Shown here: positions 1 through 37,032 of the stretch, one piece after another
Layout of the letters: each line of letters opens with the position of its first letter
How positions within the stretch are numbered: the first letter of the stretch is position 1
From: a virus
Length of the DNA: 37,032 nucleotides
Virus record (IMG/VR): IMGVR_UViG_3300042691_018974
Span: 1-37,032 of that record
Strand: one strand, 5' to 3'
Translations under genes and position numbers: made by a program
The notes under the pieces: generated by a model
Seen by the model: the letters and a program-made list of their open reading frames with translations, nothing else
Database searches by the model: none
What the model was told of the DNA's origin: nothing

Positions 1-1
1 C

Positions 2-2524
2 CTGGACGGCATCCCGCAGCCCAGCACGTCGGGCGGCAGCGTGACGATGCACCGCAAAGAGGCATCGGAGATCGGATGCGCGATCACGATGCGGGAGATG
101 CGCAGCTACGTCGGCGCCATCGTCGGCGTCAAGCTGGCCGGCGTGTCTTTCCCGTGCGCCGTGCGGGACGTAGACGTTACATGGGCGCCAACACCTGGAC
201 TCCCAGCCGGGTTCACGCATACCCTGACCGCCGTGGCTGATATGGCCATTGAGGACGACAGCACCAGCGGCGATGACCCCGGCGCGTCGGTCGCCGTGGT
301 GCAGGTGTCCAGCCGGTGGGGTTCAGCCTGGCAGACGATCAAGGGCGCACTCTGCACAGAGGCCGACGTGGGCCTATCCGGCGTGAGTGGCGTCACGTCA
401 TTTACAGTCGACCACGGCGCCACGGTTCGCGGGCAGCAGGCGCGTGAATCACAGTTCACGGACTACACCGGAAAGTGGGTCCGCATCCAGGTGCGCGAGA
501 TGGAAGACGGCACGCCATCGGTGCGCGGAACGGTCCTGCGTCCGGTCTGGTGGGGCAAGTGCATGTCGTACCAGCTCACTGGCGGGCGCGGCATGTCTGC
601 CGCCTCCGTGTTCCATTGCGCCGGACTGGACGTTGCGCTGCAAGAGATCGTCCCTACCAGATGGTATGCTGTCGGGCAGTTCATGGGGCTGCTCAGGGCC
701 GGAAATTACACCACCGATCCAGGCGCAATCCTTCCGCTGAATCTATCTGACGGCGGGAACGCCGTCCCCAATCCCGGCGACGTGCTCCCATTGGGCGCGA
801 CTCCGCAGGCCGCCGCCAAGCTGCCGGAACTGCGGCCGGATAGACAGGCCGTTGCCGCGGTCCGTGGCACCGGCACGTGGATGGCGCAGATGATCATTGC
901 CGCGTTGAACCACCAGACGGACGGACCACGGTGGAAGCTCAGCGACTCCACCAACGCACTCGCCTTCCAGATTGACGGTGACCTGGACGGACCCAAGTTT
1001 GGCGACCTCCTCGGCCAGGTCGTCAACGTGCGGCACGGTGTCGCCTACGCCTTGGAAGTGGACACCACCGACCCATCCGAGCCAATCCTAGTCAAAATCT
1101 ACACCACGGTCCAATCAGCGGTCAACCTGCCCAACGGCGACACCATCCCGGCCAACGCGGCGCAGATCGCGCTCGACCTGGCTGCGGTCGGAGCCCCGGC
1201 CCTGGATAACCCAGCCAAGCCGGAGAAGCCGCGCAACTCGCTGGAATCCTGGACCGTGACGCGGAGCCGGGCCGGCGAAGTCGATGCCGTCTACATCGAG
1301 GGCGGGAATCCCATCGTCGCTGTGACGGTCGGATACAAAGACGGGGACGCCGACGCCACGGACCGCATGATTAAAGGGTGGAGCAGTGCAGACGAAACGG
1401 CATGGAATTCCGCCAGCGCCGAGTCGCGCGATGCTGGGCCGCTCCAGCACGTTTGGCGTAAGTTCAAGCTCGGGACCAAGTACGCGGGCGGCAGCTACTT
1501 CAACGGCGCGACGAACCAAACCATGCGCGCAGGTAGGCAGGTCGCCGGGGATGTCGGCGGGGCGGATCTCCTAGCCCTGCACGGTGCCAATGGCGAGACA
1601 GGCACGCCTGTGCAGTTGGTGACGGCTAACGATCTGGTCGGCCCGAAGCCGGCGCAACTCAAGTTGGCCAGGTTCCTGCCGTGGACGGAAAACTTCAACT
1701 GGGCAGCCGCCGCGCAGAAGTTCGGGCTCAAGCGCGACGACCGCGAGCAACCGGCGCGCGTCCGTGTCTTCGGGAAAGGCGCCGCGGCCAACAGCTATGA
1801 GGACATGTCTTACACCTGGCAGGTGACTATCGACGAAGACGACGGCGCCGTGATTTTGGGCAACGACTCGCGCGACGCGGTGGCCATCAAGTCGTACCTG
1901 GCAGCCGGCAAGTCTTTGCTGTTCACCATCGGTATAGTGTCCCCGATCCCTTGGCGGGTCTCGTGGCGGAGATCCGATGCCGACCGGCCATGCGACTGGC
2001 GCCGGAGCCTGATCATCCGCGATCCCAGCCTGACATATTGGGCCGTTGCGGCTGGCACGATAACCAGTGTGAATGACGATTACACCGGCAGATTCGTGCA
2101 GGTTGATCCAACCTACGACCTCAGCGGCAGCATCGACGGCGTTCAGTTTGGGTTTGCTAACCTCAACGGCGCCGTGCCGGTCCCGCGACTGGCCGAAATT
2201 CTGGCCATGGTCAAGACGCATTATGAAAACCAGACGCCGACCATTGAATGGACCCGGCGCGGCCTGGACTTTTCCGACGCGCTACGACCCGGCGCCATGG
2301 TCACCACGGCAGCCCTTCCGCTGGATGACCAGAAGCAGATCAGCCTAACGATGAACGCCAACATCACCGGCCGGCGCTGGCGATTCCTGGCTAGAGAACT
2401 CAGCACGGCCTACGCTACCGATCGGCTGATGATGACTGGTCCAGGCGGCATCGGACGCGCGGCCGGGTTCAACCACATCGGCGCCATGCTCGCACGCATG
2501 GGAGCGCCGGCAGGAGTGTACTGA
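2..2524 (+). CDS. Large tail protein, 5' end cut by the window edge
   Basis: The reading frame is open from base 2, so the gene begins outside the window. The GTG at 41 is only the first start-like codon inside it, and the codons before it read through as ordinary protein. About 840 residues are visible. They are mixed alpha/beta with many short beta stretches, no signal peptide and no membrane segment. I recognise no catalytic motif. Size and position, last large gene before two small virion-type genes and the early region, fit a tail-tip or baseplate hub protein of a siphovirus. The stop codon overlaps the next start (TGATG at 2522-2526), so the two are translationally coupled. The tail role is inferred from synteny. 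Confidence 0.75.
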   Translation: MDGIPQPSTSGGSVTMHRKEASEIGCAITMREMRSYVGAIVGVKLAGVSFPCAVRDVDVTWAPTPGLPAGFTHTLTAVADMAIEDDSTSGDDPGASVAVVQVSSRWGSAWQTIKGALCTEADVGLSGVSGVTSFTVDHGATVRGQQARESQFTDYTGKWVRIQVREMEDGTPSVRGTVLRPVWWGKCMSYQLTGGRGMSAASVFHCAGLDVALQEIVPTRWYAVGQFMGLLRAGNYTTDPGAILPLNLSDGGNAVPNPGDVLPLGATPQAAAKLPELRPDRQAVAAVRGTGTWMAQMIIAALNHQTDGPRWKLSDSTNALAFQIDGDLDGPKFGDLLGQVVNVRHGVAYALEVDTTDPSEPILVKIYTTVQSAVNLPNGDTIPANAAQIALDLAAVGAPALDNPAKPEKPRNSLESWTVTRSRAGEVDAVYIEGGNPIVAVTVGYKDGDADATDRMIKGWSSADETAWNSASAESRDAGPLQHVWRKFKLGTKYAGGSYFNGATNQTMRAGRQVAGDVGGADLLALHGANGETGTPVQLVTANDLVGPKPAQLKLARFLPWTENFNWAAAAQKFGLKRDDREQPARVRVFGKGAAANSYEDMSYTWQVTIDEDDGAVILGNDSRDAVAIKSYLAAGKSLLFTIGIVSPIPWRVSWRRSDADRPCDWRRSLIIRDPSLTYWAVAAGTITSVNDDYTGRFVQVDPTYDLSGSIDGVQFGFANLNGAVPVPRLAEILAMVKTHYENQTPTIEWTRRGLDFSDALRPGAMVTTAALPLDDQKQISLTMNANITGRRWRFLARELSTAYATDRLMMTGPGGIGRAAGFNHIGAMLARMGAPAGVY

Positions 2525-2958
2525 TGACCCCGCAAGACCGGGATATGATCACCAGCATGCGGCGGGAGCTTGCCGAGCTACGAGAGCAGACGCGGTTGAT
2601 CCCGGTGCGGTGGGGTAATCCACTTACCGTTGACGTGATAACATCCTGCTCTGGGTCAGATGTTTTGATAACAGTCGTCAGCACGCAATTCACTGGAGTT
2701 GCCCTGCCCGGAACGGTTCCTACGGTACTGCCGCAGGTAGACCCGACATCACTATGGACCTTCCCTGCATTTTTGGGGAAGGGGCTGCTTCGTGGCGCTT
2801 ACGTCTGGATTGCCACGAAGGTCAACCCAGGCACTGGAAACGTAAGCGACACGCTAGCAGCGATTCCAAACGGTCAGTCTTTTATGACTAGGCGGTCAGT
2901 CGTCATGCCTGTAACTGGCGGCGGGACGGCCAGCGTCTACCTGCCCTGGCAATTTTGA
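2524..2958 (+). CDS. Small tail-module protein with N-terminal helix, unknown function
   Basis: 144 residues. The first 25 are charged and heptad-like (DRDMITSMRRELAELREQTR), consistent with a short coiled coil. The rest is beta-rich, with many Thr, Val and Gly, and ends in an aromatic tail (YLPWQF). It starts in the overlap with the upstream tail gene and is followed 1 nt later by the next gene. Position suggests a minor tail or fibre-attachment protein. I do not recognise the family. Confidence 0.7.
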   Translation: MTPQDRDMITSMRRELAELREQTRLIPVRWGNPLTVDVITSCSGSDVLITVVSTQFTGVALPGTVPTVLPQVDPTSLWTFPAFLGKGLLRGAYVWIATKVNPGTGNVSDTLAAIPNGQSFMTRRSVVMPVTGGGTASVYLPWQF

Positions 2959-2959
2959 C

Positions 2960-4201
2960 ATGGCTGGTCCTTTTGTTGTCGATGCATACTCGACCGTTGT
3001 CGGCGCGTTGACACAGGTAATAATACGCATCAAGGGCGACGCCGATGTTGCGAAGTTTCGCGGACTAGCCAACCTGCAAGGAATTAGGCATACCCGTTTC
3101 CAGCCTAGTGGTGCCCGCGTTGGTCCGACTGTGGCTGATCCTGTATTGTCATCCATTGGGGAATCGCAGTACGAAATTCGCGCAATGGGCGCTGTTCGTG
3201 GGCCAGACTACGCTCTTTCGACTCCGAATACGGAAATGAGTCGGAGACGGTACACTGGATACACCGGATCGGCCCCAGATCCTTTGGTGCCGACATTCGA
3301 TCAGTTGTGGTCGCAGGTGGACGACTACGTCGCCGGCAAATCCTCGTACCCGATACATCCGACAATAGCGGAGGTTAATATCACGGTCGATGACTGGTTT
3401 TACGGGCGCGGTTCGGGCGACTGGGCCATCGAGGTCGGCCCGGCCAGTTATCCAGCGGCGATGGCCTCCCCTATATTTGCGACCAGCCCCGTGTTGACGA
3501 GCGATAGTTGGGTTCCAATCATGCGCACGTTTACGGCTTCAGATACATTCTTTACCCGTGGCCCCTATGGAAATAGGAGCTTTCTATTCAATGTAACAGT
3601 GTTTTTTGGCAAAGAACTGTACTGGATGCACGGGGATGATACATCCGTCGCTTTGTTGCGACGGAGCGGAATCGACGGGTCCGGTGATTATAGATTATTC
3701 TGCGCCGGGTACGGACTGCCGCCAGCCGTCGAAATAGCGCACACAAGCAGCGCCGTCCACCTGAACGCGGATACTCCTACCCGCACGCTAAAGCTATATC
3801 TGGCGCAGGAAGTCGTGACACTGGCGAGCGGGTCATGGGGATTTGTTTTACAAACGTCGGCTCTACTAGACAGCTATGTAGTTCCGGCAATTTACACGGT
3901 GCCGAATGGCGGCAGTACAACGCACTCCATTACGGCATGGGCCGGCGTTAAGTCATGCACCGCGACACTCGGTACGCTCGACCCTCTAGCGGCCGGATAC
4001 TTCTATATTGTGACATGCACGAACGAAAGCGGTACCGTTATCGAAACGGCCGCGACGGGAAGATTCGAGGATGGGTCTGCTAAAACCTTTATCTGGCACA
4101 AGATTCCGCCGTCAATCGCCGCGAAATACTCGCCGGCAACTGGCGACGGCGAGGCGCACGGGTACTTGGTCGGTTTGCGCATCCCGCTAGACACGCACTA
4201 G
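2960..4201 (+). CDS. Beta-rich tail-module protein, unknown function
   Basis: 413 residues, no signal peptide or membrane span. It is rich in Thr, Ser, Tyr and Gly, typical of phage tail-tip or receptor-binding proteins. Its DNA is visibly less GC-rich than its neighbours (for example around 3540-3720), which suggests separate acquisition, as is common for host-range proteins. It is the last gene before the late/early junction, directly followed by a perfect inverted repeat at 4208-4225. The receptor-binding role is an inference from position and composition. Confidence 0.7.
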   Translation: MAGPFVVDAYSTVVGALTQVIIRIKGDADVAKFRGLANLQGIRHTRFQPSGARVGPTVADPVLSSIGESQYEIRAMGAVRGPDYALSTPNTEMSRRRYTGYTGSAPDPLVPTFDQLWSQVDDYVAGKSSYPIHPTIAEVNITVDDWFYGRGSGDWAIEVGPASYPAAMASPIFATSPVLTSDSWVPIMRTFTASDTFFTRGPYGNRSFLFNVTVFFGKELYWMHGDDTSVALLRRSGIDGSGDYRLFCAGYGLPPAVEIAHTSSAVHLNADTPTRTLKLYLAQEVVTLASGSWGFVLQTSALLDSYVVPAIYTVPNGGSTTHSITAWAGVKSCTATLGTLDPLAAGYFYIVTCTNESGTVIETAATGRFEDGSAKTFIWHKIPPSIAAKYSPATGDGEAHGYLVGLRIPLDTH

Positions 4202-4207
4202 CTTGCC

Positions 4208-4225
4208 AGCGTGCGCTCGCACGCT
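4208..4225. other. Perfect inverted repeat after the tail operon
   Basis: AGCGTGCG-CT-CGCACGCT, two perfect 8-base arms, begins 6 bases after the stop of the last tail gene. As RNA it would fold with about 7 pairs and a 4-base loop. No T-run follows, so it is not a classical intrinsic terminator. It could slow or end late transcription or be a protein-binding site. A similar GCGTGCG/CGCACGC pair occurs at 28814-28832. Confidence 0.5.
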
Positions 4226-4237
4226 ACCCTGTCGCCC

Positions 4238-4366
4238 ATGACCGCCGCCGCCGACCTCGCCCGCATGCGCTGGGCCAAGACCCCAACAGCAGACCGCACG
4301 GCCGGCGCCCGGAAGGCGGCTCTGGCCCGGTGGGCAAAAGCGCGCGGGAAATCCAAGGGAAAATAG
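4238..4366 (+). CDS. Very small basic phage protein
   Basis: 42 residues, starting MTAAADLARMRWAKT and ending in a Lys/Arg-rich tail (ARGKSKGK). The two WAK-type motifs and the ARxRW...AALARW pattern resemble small basic proteins common in phage genomes, whose function is not known to me. It sits alone between the late operon and the TTGACA promoter candidate. Confidence 0.5.
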   Translation: MTAAADLARMRWAKTPTADRTAGARKAALARWAKARGKSKGK

Positions 4367-4370
4367 GCTA

Positions 4371-4397
4371 TTGACATTCGTGCGCACGCATTAGAGT
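4371..4397 (+). promoter_or_regulatory. Candidate early promoter
   Basis: A perfect -35 TTGACA at 4371-4376 is followed after 15 bases by TAGAGT (4392-4397), a 4/6 match to TATAAT. The spacing is short of the ideal 17. The spacer holds a perfect palindrome, CGTGCGCACG (4379-4388), which could be an operator. It lies upstream of the run of early genes and downstream of the last late gene, where a phage early promoter is expected. The -10 assignment is weak. Confidence 0.45.
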
Positions 4398-4448
4398 AGC
4401 GCCATCAGCCGAGGCAAACAGCCCGGCCCAGCCTTGAAAGGGCAAGCC

Positions 4449-4601
4449 ATGACGACCATCAAATACGGCCCGCACGCTGGCCAGATCATCAAGGGCAACT
4501 ACAAGGTCAGCACCGACCGTAATGGCCGCATGATTGCCCATCGCTGGGCGCGCCTCGCCAACCGTTGGATCCGCTGCGACATCACCGAGGCCCTTGCCTA
4601 A
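4449..4601 (+). CDS. Small early protein, unknown function
   Basis: 50 residues with a basic centre (TDRNGRMIAHRWARLANRWIRC). ATG at 4449 follows an AAAGGG-type Shine-Dalgarno at about 4437-4442. It is the first gene behind the candidate early promoter. Not a family I recognise. The Trp/Arg-rich core would suit nucleic-acid or protein binding, but that is only an impression. Confidence 0.45.
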   Translation: MTTIKYGPHAGQIIKGNYKVSTDRNGRMIAHRWARLANRWIRCDITEALA

Positions 4602-4654
4602 TCGCACCGCCGCATGGGGCGGCTTTCGGACTGGCCATCTGCGACGGCTACACC

Positions 4655-4682
4655 CCCGACCTGCCATGGTGGCACGGTCGGG
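4655..4682. other. Long stem-loop in the early leader
   Basis: CCCGACC (4655-4661) pairs with GGTCGGG (4676-4682), and TGCCA (4662-4666) with TGGCA (4670-4674). This leaves a 3-base loop and a single bulged C at 4675, 12 pairs in all. It sits in the 120-base gap before the gene at 4722. There is no T-run behind it, so it is more likely an RNA-processing, mRNA-stability or protein-binding hairpin than an intrinsic terminator. Confidence 0.55.
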
Positions 4683-4721
4683 ATAAGTGTCACCAGGAGC
4701 CGGTCGAAAGCCGGAACAGCC

Positions 4722-5057
4722 ATGCCAGCGAAAATTATATTCGACCACGCCGACGAGATTGCCCTGCGTCTGTCCGATCGCCGCGACGAGCGCAAGGCCT
4801 CCGAGGCTGCCCTCCCGGCCGACGAGCAGCGCCAGCGGTTCGTTCCCGGCGCCGACCCGGTCGAGCTTGGCCCGGTGCTGCGGTCCGTCCCGACGCTGGT
4901 CGAAGGCGGCCAGGGACGCACCGACGCCGATCTCGCCCGGGCGTCCATGGTCCTGCTCTGGCTGCTGGCGATCGCCGCCGGTCTCGGCCTGGGCATCACC
5001 GCCGCTCGCTACGTCGCTGCCGCTGCCGATGCGATCGGCGCCTGGGGCGTGTCGTGA
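4722..5057 (+). CDS. Small protein with C-terminal membrane helix
   Basis: 111 residues if started at the ATG at 4722 (MPAKIIFDHADEIALRLSD). The frame extends upstream to 4614, but that part covers the stem-loop and reads as low-quality sequence, so I prefer 4722. Residues 1-70 are charged and soluble-looking. A hydrophobic stretch (MVLLWLLAIAAGLGLGITAA) lies near the C-terminus, predicting one membrane helix with a small tail. The stop overlaps the next gene's GTG (GTGA). Function unknown. Confidence 0.55.
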   Translation: MPAKIIFDHADEIALRLSDRRDERKASEAALPADEQRQRFVPGADPVELGPVLRSVPTLVEGGQGRTDADLARASMVLLWLLAIAAGLGLGITAARYVAAAADAIGAWGVS

Positions 5058-5209
5058 GCGCCTGCATGTGCGGCGGCTGTCCCGCCTGCGGAGTCCCCGA
5101 CCCGGCGCCGTCTGACGAGTACCTAGAAGACCTGGCCATGCAGCGCCAGGACGCGGACGACGCCGAGCCGGCCGAGTTCCTGGACGGCTGCCTGCCCTGC
5201 AATCGCTGA
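5054..5209 (+). CDS. Small Cys-rich protein, possible zinc binder
   Basis: 51 residues, GTG start overlapping the upstream stop. Cysteines cluster at both ends: C4, C6, C9 and C12 in CMCGGCPAC, then C46 and C49 in CLPC, with an acidic middle. This could form one small zinc site. The spacing does not let me name a family. Confidence 0.5.
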   Translation: MSACMCGGCPACGVPDPAPSDEYLEDLAMQRQDADDAEPAEFLDGCLPCNR

Positions 5210-5223
5210 GTTGGTCCGGTTCC

Positions 5224-5247
5224 GCCGAGCCACCGCAACGGCTCGGC
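5224..5247. other. Perfect 8-bp stem-loop
   Basis: GCCGAGCC (5224-5231) and GGCTCGGC (5240-5247) form a perfect stem around an 8-base loop, just after the stop at 5209. No T-run follows. It may be a weak or factor-dependent terminator, or an mRNA end-protecting hairpin between small early genes and the recombination genes. Confidence 0.5.
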
Positions 5248-5286
5248 CCACTGACCCCGCCCAGGTCTAACACGGGTAAATGCGCT

Positions 5287-5442
5287 ATGACAACCGAAAT
5301 CATCATTCCTGAACCACTCAAGGCCAAGGCCCGCGAACTAGCCATGCCCGACTCGATGACCAGCGACCTGCTGACGGCGCTCGCTGAGTGCATCGTGTCC
5401 GGTGGCCTGCGCGGCGTGGTTGTGGATTGGGATGCCGCATGA
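5287..5442 (+). CDS. Small protein preceding the exonuclease
   Basis: 51 residues starting MTTEIIIPEPLKAKARELA. Mostly helical and acidic/hydrophobic, no Cys pairs. Its stop overlaps the start of the exonuclease gene as ATGA, so the two are probably translated together. Not recognised. Confidence 0.5.
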   Translation: MTTEIIIPEPLKAKARELAMPDSMTSDLLTALAECIVSGGLRGVVVDWDAA

Positions 5443-6263
5443 TCATCCACGGCCAAATCGACACCGAATACCACGCCGACCCGCACATCGGCAGCACCGA
5501 CGCCAAGCCATGGCTCGACTCACCGCAGCTTTTCAAGGACAAACTGGACGGCGTGGTCATCCGCAAGGACAGCCACGCCTTCCAGATCGGCCGCGCTGCC
5601 CATCTGCTGTTCCTCCAGCCCAACGAGTTCGCCAAGGCCATCAGCACCGGCCCGATCAACGAAAAGACCGGCAAGCCCTACGGCGCCGAGACCGCCGCCT
5701 ACTCGTCCTGGGCAACGATGAACCCGGGCAAGATCATCCTGGGCCAGCGTGACATTGACGACTTGAACCGCATGCAGGACCGCATGCCGGCGCAGATCAA
5801 GGACATCCTCCGGTCCGGCGGTGTCGCTGAGTCCAGTTACTACCTGACCCTGGCCGGAGTCGCGGTGAAATGCCGGCCCGACTGGATTATCGACGGGGCC
5901 ATCTACGACCTGAAAAGCATCGGCAATATGGCCGACGCTGAAAAGCACATCAGCAAGTTCAAGTATTGGTTTTCGCATGCGTGGTATCGCATGATCGTCA
6001 AGGCCGAGACGGGCAAGGCGATGCCGTTCCGGTTCATCTTCGCGGAGAAGTCGCCGCCGTACCGCTGGCGCATCATCGACATCGACGCCGACTGGATCGG
6101 TTACGCCGACGCCACCGTGGACCGCGTGCTGGGCGAGATCGCAGAATCACAGCGTACCGGCGATTACTCCGACCGTGGCGAAGTATGCATGACGGTGGAG
6201 CAACCGGCGTGGGGCGACGATGCCGAGTTCGAGGATGACGAGGAAGGAGGGATCAGCCTGTGA
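5439..6263 (+). CDS. RecE-like PDDEXK exonuclease
   Basis: 274 residues from the ATG overlapping the previous stop; the longer frame from 5388 is unlikely. Features of the RecE/lambda-exonuclease-type PDDEXK fold are visible: a GRAAH motif at 51-55, Glu in VAESSYY near 131, Asp in CRPDW (148), then YDLKS with Asp157 and Lys159 as the D-x-K pair, and a downstream helix with AWY (181-183). Family members degrade one strand of double-stranded DNA to start single-strand annealing recombination. Here it is followed by a recombination-associated protein and SSB. No Erf or RecT partner is seen. Confidence 0.8.
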   Translation: MIIHGQIDTEYHADPHIGSTDAKPWLDSPQLFKDKLDGVVIRKDSHAFQIGRAAHLLFLQPNEFAKAISTGPINEKTGKPYGAETAAYSSWATMNPGKIILGQRDIDDLNRMQDRMPAQIKDILRSGGVAESSYYLTLAGVAVKCRPDWIIDGAIYDLKSIGNMADAEKHISKFKYWFSHAWYRMIVKAETGKAMPFRFIFAEKSPPYRWRIIDIDADWIGYADATVDRVLGEIAESQRTGDYSDRGEVCMTVEQPAWGDDAEFEDDEEGGISL

Positions 6264-6649
6264 GCATCAACATCGCAGACATGGGAAATAGCCCATACAT
6301 CGCCAGCGCTGACTTCCAGATCGGCACCGTGTTGCCGCGCCTGGAGATTGAGCGCATCGACATGCAGGAGGTGCCGACGCCGGGCAAAAAGGAGAAGCAG
6401 GCCAAGCCCGCCGTCTGGTTTAAGGGAGCCAAGAAGGGCTATGTCCTGACCAAGAATGTCGCCCGCGCCATCGCCGCCAAGCTCGGCATTACCACCAAAG
6501 ACATCGGCACGCAGTGGCCCGGAATCCAGATCCAACTGGAGGTTGTGGGCGACGTGCGGCGGCCGGACGGGACGCGCGGAAATGCGTTCCGGCTGCATGA
6601 CGCATGGCCCAAATCCGCGCCAACCACCACCGAACAGAAAGCCGTCTAA
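6260..6649 (+). CDS. Phage recombination-module accessory protein
   Basis: 129 residues from a GTG overlapping the exonuclease stop. The central pattern, VWFKGAKKG then LTKNVARAIAAKLG then WPGIQIQLEV, matches a small phage protein type I know from genes beside exonucleases and SSBs. Such proteins carry a lTktNa..ia..lG...d.W.G..i.l signature; their biochemical role is not established to my knowledge. Single-strand DNA or recombinase-loading functions are possible. The stop overlaps the SSB start (TAATG). Confidence 0.6.
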   Translation: MSINIADMGNSPYIASADFQIGTVLPRLEIERIDMQEVPTPGKKEKQAKPAVWFKGAKKGYVLTKNVARAIAAKLGITTKDIGTQWPGIQIQLEVVGDVRRPDGTRGNAFRLHDAWPKSAPTTTEQKAV

Positions 6650-7053
6650 TGCCTTACCACGCAAGTTGCACCCTCATGGGGCACGTCACCGCCGACATCG
6701 AACTAAAGCCAGGCGATCAGCCCTACGCCAAATTCAGCCTCGCCGTCGATACCCGCGCCAAGATCAACGGTGCCTGGGGCAAGCGAACCACCTTCTGGCG
6801 CTGCACCGTCTGGGGCAAGGAAGCCGAGTGGCTGGCCCGCGACGCCCACAAGGGTTCGCTGGTTCTGGTTGAGGGGGAACCGTACAGCGAGGACTACGAG
6901 AAGGACGGGGCGAAGAAGACGAGCCCGCACCATGTCCGATGCAGCGCGGCGAAGTGCTTGGATCGGAAGGAGCGGGCCGACGTGCCAGCCCCATCACCGA
7001 CCAGGCCGAGTGCGCCGGCTGCCGCCGCCGATGACGGGGAGCCGCCATTCTGA
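6649..7053 (+). CDS. ssb: Single-stranded DNA-binding protein
   Basis: 134 residues from the ATG at 6649, which overlaps the previous stop. The frame is open further upstream but that part is shadow. Residues 1-105 have the SSB OB-fold pattern: early LMGHVTADIELK, KFSLAVD, the WRCTVWGKEAE core and LVLVEGEPYSEDYEKDG. A Pro/Ala-rich linker leads to the acidic tip DDGEPPF, the typical partner-docking tail of bacterial SSBs. It protects single-stranded DNA during replication and recombination, in line with the exonuclease upstream. Confidence 0.9.
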   Translation: MPYHASCTLMGHVTADIELKPGDQPYAKFSLAVDTRAKINGAWGKRTTFWRCTVWGKEAEWLARDAHKGSLVLVEGEPYSEDYEKDGAKKTSPHHVRCSAAKCLDRKERADVPAPSPTRPSAPAAAADDGEPPF

Positions 7054-8117
7054 TGCCAGATCCCGACTTCCTAGTGCAACGCGAATCACTCAACGACGAA
7101 ATCACCGAATTCATCCAACACAAAACCCCCGGCTGCAACCAGGGGCCCACCGAGGCAAAGCCTCAGATCGCCAGCATGACACAGGGAACCATATTCTCAG
7201 ACGCCCCGCCCGGAACCCCAAGTCGCTGGCCGCTCCACGAGCGCAAGGACGTGATGGTTACGCCGGCATCCGCACGTCGGGCGTACGACGCGTACCAGTT
7301 CCGTCGCCAGCGCGAGATTAAGGCGTCTTACGTCGAGAAATACGCAGCCGCGATGAAGGCCGGCACGTTTAAGCCGGGCAGCGTCATCACTATCGCCATG
7401 GACCTTAACGGTCATCGGTGGATCGTTGACGGTAACCACACGCTGCTTGCGGTTGAGCGGTTCGGCGCGGCGTTCCCATTGACGGTAGAATATCGACTTG
7501 TCGAGGACGAGTCGGATGCCGCCGTTTTGTATTCAACCTTTGAGGCCCGCAAGCGCACCCTCGCCGCACACATGGTTGCTGCCGGCCTGGACGAATCCAC
7601 AGGCGTCAGCTCTTCCATGCTGGCTCGATTCACGACCGGACTCTATGCGCTGGAATTGGACTTTCCCGCAAAGATGCCGCGACTCTCAGACAGCGCCTCC
7701 CGGCAGGCGCTTATCCACCGCTGGGCTGAGTGGTGCAAGCCGTGCGGAAACATCCTGGCTGGGGCGCCATTCAACAAACCCGTCATGTCACGATCTGCCG
7801 CTGTGGCCATGTTGTTCCTGACCATCCGATACCAGCCTGAAACGGCTACCAAGTTCTGGAGTGGGATCGTCAACAATAGCGGCCTTTCTCCAGGCATGCC
7901 GCAGCACACCGCCTTCAACGAGTTGCACAACAGCGGGGGCAGAGACACGACGATGGCCGAGCAGTTCGCCGCGATGTCACTGGCGTGGAATGCCTACGTA
8001 GATGGCCGCAGCGTCGGATTCCTGCGCGTATTCTGCGGTCCGATCAAGGTCACCGTGAAGGGCACACCATGGAATAACCGCCTGACTGGCACCACCAAGA
8101 CGGAGCGCCGCTCGTGA
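7053..8117 (+). CDS. ParB/sulfiredoxin-fold-like protein, first of two
   Basis: 354 residues, start overlapping the ssb stop (TGATG). The motif VDGNHTLLAV (125-134) resembles the DG.HRl..a core of ParB-like nuclease and sulfiredoxin-fold proteins, preceded by a helical segment that in ParB proteins precedes the core. The C-terminal 200 residues are helical without a clear HTH. ParB-like proteins in phages bind DNA, cut DNA or bind nucleotides; which applies here cannot be told. Immediately followed by a second, different ParB-like gene. Confidence 0.65.
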   Translation: MPDPDFLVQRESLNDEITEFIQHKTPGCNQGPTEAKPQIASMTQGTIFSDAPPGTPSRWPLHERKDVMVTPASARRAYDAYQFRRQREIKASYVEKYAAAMKAGTFKPGSVITIAMDLNGHRWIVDGNHTLLAVERFGAAFPLTVEYRLVEDESDAAVLYSTFEARKRTLAAHMVAAGLDESTGVSSSMLARFTTGLYALELDFPAKMPRLSDSASRQALIHRWAEWCKPCGNILAGAPFNKPVMSRSAAVAMLFLTIRYQPETATKFWSGIVNNSGLSPGMPQHTAFNELHNSGGRDTTMAEQFAAMSLAWNAYVDGRSVGFLRVFCGPIKVTVKGTPWNNRLTGTTKTERRS

Positions 8118-8797
8118 ATCTTAAGCCGCACCCGGCCGCCGACCTATTCCCCATGCTGCCGCAAGCAGACCTGGAAACGATGGCGGCAGACATCAAGGCG
8201 AACGGCCAGGCCGTCCCCATCGCCATCCTCAATGCCGCATTCATCATCGACGGGCGCAACAGGTACGCCGCATGCAAGCTGGCCGGCGTCGAGCCCAAGA
8301 CTAGGGAGATGCAGTCAGAGTTTGCAGACGACGCCGAGGTGATCCGCTTCATCATCAGCACAAACATCCACCGCCGGCACCTGACCGAGAGCCAGCGCAT
8401 GATTATCGCCACGGAATTGGCGAAGCTGACGCCAGGGGACCGCGATGCGCAAATTTGCGCATCGCCAACTCTGACCCAGCAGCAAGCCGCCGACCTGATG
8501 CAGGTCAGCCGGCGCGGCGTCCAGATGGCGAAGAAGGTTTCAGAGGACGCCCCCGACCTCGCCGTCAAGGTCAAGTCGGGCGAAATCAAGGTCAGCAAGG
8601 CCGCCAGCATGGCCCGCGAACGCCAGCGCCAGTCCGCGCCAGTCACCAACCCCGACAACGCCGACGATGCCGTGGTCGAGAAGAAGATTGAGACGGCCGC
8701 CGCCGGGTACACGCCCAAGATGGAAAAGGTTTGGGCTGGGTACGCAGCATTGGACGCCGTGGAGCAGACGGCATTTAGGGAAAGGATGGGCGCATGA
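8114..8797 (+). CDS. ParB-like DNA-binding protein, second of two
   Basis: 227 residues from a GTG overlapping the previous stop. The N-terminal domain has the ParB pattern: HPAADLFPMLP, a helix with GQAVPIAIL, then IIDGRNRYAAC (44-54) and TNIHRRHLTESQR (83-95). A helix-turn-helix follows at about 119-141 (LTQQQAADLMQVSRRGVQMAKKV), the usual ParB order. The C-terminus is a charged linker and short helix. Probably sequence-specific DNA binding in replication, partition or regulation. The choice among these is not supported by the sequence. Confidence 0.75.
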   Translation: MNLKPHPAADLFPMLPQADLETMAADIKANGQAVPIAILNAAFIIDGRNRYAACKLAGVEPKTREMQSEFADDAEVIRFIISTNIHRRHLTESQRMIIATELAKLTPGDRDAQICASPTLTQQQAADLMQVSRRGVQMAKKVSEDAPDLAVKVKSGEIKVSKAASMARERQRQSAPVTNPDNADDAVVEKKIETAAAGYTPKMEKVWAGYAALDAVEQTAFRERMGA

Positions 8798-8964
8798 GCC
8801 ACCCACGCGCCACCTTCCCGCCCCACGCCATCACCGAGTACCAGGCCGGCGCCGGCCTCAAGTCCATGGCCGTCGAGTACCGCTGCGACGCCAGCACCCT
8901 GCGCCGCTGGCTGGTCGAGCGTGGGGTGGTCATCAGGGGACCGGGCAAGAGGTGGAGGCCGTGA
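8794..8964 (+). CDS. Small helix-turn-helix protein
   Basis: 56 residues, ATGA overlap with the ParB-like gene. The segment ITEYQAGAGLKSMAVEYRC followed by DASTLRRWLVERGV is a clear trihelical HTH of the resolvase/transposase-like or sigma-like class, with a basic tail. It is too short to hold another domain, so it is likely a small DNA-binding accessory or regulator. Confidence 0.6.
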   Translation: MSHPRATFPPHAITEYQAGAGLKSMAVEYRCDASTLRRWLVERGVVIRGPGKRWRP

Positions 8965-9053
8965 CCTATTCCGGCCTCATCGCCTACTGGATCGACGCCG
9001 CCGGCATTACATGGCTGGGGCCGGTGGAGTGCGCGCCGTGGAGACGTGCATGA
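8961..9053 (+). CDS. Tiny coupled ORF before the resolvase
   Basis: 30 residues from a GTG overlapping the previous stop and ending in an ATGA overlap with the resolvase start. It contains three Trp and no recognised motif. It fills the only gap between two coupled genes exactly, which favours real translation, at least as a coupling ORF. Confidence 0.35.
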   Translation: MTYSGLIAYWIDAAGITWLGPVECAPWRRA

Positions 9054-9484
9054 TCCGCCACTTCGTCATCATCGACGGCCAGCCCGTCGCCAAAGGCCGA
9101 GCACGCTCAACCAGTAGCGGCATGCACTACACCCCGGCCAAAACGCGGAATTGGGAGAGAATGGCATCGCTCGTCCTCAACCGCGCCATCGGGTCGCAGT
9201 GCTATAACGTGCCGCTCAAGATGGAGGTTGCCGCGTATTTCCAGCGCCCTCAGCGTCTGATGCGAAAGTCGAGTAGTCCGAACAGGATTCACCATACCGT
9301 CAAGCCGGACGCTGATAATATTCTGAAAGCGGTTTCAGACGCGCTTGTCAAGGCGCATGTGGTCACTGACGACTGCATTATAAACTGGCAGATGTGCGTG
9401 AAGTATTATTGCGCAAAGGACGTTGCGCCGCACGTTGCCGTGCATCTGTCGTCGTGGGAAAACGAAACAGAAAGGCGCAAATGA
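9050..9484 (+). CDS. rusA: RusA-family Holliday junction resolvase
   Basis: 144 residues from the ATG at 9050. The family's N-terminal signature is present (GQPVAKGRARS, then YTPAKTRNWE), as is the catalytic block: KPDADN (85-90), the following DAL helix (Asp97) and TDDCI (Asp107-Asp108). RusA dimers cut four-way junctions symmetrically. In phages they resolve recombination or replication intermediates before packaging. Its place after exonuclease and SSB fits. Length matches the usual 120-145 residues. Confidence 0.85.
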   Translation: MIRHFVIIDGQPVAKGRARSTSSGMHYTPAKTRNWERMASLVLNRAIGSQCYNVPLKMEVAAYFQRPQRLMRKSSSPNRIHHTVKPDADNILKAVSDALVKAHVVTDDCIINWQMCVKYYCAKDVAPHVAVHLSSWENETERRK

Positions 9485-9771
9485 GCTACGACAGCAACGA
9501 AGGCTACGAGGAATGCTCGGCCCGCCGATCCGCAATCCGCGACCATCACCTGTCCATACGAGACCGAATCCTGGCCATGCTCAAGCAGAACGGCGGCACA
9601 ATGCCGACCGATAAGCTGGCTCTGGCGCTAGGATTCCACCGACAAACAGTCGCTCAGTCGGTCCGGAAGTGGCCGAGGACTTTTGAGTTGGAGTTTGACA
9701 GCGAGAACAAACGGACTGTGACCGCCGTGGCGATGCACAGGGATTTGATGCGGTTTATGGATGTCGCGTGA
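9481..9771 (+). CDS. Winged-HTH-like DNA-binding protein
   Basis: 96 residues. After a charged N-terminus, IRDRILAMLKQNGGTMPTD then LALALGFHRQTVAQSVRKW reads as a winged helix-turn-helix, with the remainder as wing strands (FELEFDSENKRTVTAVAM). ATG overlaps the rusA end region, and its own stop overlaps the next gene's GTG. Probably a small transcriptional regulator. Confidence 0.6.
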   Translation: MSYDSNEGYEECSARRSAIRDHHLSIRDRILAMLKQNGGTMPTDKLALALGFHRQTVAQSVRKWPRTFELEFDSENKRTVTAVAMHRDLMRFMDVA

Positions 9772-9908
9772 GCGACTTGTCCATCTTCATCTGCGCCGTT
9801 GAGGGCGAAATACACCGATGCCTGGCCGATGGCATGGACGAGAATTGCGACGTTGTGCGGAGGCTTGTGCGACTATGTGACGCTGCGAAGTTTATGGTTG
9901 CCGACTGA
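9768..9908 (+). CDS. Small protein, paralogue A of the helicase-flanking pair
   Basis: 46 residues from a GTG overlapping the previous stop (GTGA). The N-terminal half, SIFICAVEGEIHRCLADG, closely matches the product of 12308-12451 (AFAIVCVEGEIHALMRDG), sharing CxVEGEIH and the spacing to DG. The C-terminal half is helical and diverged. The two copies flank the helicase-methyltransferase. Function unknown. Confidence 0.5.
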   Translation: MSDLSIFICAVEGEIHRCLADGMDENCDVVRRLVRLCDAAKFMVAD

Positions 9909-9973
9909 TGCCTGACAGTTAGACATCTCACCGCGCTGCGGGGTCGCTCCCGGGCGCACGACGAACAAAGCCC

Positions 9974-10090
9974 ATGACACCACAACCCATCACGACACCC
10001 GACAACGGAACCGGCGGCGCGAGGCTTTGCGCGTTTGCCGGATGCGACCCGTTGGCGGGGGTCGTGATTGGCTGGAGTGATTATGTCTGA
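9974..10090 (+). CDS. Possible small ORF overlapping the helicase start
   Basis: 38 residues (MTPQPITTPDNGTGG...WSDYV), overlapping the helicase start by 8 bases. It is the only reasonable ORF in the 174-base gap 9909-10082. The composition is compatible with coding but it lacks a clear Shine-Dalgarno. The rest of the gap (9909-9973) shows nothing I can name. Confidence 0.3.
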   Translation: MTPQPITTPDNGTGGARLCAFAGCDPLAGVVIGWSDYV

Positions 10091-12311
10091 CTACCGTGAA
10101 ATCATCGCATCCAAGGAATGGAAGGCCCCGGCGTGCGGGTTCGAGCCGACCGTTATGCCATCCATGCTGTTCGACTGGCAACGCGCCGTCGTCCGATGGG
10201 CGTGCCTCAAGGGTCGCGCCGCGCTGTTCGAGGACTGCGGACTCGGCAAGACCATGCAGCAGATCGCATGGGCTGAGAACGTGCGCGTCCATACGGGCAA
10301 GTCCGTGCTGATTTTGTGTCCGCTGGCCGTGGCCGAGCAGACCGTCAGGGAGGGCGGCAAGCTTGGCATCCACGTGATGCACATCCGCGAGGCCGAGCAG
10401 ATCGTCCCCGGCGTCCCCGTCATCTACATCACCAACTACGACCGACTGGAGCGGTTCCTGGGCGAGTCCTGGGGAGGCGTGGTCCTGGATGAATCGTCCA
10501 TCCTCAAGAGCTACAGCGGCAGCACGCGGACGATGATCATCGACGCATTCCAGCATACGAGCTACAAGCTGGCATGCACAGCGACGCCGGCTCCCAATGA
10601 CCACACCGAGCTAGGCAACCATGCAGAGTTCCTGGGAATCATGACCAGGACCGAAATGTTGGCATCGTTCTTTATGCATGACGGCGGCGAGACTGCTGTG
10701 TGGCGGCTCAAGGGACACGCTCAGCGCGACTTCTGGCAATGGTGCGCCGGCTGGGCGATCTTGATGCGGACCCCGGCGGATATTGGGTTCCGGTCGGAAG
10801 GCTACGTCCTGCCGCCGCTCAAGATCATCAAGCACATGGTCGCGTCTGGAATAGAGGCGACAGATACCATATTTGCCATGCCGGCCCGGTCGCTGGATGA
10901 CCAGCGGAAGGCGCGGCGGATTACCATGCCGCACCGCGTGGCCAAGGTCGCGTCGCTGGCCGGGTGCGATGAGTCGCCGTGGCTGGTCTGGTGCGAGATG
11001 AATGACGAGGGCGACTTGCTGGCCGAGTCCATTCCCGGCGCAGTCCAGGTCGCCGGATCGGATGACGAGCATGACAAGTGCAGCCGCATGCTCGGATTCG
11101 CGGACGGCGAGCATCGCGTCATGGTCACGAAACCCAAGCTTGCCGGGTTCGGCTTGAATTGGCAACACTGCAACCGCATGGCATTCGTCGGCCTGTCGCA
11201 CAGCTACGAGCAGTTCTATCAGGCCGTTCGCCGTTGCTGGCGGTTCGGCCAGACGCAGCCGGTCGAGGTCCACGTCATTACGACGGACGTGGAAAGTGAA
11301 GTCTTATTGAACATCGAACGCAAACAAGCAGAGGCCGACGCAATGACGGCCGGAATGGTTGAACACATGAGCGAGATCACCAAGAGCGAGATTGCCGGGA
11401 CCGAACGGCAGACAGACACCTATCGCACGGGGTCGGCACCAGGCGAGACTTTCAACGCTTACCTGGGCGATTGCGTGGAGGGCATCAGGAACATGCCGGA
11501 CAACAGCGTCCATTACTCCATATTTTCTCCGCCGTTCGCCAGTCTGTACACCTACAGCAACAGCCCATTCGACATGGGCAACTGCAAGGATCACGCAGAG
11601 TTCTTCCGTCAGTTCGTCTATCTGACCCGCGAGTTGCACCGCGTCATCATGCCGGGCCGGCTGGTGTCGTTCCACTGCATGAACCTGCCCACATCCAAGG
11701 AACGGGATGGATTCATCGGCATAACGGACTTCCGAGGCGTGCTGATCAAGGCGTTTCAAGAGGCTGGGTGGATCTTCCATAGCGAGGTATGTATCTGGAA
11801 GGACCCGGTCACGGCGATGCAGCGCACCAAGGCGCTGGGGTTGCTGCACAAGACGATTCGCAAGGACAGCAGCATGAGCCGCCAGGGCATCGCTGACTAT
11901 CTAGTGACTATGCGCAAGCCGGGCGAGAACACCGAGCGCATTCCGCATGGCGATGACTTGCCGGTGAGCCTCTGGCAGCGATACGCCAGCCCGGTCTGGA
12001 TGGACATTCAGCCTAACGACACTCTGCAAAAGGAATCGGCGCGCGAGGATGACGATGAGCGCCACATTTGCCCGTTGCAGCTCGGCGTCATCGAGCGGGC
12101 CATTCATCTGTGGAGCAATCGCAATGACTTGGTGCTGTCGCCGTTCATGGGCATCGGCAGCGAGGGGTATCAGGCCATTAAGATGGGCCGGCGCTTTGTC
12201 GGCTACGAACTCAAGTTGTCGTACTTCAAGCAGGCTGTGGCCAACCTGACCGCCGCTGAGCAGTCGATCCGCGCGCAACAGACCATATTCGACGCGGACG
12301 CCGTCGCATGA
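10083..12311 (+). CDS. SNF2-type helicase fused to a beta-class DNA methyltransferase
   Basis: 742 residues from the ATG at 10083, with GGAG 5 bases upstream; the in-frame TTG at 10068 is less likely. Residues 1-440 are a superfamily-2/SNF2-like ATPase: Walker A GLGKT (53-57), DES instead of DEAH (136-138), motif III ACTATP (164-169) and motif VI QAVRRCWRFGQ (380-390). Residues 460-742 are an amino-methyltransferase: SPPF motif IV (482-485) first, then the SAM-binding FMGIG (688-692) near the end. That is the beta-class order of N4-cytosine or N6-adenine enzymes. No nuclease motif is seen. It may modify phage DNA ahead of replication forks or during repair. Two small paralogues flank it. Confidence 0.85.
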   Translation: MSDYREIIASKEWKAPACGFEPTVMPSMLFDWQRAVVRWACLKGRAALFEDCGLGKTMQQIAWAENVRVHTGKSVLILCPLAVAEQTVREGGKLGIHVMHIREAEQIVPGVPVIYITNYDRLERFLGESWGGVVLDESSILKSYSGSTRTMIIDAFQHTSYKLACTATPAPNDHTELGNHAEFLGIMTRTEMLASFFMHDGGETAVWRLKGHAQRDFWQWCAGWAILMRTPADIGFRSEGYVLPPLKIIKHMVASGIEATDTIFAMPARSLDDQRKARRITMPHRVAKVASLAGCDESPWLVWCEMNDEGDLLAESIPGAVQVAGSDDEHDKCSRMLGFADGEHRVMVTKPKLAGFGLNWQHCNRMAFVGLSHSYEQFYQAVRRCWRFGQTQPVEVHVITTDVESEVLLNIERKQAEADAMTAGMVEHMSEITKSEIAGTERQTDTYRTGSAPGETFNAYLGDCVEGIRNMPDNSVHYSIFSPPFASLYTYSNSPFDMGNCKDHAEFFRQFVYLTRELHRVIMPGRLVSFHCMNLPTSKERDGFIGITDFRGVLIKAFQEAGWIFHSEVCIWKDPVTAMQRTKALGLLHKTIRKDSSMSRQGIADYLVTMRKPGENTERIPHGDDLPVSLWQRYASPVWMDIQPNDTLQKESAREDDDERHICPLQLGVIERAIHLWSNRNDLVLSPFMGIGSEGYQAIKMGRRFVGYELKLSYFKQAVANLTAAEQSIRAQQTIFDADAVA

Positions 12312-12451
12312 CCGCCCTCGCCTTTGCCATCGTCTGCGTGGAGGGCGAGATTCATGCCCTCATGCGCGACGGCCACGGGGAGGATCACCCGGCCGTCGTG
12401 TCGATGATGTCGGTCCGTGCGCATCTGCGTTCGCTGTGGATGGCGCCATGA
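12308..12451 (+). CDS. Small protein, paralogue B of the helicase-flanking pair
   Basis: 47 residues, ATGA overlap with the helicase-methyltransferase stop. Shares CVEGEIH and the following helix with the product of 9768-9908. Placement of one copy on each side of the fusion gene suggests a duplication that included or framed it. Function unknown. Confidence 0.5.
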   Translation: MTALAFAIVCVEGEIHALMRDGHGEDHPAVVSMMSVRAHLRSLWMAP

Positions 12452-12609
12452 TGCAGATCCCCGGACCCGGCACGCACCCGCACGACTGGATGCCCGATTA
12501 CGCCCAGCGGTCTCACCCGTCGCGCACCTACATTCCGCAGACGCCCGTGCCGGGTAAGCGGTACGTCAGGACCGGCAGGCCTCATGGTCGGCCAAGGAAG
12601 GCAGCATGA
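12448..12609 (+). CDS. Small basic protein with AT-hook-like tail
   Basis: 53 residues, start overlapping the previous stop. The N-terminal half is Pro/His-rich, and the C-terminus (RTGRPHGRPRKAA) carries two GRP cores like AT-hooks, which bind the minor groove of AT-rich DNA. A 14-codon ORF (12606-12650) follows in ATGA overlap and may only couple translation to the next gene. Confidence 0.5.
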   Translation: MMQIPGPGTHPHDWMPDYAQRSHPSRTYIPQTPVPGKRYVRTGRPHGRPRKAA

Positions 12610-12653
12610 CCATCGAGCCCAAGTATCCGGCTATCTTGTGGAGATGGTGAGCC

Positions 12654-13427
12654 ATGGACTGGCTCAACCTACACGTCAGCGTCCTGGACTCGCCGCAGGT
12701 CCTGCGCTGCGATCCTATACGCCGCGCCACGTGGCTATTCCTACTCCGCTACTGCATCAGTCAGGAGAATGGCGGCCTGATCGAGGATTGCACGGCCTGG
12801 GGCGACACCTCCTGGCAGCAGATAGTCCGCGTGAAACTGCGCGAAGTGCTGGCGGAATCGCCACTGTGGACATGGGAGGGGAACAACCTGCGCGTGACCT
12901 TCTACCCAGCCGAGAAGGAGGCCGAGGTGCAGGCCAAGCGCACCGGTGGAACCTACGGCGGTAAGTCGTCAACCGAAGCTAAGGCCCAAGCTGCCCGCGA
13001 GAATGGAAGGAGGGGAGGGAGGCCTAAAACCCAAGCTGAAACCCAAGCTCCAGAAACCAAAGAACCCAAGCTGAACCCAACGGAATGGAATGGAAGGGAA
13101 TGGAAGGGAAAGGAAGTATCGGCGGCTGCGCCGCCTCACGCGCAGGAAACCGACGCCGCAGCAGCCGACCCCATGAGCGAATCCTTCGAGTCCGTCGAAA
13201 AGGCCAATCCGGCACCCCGCCGAGCCCTCCCGCCGCTGAGCTTCGCCGACTGGCGCATCCAGGTCGGCAAGCGGATATTCTGGACCCGTGACGAGGACGA
13301 CACCTGGCGCGCGATGTTCGAGGCCGAGGGGTGGGGCGAGATGACACGGGGCTATGAGCACCTCGCCGCCAGGCATCCGGCGCCCAAGAAACTGTTTCTA
13401 TCCATGTTCCAGGAGCTTCGCGCATGA
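12654..13427 (+). CDS. Putative replication initiation protein
   Basis: 257 residues. The first 90 (MDWLNLHVSVLDSPQVL, ATWLFLLRYC, ENGGLIED) look like the winged-helix N-terminus of phage replication initiators of the lambda O/DnaD type. Residues 90-165 are a low-complexity, charged linker (GRRGGRPK, repeated KxE/TQA units) whose DNA carries the repeats listed separately. The C-terminal 80 residues are a helical domain (FADWRIQVGKRIFW...LFLSMFQEL). The arrangement of DNA-binding domain, linker with repeats and partner-binding domain mirrors lambda O. No helicase loader was identified. Confidence 0.5.
   Translation: MDWLNLHVSVLDSPQVLRCDPIRRATWLFLLRYCISQENGGLIEDCTAWGDTSWQQIVRVKLREVLAESPLWTWEGNNLRVTFYPAEKEAEVQAKRTGGTYGGKSSTEAKAQAARENGRRGGRPKTQAETQAPETKEPKLNPTEWNGREWKGKEVSAAAPPHAQETDAAAADPMSESFESVEKANPAPRRALPPLSFADWRIQVGKRIFWTRDEDDTWRAMFEAEGWGEMTRGYEHLAARHPAPKKLFLSMFQELRA
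12985..13116. other. Candidate replication origin inside the initiator gene
   Basis: Four direct copies of CCCAAGCT begin at 12985, 13030, 13042 and 13065, with a near copy (CCGAAGCT) at 12973. They are followed at 13082-13116 by a 35-base tract that is purine except for three T, built of GGAAT and GGAAGGG units. Another purine-rich stretch lies at 13011-13022. Iterons plus a strand-biased tract inside an initiator's linker is the lambda ori layout. The alternative is simple codon repetition in a low-complexity linker. Confidence 0.4.
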
Positions 13428-13819
13428 GTTTCAATACCGAAACCCCAAGGCCCGTAGGCCCGCCGCCGGCCGACACCAGCCTGGCTAAGTGGCGTTTCCT
13501 GACCGAGGGCCTGATCTTCGCTGCGCCATACGGGGAGAGCGAGTACCTGCGGATACTGGATGCCACCAGGAGGCCCTACAATCGCGATCTAGCCATTATT
13601 CGGTGCAAGGCGCTATCTGAGGCCATCAACACCGATTTCGCCCATTTAGAGCACCGCCTGCTTCGCTGCCATGCGGCTAACGACAGCCAGGCCTTCCGGC
13701 TGCGCTATGCCCGCCTGTTGCCCAAGCGGCCGCGGACCCTGAGCCTGGGCGAGAGGCGCACCGGGGTCAGCGACGAACAGCGCATGGCCGAGGCTGACGA
13801 GCTGGCGGCCGTGCTGTGA
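13424..13819 (+). CDS. Replication-region protein, unknown function
   Basis: 131 residues, ATGA overlap with the initiator. A Pro-rich N-terminus is followed by helical segments with many Arg (LRILDATRRPYNRDL, FRLRYARLLPKRPR). Size and position right after an initiator would suit a helicase loader or accessory protein, but no Walker motif is present. The stop overlaps the next start. Confidence 0.45.
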   Translation: MSFNTETPRPVGPPPADTSLAKWRFLTEGLIFAAPYGESEYLRILDATRRPYNRDLAIIRCKALSEAINTDFAHLEHRLLRCHAANDSQAFRLRYARLLPKRPRTLSLGERRTGVSDEQRMAEADELAAVL

Positions 13820-14070
13820 ACCTCTGGGCCGAGATCGCCGCGCTCAGCCGCAAGAGCAAGATCGTGCTTGCCGGCGCCCTGCTCAGGCAGGCCCGACCCA
13901 GCATCCAGGAACTCGCCTATCACACCGGACTGAGCGACCAGGCCGTCCGCGACTGGATCACCCGCAATGCGTCACCCCAACCAAGAAAGGAGAGCACCAT
14001 GGCCAAGAATCCCGTCAAGCCGGTCAAGCCGGTCAAGAAGCCCGCCAAGTCCAAGTCCAAGTCCTGCTGA
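13816..14070 (+). CDS. Small HTH protein with Lys/Pro-rich tail
   Basis: 84 residues from a GTG overlapping the previous stop. Residues 1-52 are a helical DNA-binding unit (IQELAYHTGLSDQAVRDWITR is a recognisable HTH). After the linker QPRKES comes a Lys/Pro-rich tail of PVK and KSKS repeats. The tail begins with an in-frame ATG that has its own strong Shine-Dalgarno, so two products are likely. Confidence 0.6.
   Translation: MNLWAEIAALSRKSKIVLAGALLRQARPSIQELAYHTGLSDQAVRDWITRNASPQPRKESTMAKNPVKPVKPVKKPAKSKSKSC
13999..14070 (+). CDS. Nested in-frame Lys/Pro-rich peptide
   Basis: 23 residues starting MAKNPVKPVKPVKK and ending KSKSKSC. The ATG at 13999 is in the same frame as the HTH gene and is preceded at 13986-13992 by AAAGGAG, 6 bases away, one of the strongest ribosome sites in the window. 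The peptide resembles the basic tails of histone-H1-like or nucleoid proteins. It could be an independent short product. Confidence 0.5.
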   Translation: MAKNPVKPVKPVKKPAKSKSKSC

Positions 14071-14116
14071 ATAACCAGGGAGGGGCGCTACTCCACAACG
14101 CGCGATCCAAAGAACT

Positions 14117-14269
14117 ATGAAATATGACATCTATGTCATGTCCTGGCTGCCAGAGCCCTACGCCGTCGTGCGCCTGCCCGAATGCGCCATCGTCTACCGC
14201 GACACCGACCGCCTCGCGGCTCTCGCCGTCTGCGAATCGCTCAACCGGAAACCCAAAGGTGCGTTATGA
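14117..14269 (+). CDS. Small protein before the cassette-like array
   Basis: 50 residues (MKYDIYVMSWLPEPYAVVRLPECA...). Short beta-alpha pattern, no recognised motif. The stop overlaps the next ATG (TTATGA). No attC-like element precedes it, so it lies just outside the repeat-bounded array. Confidence 0.45.
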   Translation: MKYDIYVMSWLPEPYAVVRLPECAIVYRDTDRLAALAVCESLNRKPKGAL

Positions 14270-14676
14270 CCGCCCATATCGACAAGCCTCTGCCGCACGC
14301 CTACGCTTATTCACATGTCGAATCCGAGCGACTGCGCCAGCAGACCAGGGCTAATGCCGAAGCGATTAAGGCATGCGAGGCAGAGGAACGGCTGGCGACT
14401 GCGCTGCGACGTGGCGACGATGCGTTGAGCGAGGTGCATGACCTGTGCGAACGTCTCGAAAAACTGCAAGCGGTTGCCGACATTGCCCAGGGCATCCTGT
14501 TGAGCGGGGACTTGCATTGGCACACGCCACAGGCCGAAAGGACAGCCAGGGAACGTGATTTACGCGATGCGCTGTCTCGTCTGCCCAACGCCAAAGATGA
14601 CCGGGCCGCCGTCGGCGGCTCGGTGTCTAGCGCATTGTTAGGCGCGGACGTTCTACCGGAGCAATCCAATGGATGA
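14266..14676 (+). CDS. Coiled-coil accessory protein ending in palindrome 1
   Basis: 136 residues from the ATG at 14266. Residues 20-75 are strongly helical and heptad-like (ERLRQQTRANAEAIKACEAEERLATALRR), typical of small phage coiled-coil proteins. The C-terminal 34 residues (NAKDDRAAVGGSVSSALLGAD...) are encoded by the attC-like element and resemble the C-termini of three other unrelated proteins here. That tail is therefore probably a by-product of the DNA element and not part of the original fold. Confidence 0.55.
   Translation: MTAHIDKPLPHAYAYSHVESERLRQQTRANAEAIKACEAEERLATALRRGDDALSEVHDLCERLEKLQAVADIAQGILLSGDLHWHTPQAERTARERDLRDALSRLPNAKDDRAAVGGSVSSALLGADVLPEQSNG
14583..14643. repeat. 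attC-like palindrome 1
   Basis: 61 bases bounded by GCCCAAC (RYYYAAC) and GTTAGGC (GTTRRRY). Inside, a GCCAAA spacer precedes arms that meet at GCCGCC/GGCGGC around a 3-base tip. The right arm has an unpaired T after GGCGGC, as in all four elements. The inner arms carry some mismatches, so this is the least regular copy. The next ATG is 25 bases past its end. Confidence 0.6.
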
Positions 14677-14878
14677 ATCAATACCACTTGGCAAGGCCGA
14701 AGGAGATCGTCAGCGCGTCCTAGACGGCATACGCCGGATGCCTGCGTCAGTGTCCTACGCCTGCCCATCCTGTTCCCACAAGCTGGACATTCAAGGAATC
14801 GAACGCGGAAGCCGCGCCGTGTTCGATCTGTGGCGTCACGGATGCGGAGCACATATCACCATGAGGTTAAAGCTATGA
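14669..14878 (+). CDS. Zinc-ribbon-like small protein
   Basis: 69 residues. GGAG lies 7 bases before the ATG. It has CPSC at about 32-35 and a later single Cys in HGCGAH, with beta-forming residues between, like a small one-site zinc ribbon. First of two genes between palindromes 1 and 2. The stop overlaps the next start (CTATGA). Confidence 0.5.
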   Translation: MDESIPLGKAEGDRQRVLDGIRRMPASVSYACPSCSHKLDIQGIERGSRAVFDLWRHGCGAHITMRLKL

Positions 14879-15276
14879 ATCTGCCCTTTGAATTAATGAC
14901 CATCAACGTCGGCCCCGGCGATGACAACTATGGCCGAGATAAGCCAATCGCCTGGGGCGAATATCCGACCATCGCCAAGCACCCCAAACATCCCGACGCG
15001 CTGCGTCTGGTCAGGCACCCCAATGGGCCAGCCATCATCCACGGTCCGTTCCTTTGCACCGTTGGCCATTTCATCCGCGATGTTGGTGAAAAGTTAGGCC
15101 CTATCGAGGCCGGCGACTACGCGGAATGGATTGCGGGTGTCTTGGCTAGTGCCGCGCAGGACATAACCGCACCACGCCAAGCACCTAACGCCAAAGCTGA
15201 CCCGGCCGCCGTCGTCGGCGGCTCGGCGTCTAGCGACTTGTTAGGTGCGGATCATCAACCGGAGGGGAAACCATGA
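14875..15276 (+). CDS. Accessory protein ending in palindrome 2
   Basis: 133 residues from the ATG at 14875. Residues 1-100 look like one globular domain (MNLPFELMTINVGPGDDNYG...GPFLCTVGHFIRDVGEKLG), not recognised. The last 35 residues (PNAKADPAAVVGGSASSDLLGAD...) are encoded by the attC-like element and repeat the tail of the preceding cassette's coiled-coil protein. Confidence 0.5.
   Translation: MNLPFELMTINVGPGDDNYGRDKPIAWGEYPTIAKHPKHPDALRLVRHPNGPAIIHGPFLCTVGHFIRDVGEKLGPIEAGDYAEWIAGVLASAAQDITAPRQAPNAKADPAAVVGGSASSDLLGADHQPEGKP
15183..15246. repeat. attC-like palindrome 2
   Basis: 64 bases bounded by ACCTAAC and GTTAGGT; the outer pairing extends to 9 perfect bases (15181-15189 with 15240-15248). 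After the unpaired spacer GCCAAA/GACTT, the arms GCT-GAC-CCG-GCCGCCG pair with the right arm except for three single unpaired bases in the right arm. The tip is 4 bases. This pattern of box, unpaired spacer and arm with extrahelical bases is the integron attC architecture. The next ATG is 26 bases downstream behind GGAGG. Confidence 0.7.
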
Positions 15277-15752
15277 GCCTACTGCCTTGCCCATTCTGTG
15301 GCCGAGTCCCATCCGAGGAATACTACCAGCGCCGGTATGATTTCGACTTCGCAATCGAATGCGAATGCGGCGCCTGTCTGAGCCAATGCGAATGGGCCGG
15401 TGGGCCTGGCCAGGAGTCTAAAGAAAAGACCATAGAGCAGTGGAATACCAGAGCCATTCATGGATGGGTCAGTTGCGATGATCGTATGCCGCCAGATGGC
15501 CATGATTCGTATATCGTTAGTAACAAGTACGGCCAGATATACCTTGCCGACAGAGACATGAATAGGTCGGCCAAGTGGGTTTGGGTCGATGACGAAGGCA
15601 CAGAGATAGGGCTAACTTTTGGGTATCCGGTAACTCATTGGATGCCGTTACCGTCCGCACCACGCACCGCACCTAACGCCAAGACCAGCGGGCCGACCGC
15701 TGACACCGCATCCACCCCAGGCGTCGGCGGCTCCGCTGCGTCGCCTGGTTAG
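15273..15752 (+). CDS. Lar-like restriction alleviation domain fused to DUF551
   Basis: 159 residues. Residues 1-61 match the Lar family pattern: LLPCPFCG, then the CxCxxC group (C30, C32, C35), then the closing IEQWNTRA. Residues 64-130 match DUF551: GWVSCDDRMPP at the start and VTHWMPLPSAP at the end. Lar proteins in Rac-type phages alleviate type I restriction by stimulating methylation; DUF551 has no known role. The tail (NAKTSG...VGGSAASPG) is encoded by palindrome 3, and the stop TAG lies inside its GTTAGAT box. Confidence 0.75.
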   Translation: MSLLPCPFCGRVPSEEYYQRRYDFDFAIECECGACLSQCEWAGGPGQESKEKTIEQWNTRAIHGWVSCDDRMPPDGHDSYIVSNKYGQIYLADRDMNRSAKWVWVDDEGTEIGLTFGYPVTHWMPLPSAPRTAPNAKTSGPTADTASTPGVGGSAASPG

Positions 15753-15754
15753 AT
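15671..15754. repeat. attC-like palindrome 3
   Basis: 84 bases bounded by ACCTAAC and GTTAGAT. The left arm GAC-CAGCGG-GCCG pairs with the right arm, read in reverse complement as GAC-G-CAGCGG-A-GCCG, with single unpaired G and A. The tip is long (about 29 bases). The bases just before the left box (CCGCACCACGC) are shared with palindrome 2. The next ATG is 27 bases downstream. Confidence 0.7.
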
Positions 15755-15781
15755 TCCGAACTTTTACCGGAGAAAGAAACC

Positions 15782-16246
15782 ATGCACGCAACACAAATGT
15801 CGGCGCTTATCAACGCATGCAAGGATCACGACGAGGTTCGTATCGTAACCTGCGCACTGCATATTGCCGCCACGGCTGCCCGTGAGCGGAAGCAGGACGC
15901 AGCCATTGCCATCCGCCATCTGGTAGATGCACACCAGGGCCGTGAACAGGCGGAGAAAGAATATAAGAGGCAGCGGTTAGACCTGGCTGCGCGGATTCTT
16001 TCCGGGCTTGTTGCCAATCCAGGCGGGCCGTATCAGAGCAACGGGCGCACCGGCTGGAGCCTGTGCAACTGCGATGAGGCGCAGGTTGCAGGAACAGCCA
16101 TAGGGTTAGCTGACAGCCTGATGGTTGCGAATGCGGTCGCACCGATACCGCACGACGCTAAGGAATCTAACGCCAAGATCAGCCGGCCGCCGAACGAGTC
16201 CGCTGTGTCGCCGGACGTGGGCGGCTCGGCTGCATCGCCTGGTTAG
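15782..16246 (+). CDS. Accessory protein ending in palindrome 4
   Basis: 154 residues. Two helical parts: 1-65 with several Cys/His residues, and 66-115 (LAARILSGLVANPGG...AIGLADSLM), a pattern I associate with small phage accessory proteins of unknown role. The C-terminal tail (SNAKISRP...VGGSAASPG) comes from the palindrome and repeats the tail of the Lar-DUF551 protein. The stop TAG lies in the GTTAGAT box. Confidence 0.55.
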   Translation: MHATQMSALINACKDHDEVRIVTCALHIAATAARERKQDAAIAIRHLVDAHQGREQAEKEYKRQRLDLAARILSGLVANPGGPYQSNGRTGWSLCNCDEAQVAGTAIGLADSLMVANAVAPIPHDAKESNAKISRPPNESAVSPDVGGSAASPG

Positions 16247-16248
16247 AT
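16165..16248. repeat. attC-like palindrome 4, the clearest copy
   Basis: 84 bases bounded by ATCTAAC and GTTAGAT, with an 8-base perfect outer pair (16164-16171/16242-16249). An unpaired 5x5 spacer (GCCAA/GCCTG) follows. Then GAT-CAGCCG-GCCGCC pairs perfectly with the right arm apart from two single unpaired bases spaced 6 apart, as in canonical attC sites. The tip contains a nested GTCCG/CGGAC stem. The next ATG is 27 bases downstream. Confidence 0.75.
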
Positions 16249-16275
16249 TCCGAACCTTTAACGGAGAAAGAAACC

Positions 16276-16512
16276 ATGCCTAAACTCAAAAACTATATCG
16301 TCTCAGTCCTGGTGGATGCCACGGTGGTAATCAGGGTCAAGGCTAAGTCCCCTGAGGAAGCACAGCAACTTGCAGAAGAGCGAGCCTGCGTCCCCGGTCT
16401 ATGCCACTGTTGCTCTAAGAACTTGGAGCTTGGAGATATAATCCCGGCCACTGGCGAGCAGAACTTTGCATCTGAGTGCGATGATGCGGATTTTGAGGAG
16501 GACGAACCGTGA
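16276..16512 (+). CDS. Small Cys-containing accessory protein
   Basis: 78 residues. N-terminal beta-alpha unit (YIVSVLVDATVVIRVKAKSPEEAQQLAEE), then CHCC, then a very acidic C-terminus (CDDADFEEDEP). Its leader repeats the leader behind palindrome 3 almost base for base, so it was part of the same modular layout. The gene does not end in a complete palindrome. GTGA overlap with the next ORF. Confidence 0.5.
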   Translation: MPKLKNYIVSVLVDATVVIRVKAKSPEEAQQLAEERACVPGLCHCCSKNLELGDIIPATGEQNFASECDDADFEEDEP

Positions 16513-16634
16513 ACGGCAAGGAATCTAACAGGGATTTAGACAGCGCGGGGCGTACCAGAATAGACAGTGGCGGGCCTATTGAGCGGAGTCGGGACAACGG
16601 TCTGAACAACGACGAGGCTGGGAGCAACGCGTGA
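16509..16634 (+). CDS. Small ORF carrying a lone half palindrome
   Basis: 41 residues, hydrophilic and low in hydrophobic residues, so possibly not a folded protein. It contains AAGGAATCTAAC (16518-16529), identical over 12 bases to the left box region of palindrome 4, but no matching GTTAGAT follows. It looks like the remnant of a broken fifth element. Confidence 0.35.
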   Translation: MNGKESNRDLDSAGRTRIDSGGPIERSRDNGLNNDEAGSNA

Positions 16635-16759
16635 TGCTGAAATCGGCATGGAGTGTATGGAAATGCGACGGGTCCTCCCGGACCCCGCCAGGCCTAGAGC
16701 CGTGGGACAACCGAGAGCGTTTTTTGCACACTCAATTTCCCAGAAAGGCTCCTAAATGA
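16634..16759 (+). CDS. Small ORF before the small terminase
   Basis: 41 residues (MLKSAWSVWKCDGSSRTPPG...). Coupled at both ends: TGATG with the previous ORF and ATGA with the next gene. No motif recognised. Contains a 6-bp hairpin at 16670-16685. Confidence 0.4.
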   Translation: MLKSAWSVWKCDGSSRTPPGLEPWDNRERFLHTQFPRKAPK

Positions 16760-17319
16760 GCGGCAAACCAGGACGCAGCGGCAAGGCTCGCACACCAGAG
16801 GAGCGCCAAGCCAAGCGCCGCTACGCCAAGATGGGCGGCGACGCGGCTGCCGGCCGGAATGCCGGCAATGTCAAGCCGGCAAAAGTGAAGCGCCCAGCCT
16901 TCACAAAGTCGGCATCTCGCCCCGAGGGCAGCGTCGACCACACCCCGGCCCTACTCGCCGCCTTCCCTGAGTTGGCCGACTACCCATTCCCGGTCCCCGA
17001 CTCGCTCGCCCTCAAGGATGCGCTCGAAGCAGCTCTCAAGCAGGCCAAGGCGAGGCAGGCTGATGTCGAGCTGGACGAGGCCAGAATCAAGCGCGACCTC
17101 TCCCGCGGCCGGCTCTACACCGCCGACCAGATCCGCACCCGCGACCAGGCCAGTGACGCCTACATCCTCAGCCGACTCTCTGAGCTAACCGAGGCCGCCG
17201 TCCGCCTGTTCCCGCTGGAATCCCAAGCCCAGGCCAGGCGCGACCTAGCCACCGTCGCCGACGATTGGCGTTCGAGCGTGGCCACCGCCATGCGCACAAC
17301 CCGAGGAACGAAGCCATGA
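16756..17319 (+). CDS. Nu1-like small terminase subunit (candidate)
   Basis: 187 residues. The N-terminal 55 are very basic (GKPGRSGKARTPEERQAKRR), consistent with DNA binding. Residues 95-185 have the helical pattern of the Nu1-type oligomerisation region (KQAKARQADVELDEARIKRDLSRGRLYT then LSRLSELTEAAVRLFP and a late helix). Small terminases recognise the packaging site and recruit the large subunit, which here lies 1.7 kb downstream with regulators between. The separation is unusual, so the call is tentative. Confidence 0.45.
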   Translation: MSGKPGRSGKARTPEERQAKRRYAKMGGDAAAGRNAGNVKPAKVKRPAFTKSASRPEGSVDHTPALLAAFPELADYPFPVPDSLALKDALEAALKQAKARQADVELDEARIKRDLSRGRLYTADQIRTRDQASDAYILSRLSELTEAAVRLFPLESQAQARRDLATVADDWRSSVATAMRTTRGTKP

Positions 17320-17462
17320 CCCAGCGCGAACTCATCGACCGCAACGGAGGCGCCACAGCCGTAGCCCGTCGCTGCAACGTCACTGTCCGGACCGCCCAGC
17401 GATGGAAGTCCGGGGCATCCAAGATCAGCGGTCCAGCCCGGGCAATCCTCTGCGGCAAGTAG
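17316..17462 (+). CDS. Small Cro/YdaS-like HTH regulator
   Basis: 48 residues, ATGA overlap with the previous gene. GGATAVARRCNVTVRTAQRWKSG is a clear helix-turn-helix of the XRE/YdaS-like type: short helix, AVA, NVT turn, then the recognition helix TAQRW. It is a minimal Cro-sized DNA-binding protein, plausibly a late-region regulator. Confidence 0.65.
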   Translation: MTQRELIDRNGGATAVARRCNVTVRTAQRWKSGASKISGPARAILCGK

Positions 17463-17498
17463 CCGATAACAAACCAAACCACACCAGGAGACATGCAC

Positions 17499-18056
17499 AT
17501 GACCACCACACTCATCAGCCTAGACGACACCGTTCGCGGATTCGCCGAGGCATTCACCCGTGCCGAGGACTCATTCCGCACCGCCGGTAAGATCTATGCC
17601 GACGCCGTCCGGGAGTTCGGCCAGGAAGCGCGCGAGAAGTTCGCTGCCGCCTGCCCGAAGATTGCCCCGACCACGTGGCGCCGACTGGAAGCCTTGGGCA
17701 ACGGGTCGCTGGACGGCCGTCTACTCACCGCCGCATCCATCGGCGCCGCAGCCCTACGCCGCCTACCCGCCCCAATGCAGACCAAGGCCCTCGACAACGG
17801 CGTGGATCTCCTCGTCGGCAGCGGTGACACGCTTCGTGTTCAGGTAGACAACCTGACACGCGAGCAGTCGGCGCAGGTTTTTGCCATAGACCACATCCGC
17901 GACGCCTCGGCCCAGCGGGCATGGATGGAGACAAACGCTACGCGCCCCGCGACGACGGGGGCGGCGTGGCGGGTGTCGGGCGGCAAGGTGCAGGTTTCGC
18001 GCCCGTGTTCCCTAACGCGGTTGGACCTGGCGCGCATGCTCGCGGAGATGGGGTAG
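17499..18056 (+). CDS. Helical regulator-like protein, unknown function
   Basis: 185 residues from the ATG at 17499, 8 bases after AGGAG (17486-17490). The ATG at 17493 is only 2 bases from it and so less likely. The N-terminal 100 residues are helical, with Trp and Arg where an HTH might sit (IAPTTWRRLEALGNGSLDGRL). The C-terminus is mixed. No family recognised. Confidence 0.5.
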   Translation: MTTTLISLDDTVRGFAEAFTRAEDSFRTAGKIYADAVREFGQEAREKFAAACPKIAPTTWRRLEALGNGSLDGRLLTAASIGAAALRRLPAPMQTKALDNGVDLLVGSGDTLRVQVDNLTREQSAQVFAIDHIRDASAQRAWMETNATRPATTGAAWRVSGGKVQVSRPCSLTRLDLARMLAEMG

Positions 18057-18057
18057 T

Positions 18058-18771
18058 ATGCCATACAAGGATCCAGTCGTTAGACGGCTCTACCATCAGG
18101 AGCATAACCGGAACCGGGACCGTAACGACGTAACCCGGGAGATGGTGCGATCGCGCCAGCGTAGGCGCTACGCCGAAAACCGTGATAGGATTTTAATGCA
18201 GCAGAAGGAATACATCAGGAACAATAAGGACAAGATAGCCGCCGCCGCAAGGGCAAGGTACCAAAAGAAACGCGAAGAGGCATTGCGACTTGGACTCATC
18301 ACGCCAAGGGCAGCGGTTAGCCAGGAGCAAAAGGACATGACCGCAAAGGCGCGGAGGGAGCGAAAGAGAGAGGCGGCCAGAGTCCGCAGATGCGCTATTA
18401 TGGCTACCGAGGCTGGGAGGGAGGCGGCCAGGGCGAAGGCTCGCATAAAACGCACGCATCGATTGGCTAGAGACCCTGATTATAACAAGCGCAGATATGC
18501 AAAAATGACAGACGAAGAGCGCGAGAGGCGCAGGGCCGCAACTAAGGCCTGGCGACTGAGGAACCCAGATCAATGCGCTGAGGCTACGAAAAGGTGGCGC
18601 GCTGAAAATCATGAGCGAAACGCGCAAAAGCAATTATCTAGGTCAAAGAAGTGGTATGCCGACAATCGTGCCGTGGCGTGTAAGTATCAACGGGACTACT
18701 ATCGTGAGCAAGCGTCTCAGCGCAACATGCTTTCACTGGTCGAAGCCGCCGCATCAATCACGTCCGGCTAA
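18058..18771 (+). CDS. Very basic repetitive protein, HNH-associated N-terminus without nuclease
   Basis: 237 residues, about a third Arg or Lys. MPYKDPVVRRLYHQEH matches the start typical of phage HNH endonucleases (MPYKDPEKxRxYxRxY). It continues as repeats of the Y..NRD/W...N type (RRRYAENRDRI, RWRAENHERN, KKWYADNRAVACKYQRDYY). I find no HNH catalytic His-Asn-His or zinc Cys pairs. The gene is lower in GC than its neighbours. Possibly a remnant or a DNA-binding stand-alone of a homing endonuclease. Confidence 0.5.
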   Translation: MPYKDPVVRRLYHQEHNRNRDRNDVTREMVRSRQRRRYAENRDRILMQQKEYIRNNKDKIAAAARARYQKKREEALRLGLITPRAAVSQEQKDMTAKARRERKREAARVRRCAIMATEAGREAARAKARIKRTHRLARDPDYNKRRYAKMTDEERERRRAATKAWRLRNPDQCAEATKRWRAENHERNAQKQLSRSKKWYADNRAVACKYQRDYYREQASQRNMLSLVEAAASITSG

Positions 18772-18781
18772 CTACGACACT

Positions 18782-18898
18782 ATGGCATATTGCCAAGCCA
18801 TACCGGATTGGCTATGGTCCCCGTGTCGTAAGTTCCACCCCGGCGGGTGGCAGACCGCGGGTGGCGTGTGGACGCAGCAGAAGCGGCGCGGATTCTAG
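18782..18898 (+). CDS. Possible small ORF before terminase
   Basis: 38 residues (MAYCQAIPDWLWSPCRKFHPGG...), ending in KRRGF. It overlaps the next small ORF by 31 bases in another frame, and only one of the two may be real at the overlap. No motif recognised. Confidence 0.3.
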   Translation: MAYCQAIPDWLWSPCRKFHPGGWQTAGGVWTQQKRRGF

Positions 18899-19002
18899 GC
18901 GCCATCGGTGGCGCAATCGGCGGCCGTAGTCGGTCCCCAGCAAAGGTAGCGGCGGCCCGGGCGAACGGCAAAAAGACTAAGCGCAAGAAGCCGGCCGCGT
19001 GA
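18868..19002 (+). CDS. Small basic GGRSRSPAK-type phage protein
   Basis: 44 residues from a GTG (an earlier GTG at 18847 is possible). GGRSRSPAKVAAARANGKK is a pattern seen in many tiny phage proteins near terminase or replication genes. The tail is Lys-rich. GTGA overlap with the large terminase. Confidence 0.45.
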   Translation: MDAAEAARILGAIGGAIGGRSRSPAKVAAARANGKKTKRKKPAA

Positions 19003-20822
19003 CGCTCGACGACCTCGACAGCGAGCGTGCCGATCGATGGGCGCCGCCTCCGCGCCCCCGCCCCATCCGCCAGTTCGCCCGGACGATTAGCCTCCCGGAC
19101 GGTCCGCAGCAAGGCGACCCGTGGGATCCGGCGACCGAGCCGGCACAGGACGCATGGCTGGCCGAATGGGATTCCGGCCGCTGGTCCTGGTTCCTGATGA
19201 TCGCCAGCCGCCAGCGCGGCAAGACCCTGCTGGGCATCCTGTGCGCCCTGCTGTGGTCTATCGTTGAGTTGCGCCGGTCGGTCGGCGTGATCCTGCCGAA
19301 TCTCGACAAGCTGGCGCAAAATTACGAATCGAAGTACCGGCCGGCGTTCGACAACTCCGGCTACAAGGACATCTTCCCGACCAAAGGCCCCGGCTCACGT
19401 GGCGGCCGTCCGGCGGCCATAACACTCCGCGATCCGAAGCGAGGCGGCAGCGTGCTCGGCCGCGTGTTTTTTATGGCGCTGGGAAAGGGCGCATCAGAGA
19501 CGTCGGTATCGTCTGTGTCTCCCGGCACCGTCTTGGTGGACGAGGCCGATGACGCCGAGAACGCCGGCCAACTTGCCAACGCCTGCGGGCGCATCGACGG
19601 CTGGGGCACGGAAGGTCGGGCTGTTATCGTCACCACGCTGAACCAGCGCGGCGACCGCATCGGCCACCCATCGCTGGCGTTCTACGCGGACGGCACCCGC
19701 TCGCGATGGGGCCACACATGCCCGCATTGTGGCGAGTGCAAGCCCATCGAGTTTGTCCACGTCAACCTGTCCGATCGCCGCATCGCCTGCCCGTCCTGCC
19801 ACGTGCTCTGGACGGAAGAGGAACGCCGGAGGGCCATCGCCGCCGGTCGATACCTCCACGGCACCGAGACCCCGAACCGCCCGCGCTTCCTGAGCGTGAA
19901 GCTGTGGGAGCTGGATTTTCTGCGCGGGTCCATCGACATCATCGTCGACGAGTACCGCGCCGCGCTCAAGGCAAAGGATGAAGGCGACCCGAGTCAGTGG
20001 ACGGTGTTCCAAAACAAGCGACTGTGCCTGGAGGACACGCAGAGCGACGCCGAGGTCCCCAGCACCAGCGACATGGAGCAGGCGGCCCGCGCAACGAAGT
20101 CCCCGCACCGCCGCACCGAGAAGCCCAACGGACTCGCCTGCATCACGGTCGGTGCCGACATCGGCAAGCGCGACGGCTGGCACCTGACGCTGGGCATGAA
20201 GCCGGATCTATCCTGGTACGCCCTGGATTGGGGCCACCGCCAGGCATGCGACCCGAAGGTCGAGCCGACACCAGATGATCAGCGGCAGATGCTATCCAAG
20301 CTCCGCGAGCGCATCACCCGCATCGGCCGCGCGGACGCGATGGGCGTGGACGTTGGCTACAACACCGACCTGGTGCAGAAGTGGGCCAAGGCCAACGGCT
20401 TCGCGTGCGTGCGTGGCGACTCCCGCCCGACCGGCAAGAAAGACGAGGAACGGAGCCGGACGCTCCCGAGCTGGGCTGACGCGCGCCGACAGGATGACTG
20501 CACGGTCTGGCTGTTCATCGACGGCGCCGCGGTCAAGACCGAGATCGCCAAGAGTCTCGCCCGCGCGCCCGGGTCGCCCGGAGCAGGCCATTTACCGCAG
20601 GGACAGGAGGCTGGCGACTGGCTGATCCGGCACCTGACGGCCGAGGTCTGGGATGCCAAGCACGGCGTGTGGGTCAAGCGAGCCGGCAGGGATAACCATT
20701 TGCTCGACTGCCTCGTCTACGCCTGGGCGCTGGCGATGCTCGAAATACTCAAGCCCAAAACCTACTACGGCACAACCCAAAAGGATGACCGCCATGACGA
20801 CTTTGATTCCGCCGTCTGGTAG
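18999..20822 (+). CDS. Large terminase subunit, GpA family
   Basis: 607 residues from a GTG in GTGA overlap. ATPase domain: Walker A SRQRGKT (70-76) and Walker B TVLVDEAD (177-184). A zinc site typical of GpA proteins follows: C241, C244, C264, C267 in CPHC...CPSC. The nuclease domain has Asp387 in VGADIGKRDGW, Asp451 in MGVDVGYNTD, and RDNHLLD with Asp570. The enzyme cuts concatemers and pumps DNA into proheads. The lambda-type gpW position, portal and protease downstream agree with this type. Confidence 0.93.
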   Translation: MTLDDLDSERADRWAPPPRPRPIRQFARTISLPDGPQQGDPWDPATEPAQDAWLAEWDSGRWSWFLMIASRQRGKTLLGILCALLWSIVELRRSVGVILPNLDKLAQNYESKYRPAFDNSGYKDIFPTKGPGSRGGRPAAITLRDPKRGGSVLGRVFFMALGKGASETSVSSVSPGTVLVDEADDAENAGQLANACGRIDGWGTEGRAVIVTTLNQRGDRIGHPSLAFYADGTRSRWGHTCPHCGECKPIEFVHVNLSDRRIACPSCHVLWTEEERRRAIAAGRYLHGTETPNRPRFLSVKLWELDFLRGSIDIIVDEYRAALKAKDEGDPSQWTVFQNKRLCLEDTQSDAEVPSTSDMEQAARATKSPHRRTEKPNGLACITVGADIGKRDGWHLTLGMKPDLSWYALDWGHRQACDPKVEPTPDDQRQMLSKLRERITRIGRADAMGVDVGYNTDLVQKWAKANGFACVRGDSRPTGKKDEERSRTLPSWADARRQDDCTVWLFIDGAAVKTEIAKSLARAPGSPGAGHLPQGQEAGDWLIRHLTAEVWDAKHGVWVKRAGRDNHLLDCLVYAWALAMLEILKPKTYYGTTQKDDRHDDFDSAVW

Positions 20823-21072
20823 CCCATTCATCATGCCGACCACCGACCTCCCGCCGGCCCCGCCAGAGAGCCGCGAGCCGGAGAAGCTCGGCCCAACCGA
20901 GTCATGGGTGCGCGCCGTTACGTGCCCGGCATGCGGTAGCGTGTCGGTATTGCGCAAGACGTGGCGTGTTGGCAGCCCGTTCGCGTGGTGGCAGTGCCAA
21001 GAAGACGGGTGCGGATATATGTGGAAAATGCCATATCTAGCCGGAACTGGCGCCCGTGCGCGGGTCGTTTGA
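20794..21072 (+). CDS. Small zinc-ribbon protein
   Basis: 92 residues from the ATG at 20794, 8 bases behind AAAAGGA and overlapping the terminase end. The ATG at 20833 (79 residues) is an alternative without a clear ribosome site. After a Pro-rich N-terminus, CPACGSVSVLRK and CQEDGCGYMW form a four-Cys zinc ribbon like phage Ogr/transcript-cleavage-type ribbons. The final bases enter the palindrome at 21067. Confidence 0.6.
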   Translation: MTTLIPPSGSPFIMPTTDLPPAPPESREPEKLGPTESWVRAVTCPACGSVSVLRKTWRVGSPFAWWQCQEDGCGYMWKMPYLAGTGARARVV

Positions 21073-21084
21073 CAAATGTCAAAC
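21067..21084. promoter_or_regulatory. Perfect 18-bp palindrome, candidate operator
   Basis: GTTTGACAAATGTCAAAC is fully symmetric around AA. It lies at the 3' end of the zinc-ribbon gene, upstream of the portal operon. A close relative is at 28773-28790. AT-rich symmetric sites are rare in this GC-rich sequence, and the half-site TTTGACA also looks like a -35 element. Confidence 0.5.
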
Positions 21085-21128
21085 TCAACAAACCGCATCA
21101 ATATCTGGAGTTGGTAGCCTGGTCCGCA

Positions 21129-21377
21129 ATGGCCGCCTACGACAGCTTCCAGACCGCAATGGCGGCGGCTGCGACCTATGTCGCGGCGGCCGACTACGAC
21201 AACGCTCGCCGGCAGATCATCATTGCCCGCATCTACCTGGCGCAGATCCCGAACAGCTCGGCTGACGGCACCTCGGCCCAGTGGCGCGAAGACCTCGCAT
21301 CCCTGGAAACGTCGATCAACATGGAGTCAGGCCGCACGACCAGATCTGTGACCGTCAATAGCGAGTTCTGCCAATGA
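21129..21377 (+). CDS. gpW-position head-tail joining protein (candidate)
   Basis: 82 residues from the ATG at 21129 (no strong ribosome site; the upstream frame is shadow). All helical in the first 60 residues (FQTAMAAAATYVAAADYDNARRQIIIARIYLAQIP), ending in a short beta tail (RSVTVNSEF). Size, helical pattern and place between terminase and portal match lambda gpW, which plugs the head before tail joining. Sequence identity cannot be judged by eye. The stop overlaps the portal start. Confidence 0.5.
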   Translation: MAAYDSFQTAMAAAATYVAAADYDNARRQIIIARIYLAQIPNSSADGTSAQWREDLASLETSINMESGRTTRSVTVNSEFCQ

Positions 21378-23257
21378 GCGCCTACACCGGAGGCTCGTCA
21401 GCTGGCCGATTCTTCGCGGACTGGCCGGCGATCCTCACCGACCCGAACGACGATTATTGGCTCGACGGCGCCGCCATCGCCGCCCGCTCCTGGGACCTGT
21501 GGCGGAACGACCCATACTTCCGCGCCCTCATCGAAACCATGGTAGACCTGACCATCGGCGCCGAGGGACTAACACCGAAGTCGCAGTATCAAGACGACAT
21601 CCGGCCGGAGACGACCGAGGCCGAGCAACTCACCCGCGATGCCATCGACAGCAGCTTCCGCAGCAACCTCGCCCGCACCAGGCTGGACGCCGGCGGAATC
21701 CTGACCTACCCCGAGATGTCCGAGGCCGTGTTCAGGTCCTGCAAGATCGCCGGCATGGGCTACAGCGTGCGCGTGTGGCGGCCGAATCGCCCCGACGCCA
21801 GGCAGGGTAGCTGCTGGCGCGTCATCGACCCGGCCCGCGTGTCAAATCCGAACTACGGCGCCGACACGCAGCGCATGTTCCAGGGCCACGAACTGGACGC
21901 GGACGGGCGCGAGGTCGCCATCTGGGTGCAGAAGACGCATCCGAACATCCAGCGCATCGGCCCATCGTCCGAGTGGGTGCGCGTGCCGATCTACAAAGAC
22001 GGCCTGCGCAATGTGACGATCCGCCGCAACAGCGGGCGCACCGAGGCCATCCGCACCCTTGGTGCCGGCGCCTGCGTCCTGCTTTACCTCCGCATGCTCC
22101 AGGGCACCACCGAGGCGTGGGCCATCGCCAAGCGCATTCAGGCCAGCTATGCCCTGATGATCGAGACGGAGAACCCGGCCGAGGCGGCACGCGCCGATCG
22201 CTACGGCTCGCTCCTGACCGGCAACGCGCCGACGAAGCCGGGCATGCGCTACTACCACAACCACAAGAGCGTTACCCCGCTGAATTGGAACTTCCAGGGC
22301 GCGGACTACGAGCAGTTCCGCAACCCGATCATCGAGGCCGTCTGCGCTGCCGAGGGCGTGCCGTATGAAATGGTCCTGAAGCGCATGACGAAGTCCAACA
22401 TGGCCAGCTCGCGCACGTCGCTGATGCAGGCATACCAGTACGGCCGCAAGGAGCAGAATCGCCAGGTCATGTCCACAGAACAGTATTGGGCGGAATCGGT
22501 CATCAGCGAGGACATCGCCCGCGGCGCAATCGTCGTCCGGTCGTCCAACACGGACGACATCAACCGGCTCAAGTGGAAGCGCCCGCCGCGTCCCTGGCCG
22601 GACCCGCAGAAGGAAGCCAACGCCGTTCAGGCGTGGGTGGACATGGGACACAGCTACACCAGCGCCTATGACGAAGTGGGCAAGGACTTCGAGGAAGAGG
22701 TTCGCCAACGCGCCCGCGACGAACGGCTTTTGGAGGCACAGGGGGTAACGGTCGGCGTCAAGCCCGCCACGTCCGCCCAGCCGGCGCCCGTCGTTGATCC
22801 CGAAGACGAGGAAGACGACGAATCGCAGGACGAGGTCGAACCCCAGGAAGAACAGGCCGTGAAGCCAAGCGAGATGAGGGCCATGCTGTCCGACATCGGC
22901 GCCCGCATGCAGCCGGCTCCTGTCCATTTCCACGCGGCACCGCAGCAGTTCACCATCAACACTCCGCCATCCCCGCAGGTCACGGTCAATGTTCCCGAGT
23001 CCCCGGCACCAGTAGTCCACATGCACGCGGCCGAGTCGCCCGCGCCTGTCGTTCACGTCCACGCATCAGAGCAACCGCCCGCCCAGGTGTCCGTTCAGTT
23101 CAACGCACCGCCCGCCCCTGAGCCGGTCGCGCCCGTGGTCAACGTCAACCTGCCAGCCCCCATCGTCACCGTCGACAACCAGGTCATCGTCCCAGCACGC
23201 ACCGTCAAGGCCACGCCGCAGCGCGATGGCAGCGTCCTAATGGTACCGCAGGAATAA
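21374..23257 (+). CDS. Portal protein, lambda family
   Basis: 627 residues. The first 490 follow the lambda-portal pattern: RSWDLWRNDPYFRALIETMVD early, FRSCKIAGMGYSVRVW, the linker VIDPARVSNPN, LYLRMLQGTTEAWA, and the stretch EGVPYEMVLKRMTKSNMASS near 340. The portal forms the dodecameric DNA gate. Residues from about 480 on are an unusual C-terminal extension: an acidic stretch (DPEDEEDDESQDE), then Pro/Val/His repeats (PAPVVHMHAAES, PAPVVHVHASEQ and variants) reaching the C-terminus. Confidence 0.9.
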   Translation: MSAYTGGSSAGRFFADWPAILTDPNDDYWLDGAAIAARSWDLWRNDPYFRALIETMVDLTIGAEGLTPKSQYQDDIRPETTEAEQLTRDAIDSSFRSNLARTRLDAGGILTYPEMSEAVFRSCKIAGMGYSVRVWRPNRPDARQGSCWRVIDPARVSNPNYGADTQRMFQGHELDADGREVAIWVQKTHPNIQRIGPSSEWVRVPIYKDGLRNVTIRRNSGRTEAIRTLGAGACVLLYLRMLQGTTEAWAIAKRIQASYALMIETENPAEAARADRYGSLLTGNAPTKPGMRYYHNHKSVTPLNWNFQGADYEQFRNPIIEAVCAAEGVPYEMVLKRMTKSNMASSRTSLMQAYQYGRKEQNRQVMSTEQYWAESVISEDIARGAIVVRSSNTDDINRLKWKRPPRPWPDPQKEANAVQAWVDMGHSYTSAYDEVGKDFEEEVRQRARDERLLEAQGVTVGVKPATSAQPAPVVDPEDEEDDESQDEVEPQEEQAVKPSEMRAMLSDIGARMQPAPVHFHAAPQQFTINTPPSPQVTVNVPESPAPVVHMHAAESPAPVVHVHASEQPPAQVSVQFNAPPAPEPVAPVVNVNLPAPIVTVDNQVIVPARTVKATPQRDGSVLMVPQE

Positions 23258-23260
23258 CCT

Positions 23261-26200
23261 GTGGCCAACATCACCGTCACCACCTCCAGCAACTTTGACG
23301 ACGCGGCCAACCTGGCCCTGGCGAACGGCGACAACATCGCCATCAGCTCGGCAGCCGTACTGACGATCAATAGCGACGTGCGCTGGGGCCAGAACGCGGC
23401 AGTTGTCGGTGATGTGGACGTGACTGAAGGTGAGTTCAAGATCGACGCCTCGCAGACATGGTGGATTCCGTTCGATGCCTCGTCTGGCAACGTGCCTGCT
23501 CTCGGCACATGCGGCACCGCCGATGTGACTCGCGGCGGCTCCAACGTCGGCGAGTTCATGGGCGTCTGGACAGCTTTAGGTGTGGCTCCGTCTGCCGCTG
23601 GTGGCGCGATGCCTGCCAGTGGATTCGTCAAGCTCCGGTCGAAATCCACAACGCTGGCCGACAACGATGTCCTGACGTTTGCTGGTGGTGCCACAATCAC
23701 CATCAACTCGGCCACGGGAGGCCAGCGTGGCTGGCTGCATTACGTTGGCGAGGAAGGCACGAACTCGACAACGGGTCGCGTGTTAGCCCCAACGCTGGGC
23801 AAGATCACGACCCGTGGAGATTGGTTCGAGTTAGGAACTGGCTCGGGATCATCCGGGCAGACGCTCCAGTATTTCGTCGCTGATTACTGCCCGGCCATCC
23901 AAGTCGAGACAGCCAGCGGAAGCGGCGTATATGAATGGTGGGGCCTGTGCCCTGCTGCCGACTTCTCAGCTACGAACATTGCAACCGATGACCGTGGCAG
24001 ATTCTTCACATGCTCTGCTGCCGGCGTGATTACATTCGGTGGTGCGACCTACGGCAAGCTTCCTCCAAGCGGCGCGAAGATTCGTTGCCCTAACATCCAC
24101 GTCAGCAGCTCGACAAGCGCGAACTGGGCAGCAAATACCCTCAATTCCACGGCTGCAAACCGGTACTCGTTCCAGTCCACTGGCGGTCTTCTCGACCTGG
24201 AATACACGGCCTTCAGCGGTTCGTTTGGTGCTATTGGCTCGGCACTACTCAGCGCAAAATACTGCACAGGGTTTGACGCGACCTTCAACGAGGGCAGTGT
24301 TGCTGCCAGCTCGTCGTCGAGCAACAACAAGGAAATCTATTACGAGCAATGCGCCTGTAGTCGCCTGGGCGTATCCGCCCCGCATTTCAGCGCAACGTAT
24401 TGCCAAAAGGTAACATTCAAGAATTGCTGTAGTTTCCGCAGCAGCGGAGCTAACTCTGGAACATTCGGATTCAATGTCACCAACAGCGACCAGATTCTCA
24501 TAGAGAATCCGCTGTTAATATCAAACGGCACAGTTACAGCGTTAGATATAAGCTACAGCACAAATGTAACGATAACAAACCCGATACTCGTCGGCGTCCC
24601 ATCTGGAACATTCGGGACAATCACTGGTGTACGCGGTATAAAAATAACAGGATTAAAGTTCGACGGTAAGACTGCCGCTGCCGTTGCCAACGCTTGTCAG
24701 TATTTGTTATCAATAGTCAACTGCACGGATGTCCTAGTTGATGGGGCTTCGTATTGGCAATCAAATGTTCCGCCGTCATTCTATATAATCTGGGCTAACT
24801 CGCAGTCTTCACAGGTTAGGATTCGCAACATCGGCAGCCGCGCCACTCCGCTGGATGTAACCGGCGGTCGGCGTCTTGTATACGTCCAAAACTGCACACG
24901 GGTAATGCTAAACAAGCTATACCAGTCAGCAGGCAATCAGTCGCCGGATACGGCATATCTCGTCTCAAATTGTGACGAGCTATATGTTAGCGACTGTGGA
25001 AACGCCAGTAACTACAGCGACCAGGCGGCTTTCCCCGTAGCGTCAAACACGACATTCTACCGCCGCACGGCGACCGGCGGCGGAAAGGCGTACTCCTCGT
25101 CGCCAGCGGCTGGCTCAACTGCCACGCAGTTCCTCTCGTTCGGGACGCACTTCCAAGAGCAGGAAGTGTCTGCAACGGAAATATGGCTAACCGTCAACTG
25201 CGGCACCGAAAAGTCTTCCAGCGAGTTCTCGACGGTCGCCTACACCGATGATGTCGGCACCGTCAAGCGCGATGGAAGCAACGGGCTGTTGCTCCGCACC
25301 CTGAATGATCAAGTGACATGGACCTGGAGCTATTGGATTCTCGGCATCACGGCGTTTGCAAACACCGCGCCTATCCTCAACGGCACGAACACCGGTAACT
25401 TCACGCTTCAGTACGACCTCGACAAAGGAACGGGATTCAGCGGGACGTTCCAGACGCTCAACGCCACGAACCTCAGCGCCGAAACGGGTATTTCACCTGC
25501 GGGCGTCAAGGTCAGGATTCGGGCAATCTGCGCCACGGCAAACTCAGCCAACCTGATCCGTGCAATCAGCATTGTTGGCACGACCTCGGCATCCGATGTC
25601 ACGAACAACCTCTACCCCTATAACGAGCCGCTGGTCACTTTGTCGGGAGCGCAATCAGGCTCACTGGCTGCCATCTTCCGCGACAGCGACGGCAAGTTAT
25701 TGGGCGTGAAAGCCGTCACCACTCCACGACTCTACCCAGCTTGGTATGCTGATGCGGCCTGCACACTGCGAGTTCGCAAGGCTGGATGGACGGCGCTTGA
25801 GTTACCGTTCACGCTGACGGAAGCCGGCGCTGCGTTCCCGCTCAACCAGGTCGACTCAGCGATCAGCGACAGCAATCCCGGCGCTCTCGGCATCACGGTC
25901 ACGAATCACGGGGCATCGCCCGTGACGTGGAACAGCAAGCAATGGTCGATCACCGTCACCGTCACGGATTCGTCCAGCGCGGCCAGCATCGCTCAATACC
26001 TCTCGTGGCAGACCGCGCAAGACGCCTTCAATCTGATCACCGGCTTTCACAACACGGCGATACCGCCCATGGTCATCCTGGCCGGCAGCGATTACGAGAC
26101 GGCACGCGGGACGCTGTTCGGGTCTGCTGGCGCTGCGAGCAAGGGCGTGCGCGTGGTGGACGGCAGCGGCAACGAAGTGCCAGGGTTTGCCCGCATGCAG

Positions 26201-26515
26201 GCCGATGACGGCAGCTATTACAGCCCGGCATCGTCGGCAACGATGACGGTATCCGGCGTCGTCACCGGCTCGGATGTGGTGATCTACGACGCCTCGATAC
26301 CGGCTGACGGATCGGGGTCCAACGTCCTGCAAACCTCGGACGCCATCGCCGGAACAAGCGCGACGTACAGCTACACCTATGTCCCCGCTACGGTCGTGGA
26401 CATTGGCGTGTTCAAGAACGGCTACAAGCCGACCTTCGTTCGTGGCGTCGTGCTGAGCGCATCAGACGCAACCATCCCAGTCTCTCAGCCATTGGACCCC
26501 AGCTATGTTGCTTGA
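23261..26515 (+). CDS. Giant beta-helical, fibre-like virion protein
   Basis: 1084 residues from a GTG behind AGGAA. No signal or membrane segment. Residues 280-620 consist of short strands with repeated N/V/I ladders (QILIENPLLISNGTVTALDI, STNVTITNPILVG), typical of right-handed parallel beta-helices in tailspikes and depolymerases. The last 330 residues look like immunoglobulin-like or fibre-tip domains. DNA at about 24480-24800 is less GC-rich. No catalytic residues can be assigned. Lying between portal and protease, it may be head- or neck-bound instead of a tail fibre. Confidence 0.6.
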   Translation: MANITVTTSSNFDDAANLALANGDNIAISSAAVLTINSDVRWGQNAAVVGDVDVTEGEFKIDASQTWWIPFDASSGNVPALGTCGTADVTRGGSNVGEFMGVWTALGVAPSAAGGAMPASGFVKLRSKSTTLADNDVLTFAGGATITINSATGGQRGWLHYVGEEGTNSTTGRVLAPTLGKITTRGDWFELGTGSGSSGQTLQYFVADYCPAIQVETASGSGVYEWWGLCPAADFSATNIATDDRGRFFTCSAAGVITFGGATYGKLPPSGAKIRCPNIHVSSSTSANWAANTLNSTAANRYSFQSTGGLLDLEYTAFSGSFGAIGSALLSAKYCTGFDATFNEGSVAASSSSSNNKEIYYEQCACSRLGVSAPHFSATYCQKVTFKNCCSFRSSGANSGTFGFNVTNSDQILIENPLLISNGTVTALDISYSTNVTITNPILVGVPSGTFGTITGVRGIKITGLKFDGKTAAAVANACQYLLSIVNCTDVLVDGASYWQSNVPPSFYIIWANSQSSQVRIRNIGSRATPLDVTGGRRLVYVQNCTRVMLNKLYQSAGNQSPDTAYLVSNCDELYVSDCGNASNYSDQAAFPVASNTTFYRRTATGGGKAYSSSPAAGSTATQFLSFGTHFQEQEVSATEIWLTVNCGTEKSSSEFSTVAYTDDVGTVKRDGSNGLLLRTLNDQVTWTWSYWILGITAFANTAPILNGTNTGNFTLQYDLDKGTGFSGTFQTLNATNLSAETGISPAGVKVRIRAICATANSANLIRAISIVGTTSASDVTNNLYPYNEPLVTLSGAQSGSLAAIFRDSDGKLLGVKAVTTPRLYPAWYADAACTLRVRKAGWTALELPFTLTEAGAAFPLNQVDSAISDSNPGALGITVTNHGASPVTWNSKQWSITVTVTDSSSAASIAQYLSWQTAQDAFNLITGFHNTAIPPMVILAGSDYETARGTLFGSAGAASKGVRVVDGSGNEVPGFARMQADDGSYYSPASSATMTVSGVVTGSDVVIYDASIPADGSGSNVLQTSDAIAGTSATYSYTYVPATVVDIGVFKNGYKPTFVRGVVLSASDATIPVSQPLDPSYVA

Positions 26516-26684
26516 AATCATCCACACGACCGACGACCAGAATATCTGGCGGATCATCGACACGGCGGCACCCATCGTTCTGGAGAACGGAGCCACGTTC
26601 GTCCCTGACCGCACCGTCCAGACCGCTCCGACCGCGTGGCGTCTGTTCAACAGCAACTACGTCATCGACGCCAAGGAAGTGTAA
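26505..26684 (+). CDS. Small protein after the fibre gene
   Basis: 59 residues (MLLEIIHTTDDQNIWRIID...FNSNYVIDAKEV), overlapping the fibre gene by 11 bases and ending 2 bases before the next ATG. Beta-alpha character, no motif. Probably a structural or chaperone partner of the adjacent virion proteins. Confidence 0.55.
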   Translation: MLLEIIHTTDDQNIWRIIDTAAPIVLENGATFVPDRTVQTAPTAWRLFNSNYVIDAKEV

Positions 26685-26686
26685 TC

Positions 26687-28039
26687 ATGGCCAAACTCAC
26701 CAGCCCATCATCGCTCAACGTCGCAACCGAGATCGTCATTGACGAGCCGAACCGCACCATTCGGCTCGTGGCCGCTGGCAACCTCGTCGCCAAGGACGGC
26801 GTGACGATTCAGGCCGTATACTCCAAGTGCGTCCAGTTGTGGGCGACCAGCACCTACCAGGACAGCCCCTTCCCGTTCTACGCCATCGACGTTCTGAGCG
26901 GCCAGTTCCAGATCGGCACGGACGGAGCGACCTTCAACGGCTGGAAGTGGTACGACGACACGACGCGCAACATGCTGCGAGACGGCGGCTGGTCCGAGTA
27001 CAGCAACGCTGGCGTGCTGAACCGCCAGTACGGCGGCTTCGTCGGCCTCGGTTCGGTCAACAGCGGAGCGCAGCCCTACTACCAGCTCGCGTCCACCGAC
27101 TCGCCCACAGACTTCCCATTTGCCGACCAGTTCAACGTCGGCGTCCAGGTCTACGGAGACGCCAGCAACGGAAACTTTGACAAGCGCACCTATGCCAAGG
27201 CGTTCGTCCGTGAGGAACAAAAGAAGTTCAAGGACTCGGTGCTGGCCGATACCGGAGCGACGGCTACTGGCGCGTTCAAGACCAACTTTCTGGTCAGCAA
27301 CGAAACCGACCTCGATGTGCTGGTCAATGACGCCGCCCTGTCATCTGCGCCGTACACAGGCATCACGGTGTCATTTTACAGCAGCAACCAGAGCAAGACC
27401 ATCGGCGGCAGCAGCTACCCGTTCCGCATCATCATCGCGGGCAACGGCGCGACCAAGCGGCAGATTTACGCCAAGGTCCAGTACCTCCTGCGGCAGAACA
27501 GCAACATCAACACGGCGGGAGATGCCGGGTCGATCACCGGAAAGACCGCCGCCCTGATGATGGCCTTCGCTGGTGAAACCGTCACCACGGCCCTGGGCGT
27601 GTTCATCGACAACATCGCCAGCGCCGACACCAACGACTACATCTTCACCGACCAGAACGGCGTGGCGCGGACCTTCCCCTACGTCGCGGCTGGCATCCTG
27701 AGCTTCAACGCCCCGCTCGTCGGCGCCGGGTCGAGCTACCGTCTGATGTTCACCACCGGCCCCGGCGCTGGCGACGACTACGGCGAATCCGGCGCGATCA
27801 CGGTCAACGACGCGACGGCGACACCGATCACCGGCACCATCAGCTCGGGAAGCATCAGCTTCACCTTCGACTACGATGGAGACACGGCTGGCGGCACGGC
27901 CGGCACGGACAAGTCCGTCACGCTGATCGCCGTTCGCCCAGGCTACGGCAAGTATACCGTGGCGACCGGCACGCTGTCCAGATCCAAGGGCATCAGCATC
28001 AGCGCCGTGGCCGAGCAAGACCGGGGCTACGCGGCCTAA
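26687..28039 (+). CDS. Virion structural protein, unknown family
   Basis: 450 residues from the ATG at 26687, 7 bases after AAGGAAG. The frame upstream to 26636 is shadow. Beta-rich N-terminal domain (ATEIVIDEPNRTIRLVAAGN, FPFYAIDVLSGQFQIG), an alpha/beta middle, then a Gly/Thr-rich domain ending in an Ig-like pattern (ITGTISSGSISFTFDYDGDTAGGTAGTD). Placed between two fibre-associated genes, so likely part of the same appendage. Confidence 0.55.
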   Translation: MAKLTSPSSLNVATEIVIDEPNRTIRLVAAGNLVAKDGVTIQAVYSKCVQLWATSTYQDSPFPFYAIDVLSGQFQIGTDGATFNGWKWYDDTTRNMLRDGGWSEYSNAGVLNRQYGGFVGLGSVNSGAQPYYQLASTDSPTDFPFADQFNVGVQVYGDASNGNFDKRTYAKAFVREEQKKFKDSVLADTGATATGAFKTNFLVSNETDLDVLVNDAALSSAPYTGITVSFYSSNQSKTIGGSSYPFRIIIAGNGATKRQIYAKVQYLLRQNSNINTAGDAGSITGKTAALMMAFAGETVTTALGVFIDNIASADTNDYIFTDQNGVARTFPYVAAGILSFNAPLVGAGSSYRLMFTTGPGAGDDYGESGAITVNDATATPITGTISSGSISFTFDYDGDTAGGTAGTDKSVTLIAVRPGYGKYTVATGTLSRSKGISISAVAEQDRGYAA

Positions 28040-28042
28040 CCC

Positions 28043-28585
28043 ATGGCGTCCATCGTCGTTGATCCGTCCAGTCTGTGCATCCTTCTCGTCTGCGGCGCAG
28101 GCGAGGATGATGTCACGTTCACGGCACAGGAGATTTACAGCCGGTGGTCAGACTGGTTGCTGCTGTCGGATAACCTCAAGTACCTGCCGGCGTTCGATTC
28201 CAGCGGCGGCGCGTCCGCTGGCACAGGAACGACCGATATCGTCTACACGTTTCTGGCAGCTAACGGCTGGATGATTTGCCCGCAGACGACCGAGCTAGCC
28301 GTGCGCGTGGTCATCACCGGGGACATCTATCCCGACGTGGATGGAAGCCCGATGTTCGACTACGACGAGGTTGCGGCCGGTGGCCACACGCACATCGAGC
28401 AGCGCGTCACGACCTCGGCGCGTGTGGTGACGACGGGCGGCAGCATCCCGACTGCAGCGCAGAACGCGGCGGCCGTCCTGGCGGCGGCGCAGGCCACGCC
28501 GATCCACGCGGACGTGCAGAAGATGAACGGGGCCACGGTCCTGGGCAACGGCACTAGCGGCGACAAGTGGCGCGGCGGTGTTTGA
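28043..28585 (+). CDS. Virion-associated protein
   Basis: 180 residues. TFTAQEIYSRWSDWLLLSDNLKYLPAF is a conserved-looking helical signature that I associate with phage appendage-module proteins. The second half is beta-rich with an Ala-rich helix (AQNAAAVLAAAQATPIHADVQKMNG) like the trimer-forming ends of fibres. Function not established. Confidence 0.55.
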   Translation: MASIVVDPSSLCILLVCGAGEDDVTFTAQEIYSRWSDWLLLSDNLKYLPAFDSSGGASAGTGTTDIVYTFLAANGWMICPQTTELAVRVVITGDIYPDVDGSPMFDYDEVAAGGHTHIEQRVTTSARVVTTGGSIPTAAQNAAAVLAAAQATPIHADVQKMNGATVLGNGTSGDKWRGGV

Positions 28586-28778
28586 TTTAGACAGCTTTTA
28601 CCGGGAGGCATTCTCTGACCTGGCGTGGCTGTTCGATGACGAGGAACCGCCGCGTAAGGTAACGTACATGCGCCCGCCGTCGATCCCGGACGATGAGCCA
28701 GAGCCGATGAGCGTCATGGATATCGTCATGCTGTGGACCGGCGCACAGCAATCCGGCCTATCCTCGTCGTCAGTTTGA
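28578..28778 (+). CDS. Small acidic protein before the protease
   Basis: 66 residues from a GTG overlapping the previous gene by 8 bases. Acidic, Pro-containing, with the helix PMSVMDIVMLWTG. Resembles a short phage peptide in size only; not recognised. It ends just before the palindrome at 28773. Confidence 0.45.
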   Translation: MFDLDSFYREAFSDLAWLFDDEEPPRKVTYMRPPSIPDDEPEPMSVMDIVMLWTGAQQSGLSSSSV

Positions 28779-28790
28779 TATTTGTCAAAA
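28773..28790. promoter_or_regulatory. Near-perfect palindrome, second candidate operator copy
   Basis: TTTGATA-TT-TGTCAAA (28774-28789) matches the half-sites and spacing of the perfect palindrome at 21067-21084, with one mismatched pair. It lies in the gap upstream of the protease gene. Two related copies, each in front of a head-gene block, suggest a shared regulator or promoter element. Confidence 0.45.
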
Positions 28791-28813
28791 CGGAGACGTA
28801 GATTCACCGACCG

Positions 28814-28832
28814 GCGTGCGACACTCGCACGC
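28814..28832. other. Stem-loop adjacent to the protease start
   Basis: GCGTGCG and CGCACGC form a perfect 7-bp stem around ACACT, ending 1 base before the ATG at 28834. It could mask the start codon or bind a protein. The same arm sequence forms the repeat at 4208-4225. If the upstream GTG at 28816 were used instead, it would be in the stem. Confidence 0.45.
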
Positions 28833-28833
28833 A

Positions 28834-29994
28834 ATGAAGCTCCGCTTCCAGCAGGCCACCGCCGCCACCGCCTCGCGAGTCGATCGCGACAAGCGGGTGA
28901 TCTACGGCGTGTCCATGTTGCAGACCGGCGAAGCACTCGGCCATGATATGCTGGTGGACGAGAAGATGCTATCGCAATGCGTCGATGCGGTGAACGCCAC
29001 CGGCGGCCACGGCATGAAGTCGCGCTTCACACATCCTGGCGCGTGCTCCGACGCGATGGGCAAAATGCTCGGCAAGGTCAAGAACGCCCGCGTCATGGGC
29101 GACAAGGCCGTGGCCGACCTGCACCTGGCCGAGCACGCCAGCAAGACCCCAGACGGCGACCTGGCCGACTACGTGATGTCGATGGCCGAGGAGTCGCCCG
29201 AGGACTTCGGCATGTCGATCGCCTTCGACGGGTCGGCCGTGTGGAAGAATGCGGCCGGCGCTGAGGTCGAAGCCAGCAACGCCAACGGCGACCGCGCCGC
29301 GCGCCCCGCCGACGCCACCACCGCCAAGCCGTTCGCCCGCATCGTCAAGATGCGCGCATCTGATGTCGTCGATGAGCCCGCAGCCAACCGCGACGGTCTT
29401 TTCGCTGCGTTCTCCGGCACGACCAATCTGGATGCCGCCGAGGCATTCGCCGCTCTCGACCAGGCCCGCGATGCCATGGGCTGGGATGCGGCCAAAACCT
29501 CAACCTTCCTGCGCAGCTACTTGGCTGCCCGAACCACCAAGGAAACACGCATGGACCCTGTCAAGTTCGCCGCCCTGCTCGATGCCGAGCCCAGCCACGC
29601 CGCCGCGATCGGCAAGCTCTTCGCCGCCGGCAAGAGCGAGGCCGAGATCGCCGCAGTGCTGGTCGATCTGAAGCGCGATGCCGAGTTCAGCGCCATCAAG
29701 GCCGACCTCGCCGCCAAGACGGCCTCGCTCGCCAAGGCTGACGAGTCGCTCGCCGCCGAGAAGTCGGCCCACGCCAAGACCGCTGAGAAGCTGTCCAAGC
29801 TCTCCAAGTTGGGCGAGACGGTCGACCCCGGCCACGCGCCCGCCCCCAGCACGCCCGTCACCTCGGACGAGGGGATCAAGCAGGCTTGGTCCGCGATGCC
29901 CACCACGGAGCGCGCCGCGTTCCTGGGCGACTTCGAGACCTACCGATACCACATCAAGAACCCCGCCGCGCCCGCCGCTGGCGAAAAGGAATAA
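28834..29994 (+). CDS. Prohead maturation protease with scaffold-like C-terminus
   Basis: 386 residues from the ATG at 28834 (a GTG at 28816 would add 6). The N-terminal 200 residues read as a phage prohead protease: IYGVSMLQTGEAL, a His in RFTHPGA (67), Ser in EDFGMSIAF (128), and ASDVVDEPAANRDGLF closing the domain. Residues 240-330 form a long coiled coil (LKRDAEFSAIKADLAAKTASLAKADESLAAEKSAHA in two parts), typical of scaffolding. The catalytic His/Ser assignment is by pattern. Confidence 0.7.
   Translation: MKLRFQQATAATASRVDRDKRVIYGVSMLQTGEALGHDMLVDEKMLSQCVDAVNATGGHGMKSRFTHPGACSDAMGKMLGKVKNARVMGDKAVADLHLAEHASKTPDGDLADYVMSMAEESPEDFGMSIAFDGSAVWKNAAGAEVEASNANGDRAARPADATTAKPFARIVKMRASDVVDEPAANRDGLFAAFSGTTNLDAAEAFAALDQARDAMGWDAAKTSTFLRSYLAARTTKETRMDPVKFAALLDAEPSHAAAIGKLFAAGKSEAEIAAVLVDLKRDAEFSAIKADLAAKTASLAKADESLAAEKSAHAKTAEKLSKLSKLGETVDPGHAPAPSTPVTSDEGIKQAWSAMPTTERAAFLGDFETYRYHIKNPAAPAAGEKE
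29551..29994 (+). CDS. Nested scaffolding protein (internal start)
   Basis: 147 residues from the ATG at codon 240 of the protease gene, same frame. AAGGA at 29539-29543 lies 7 bases before it, better placed than any site before the full-length start. The product would be the coiled-coil scaffold alone. Lambda makes its Nu3 scaffold in the same way, from inside its protease gene. Confidence 0.55.
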   Translation: MDPVKFAALLDAEPSHAAAIGKLFAAGKSEAEIAAVLVDLKRDAEFSAIKADLAAKTASLAKADESLAAEKSAHAKTAEKLSKLSKLGETVDPGHAPAPSTPVTSDEGIKQAWSAMPTTERAAFLGDFETYRYHIKNPAAPAAGEKE

Positions 29995-29997
29995 ACC

Positions 29998-30726
29998 ATG
30001 GCAGTCCTCACCGTCGACGCCGACCTGGCCCCGACCGGCGGCCAGTACCGCCGCCTCCCCTCCGAGATCAGCGCCAACCCGTTCGGCGGCTCGCTGCTGT
30101 CGTTCGCCGTGGACGGCTACGTCCGCGAGCTGGTCGCTGGCGAGCCCTTCGCCGGCATCGCCCGCGTCGGCATCGAGACCGCCGACGCCGCGACCGCCGA
30201 TGGCAGCCGCTACATCGAAACGGTGTCCGGCACCTTCACCATCACCGCGACCATCTCTGGCGTGGCGCAGGACGACGCGGCCCATGGTCGTGATGTCTAC
30301 GCCACCGACGACGCGACCCTGACCTTCACCCCGACCGGCACCAAGATCGGCCGCGTCATCGGGCTGGACGGCACCAAGGCCGTCATCCTGTGCAATACCG
30401 AGCCGGCGCCCGGCATCGCGACCAACGGCGTCCGCTCGCTGGCCGCCACCGGCAACGTCACCCTGACGACCGCCGACCTCGGCCGCGTGATCCTGCTGCC
30501 CTCGACCGGCGCGCAGGCCATCACCTTCCCGGCCAGCGCCGACTGCGGCGGCAAGACCATCACCTTCAAGAAGACCACGGCGGATGCGGTCGCTGCGACC
30601 CTCACGCCCGCGTCCGGCACCATCGACGGCGCCGCCAACAACGCCGTGATCGATGCCGCCAACGACATGCTGACCGTCTTCTGCGACGGCACCAACTGGC
30701 ACATCATCGCGCGCCAGATCGCCTAA
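29998..30726 (+). CDS. Head decoration-like protein with extra C-terminal domain
   Basis: 242 residues, AAGGAA 8 bases before the ATG. The N-terminal 130 residues are beta-rich (VRELVAGEPFAGIARVGIETADA) like head-decoration proteins encoded just before the major capsid gene. The last 95 form a second beta unit (TTADLGRVILLPSTGAQAITFP...CDGTNWHIIA), a type seen in phage fibres. The fusion would put a fibre-type domain on the capsid surface. Confidence 0.6.
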   Translation: MAVLTVDADLAPTGGQYRRLPSEISANPFGGSLLSFAVDGYVRELVAGEPFAGIARVGIETADAATADGSRYIETVSGTFTITATISGVAQDDAAHGRDVYATDDATLTFTPTGTKIGRVIGLDGTKAVILCNTEPAPGIATNGVRSLAATGNVTLTTADLGRVILLPSTGAQAITFPASADCGGKTITFKKTTADAVAATLTPASGTIDGAANNAVIDAANDMLTVFCDGTNWHIIARQIA

Positions 30727-30756
30727 CCCTGACCCCCACAAACAAGGACCATTCAC

Positions 30757-31692
30757 ATGGCTATCACTGACTACGGGGTCAAGGCCGCTCTCGGCCGCGC
30801 CCTGGAATCCACCCCCCAGAGCGACAAGCTCGCAAACCTGGCCTTCAAGGTCCAGAGCCAGCTTCCTGCCGGCGACGGCGAGAAGCTCGACTTCCTCGGC
30901 ATGGTTCCGGCCCTGCGTGAGTGGGTCGGCGCCCGCAGCGCCAAGAAGCCGCTGGAGCACAAGTACAGCGTCACCCTCAAGAAGTTCGAGAGCACCGTCG
31001 AGCTGCCGCTCGACTGGATCAACAACGACAAGACCGGACTCGTCCAGTCTCAGATGTCGATGCTGGCACAGCGGTACAACCCGCAGTGGTACGGCAAGCG
31101 CGTCGCCAACCTGCTGAACCTGGGCGCGTCCGCGACCGGCTTCGACGGCAAAGCGTTCTTCGCCGACGATCACTCCTGGGGCGACTCGGGCACGATCGAC
31201 AACCTGCTGACCTACGCTGCGGCCACCGGCACCACGCCGACCGCCAACGAAGCCGCCTCGGCCATCGTTGCCGCCGTGAGCGCCATGCAGGGCTTCAAGG
31301 ATGACCGCGGCGAGCCGATCAACGAGGGCATGTCGGCCATCACGATCGTCGCCCCGACTGGCGACATCGGCGCGGCCGTGGTGCAGGCGGTCAAGGAAAA
31401 GAACCTCGACACCGGCACCGGCGTGCGCACCAACCCGGTGCTCGGCCTCGGCCTGACCATCGACGTGGTGATCAGCGCCCGCATCACCGTCGCACGCATG
31501 TTCGTCGTAAACAACTCGCCCGGCGCCGTTCCGTTCGTGTTCATCGAGAACACCAGCGAGTTTAAGCGCACGATGAAGGGCCCCGGCTCGGACTTCGAGC
31601 ACGACAGCGACGCCTGGCAGGTCGGCCTGAAGGCTGTTGGCGAGGCCGGCTACGGCCGCTTCACCGACGCCGTCTCCACCGAGTTCACCTGA
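30757..31692 (+). CDS. Major capsid protein, Mu gpT-like
   Basis: 311 residues with AAGGA ahead of the ATG. The pattern DYGVKAALGRALE, KKFESTVELPLDWINND, WYGKRVANLLN and the signature KAFFADDHSWGDSG (132-145) match the Mu-type gpT major head protein family, an HK97-fold capsid subunit. The protease and decoration genes directly upstream agree. Confidence 0.8.
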   Translation: MAITDYGVKAALGRALESTPQSDKLANLAFKVQSQLPAGDGEKLDFLGMVPALREWVGARSAKKPLEHKYSVTLKKFESTVELPLDWINNDKTGLVQSQMSMLAQRYNPQWYGKRVANLLNLGASATGFDGKAFFADDHSWGDSGTIDNLLTYAAATGTTPTANEAASAIVAAVSAMQGFKDDRGEPINEGMSAITIVAPTGDIGAAVVQAVKEKNLDTGTGVRTNPVLGLGLTIDVVISARITVARMFVVNNSPGAVPFVFIENTSEFKRTMKGPGSDFEHDSDAWQVGLKAVGEAGYGRFTDAVSTEFT

Positions 31693-31696
31693 TCCC

Positions 31697-31912
31697 ATGG
31701 CCATCCTCGTCCGTGACCTGGTGGCCATCCATGGCCACAACATCGGCCATCGCCGGCTGGTGAAGGGAGAAGCCTGGTGCCGGATGCAGTTCCGGGACCA
31801 GAAGGACCTGGACGCGCTCGCCGGCACTCTGCGCTGGTCCGCGTTCAAGTTTGAAGAGCCGGCCGCCACTCATGCCGCCCCAGCGGCAGAGCCAGTCAAG
31901 CGCAAGCGTTGA
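31697..31912 (+). CDS. Small protein after the capsid gene
   Basis: 71 residues with a compact alpha/beta N-terminus (VRDLVAIHGHNIGHRRLVKGEAWCRM) and an Ala/Pro tail ending KRKR. In many phages a small protein follows the capsid gene as a head-completion or accessory factor. Family not recognised. Confidence 0.5.
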   Translation: MAILVRDLVAIHGHNIGHRRLVKGEAWCRMQFRDQKDLDALAGTLRWSAFKFEEPAATHAAPAAEPVKRKR

Positions 31913-31943
31913 CGCTCCCGTGTCGCCGTACCCCGGCGCCACG

Positions 31944-32039
31944 ATGAACGCCACCACACGGGACCACTATGCACAACGCTCTGATGGCGTCGGCGGTCTG
32001 ACGTGGACTTCTCCACCTCTCCGCTACCAGCGGCCGTAA
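31944..32039 (+). CDS. Possible tiny ORF before the second fibre gene
   Basis: 31 residues, polar, no motif. It overlaps the next start by 37 bases in a different frame. Included because the gap 31913-32002 holds no other ORF; support is weak. Confidence 0.25.
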   Translation: MNATTRDHYAQRSDGVGGLTWTSPPLRYQRP

Positions 32040-33550
32040 TCGCAACGCGTCTCGGCCTGACCGGCCTGGCCACCAGTGCCATCACCGGCACCCTGACGCT
32101 GACCAAAACCGGCACCACCGCCCGAACGGCAACCTTCCCCGACGCCGCCATTGGCGTGCAGTCTGAAACCGAGGAACGGTCAGCAGACTTCACAGCCCGT
32201 GTCCACGGCCAGTATGTCGCCACCGCGACCCTGACCGTCACCGACCCAACGCCGGCGCAGGGACATGAGTTCGTGGTCCATGTCCGCAACGGCACATCAA
32301 CGGTAGGCGGAACTGCATACACTGCCGGTCAGACCGTTTGGCGCAGTTACCACTCTGGGGCTTGGGCCAACACCGTCATCGCATCGCTAAGCACAGCACA
32401 GTCCTTCACCGCCCTCCAGACCTTCACGGCCGGCCTCACGGTCAGCTCCGGCACGACCGCCGTTCAGGCGTTGACCGCGACGACGATTACGGCGAGCGGG
32501 CTAGTCGCATCATCCGCATCCGGTGCATTTGGTGCCACCGCCCTTCTCGCCTCCGAACGACTGCGCGTAGCTGGCGGCACGATGGGCACGCCTGGCGCAA
32601 CGGACGTGCTGGTGGCGGCCGGTAAAGTTTCCGTTGGAGGCACCAGCGCGACCAGCATCCAGACGGCTGGTGGGATCACGGCGGGCGGGCCTGTCGTGAC
32701 CAGTACGGCCAGCAACTCTAATATCGGCTTCACCGCCACCGCGGAGTCGGCGGGCACATCAGCGGCGGCGGTCAATGGCGTCTTGTCCGACAACGGCAAC
32801 GCATTGTATATGACGTGCCTATCAACTGCATATTTGGGCGACATGTTTGGCACCTCCCGGGCCGGCACATGCGAGCTGCTGAACTATGGCGGATCAAGCG
32901 CGGGCCTCAAGATCGGCAACTACAGCGCCGGAATCCCGATTATATTTGGCGGCGCATCAATTGAGATTGCCCGCTTCACGACTAACGCGCTCGCCAGCGG
33001 CAAACTCGACATCAAGTACACCACCGCCAGCTCCAGCACCTCAACCGGCGCGTTGACAGTCGCTGGCGCAATCGGATGCATCGATATTAGCACTCTGGGC
33101 GGCACGATTCAGAACTCAACAGATGCGAACATCGCACGTTCTGCCTACACGAATGTTGGATTCAGAAACCTCGCTATCGTTGACCGCAACGCTAATGGGT
33201 ATCATAACGGAATTCACACATATCAAAGTGGATCGTCGTCTGGTGCAATGCTGAGTTCGACCGGTGCAGGAACGTTGAACCTAAGCGTAGGTGGGACATG
33301 CTGGGACGGAAGTCTCTATGGTGCTGACCAGACTGCCGTGACCGCAATTGAGATTCGTAGCAGTGCGTTCCGTTTCGGATTCGCCTCTGGCTTGACTATT
33401 GGGACAACCGCTAACGCACTAGTGTATCCGGTGTCCATATCATCGTCTGGTATGTCTACGACAAGAAAGATCACCACGGTATCTGCTGTCCCAGCATCCT
33501 TCGCAGACCTCGCAGCCGTGCAGACCTGGCTCGCCGCGCAATTCACCTAG
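32003..33550 (+). CDS. Second fibre-like virion protein
   Basis: 515 residues from the only available start, a GTG at 32003. Ala/Thr/Ser/Gly-rich throughout. Residues 25-110 carry a beta domain (GTLTLTKTGTTARTATFPDA...RVHGQYVATATLTVTD), and 130-230 carry repeats of the (A)LTATTITASG type common in trimeric fibre shafts. The end (AVPASFADLAAVQTWLAAQFT) resembles other fibre tips. Position just after the capsid genes suggests a head fibre or misplaced tail fibre. Confidence 0.55.
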   Translation: MDFSTSPLPAAVIATRLGLTGLATSAITGTLTLTKTGTTARTATFPDAAIGVQSETEERSADFTARVHGQYVATATLTVTDPTPAQGHEFVVHVRNGTSTVGGTAYTAGQTVWRSYHSGAWANTVIASLSTAQSFTALQTFTAGLTVSSGTTAVQALTATTITASGLVASSASGAFGATALLASERLRVAGGTMGTPGATDVLVAAGKVSVGGTSATSIQTAGGITAGGPVVTSTASNSNIGFTATAESAGTSAAAVNGVLSDNGNALYMTCLSTAYLGDMFGTSRAGTCELLNYGGSSAGLKIGNYSAGIPIIFGGASIEIARFTTNALASGKLDIKYTTASSSTSTGALTVAGAIGCIDISTLGGTIQNSTDANIARSAYTNVGFRNLAIVDRNANGYHNGIHTYQSGSSSGAMLSSTGAGTLNLSVGGTCWDGSLYGADQTAVTAIEIRSSAFRFGFASGLTIGTTANALVYPVSISSSGMSTTRKITTVSAVPASFADLAAVQTWLAAQFT

Positions 33551-33558
33551 AGGATAAC

Positions 33559-33870
33559 ATGACCACACGTAATCGCTGCCATTTCATCGGCATCCACACC
33601 CCACAAGACGACGCCGCCAAGCGCGTCACGTTCTGCCGCGAAGGCATCATCGAGGACGCGGGCGTGATGATCGGCAAGACGCTGACCCAGCCTGCCGACA
33701 TCGTGGTGCCGTTCCTCCCCGAGCTGGCCGCCACGGTCCGCACCGTCACCGATCCCACGACCGGACAGCCCGTCACCTTCTCCGGCGCCGCGCTCGCGCT
33801 GTGGATGACCGCCGAGTACGAGGCGCGCAACACCGCCGACATCACCACGCCGCAGGAGACGACCCCGTGA
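33559..33870 (+). CDS. Small structural-region protein
   Basis: 103 residues with a GAGGATAAC leader. Pattern MTTRNRCHFIGIHTPQDDAAKRVTFCREGIIEDAG, then a helical C-terminal half. Position after the fibre gene and before small connector genes suggests a virion-assembly role; not recognised. GTGA overlap with the next gene. Confidence 0.5.
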   Translation: MTTRNRCHFIGIHTPQDDAAKRVTFCREGIIEDAGVMIGKTLTQPADIVVPFLPELAATVRTVTDPTTGQPVTFSGAALALWMTAEYEARNTADITTPQETTP

Positions 33871-34022
33871 CCGACGACCAGAAGCAAGCCCTCCAGTACC
33901 TCGCCCAGGTCGCCAGCGACTACGCCAATACCCTGCCGGTCAGCGTGCGCGGTCCGATGGTCCGCGAGTGCCAGGCGGCCATCAAGGCCCTGGAAGCCGA
34001 GCCGGCGCAGGCGGCCGGGTAG
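33867..34022 (+). CDS. Small helical protein
   Basis: 51 residues, GTG start coupled to the previous stop. Helical, amphipathic (QKQALQYLAQVASDYAN, then VRECQAAIKALEAE). No motif recognised. Confidence 0.45.
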   Translation: MTDDQKQALQYLAQVASDYANTLPVSVRGPMVRECQAAIKALEAEPAQAAG

Positions 34023-34025
34023 CCC

Positions 34026-34202
34026 ATGGACATCAACATCGCCGTCGAGTTGGAGCGGTCAAAGATGACCATTGCTAGCCTGGAGCGCGAAAATGCCGCC
34101 CTGCGCAAGCAGGTGCTGGAGACCGGACACCGTGCGAGCCTGCTCGCCGCCAAGTGCAAGACGTGCGAATATCACCCCCACCCAGAAGCCGACAGGGCCT
34201 GA
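34026..34202 (+). CDS. Small coiled-coil protein with Cys pair
   Basis: 58 residues. A heptad-like helix (VELERSKMTIASLERENAALRKQ) is followed by CKTCEYHPHP, a possible metal site of two Cys and two His. No family named. Confidence 0.5.
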   Translation: MDINIAVELERSKMTIASLERENAALRKQVLETGHRASLLAAKCKTCEYHPHPEADRA

Positions 34203-34204
34203 CC

Positions 34205-34525
34205 GTGAGCGAGCGAGACATCGAGACCGACGTGATCCGCAAGCCCAAGGGTGCCTTCGTACAGGTTGCCGGCCACCGCCTGACGCTGCCTGTAGGGACC
34301 ATCATCCTGGCGATCCTCGGCAGCCTGGGCACGGCCTACCGGGTCGTCGACGCGGACCGAGACGCGGTCATGGCCCGCCTCGACGCCCTGGAAAAAGCAG
34401 ACGTGGCGCAATGCCAGAAGCAGGAGTTACAGCAGATCGTCCTGGTCGACATCCGCACCCAGCTCGCGCGGATCGACGCGCGCGTGGCAGAGGTGCAAGT
34501 GACGCTGATGAGGGGGTCGCGATGA
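34205..34525 (+). CDS. Single-span membrane protein with coiled coil
   Basis: 106 residues from the GTG at 34205, two bases after the previous stop. A hydrophobic stretch (VGTIILAILGSLGTAYRVV, about 27-45) predicts one membrane helix. It is followed by charged helices (DRDAVMARLDALEKADVAQ...QLARIDARVAEVQVTL) likely to coil. The topology is like inner-membrane spanins or holin-type accessory proteins. The lysis role is an inference; no endolysin is next to it. Confidence 0.55.
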   Translation: MSERDIETDVIRKPKGAFVQVAGHRLTLPVGTIILAILGSLGTAYRVVDADRDAVMARLDALEKADVAQCQKQELQQIVLVDIRTQLARIDARVAEVQVTLMRGSR

Positions 34526-34980
34526 CTCGCATCCTCGCCTGGATCGACCGCCGCTCCGGCTGGCTCCTGGTCGCCGCCCTGCTGATCGCCGGCATGCTGG
34601 TCCTCGCCGGCTGCGGCAGTCCGGAGGCGCGACATCCTGCCCCGGCCCCAGCCCCAGGCCCTCTCGACACCCTCGCCAGCCTCGGCGCCACCCTCACCTG
34701 GGCCGGTGGGATCTGCGCAGCAGGAGGCGTTGCCCTCTCGCTCGTCGCGCTGGTTTGGCCTCCCTTGGGCCTCGTCGCCGGACTGCTCCGCTTCGCCGCC
34801 GTTGGCGGTTCCGGAGTCCTCGCCACCGGAGTCGCCGTCCAGTTCCTCGCCAACCCATGGGTGCTGGGAATCGCTGTCGTGGCAATCGTGGGCGTGGTCG
34901 GCTGGCTGCATCGCAATGATATTCGTCGCGTACTGGCTCGGCGCATGGACTGCCACGCGCGGGCGAAGGTGACACCATGA
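34522..34980 (+). CDS. Lipoprotein-like multi-span membrane protein
   Basis: 152 residues from the ATG in ATGA overlap. The N-terminus is a lipoprotein signal: Arg-rich start, hydrophobic core, lipobox LAGC with Cys31. A Pro/Ala linker (HPAPAPAPGP) then leads to three hydrophobic stretches between about 50 and 130. A lipid-anchored protein that also spans the membrane several times is unusual. With its neighbour it could form a lysis or superinfection-exclusion pair. Confidence 0.55.
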   Translation: MTRILAWIDRRSGWLLVAALLIAGMLVLAGCGSPEARHPAPAPAPGPLDTLASLGATLTWAGGICAAGGVALSLVALVWPPLGLVAGLLRFAAVGGSGVLATGVAVQFLANPWVLGIAVVAIVGVVGWLHRNDIRRVLARRMDCHARAKVTP

Positions 34981-35678
34981 TCGTTAGCGCCGCCCAAGTA
35001 ATCCCCATCTACTGGCAGACCTCGGCTGGCGCCGCTGCTACTGGCAAGGTACTAGGCAATCTGACCTACAAGATCACGCTCAATGGCGTGGATGCTGGCA
35101 TCACCCCAACGCTTACCGAGGGCGCGACCGTCGGCGCATGGCGGCTATACACGCTCAACCTGACAGCTCCGGCCACGGCTGGGCAACTCGTCATCCACCT
35201 GGAGCCCAACGACGGCGTGTTGTCCTACGACACCATCAGCGACGATGTCACCCGCTACAGCGCCGATGATGTCCTGTCACTGGCAACGTCGCCGGTCATC
35301 GCAACACTGACCAGCGGCGGCCCATCTGGTGACACCACGTTGCGCCTGGTGAAGTCCACCTACGTCCCCATCTCGTTTACCGTCCGCGATGCGACGGGAG
35401 CCACCGTGGATTTGAGCGGCTACAACGCCGCGGACTTCTCCGTCCGGTCGCAGAATCAGACGACAACGACCTACAGCCAGACCACCGGGATCACCATGAC
35501 GAGCGGCGGTCTGGTAACCATCGCCGTCCCCGAGAACGCCGGCTTCTACGCCGCACTCACCACGGGCGTCGATGCCGTTGAACTCTATTGGGACTTCGTG
35601 GCAGATGAGTCCGCCGACACCGCCAAGACCCGATGCCTGGCCCGCGGCCGGCTCCAGCTGCTCAGGACCGAGCAATGA
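34977..35678 (+). CDS. BppU-like baseplate or connector protein
   Basis: 233 residues, ATGA overlap with the lipoprotein gene. Residues 128-225 have the pattern of the BppU N-terminal domain (VPISFTVRDATGATVDLSGYNAADF in parts, then ITMTSGGLVTIAVPENAG, then ELYWDFVADES). That domain is found in baseplate and fibre-linking proteins. The first 120 residues are another beta domain. Likely a virion protein; the exact position is uncertain. Confidence 0.55.
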   Translation: MIVSAAQVIPIYWQTSAGAAATGKVLGNLTYKITLNGVDAGITPTLTEGATVGAWRLYTLNLTAPATAGQLVIHLEPNDGVLSYDTISDDVTRYSADDVLSLATSPVIATLTSGGPSGDTTLRLVKSTYVPISFTVRDATGATVDLSGYNAADFSVRSQNQTTTTYSQTTGITMTSGGLVTIAVPENAGFYAALTTGVDAVELYWDFVADESADTAKTRCLARGRLQLLRTEQ

Positions 35679-36049
35679 GCGCGCTCCCTGCTGATGTCCT
35701 GGCCGGTCTGCGCGCCGGCCTATCGGCTGGGCTGAACGCTCAGACGATCACCTACAAGATCGTCACGGACGGCACGCCCGGCGATCCGGTCAACCTGTCG
35801 GCCATCGTCACGGTGCAGACACGGACCCAGATCGCCAACGCGGCCGGCAACAGCATGGAGATTGCCGATGTGATCAGCGTGCGTCCGATGGCCGACGAGT
35901 CGCTGGTCATTGGCGACATCATCACCTACGGCGCCCGCGACTACACCGTCCGCGAGACGGCCGGCGCCGACGTTCGCCGCATCACCGCCGCCTATGTGCC
36001 GACCATGGGCTGGCAGCGGACCGACCGCTTCCGGGCTGAGGGCGGGTAG
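35675..36049 (+). CDS. Head-closure or head-tail connector protein
   Basis: 124 residues from the ATG at 35675. N-terminal helix (ADVLAGLRAGLSAGLNAQ) then beta strands (ITYKIVTDG, IVTVQTRTQ, ESLVIGDIITYGARDYTVRE), the small barrel type of head-closure proteins. Placed just before the tail-completion and tail-tube genes, as expected in siphophages. TAGTG overlap with the next gene. Confidence 0.6.
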   Translation: MSALPADVLAGLRAGLSAGLNAQTITYKIVTDGTPGDPVNLSAIVTVQTRTQIANAAGNSMEIADVISVRPMADESLVIGDIITYGARDYTVRETAGADVRRITAAYVPTMGWQRTDRFRAEGG

Positions 36050-36765
36050 TGGCCGCGCCGACGATCACCAGCATCCTACCAGCCATCGGGTACATCCCCG
36101 GCGGCCGGCAGATTTCCATTGTCGGCACCGGGCTAGACACCGTAACCGCCGTTACGTTTGGCGGCACCGCCGGCGCCATCGTCAGCCAGGCCGCCGCTCT
36201 CCTGGTCTGCACAAACCCGACCAAGACCGCTGCCGGCGCAGTCGACGTTGTGGTCACGAGCCCTGACGGATCGGCAACGTCGGTCGGCGGGTTCACCTAC
36301 CTGGATGACTGGATCGGCGGCAGCCTGGAAGCCGTCGAGCGCTTGCTGTGCAATTGCGCCACGTTCCGGACCCTCATGGGCGCCGCGTCCGTCGCAGCCG
36401 CCCGGGACAAGTGCGTCTGGCAGATCACGCGCAAGCAGACCGCAGCCCCATTCGCGTACCTGCTGATCATGGAGGGCGGGTCATTCAGCGAGCGCGGCAA
36501 CCGCGAGTTTCAGCACACCGACAGCGTGGCTGTGCGCCTGGTCTGGTCACCGACCAAGGTTGCCGGCGAGTCGCAGAAGGACTACGCGATCCGCCAGTGC
36601 AATTCTTTTGGCAAGATCGTCCGCGAGATCAAGGACATCATTGGGACCGGCACCTACCTGATCCGCGCTGACGTGTCCTACGAGCCACCCGAACCGATGG
36701 CCGACGACAACGCCGACTATAACGGCGATTGGGACGCTGTTCTTACCTTCTCCTGGAGCATCTGA
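36049..36765 (+). CDS. TIG-domain fused tail-completion protein
   Basis: 238 residues from a GTG. Residues 3-85 are an IPT/TIG immunoglobulin-like domain (PTITSILPAIGYIPGGRQISIVG, VTFGGTAGAIV, VDVVVTSPDGSATSVGGFTY). Residues 90-238 are an alpha/beta tail-terminator-like domain (VERLLCNCATFRTL...DAVLTFSWSI) of the size that normally stands alone before the tail tube gene. Ig domains usually decorate the virion surface; this fusion at the head-tail joint is uncommon. Confidence 0.6.
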   Translation: MAAPTITSILPAIGYIPGGRQISIVGTGLDTVTAVTFGGTAGAIVSQAAALLVCTNPTKTAAGAVDVVVTSPDGSATSVGGFTYLDDWIGGSLEAVERLLCNCATFRTLMGAASVAAARDKCVWQITRKQTAAPFAYLLIMEGGSFSERGNREFQHTDSVAVRLVWSPTKVAGESQKDYAIRQCNSFGKIVREIKDIIGTGTYLIRADVSYEPPEPMADDNADYNGDWDAVLTFSWSI

Positions 36766-36766
36766 C

Positions 36767-37032
36767 ATGGCCTCATCCGCTTACAACATGGCGCCCGTCG
36801 TGGTCAACACCGCCGCGAAGGGCGGCGTGATCCGCATTAATGACGACCCGGCCCGCGAGGTGATCGCCCCGCTCCACGGCGGAGGCTCGACCCGGACCCT
36901 GGCGGCCATCGCCACCGGGACGCCGACCGTCAGCATTGACACGCTCAACGCCTACGAGTGGATGGCGCTCCTGGCCGCGTCTGGCCCGCTGCCCTACCTG
37001 ACGCTCACCGACCTCAAATGGATCGCCCGAGC
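36767..37032 (+). CDS. Tail-tube-like protein, 3' end cut by the window edge
   Basis: 88 codons visible. Starts MASSAYNMAPVVVNTAAKGG and continues with beta-type sequence (VIRINDDPAREVIAPLHGG). It directly follows the tail-completion gene, the standard place of the major tail protein. Identity cannot be confirmed from this fragment. Confidence 0.5.
   Translation, partial: MASSAYNMAPVVVNTAAKGGVIRINDDPAREVIAPLHGGGSTRTLAAIATGTPTVSIDTLNAYEWMALLAASGPLPYLTLTDLKWIAR

Follow-up and report, generated by a model that had tools for sequence, protein, structure and literature searches.

In T4-type phages, repeated stem-loop units lie between exchangeable accessory genes. These PeSL (promoter-early-stem-loop) cassettes contain promoters and move by homologous recombination; to our knowledge, they have no attC boxes, no unpaired bases and no fixed cut site. 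Clusters of attC sites lacking an integrase (CALINs) have already been published from phages, e.g. P12002L and MW202573, with methyltransferase genes among the cargo, and phage attC sites were recombined by IntI1 at G|TTRRRY (the bar marks the cut) in a published assay (Qi et al. 2023, PMC9892861).

Here we describe such an array in a 37,032-base IMG/VR virus record (hereafter the window), in which all 59 genes predicted by a hexamer gene caller are located on the plus strand. We consider it probable (roughly 0.8) that the array is an integrase-less CALIN of four cassettes in a phage operon, with its polarity reversed and its cassettes shuffled by an integron integrase (IntI) in trans.

Identification of four attC sites

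Four palindromes, E1 (14583-14643), E2 (15183-15246), E3 (15671-15754) and E4 (16165-16248), are found between small genes of the window, exactly where a preliminary description had placed attC-like elements. To search for attC sites on both strands, as that description had proposed, we prepared our own covariance model (R1) instead of using that of IntegronFinder. The training set of R1 comprised 20 sites, taken from plasmid-borne class 1 integrons and from chromosomal integrons of Planctomycetota adjoining an IntI gene; it was free of window sequence and displayed strong covariation among its paired positions. An unfiltered search of the window yielded precisely these four sites as strong matches (38.7-54.7 bits, E 2.5e-13 to 1.2e-8), while the next-best match in the 37 kb was 14.0 bits. 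All four matches were on the minus strand, namely 38.7 bits for E1 (E 1.2e-8), 51.0 for E2 (E 3e-12), 46.4 for E3 (E 6.6e-11) and 54.7 for E4 (E 2.5e-13), and the plus-strand scores of the same sites were 9-14 bits (9.4, 13.8, 10.8 and 12.5, respectively). In known-integron loci, R1 assigns scores of about 22 to 70 bits to attC sites that were not used in training. No Rfam family was matched at gathering thresholds.

The structural features agree with the model. RYYYAAC and GTTRRRY boxes (R''/R') are present in all four sites, albeit the outer stem of E1 (left box GCCCAAC, right box GTTAGGC) contains one imperfect pair. In each site, the inner arms are paired, the spacer in the centre is unpaired and one arm bears single extrahelical bases. 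As in class 1 sites, the stems follow the pattern of 3 bp, bulge, 6 bp and bulge, and the spacers measure 5-6 nt; E1 is mismatched in this respect, its inner stem being degraded. Overall, the sites resemble attC of Planctomycetota integrons. Folding, which the preliminary description had also suggested, separated two of the palindromes from shuffled sequences (z -4.7 to -4.8; -4.8 for both E2 and E4), and the other two were unremarkable by free energy alone. The four palindromes are securely identified as real attC sites, of which the outermost, E1, is the weakest.

Replication-type genes are encoded to the left of the array, and the genes for terminase (18999-20822) and portal (21374-23257) to its right. 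Neither intI nor any other integrase gene was detected by a PF00589 search in the record, which may be incomplete. With four attC sites within 1.7 kb, the window carries a CALIN between replication and packaging genes, as initially described, and not a complete integron with intI and attI beside the array. We found no relative of the window phage by blastn, by tblastn with TerL or by a TerL scan of viral contigs. A single genome scan returned three matches, all of which were due to chance, and we name no host. Elsewhere in the window, a single protein encoded at 10068-12311 combines helicase and DNA methyltransferase parts. Two viral contigs with reversed attC arrays, L119 and L080, are similar to the window in this stretch only.

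Polarity of the array and its cassettes

The first arm of class 1 attC sites comprises 3 bp, an unpaired base, 6 bp and another unpaired base, and the window sites match this arrangement on the minus strand only. When read on the plus strand, their single unpaired bases are on the 3' arm, whereas those of canonical attC are on the 5' arm. As all four attC sites are on the minus strand and all genes of the window on the plus strand, array and genes have opposite directions, unlike the same-direction layout of bacterial-type arrays. The preliminary description was thus right in assigning one orientation to the four sites, but both the R1 matches and the arm bearing the unpaired bases indicate that this orientation is opposite to that of the genes. 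The position of the cut needs to be corrected as well: it had been placed at the right-hand GTTRRRY on the plus strand, but G|TTRRRY on the minus strand corresponds to the left box, RYYYAA|C, on the plus strand. Plus-strand attC sites cut at the right box are ruled out by the R1 scores and by the exchange boundaries in other phages. Given this polarity, each cassette consists of an attC, a leader and the following gene, and for every attC the 'bottom' strand, the recombinogenic one, coincides with the coding strand.

The cut sites deduced from the attC polarity delimit four minus-strand cassettes carrying plus-strand genes. Cassette 1 (14589-15188) comprises the body of E1, a leader and two genes (14669-14878 and 14875-15276) with no family match, the latter also without a phage homologue. 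Cassette 2 (15189-15676) carries the body of E2, a leader and a gene (15273-15752) for a Lar restriction alleviation protein fused to DUF551 (PF14354, 1.1e-9; PF04448, 1.8e-10), in agreement with the anti-restriction function assigned to it earlier. Cassette 3 (15677-16170) contains the body of E3, a leader and an orphan gene (15782-16246), for which we found no Pfam, PHROG or phage match. Cassette 4 (16171-16528) includes the body of E4, a leader and a gene (16276-16512) of a phage family of unknown function (phrog_9642, 1e-9), with weak matches in Pseudomonas phages. No homologue of these cassettes was found among the collected viral loci. The array is closed on the right by a lone minus-strand core box, GGAATCTAA|C (16520-16529), which is complementary to the right box of E4 and is followed by phage sequence with no attC hairpin.

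The leaders are about 25-27 nt long, and each contains a ribosome-binding site ahead of the gene(s). The window genes are unusual in that the reading frame passes through the box into a tail encoded by attC. Translation of the attC within 14583-15276 and 15671-16279 yields C-terminal tails of the form NAK...VGGSxxS, and the leaders following the right boxes are alike in all four sites. Neighbouring cassettes of the window therefore have both ends in common. On the left, the 3' end of a flanking plus-strand phage gene (14266-14588) runs into E1 and is in frame with 16529-16634 when the array is left out. The flanks joined at the cut give an open frame in translation, ...SRLPN|RDLDSAG...SNA with a stop, although an in-frame match is fairly likely to arise by chance. 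Such a frame would fit cassettes having entered an existing operon; a search for a relative with an empty site found none.

Complementarity of cassette ends

Circularisation of cassettes followed by insertion at the cut predicts that each cassette has complementary ends, which should match better than the two boxes of a single linear attC. The window shows the end complementarity of mobile cassettes, with own-end matches of 7, 7 and 5 of 7 positions for three cassettes and, by direct reading, of 7 of 7 between the lone core and E4. The outer boxes of E3 are mismatched in the linear reading but matched perfectly in the circular one, i.e. within cassettes. In a set of 157 cassettes, almost all of which came from viral contigs other than the window, the mean match was 5.36 for own ends and 3.68 for the linear reading; own ends matched better in 122 of the cassettes and worse in 16.

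Polarity in other phages and in bacterial integrons

We collected at least 120 stretches from one pattern scan of viral contigs (loci designated by L and a number below). In the first 80 loci, R1 detected 284 attC matches (E<0.01); the other 40 yielded 79 at the stricter threshold of E<1e-4. After removal of duplicates, the genes near attC were mostly antisense in 59 contigs of the first sample (the window among them), sense in nine and tied in four; the corresponding figures for the second sample were 26, 4 and 3. Altogether, 85 of the 98 viral contigs with a clear majority were antisense and 13 sense, whereas bacterial integrons analysed with the same code were sense in 14 cases, antisense in two and tied in three (85:13 versus 2:14, Fisher p about 6e-9 if contigs are taken as independent, which is only roughly true). 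These counts rest on the hexamer gene caller, which replaced a crude longest-ORF test that proved noisy. GenBank annotations present the same picture: in MW202573, the attC are on the minus strand and the surrounding CDS on the plus strand, and in P12002L two methyltransferase genes on the minus strand flank an attC on the plus strand (22.9 bits). An antisense gene starts within 300 nt of 211 of 227 attC, at a median of 22 nt past the site, and the stop of the upstream gene falls inside the attC in 161 of 209 cases, most frequently close to where the left box begins. These results suggest that reversed attC polarity is general in phages.

The bacterial-like minority, with genes sense to attC, comprises L070, L071, L076, L089, L094, L098, L101, L102 and L108, together with L142, L148, L152 and L158; these may be host-derived or prophage arrays. 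The attC sites of TJE1 and PH101 (50 kb of 132 kb covered for the latter) were recovered neither by R1 nor by the pattern scanner, which is less sensitive than the covariance model and served for support only. A viral scan with a pattern specific to the window gave one true site (L005, confirmed by R1), the remaining matches being chance on inspection.

Cassette exchange in related phages

Exchange exactly at the attC cut, which the preliminary description had proposed to look for, was seen in other phages that carry such arrays. L065, L104, L131 and L135 belong to one phage family with backbone blocks 78-100% identical and arrays that differ, and several of their array junctions fall at YYAA|C. 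L065, L131 and L104 differ by cassettes at this position; for instance, at 4013 of L065 and 626 of L131, the upstream genes differ, whereas the attC and the downstream gene are 96% identical. L119 and L130 have exactly one cassette in common, bounded by AACG|TTAGCC and TCGATCG|TTAGGC. Among 172 alignment ends from contig pairs, 12 lay no more than 7.5 nt from the canonical cut in each partner (0.055 expected) and one at the mirror cut. Some gene junctions in related phages are away from attC, indicating that other recombination also acts. In L065 (about 4533-4560) and L104 (about 2980-3008), we noticed genes that end in the box CCTAACGTAGAAAATAAAGG with no accompanying hairpin. These ends may represent attC sites whose hairpin was deleted between short AACG repeats.

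The genes between real attC-derived repeats could instead be swapped by the phage's own homologous recombination, with no role for IntI. The window encodes a RecE-like exonuclease, which could recombine repeats, most attC-bearing viral contigs are without IntI, and the breakpoints away from attC would also fit. Nevertheless, we regard this alternative as unlikely: it is argued against by breakpoints lying within a few nucleotides of the canonical cut and not of the mirror box (12 versus 1), by the unrelated attC bodies on the far side of the L119/L130 junction and by the own-end matching of cassettes. Site-specific exchange of cassettes by IntI explains these observations better, and we infer both exchange in the window phage itself and IntI as its agent.

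Cassette cargo and integrases

The phage attC cassettes are enriched for anti-defence functions. Among 95 viral cassette proteins searched against Pfam, 14 matches involved DNA methyltransferase families, and Mom, Tad3, Acb2/Tad1 and Lar were matched once each, so that anti-defence-type cargo amounts to 18 of 95 if every match falls on a different protein. Length-matched control genes of the same loci gave three matches among the best 25 of 39 families, two to methyltransferases and one Tad2-like. The enrichment has a Fisher p of 0.0008, or 0.007 if two more control matches were hidden. One C5-cytosine methyltransferase gene recurs: it lies between two attC sites in both L080 (2116-2862) and L127 (1916-2971), and DNA similarity to it is seen in L107 and L120.

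Of 50 attC-bearing viral contigs, 21 carry a recognisable TerL of one family, and IntI was found full-length in two and as a fragment in one. Beside their attC sites, L127 (IMG/VR 3300048583_000185) encodes a full-length integron integrase at 3377-4408 (417 bits) and L099 (IMG/VR 3300031977_003277) one at 1349-2365 (437 bits). Each has an apparent second, phage-type integrase nearby. In L127, as far as roles can be read from translations, IntI adjoins a reversed array and phage-type genes including an apparent second integrase. L127 and L099 apparently carry phage-encoded integrons; for most phage attC arrays, the integrase has to be supplied in trans.

Proposed mechanism

We propose that each cassette is composed of an attC, a short leader with a ribosome-binding site and a gene, and extends to RYYYAA of the next box. 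IntI provided in trans, from the host or from a phage or prophage encoding it, would fold the coding strand of attC and cut it at G|TTRRRY read on the minus strand, and small accessory genes would thereby be added, removed or swapped within and between phages. As for the reversal, the recombinogenic strand would possibly be single-stranded more often, through transcription or lagging-strand replication. In Vibrio cholerae, when the chromosomal integron is inverted, its recombinogenic strand becomes the lagging-strand template and excision increases (PMC11023631). By analogy with this inverted integron, it is attractive to speculate that the polarity of phage attC may serve high exchange.

Alternatively, the array could be a fossil, i.e. 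a piece of a bacterial integron array which was acquired once from a host and is now inert. The weakness of E1 relative to the other sites, the lack of an integrase and the likeness to Planctomycetota attC are all compatible with such an origin. This alternative seems slightly less probable even than homologous recombination, as the gene polarity is opposite to that of bacterial arrays, one cassette carries a member of a phage gene family and another a phage-type Lar and DUF551 protein, three of the four sites score within the genuine bacterial range, and comparable arrays in other phages are dynamic. That the hairpins act as RNA (terminators, processing or translation coupling) and are merely attC-like is highly improbable. 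Within a single operon, the sites do separate the genes and precede each start codon by about 25 nt, and in the window they are translated as C-terminal tails, which places them under coding constraint. However, the full set of attC features fits a bacterial attC model with strong strand preference, own-end complementarity and exchange at the cut are unexpected of RNA elements, and some such arrays adjoin IntI.

Integron cassettes moved by IntI thus remain our preferred explanation. Beyond the window, we lean towards the idea that phages maintain their own widespread, polarity-reversed branch of integron cassettes as a counterpart of bacterial arrays, in which attC is 5' of the gene, the cargo is rich in anti-defence functions, and IntI acts in trans or is sometimes encoded by the phage. 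Phage accessory genes, above all those for anti-defence, turn over rapidly by mostly unknown routes. If phages use reversed integron cassettes as a currency of exchange, there would be a precise route, open to testing, for which the kind of enzyme and the cut site are known. Integrons would then be linked to the phage-host arms race, and the intervals between phage attC sites could be searched for new anti-defence genes. Another question, raised by the consistent reversal and accessible to direct testing, is which strand of the phage genome is single-stranded when the integrase acts.

Comparison with known systems

The window sites and those of class 1 and sedentary chromosomal integrons are alike in having R and L boxes, an unpaired spacer, a variable tip, two single unpaired bases 6 bp apart and one polarity along the array. 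In those integrons, an integrase and attI are present and the genes are mostly sense to attC (14 of 16 loci with a majority), whereas in the window the genes run against attC and the integrase is absent. The phage CALINs of Qi et al. 2023 are, like that of the window, integrase-less attC arrays between phage accessory genes. Their paper does not discuss attC-gene polarity, exchange between related phages or broad anti-defence cargo, and we found no report of reversed polarity, phage cassette exchange or anti-defence cargo in the open-access literature, a search that left bioRxiv, supplements and most subscription journals outside. The window array is thus a phage CALIN, a known kind of element, for which reversed polarity, exchange and anti-defence cargo are apparently unreported. 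On re-check, MW202573 and one site of P12002L have the same reversed polarity as the window.
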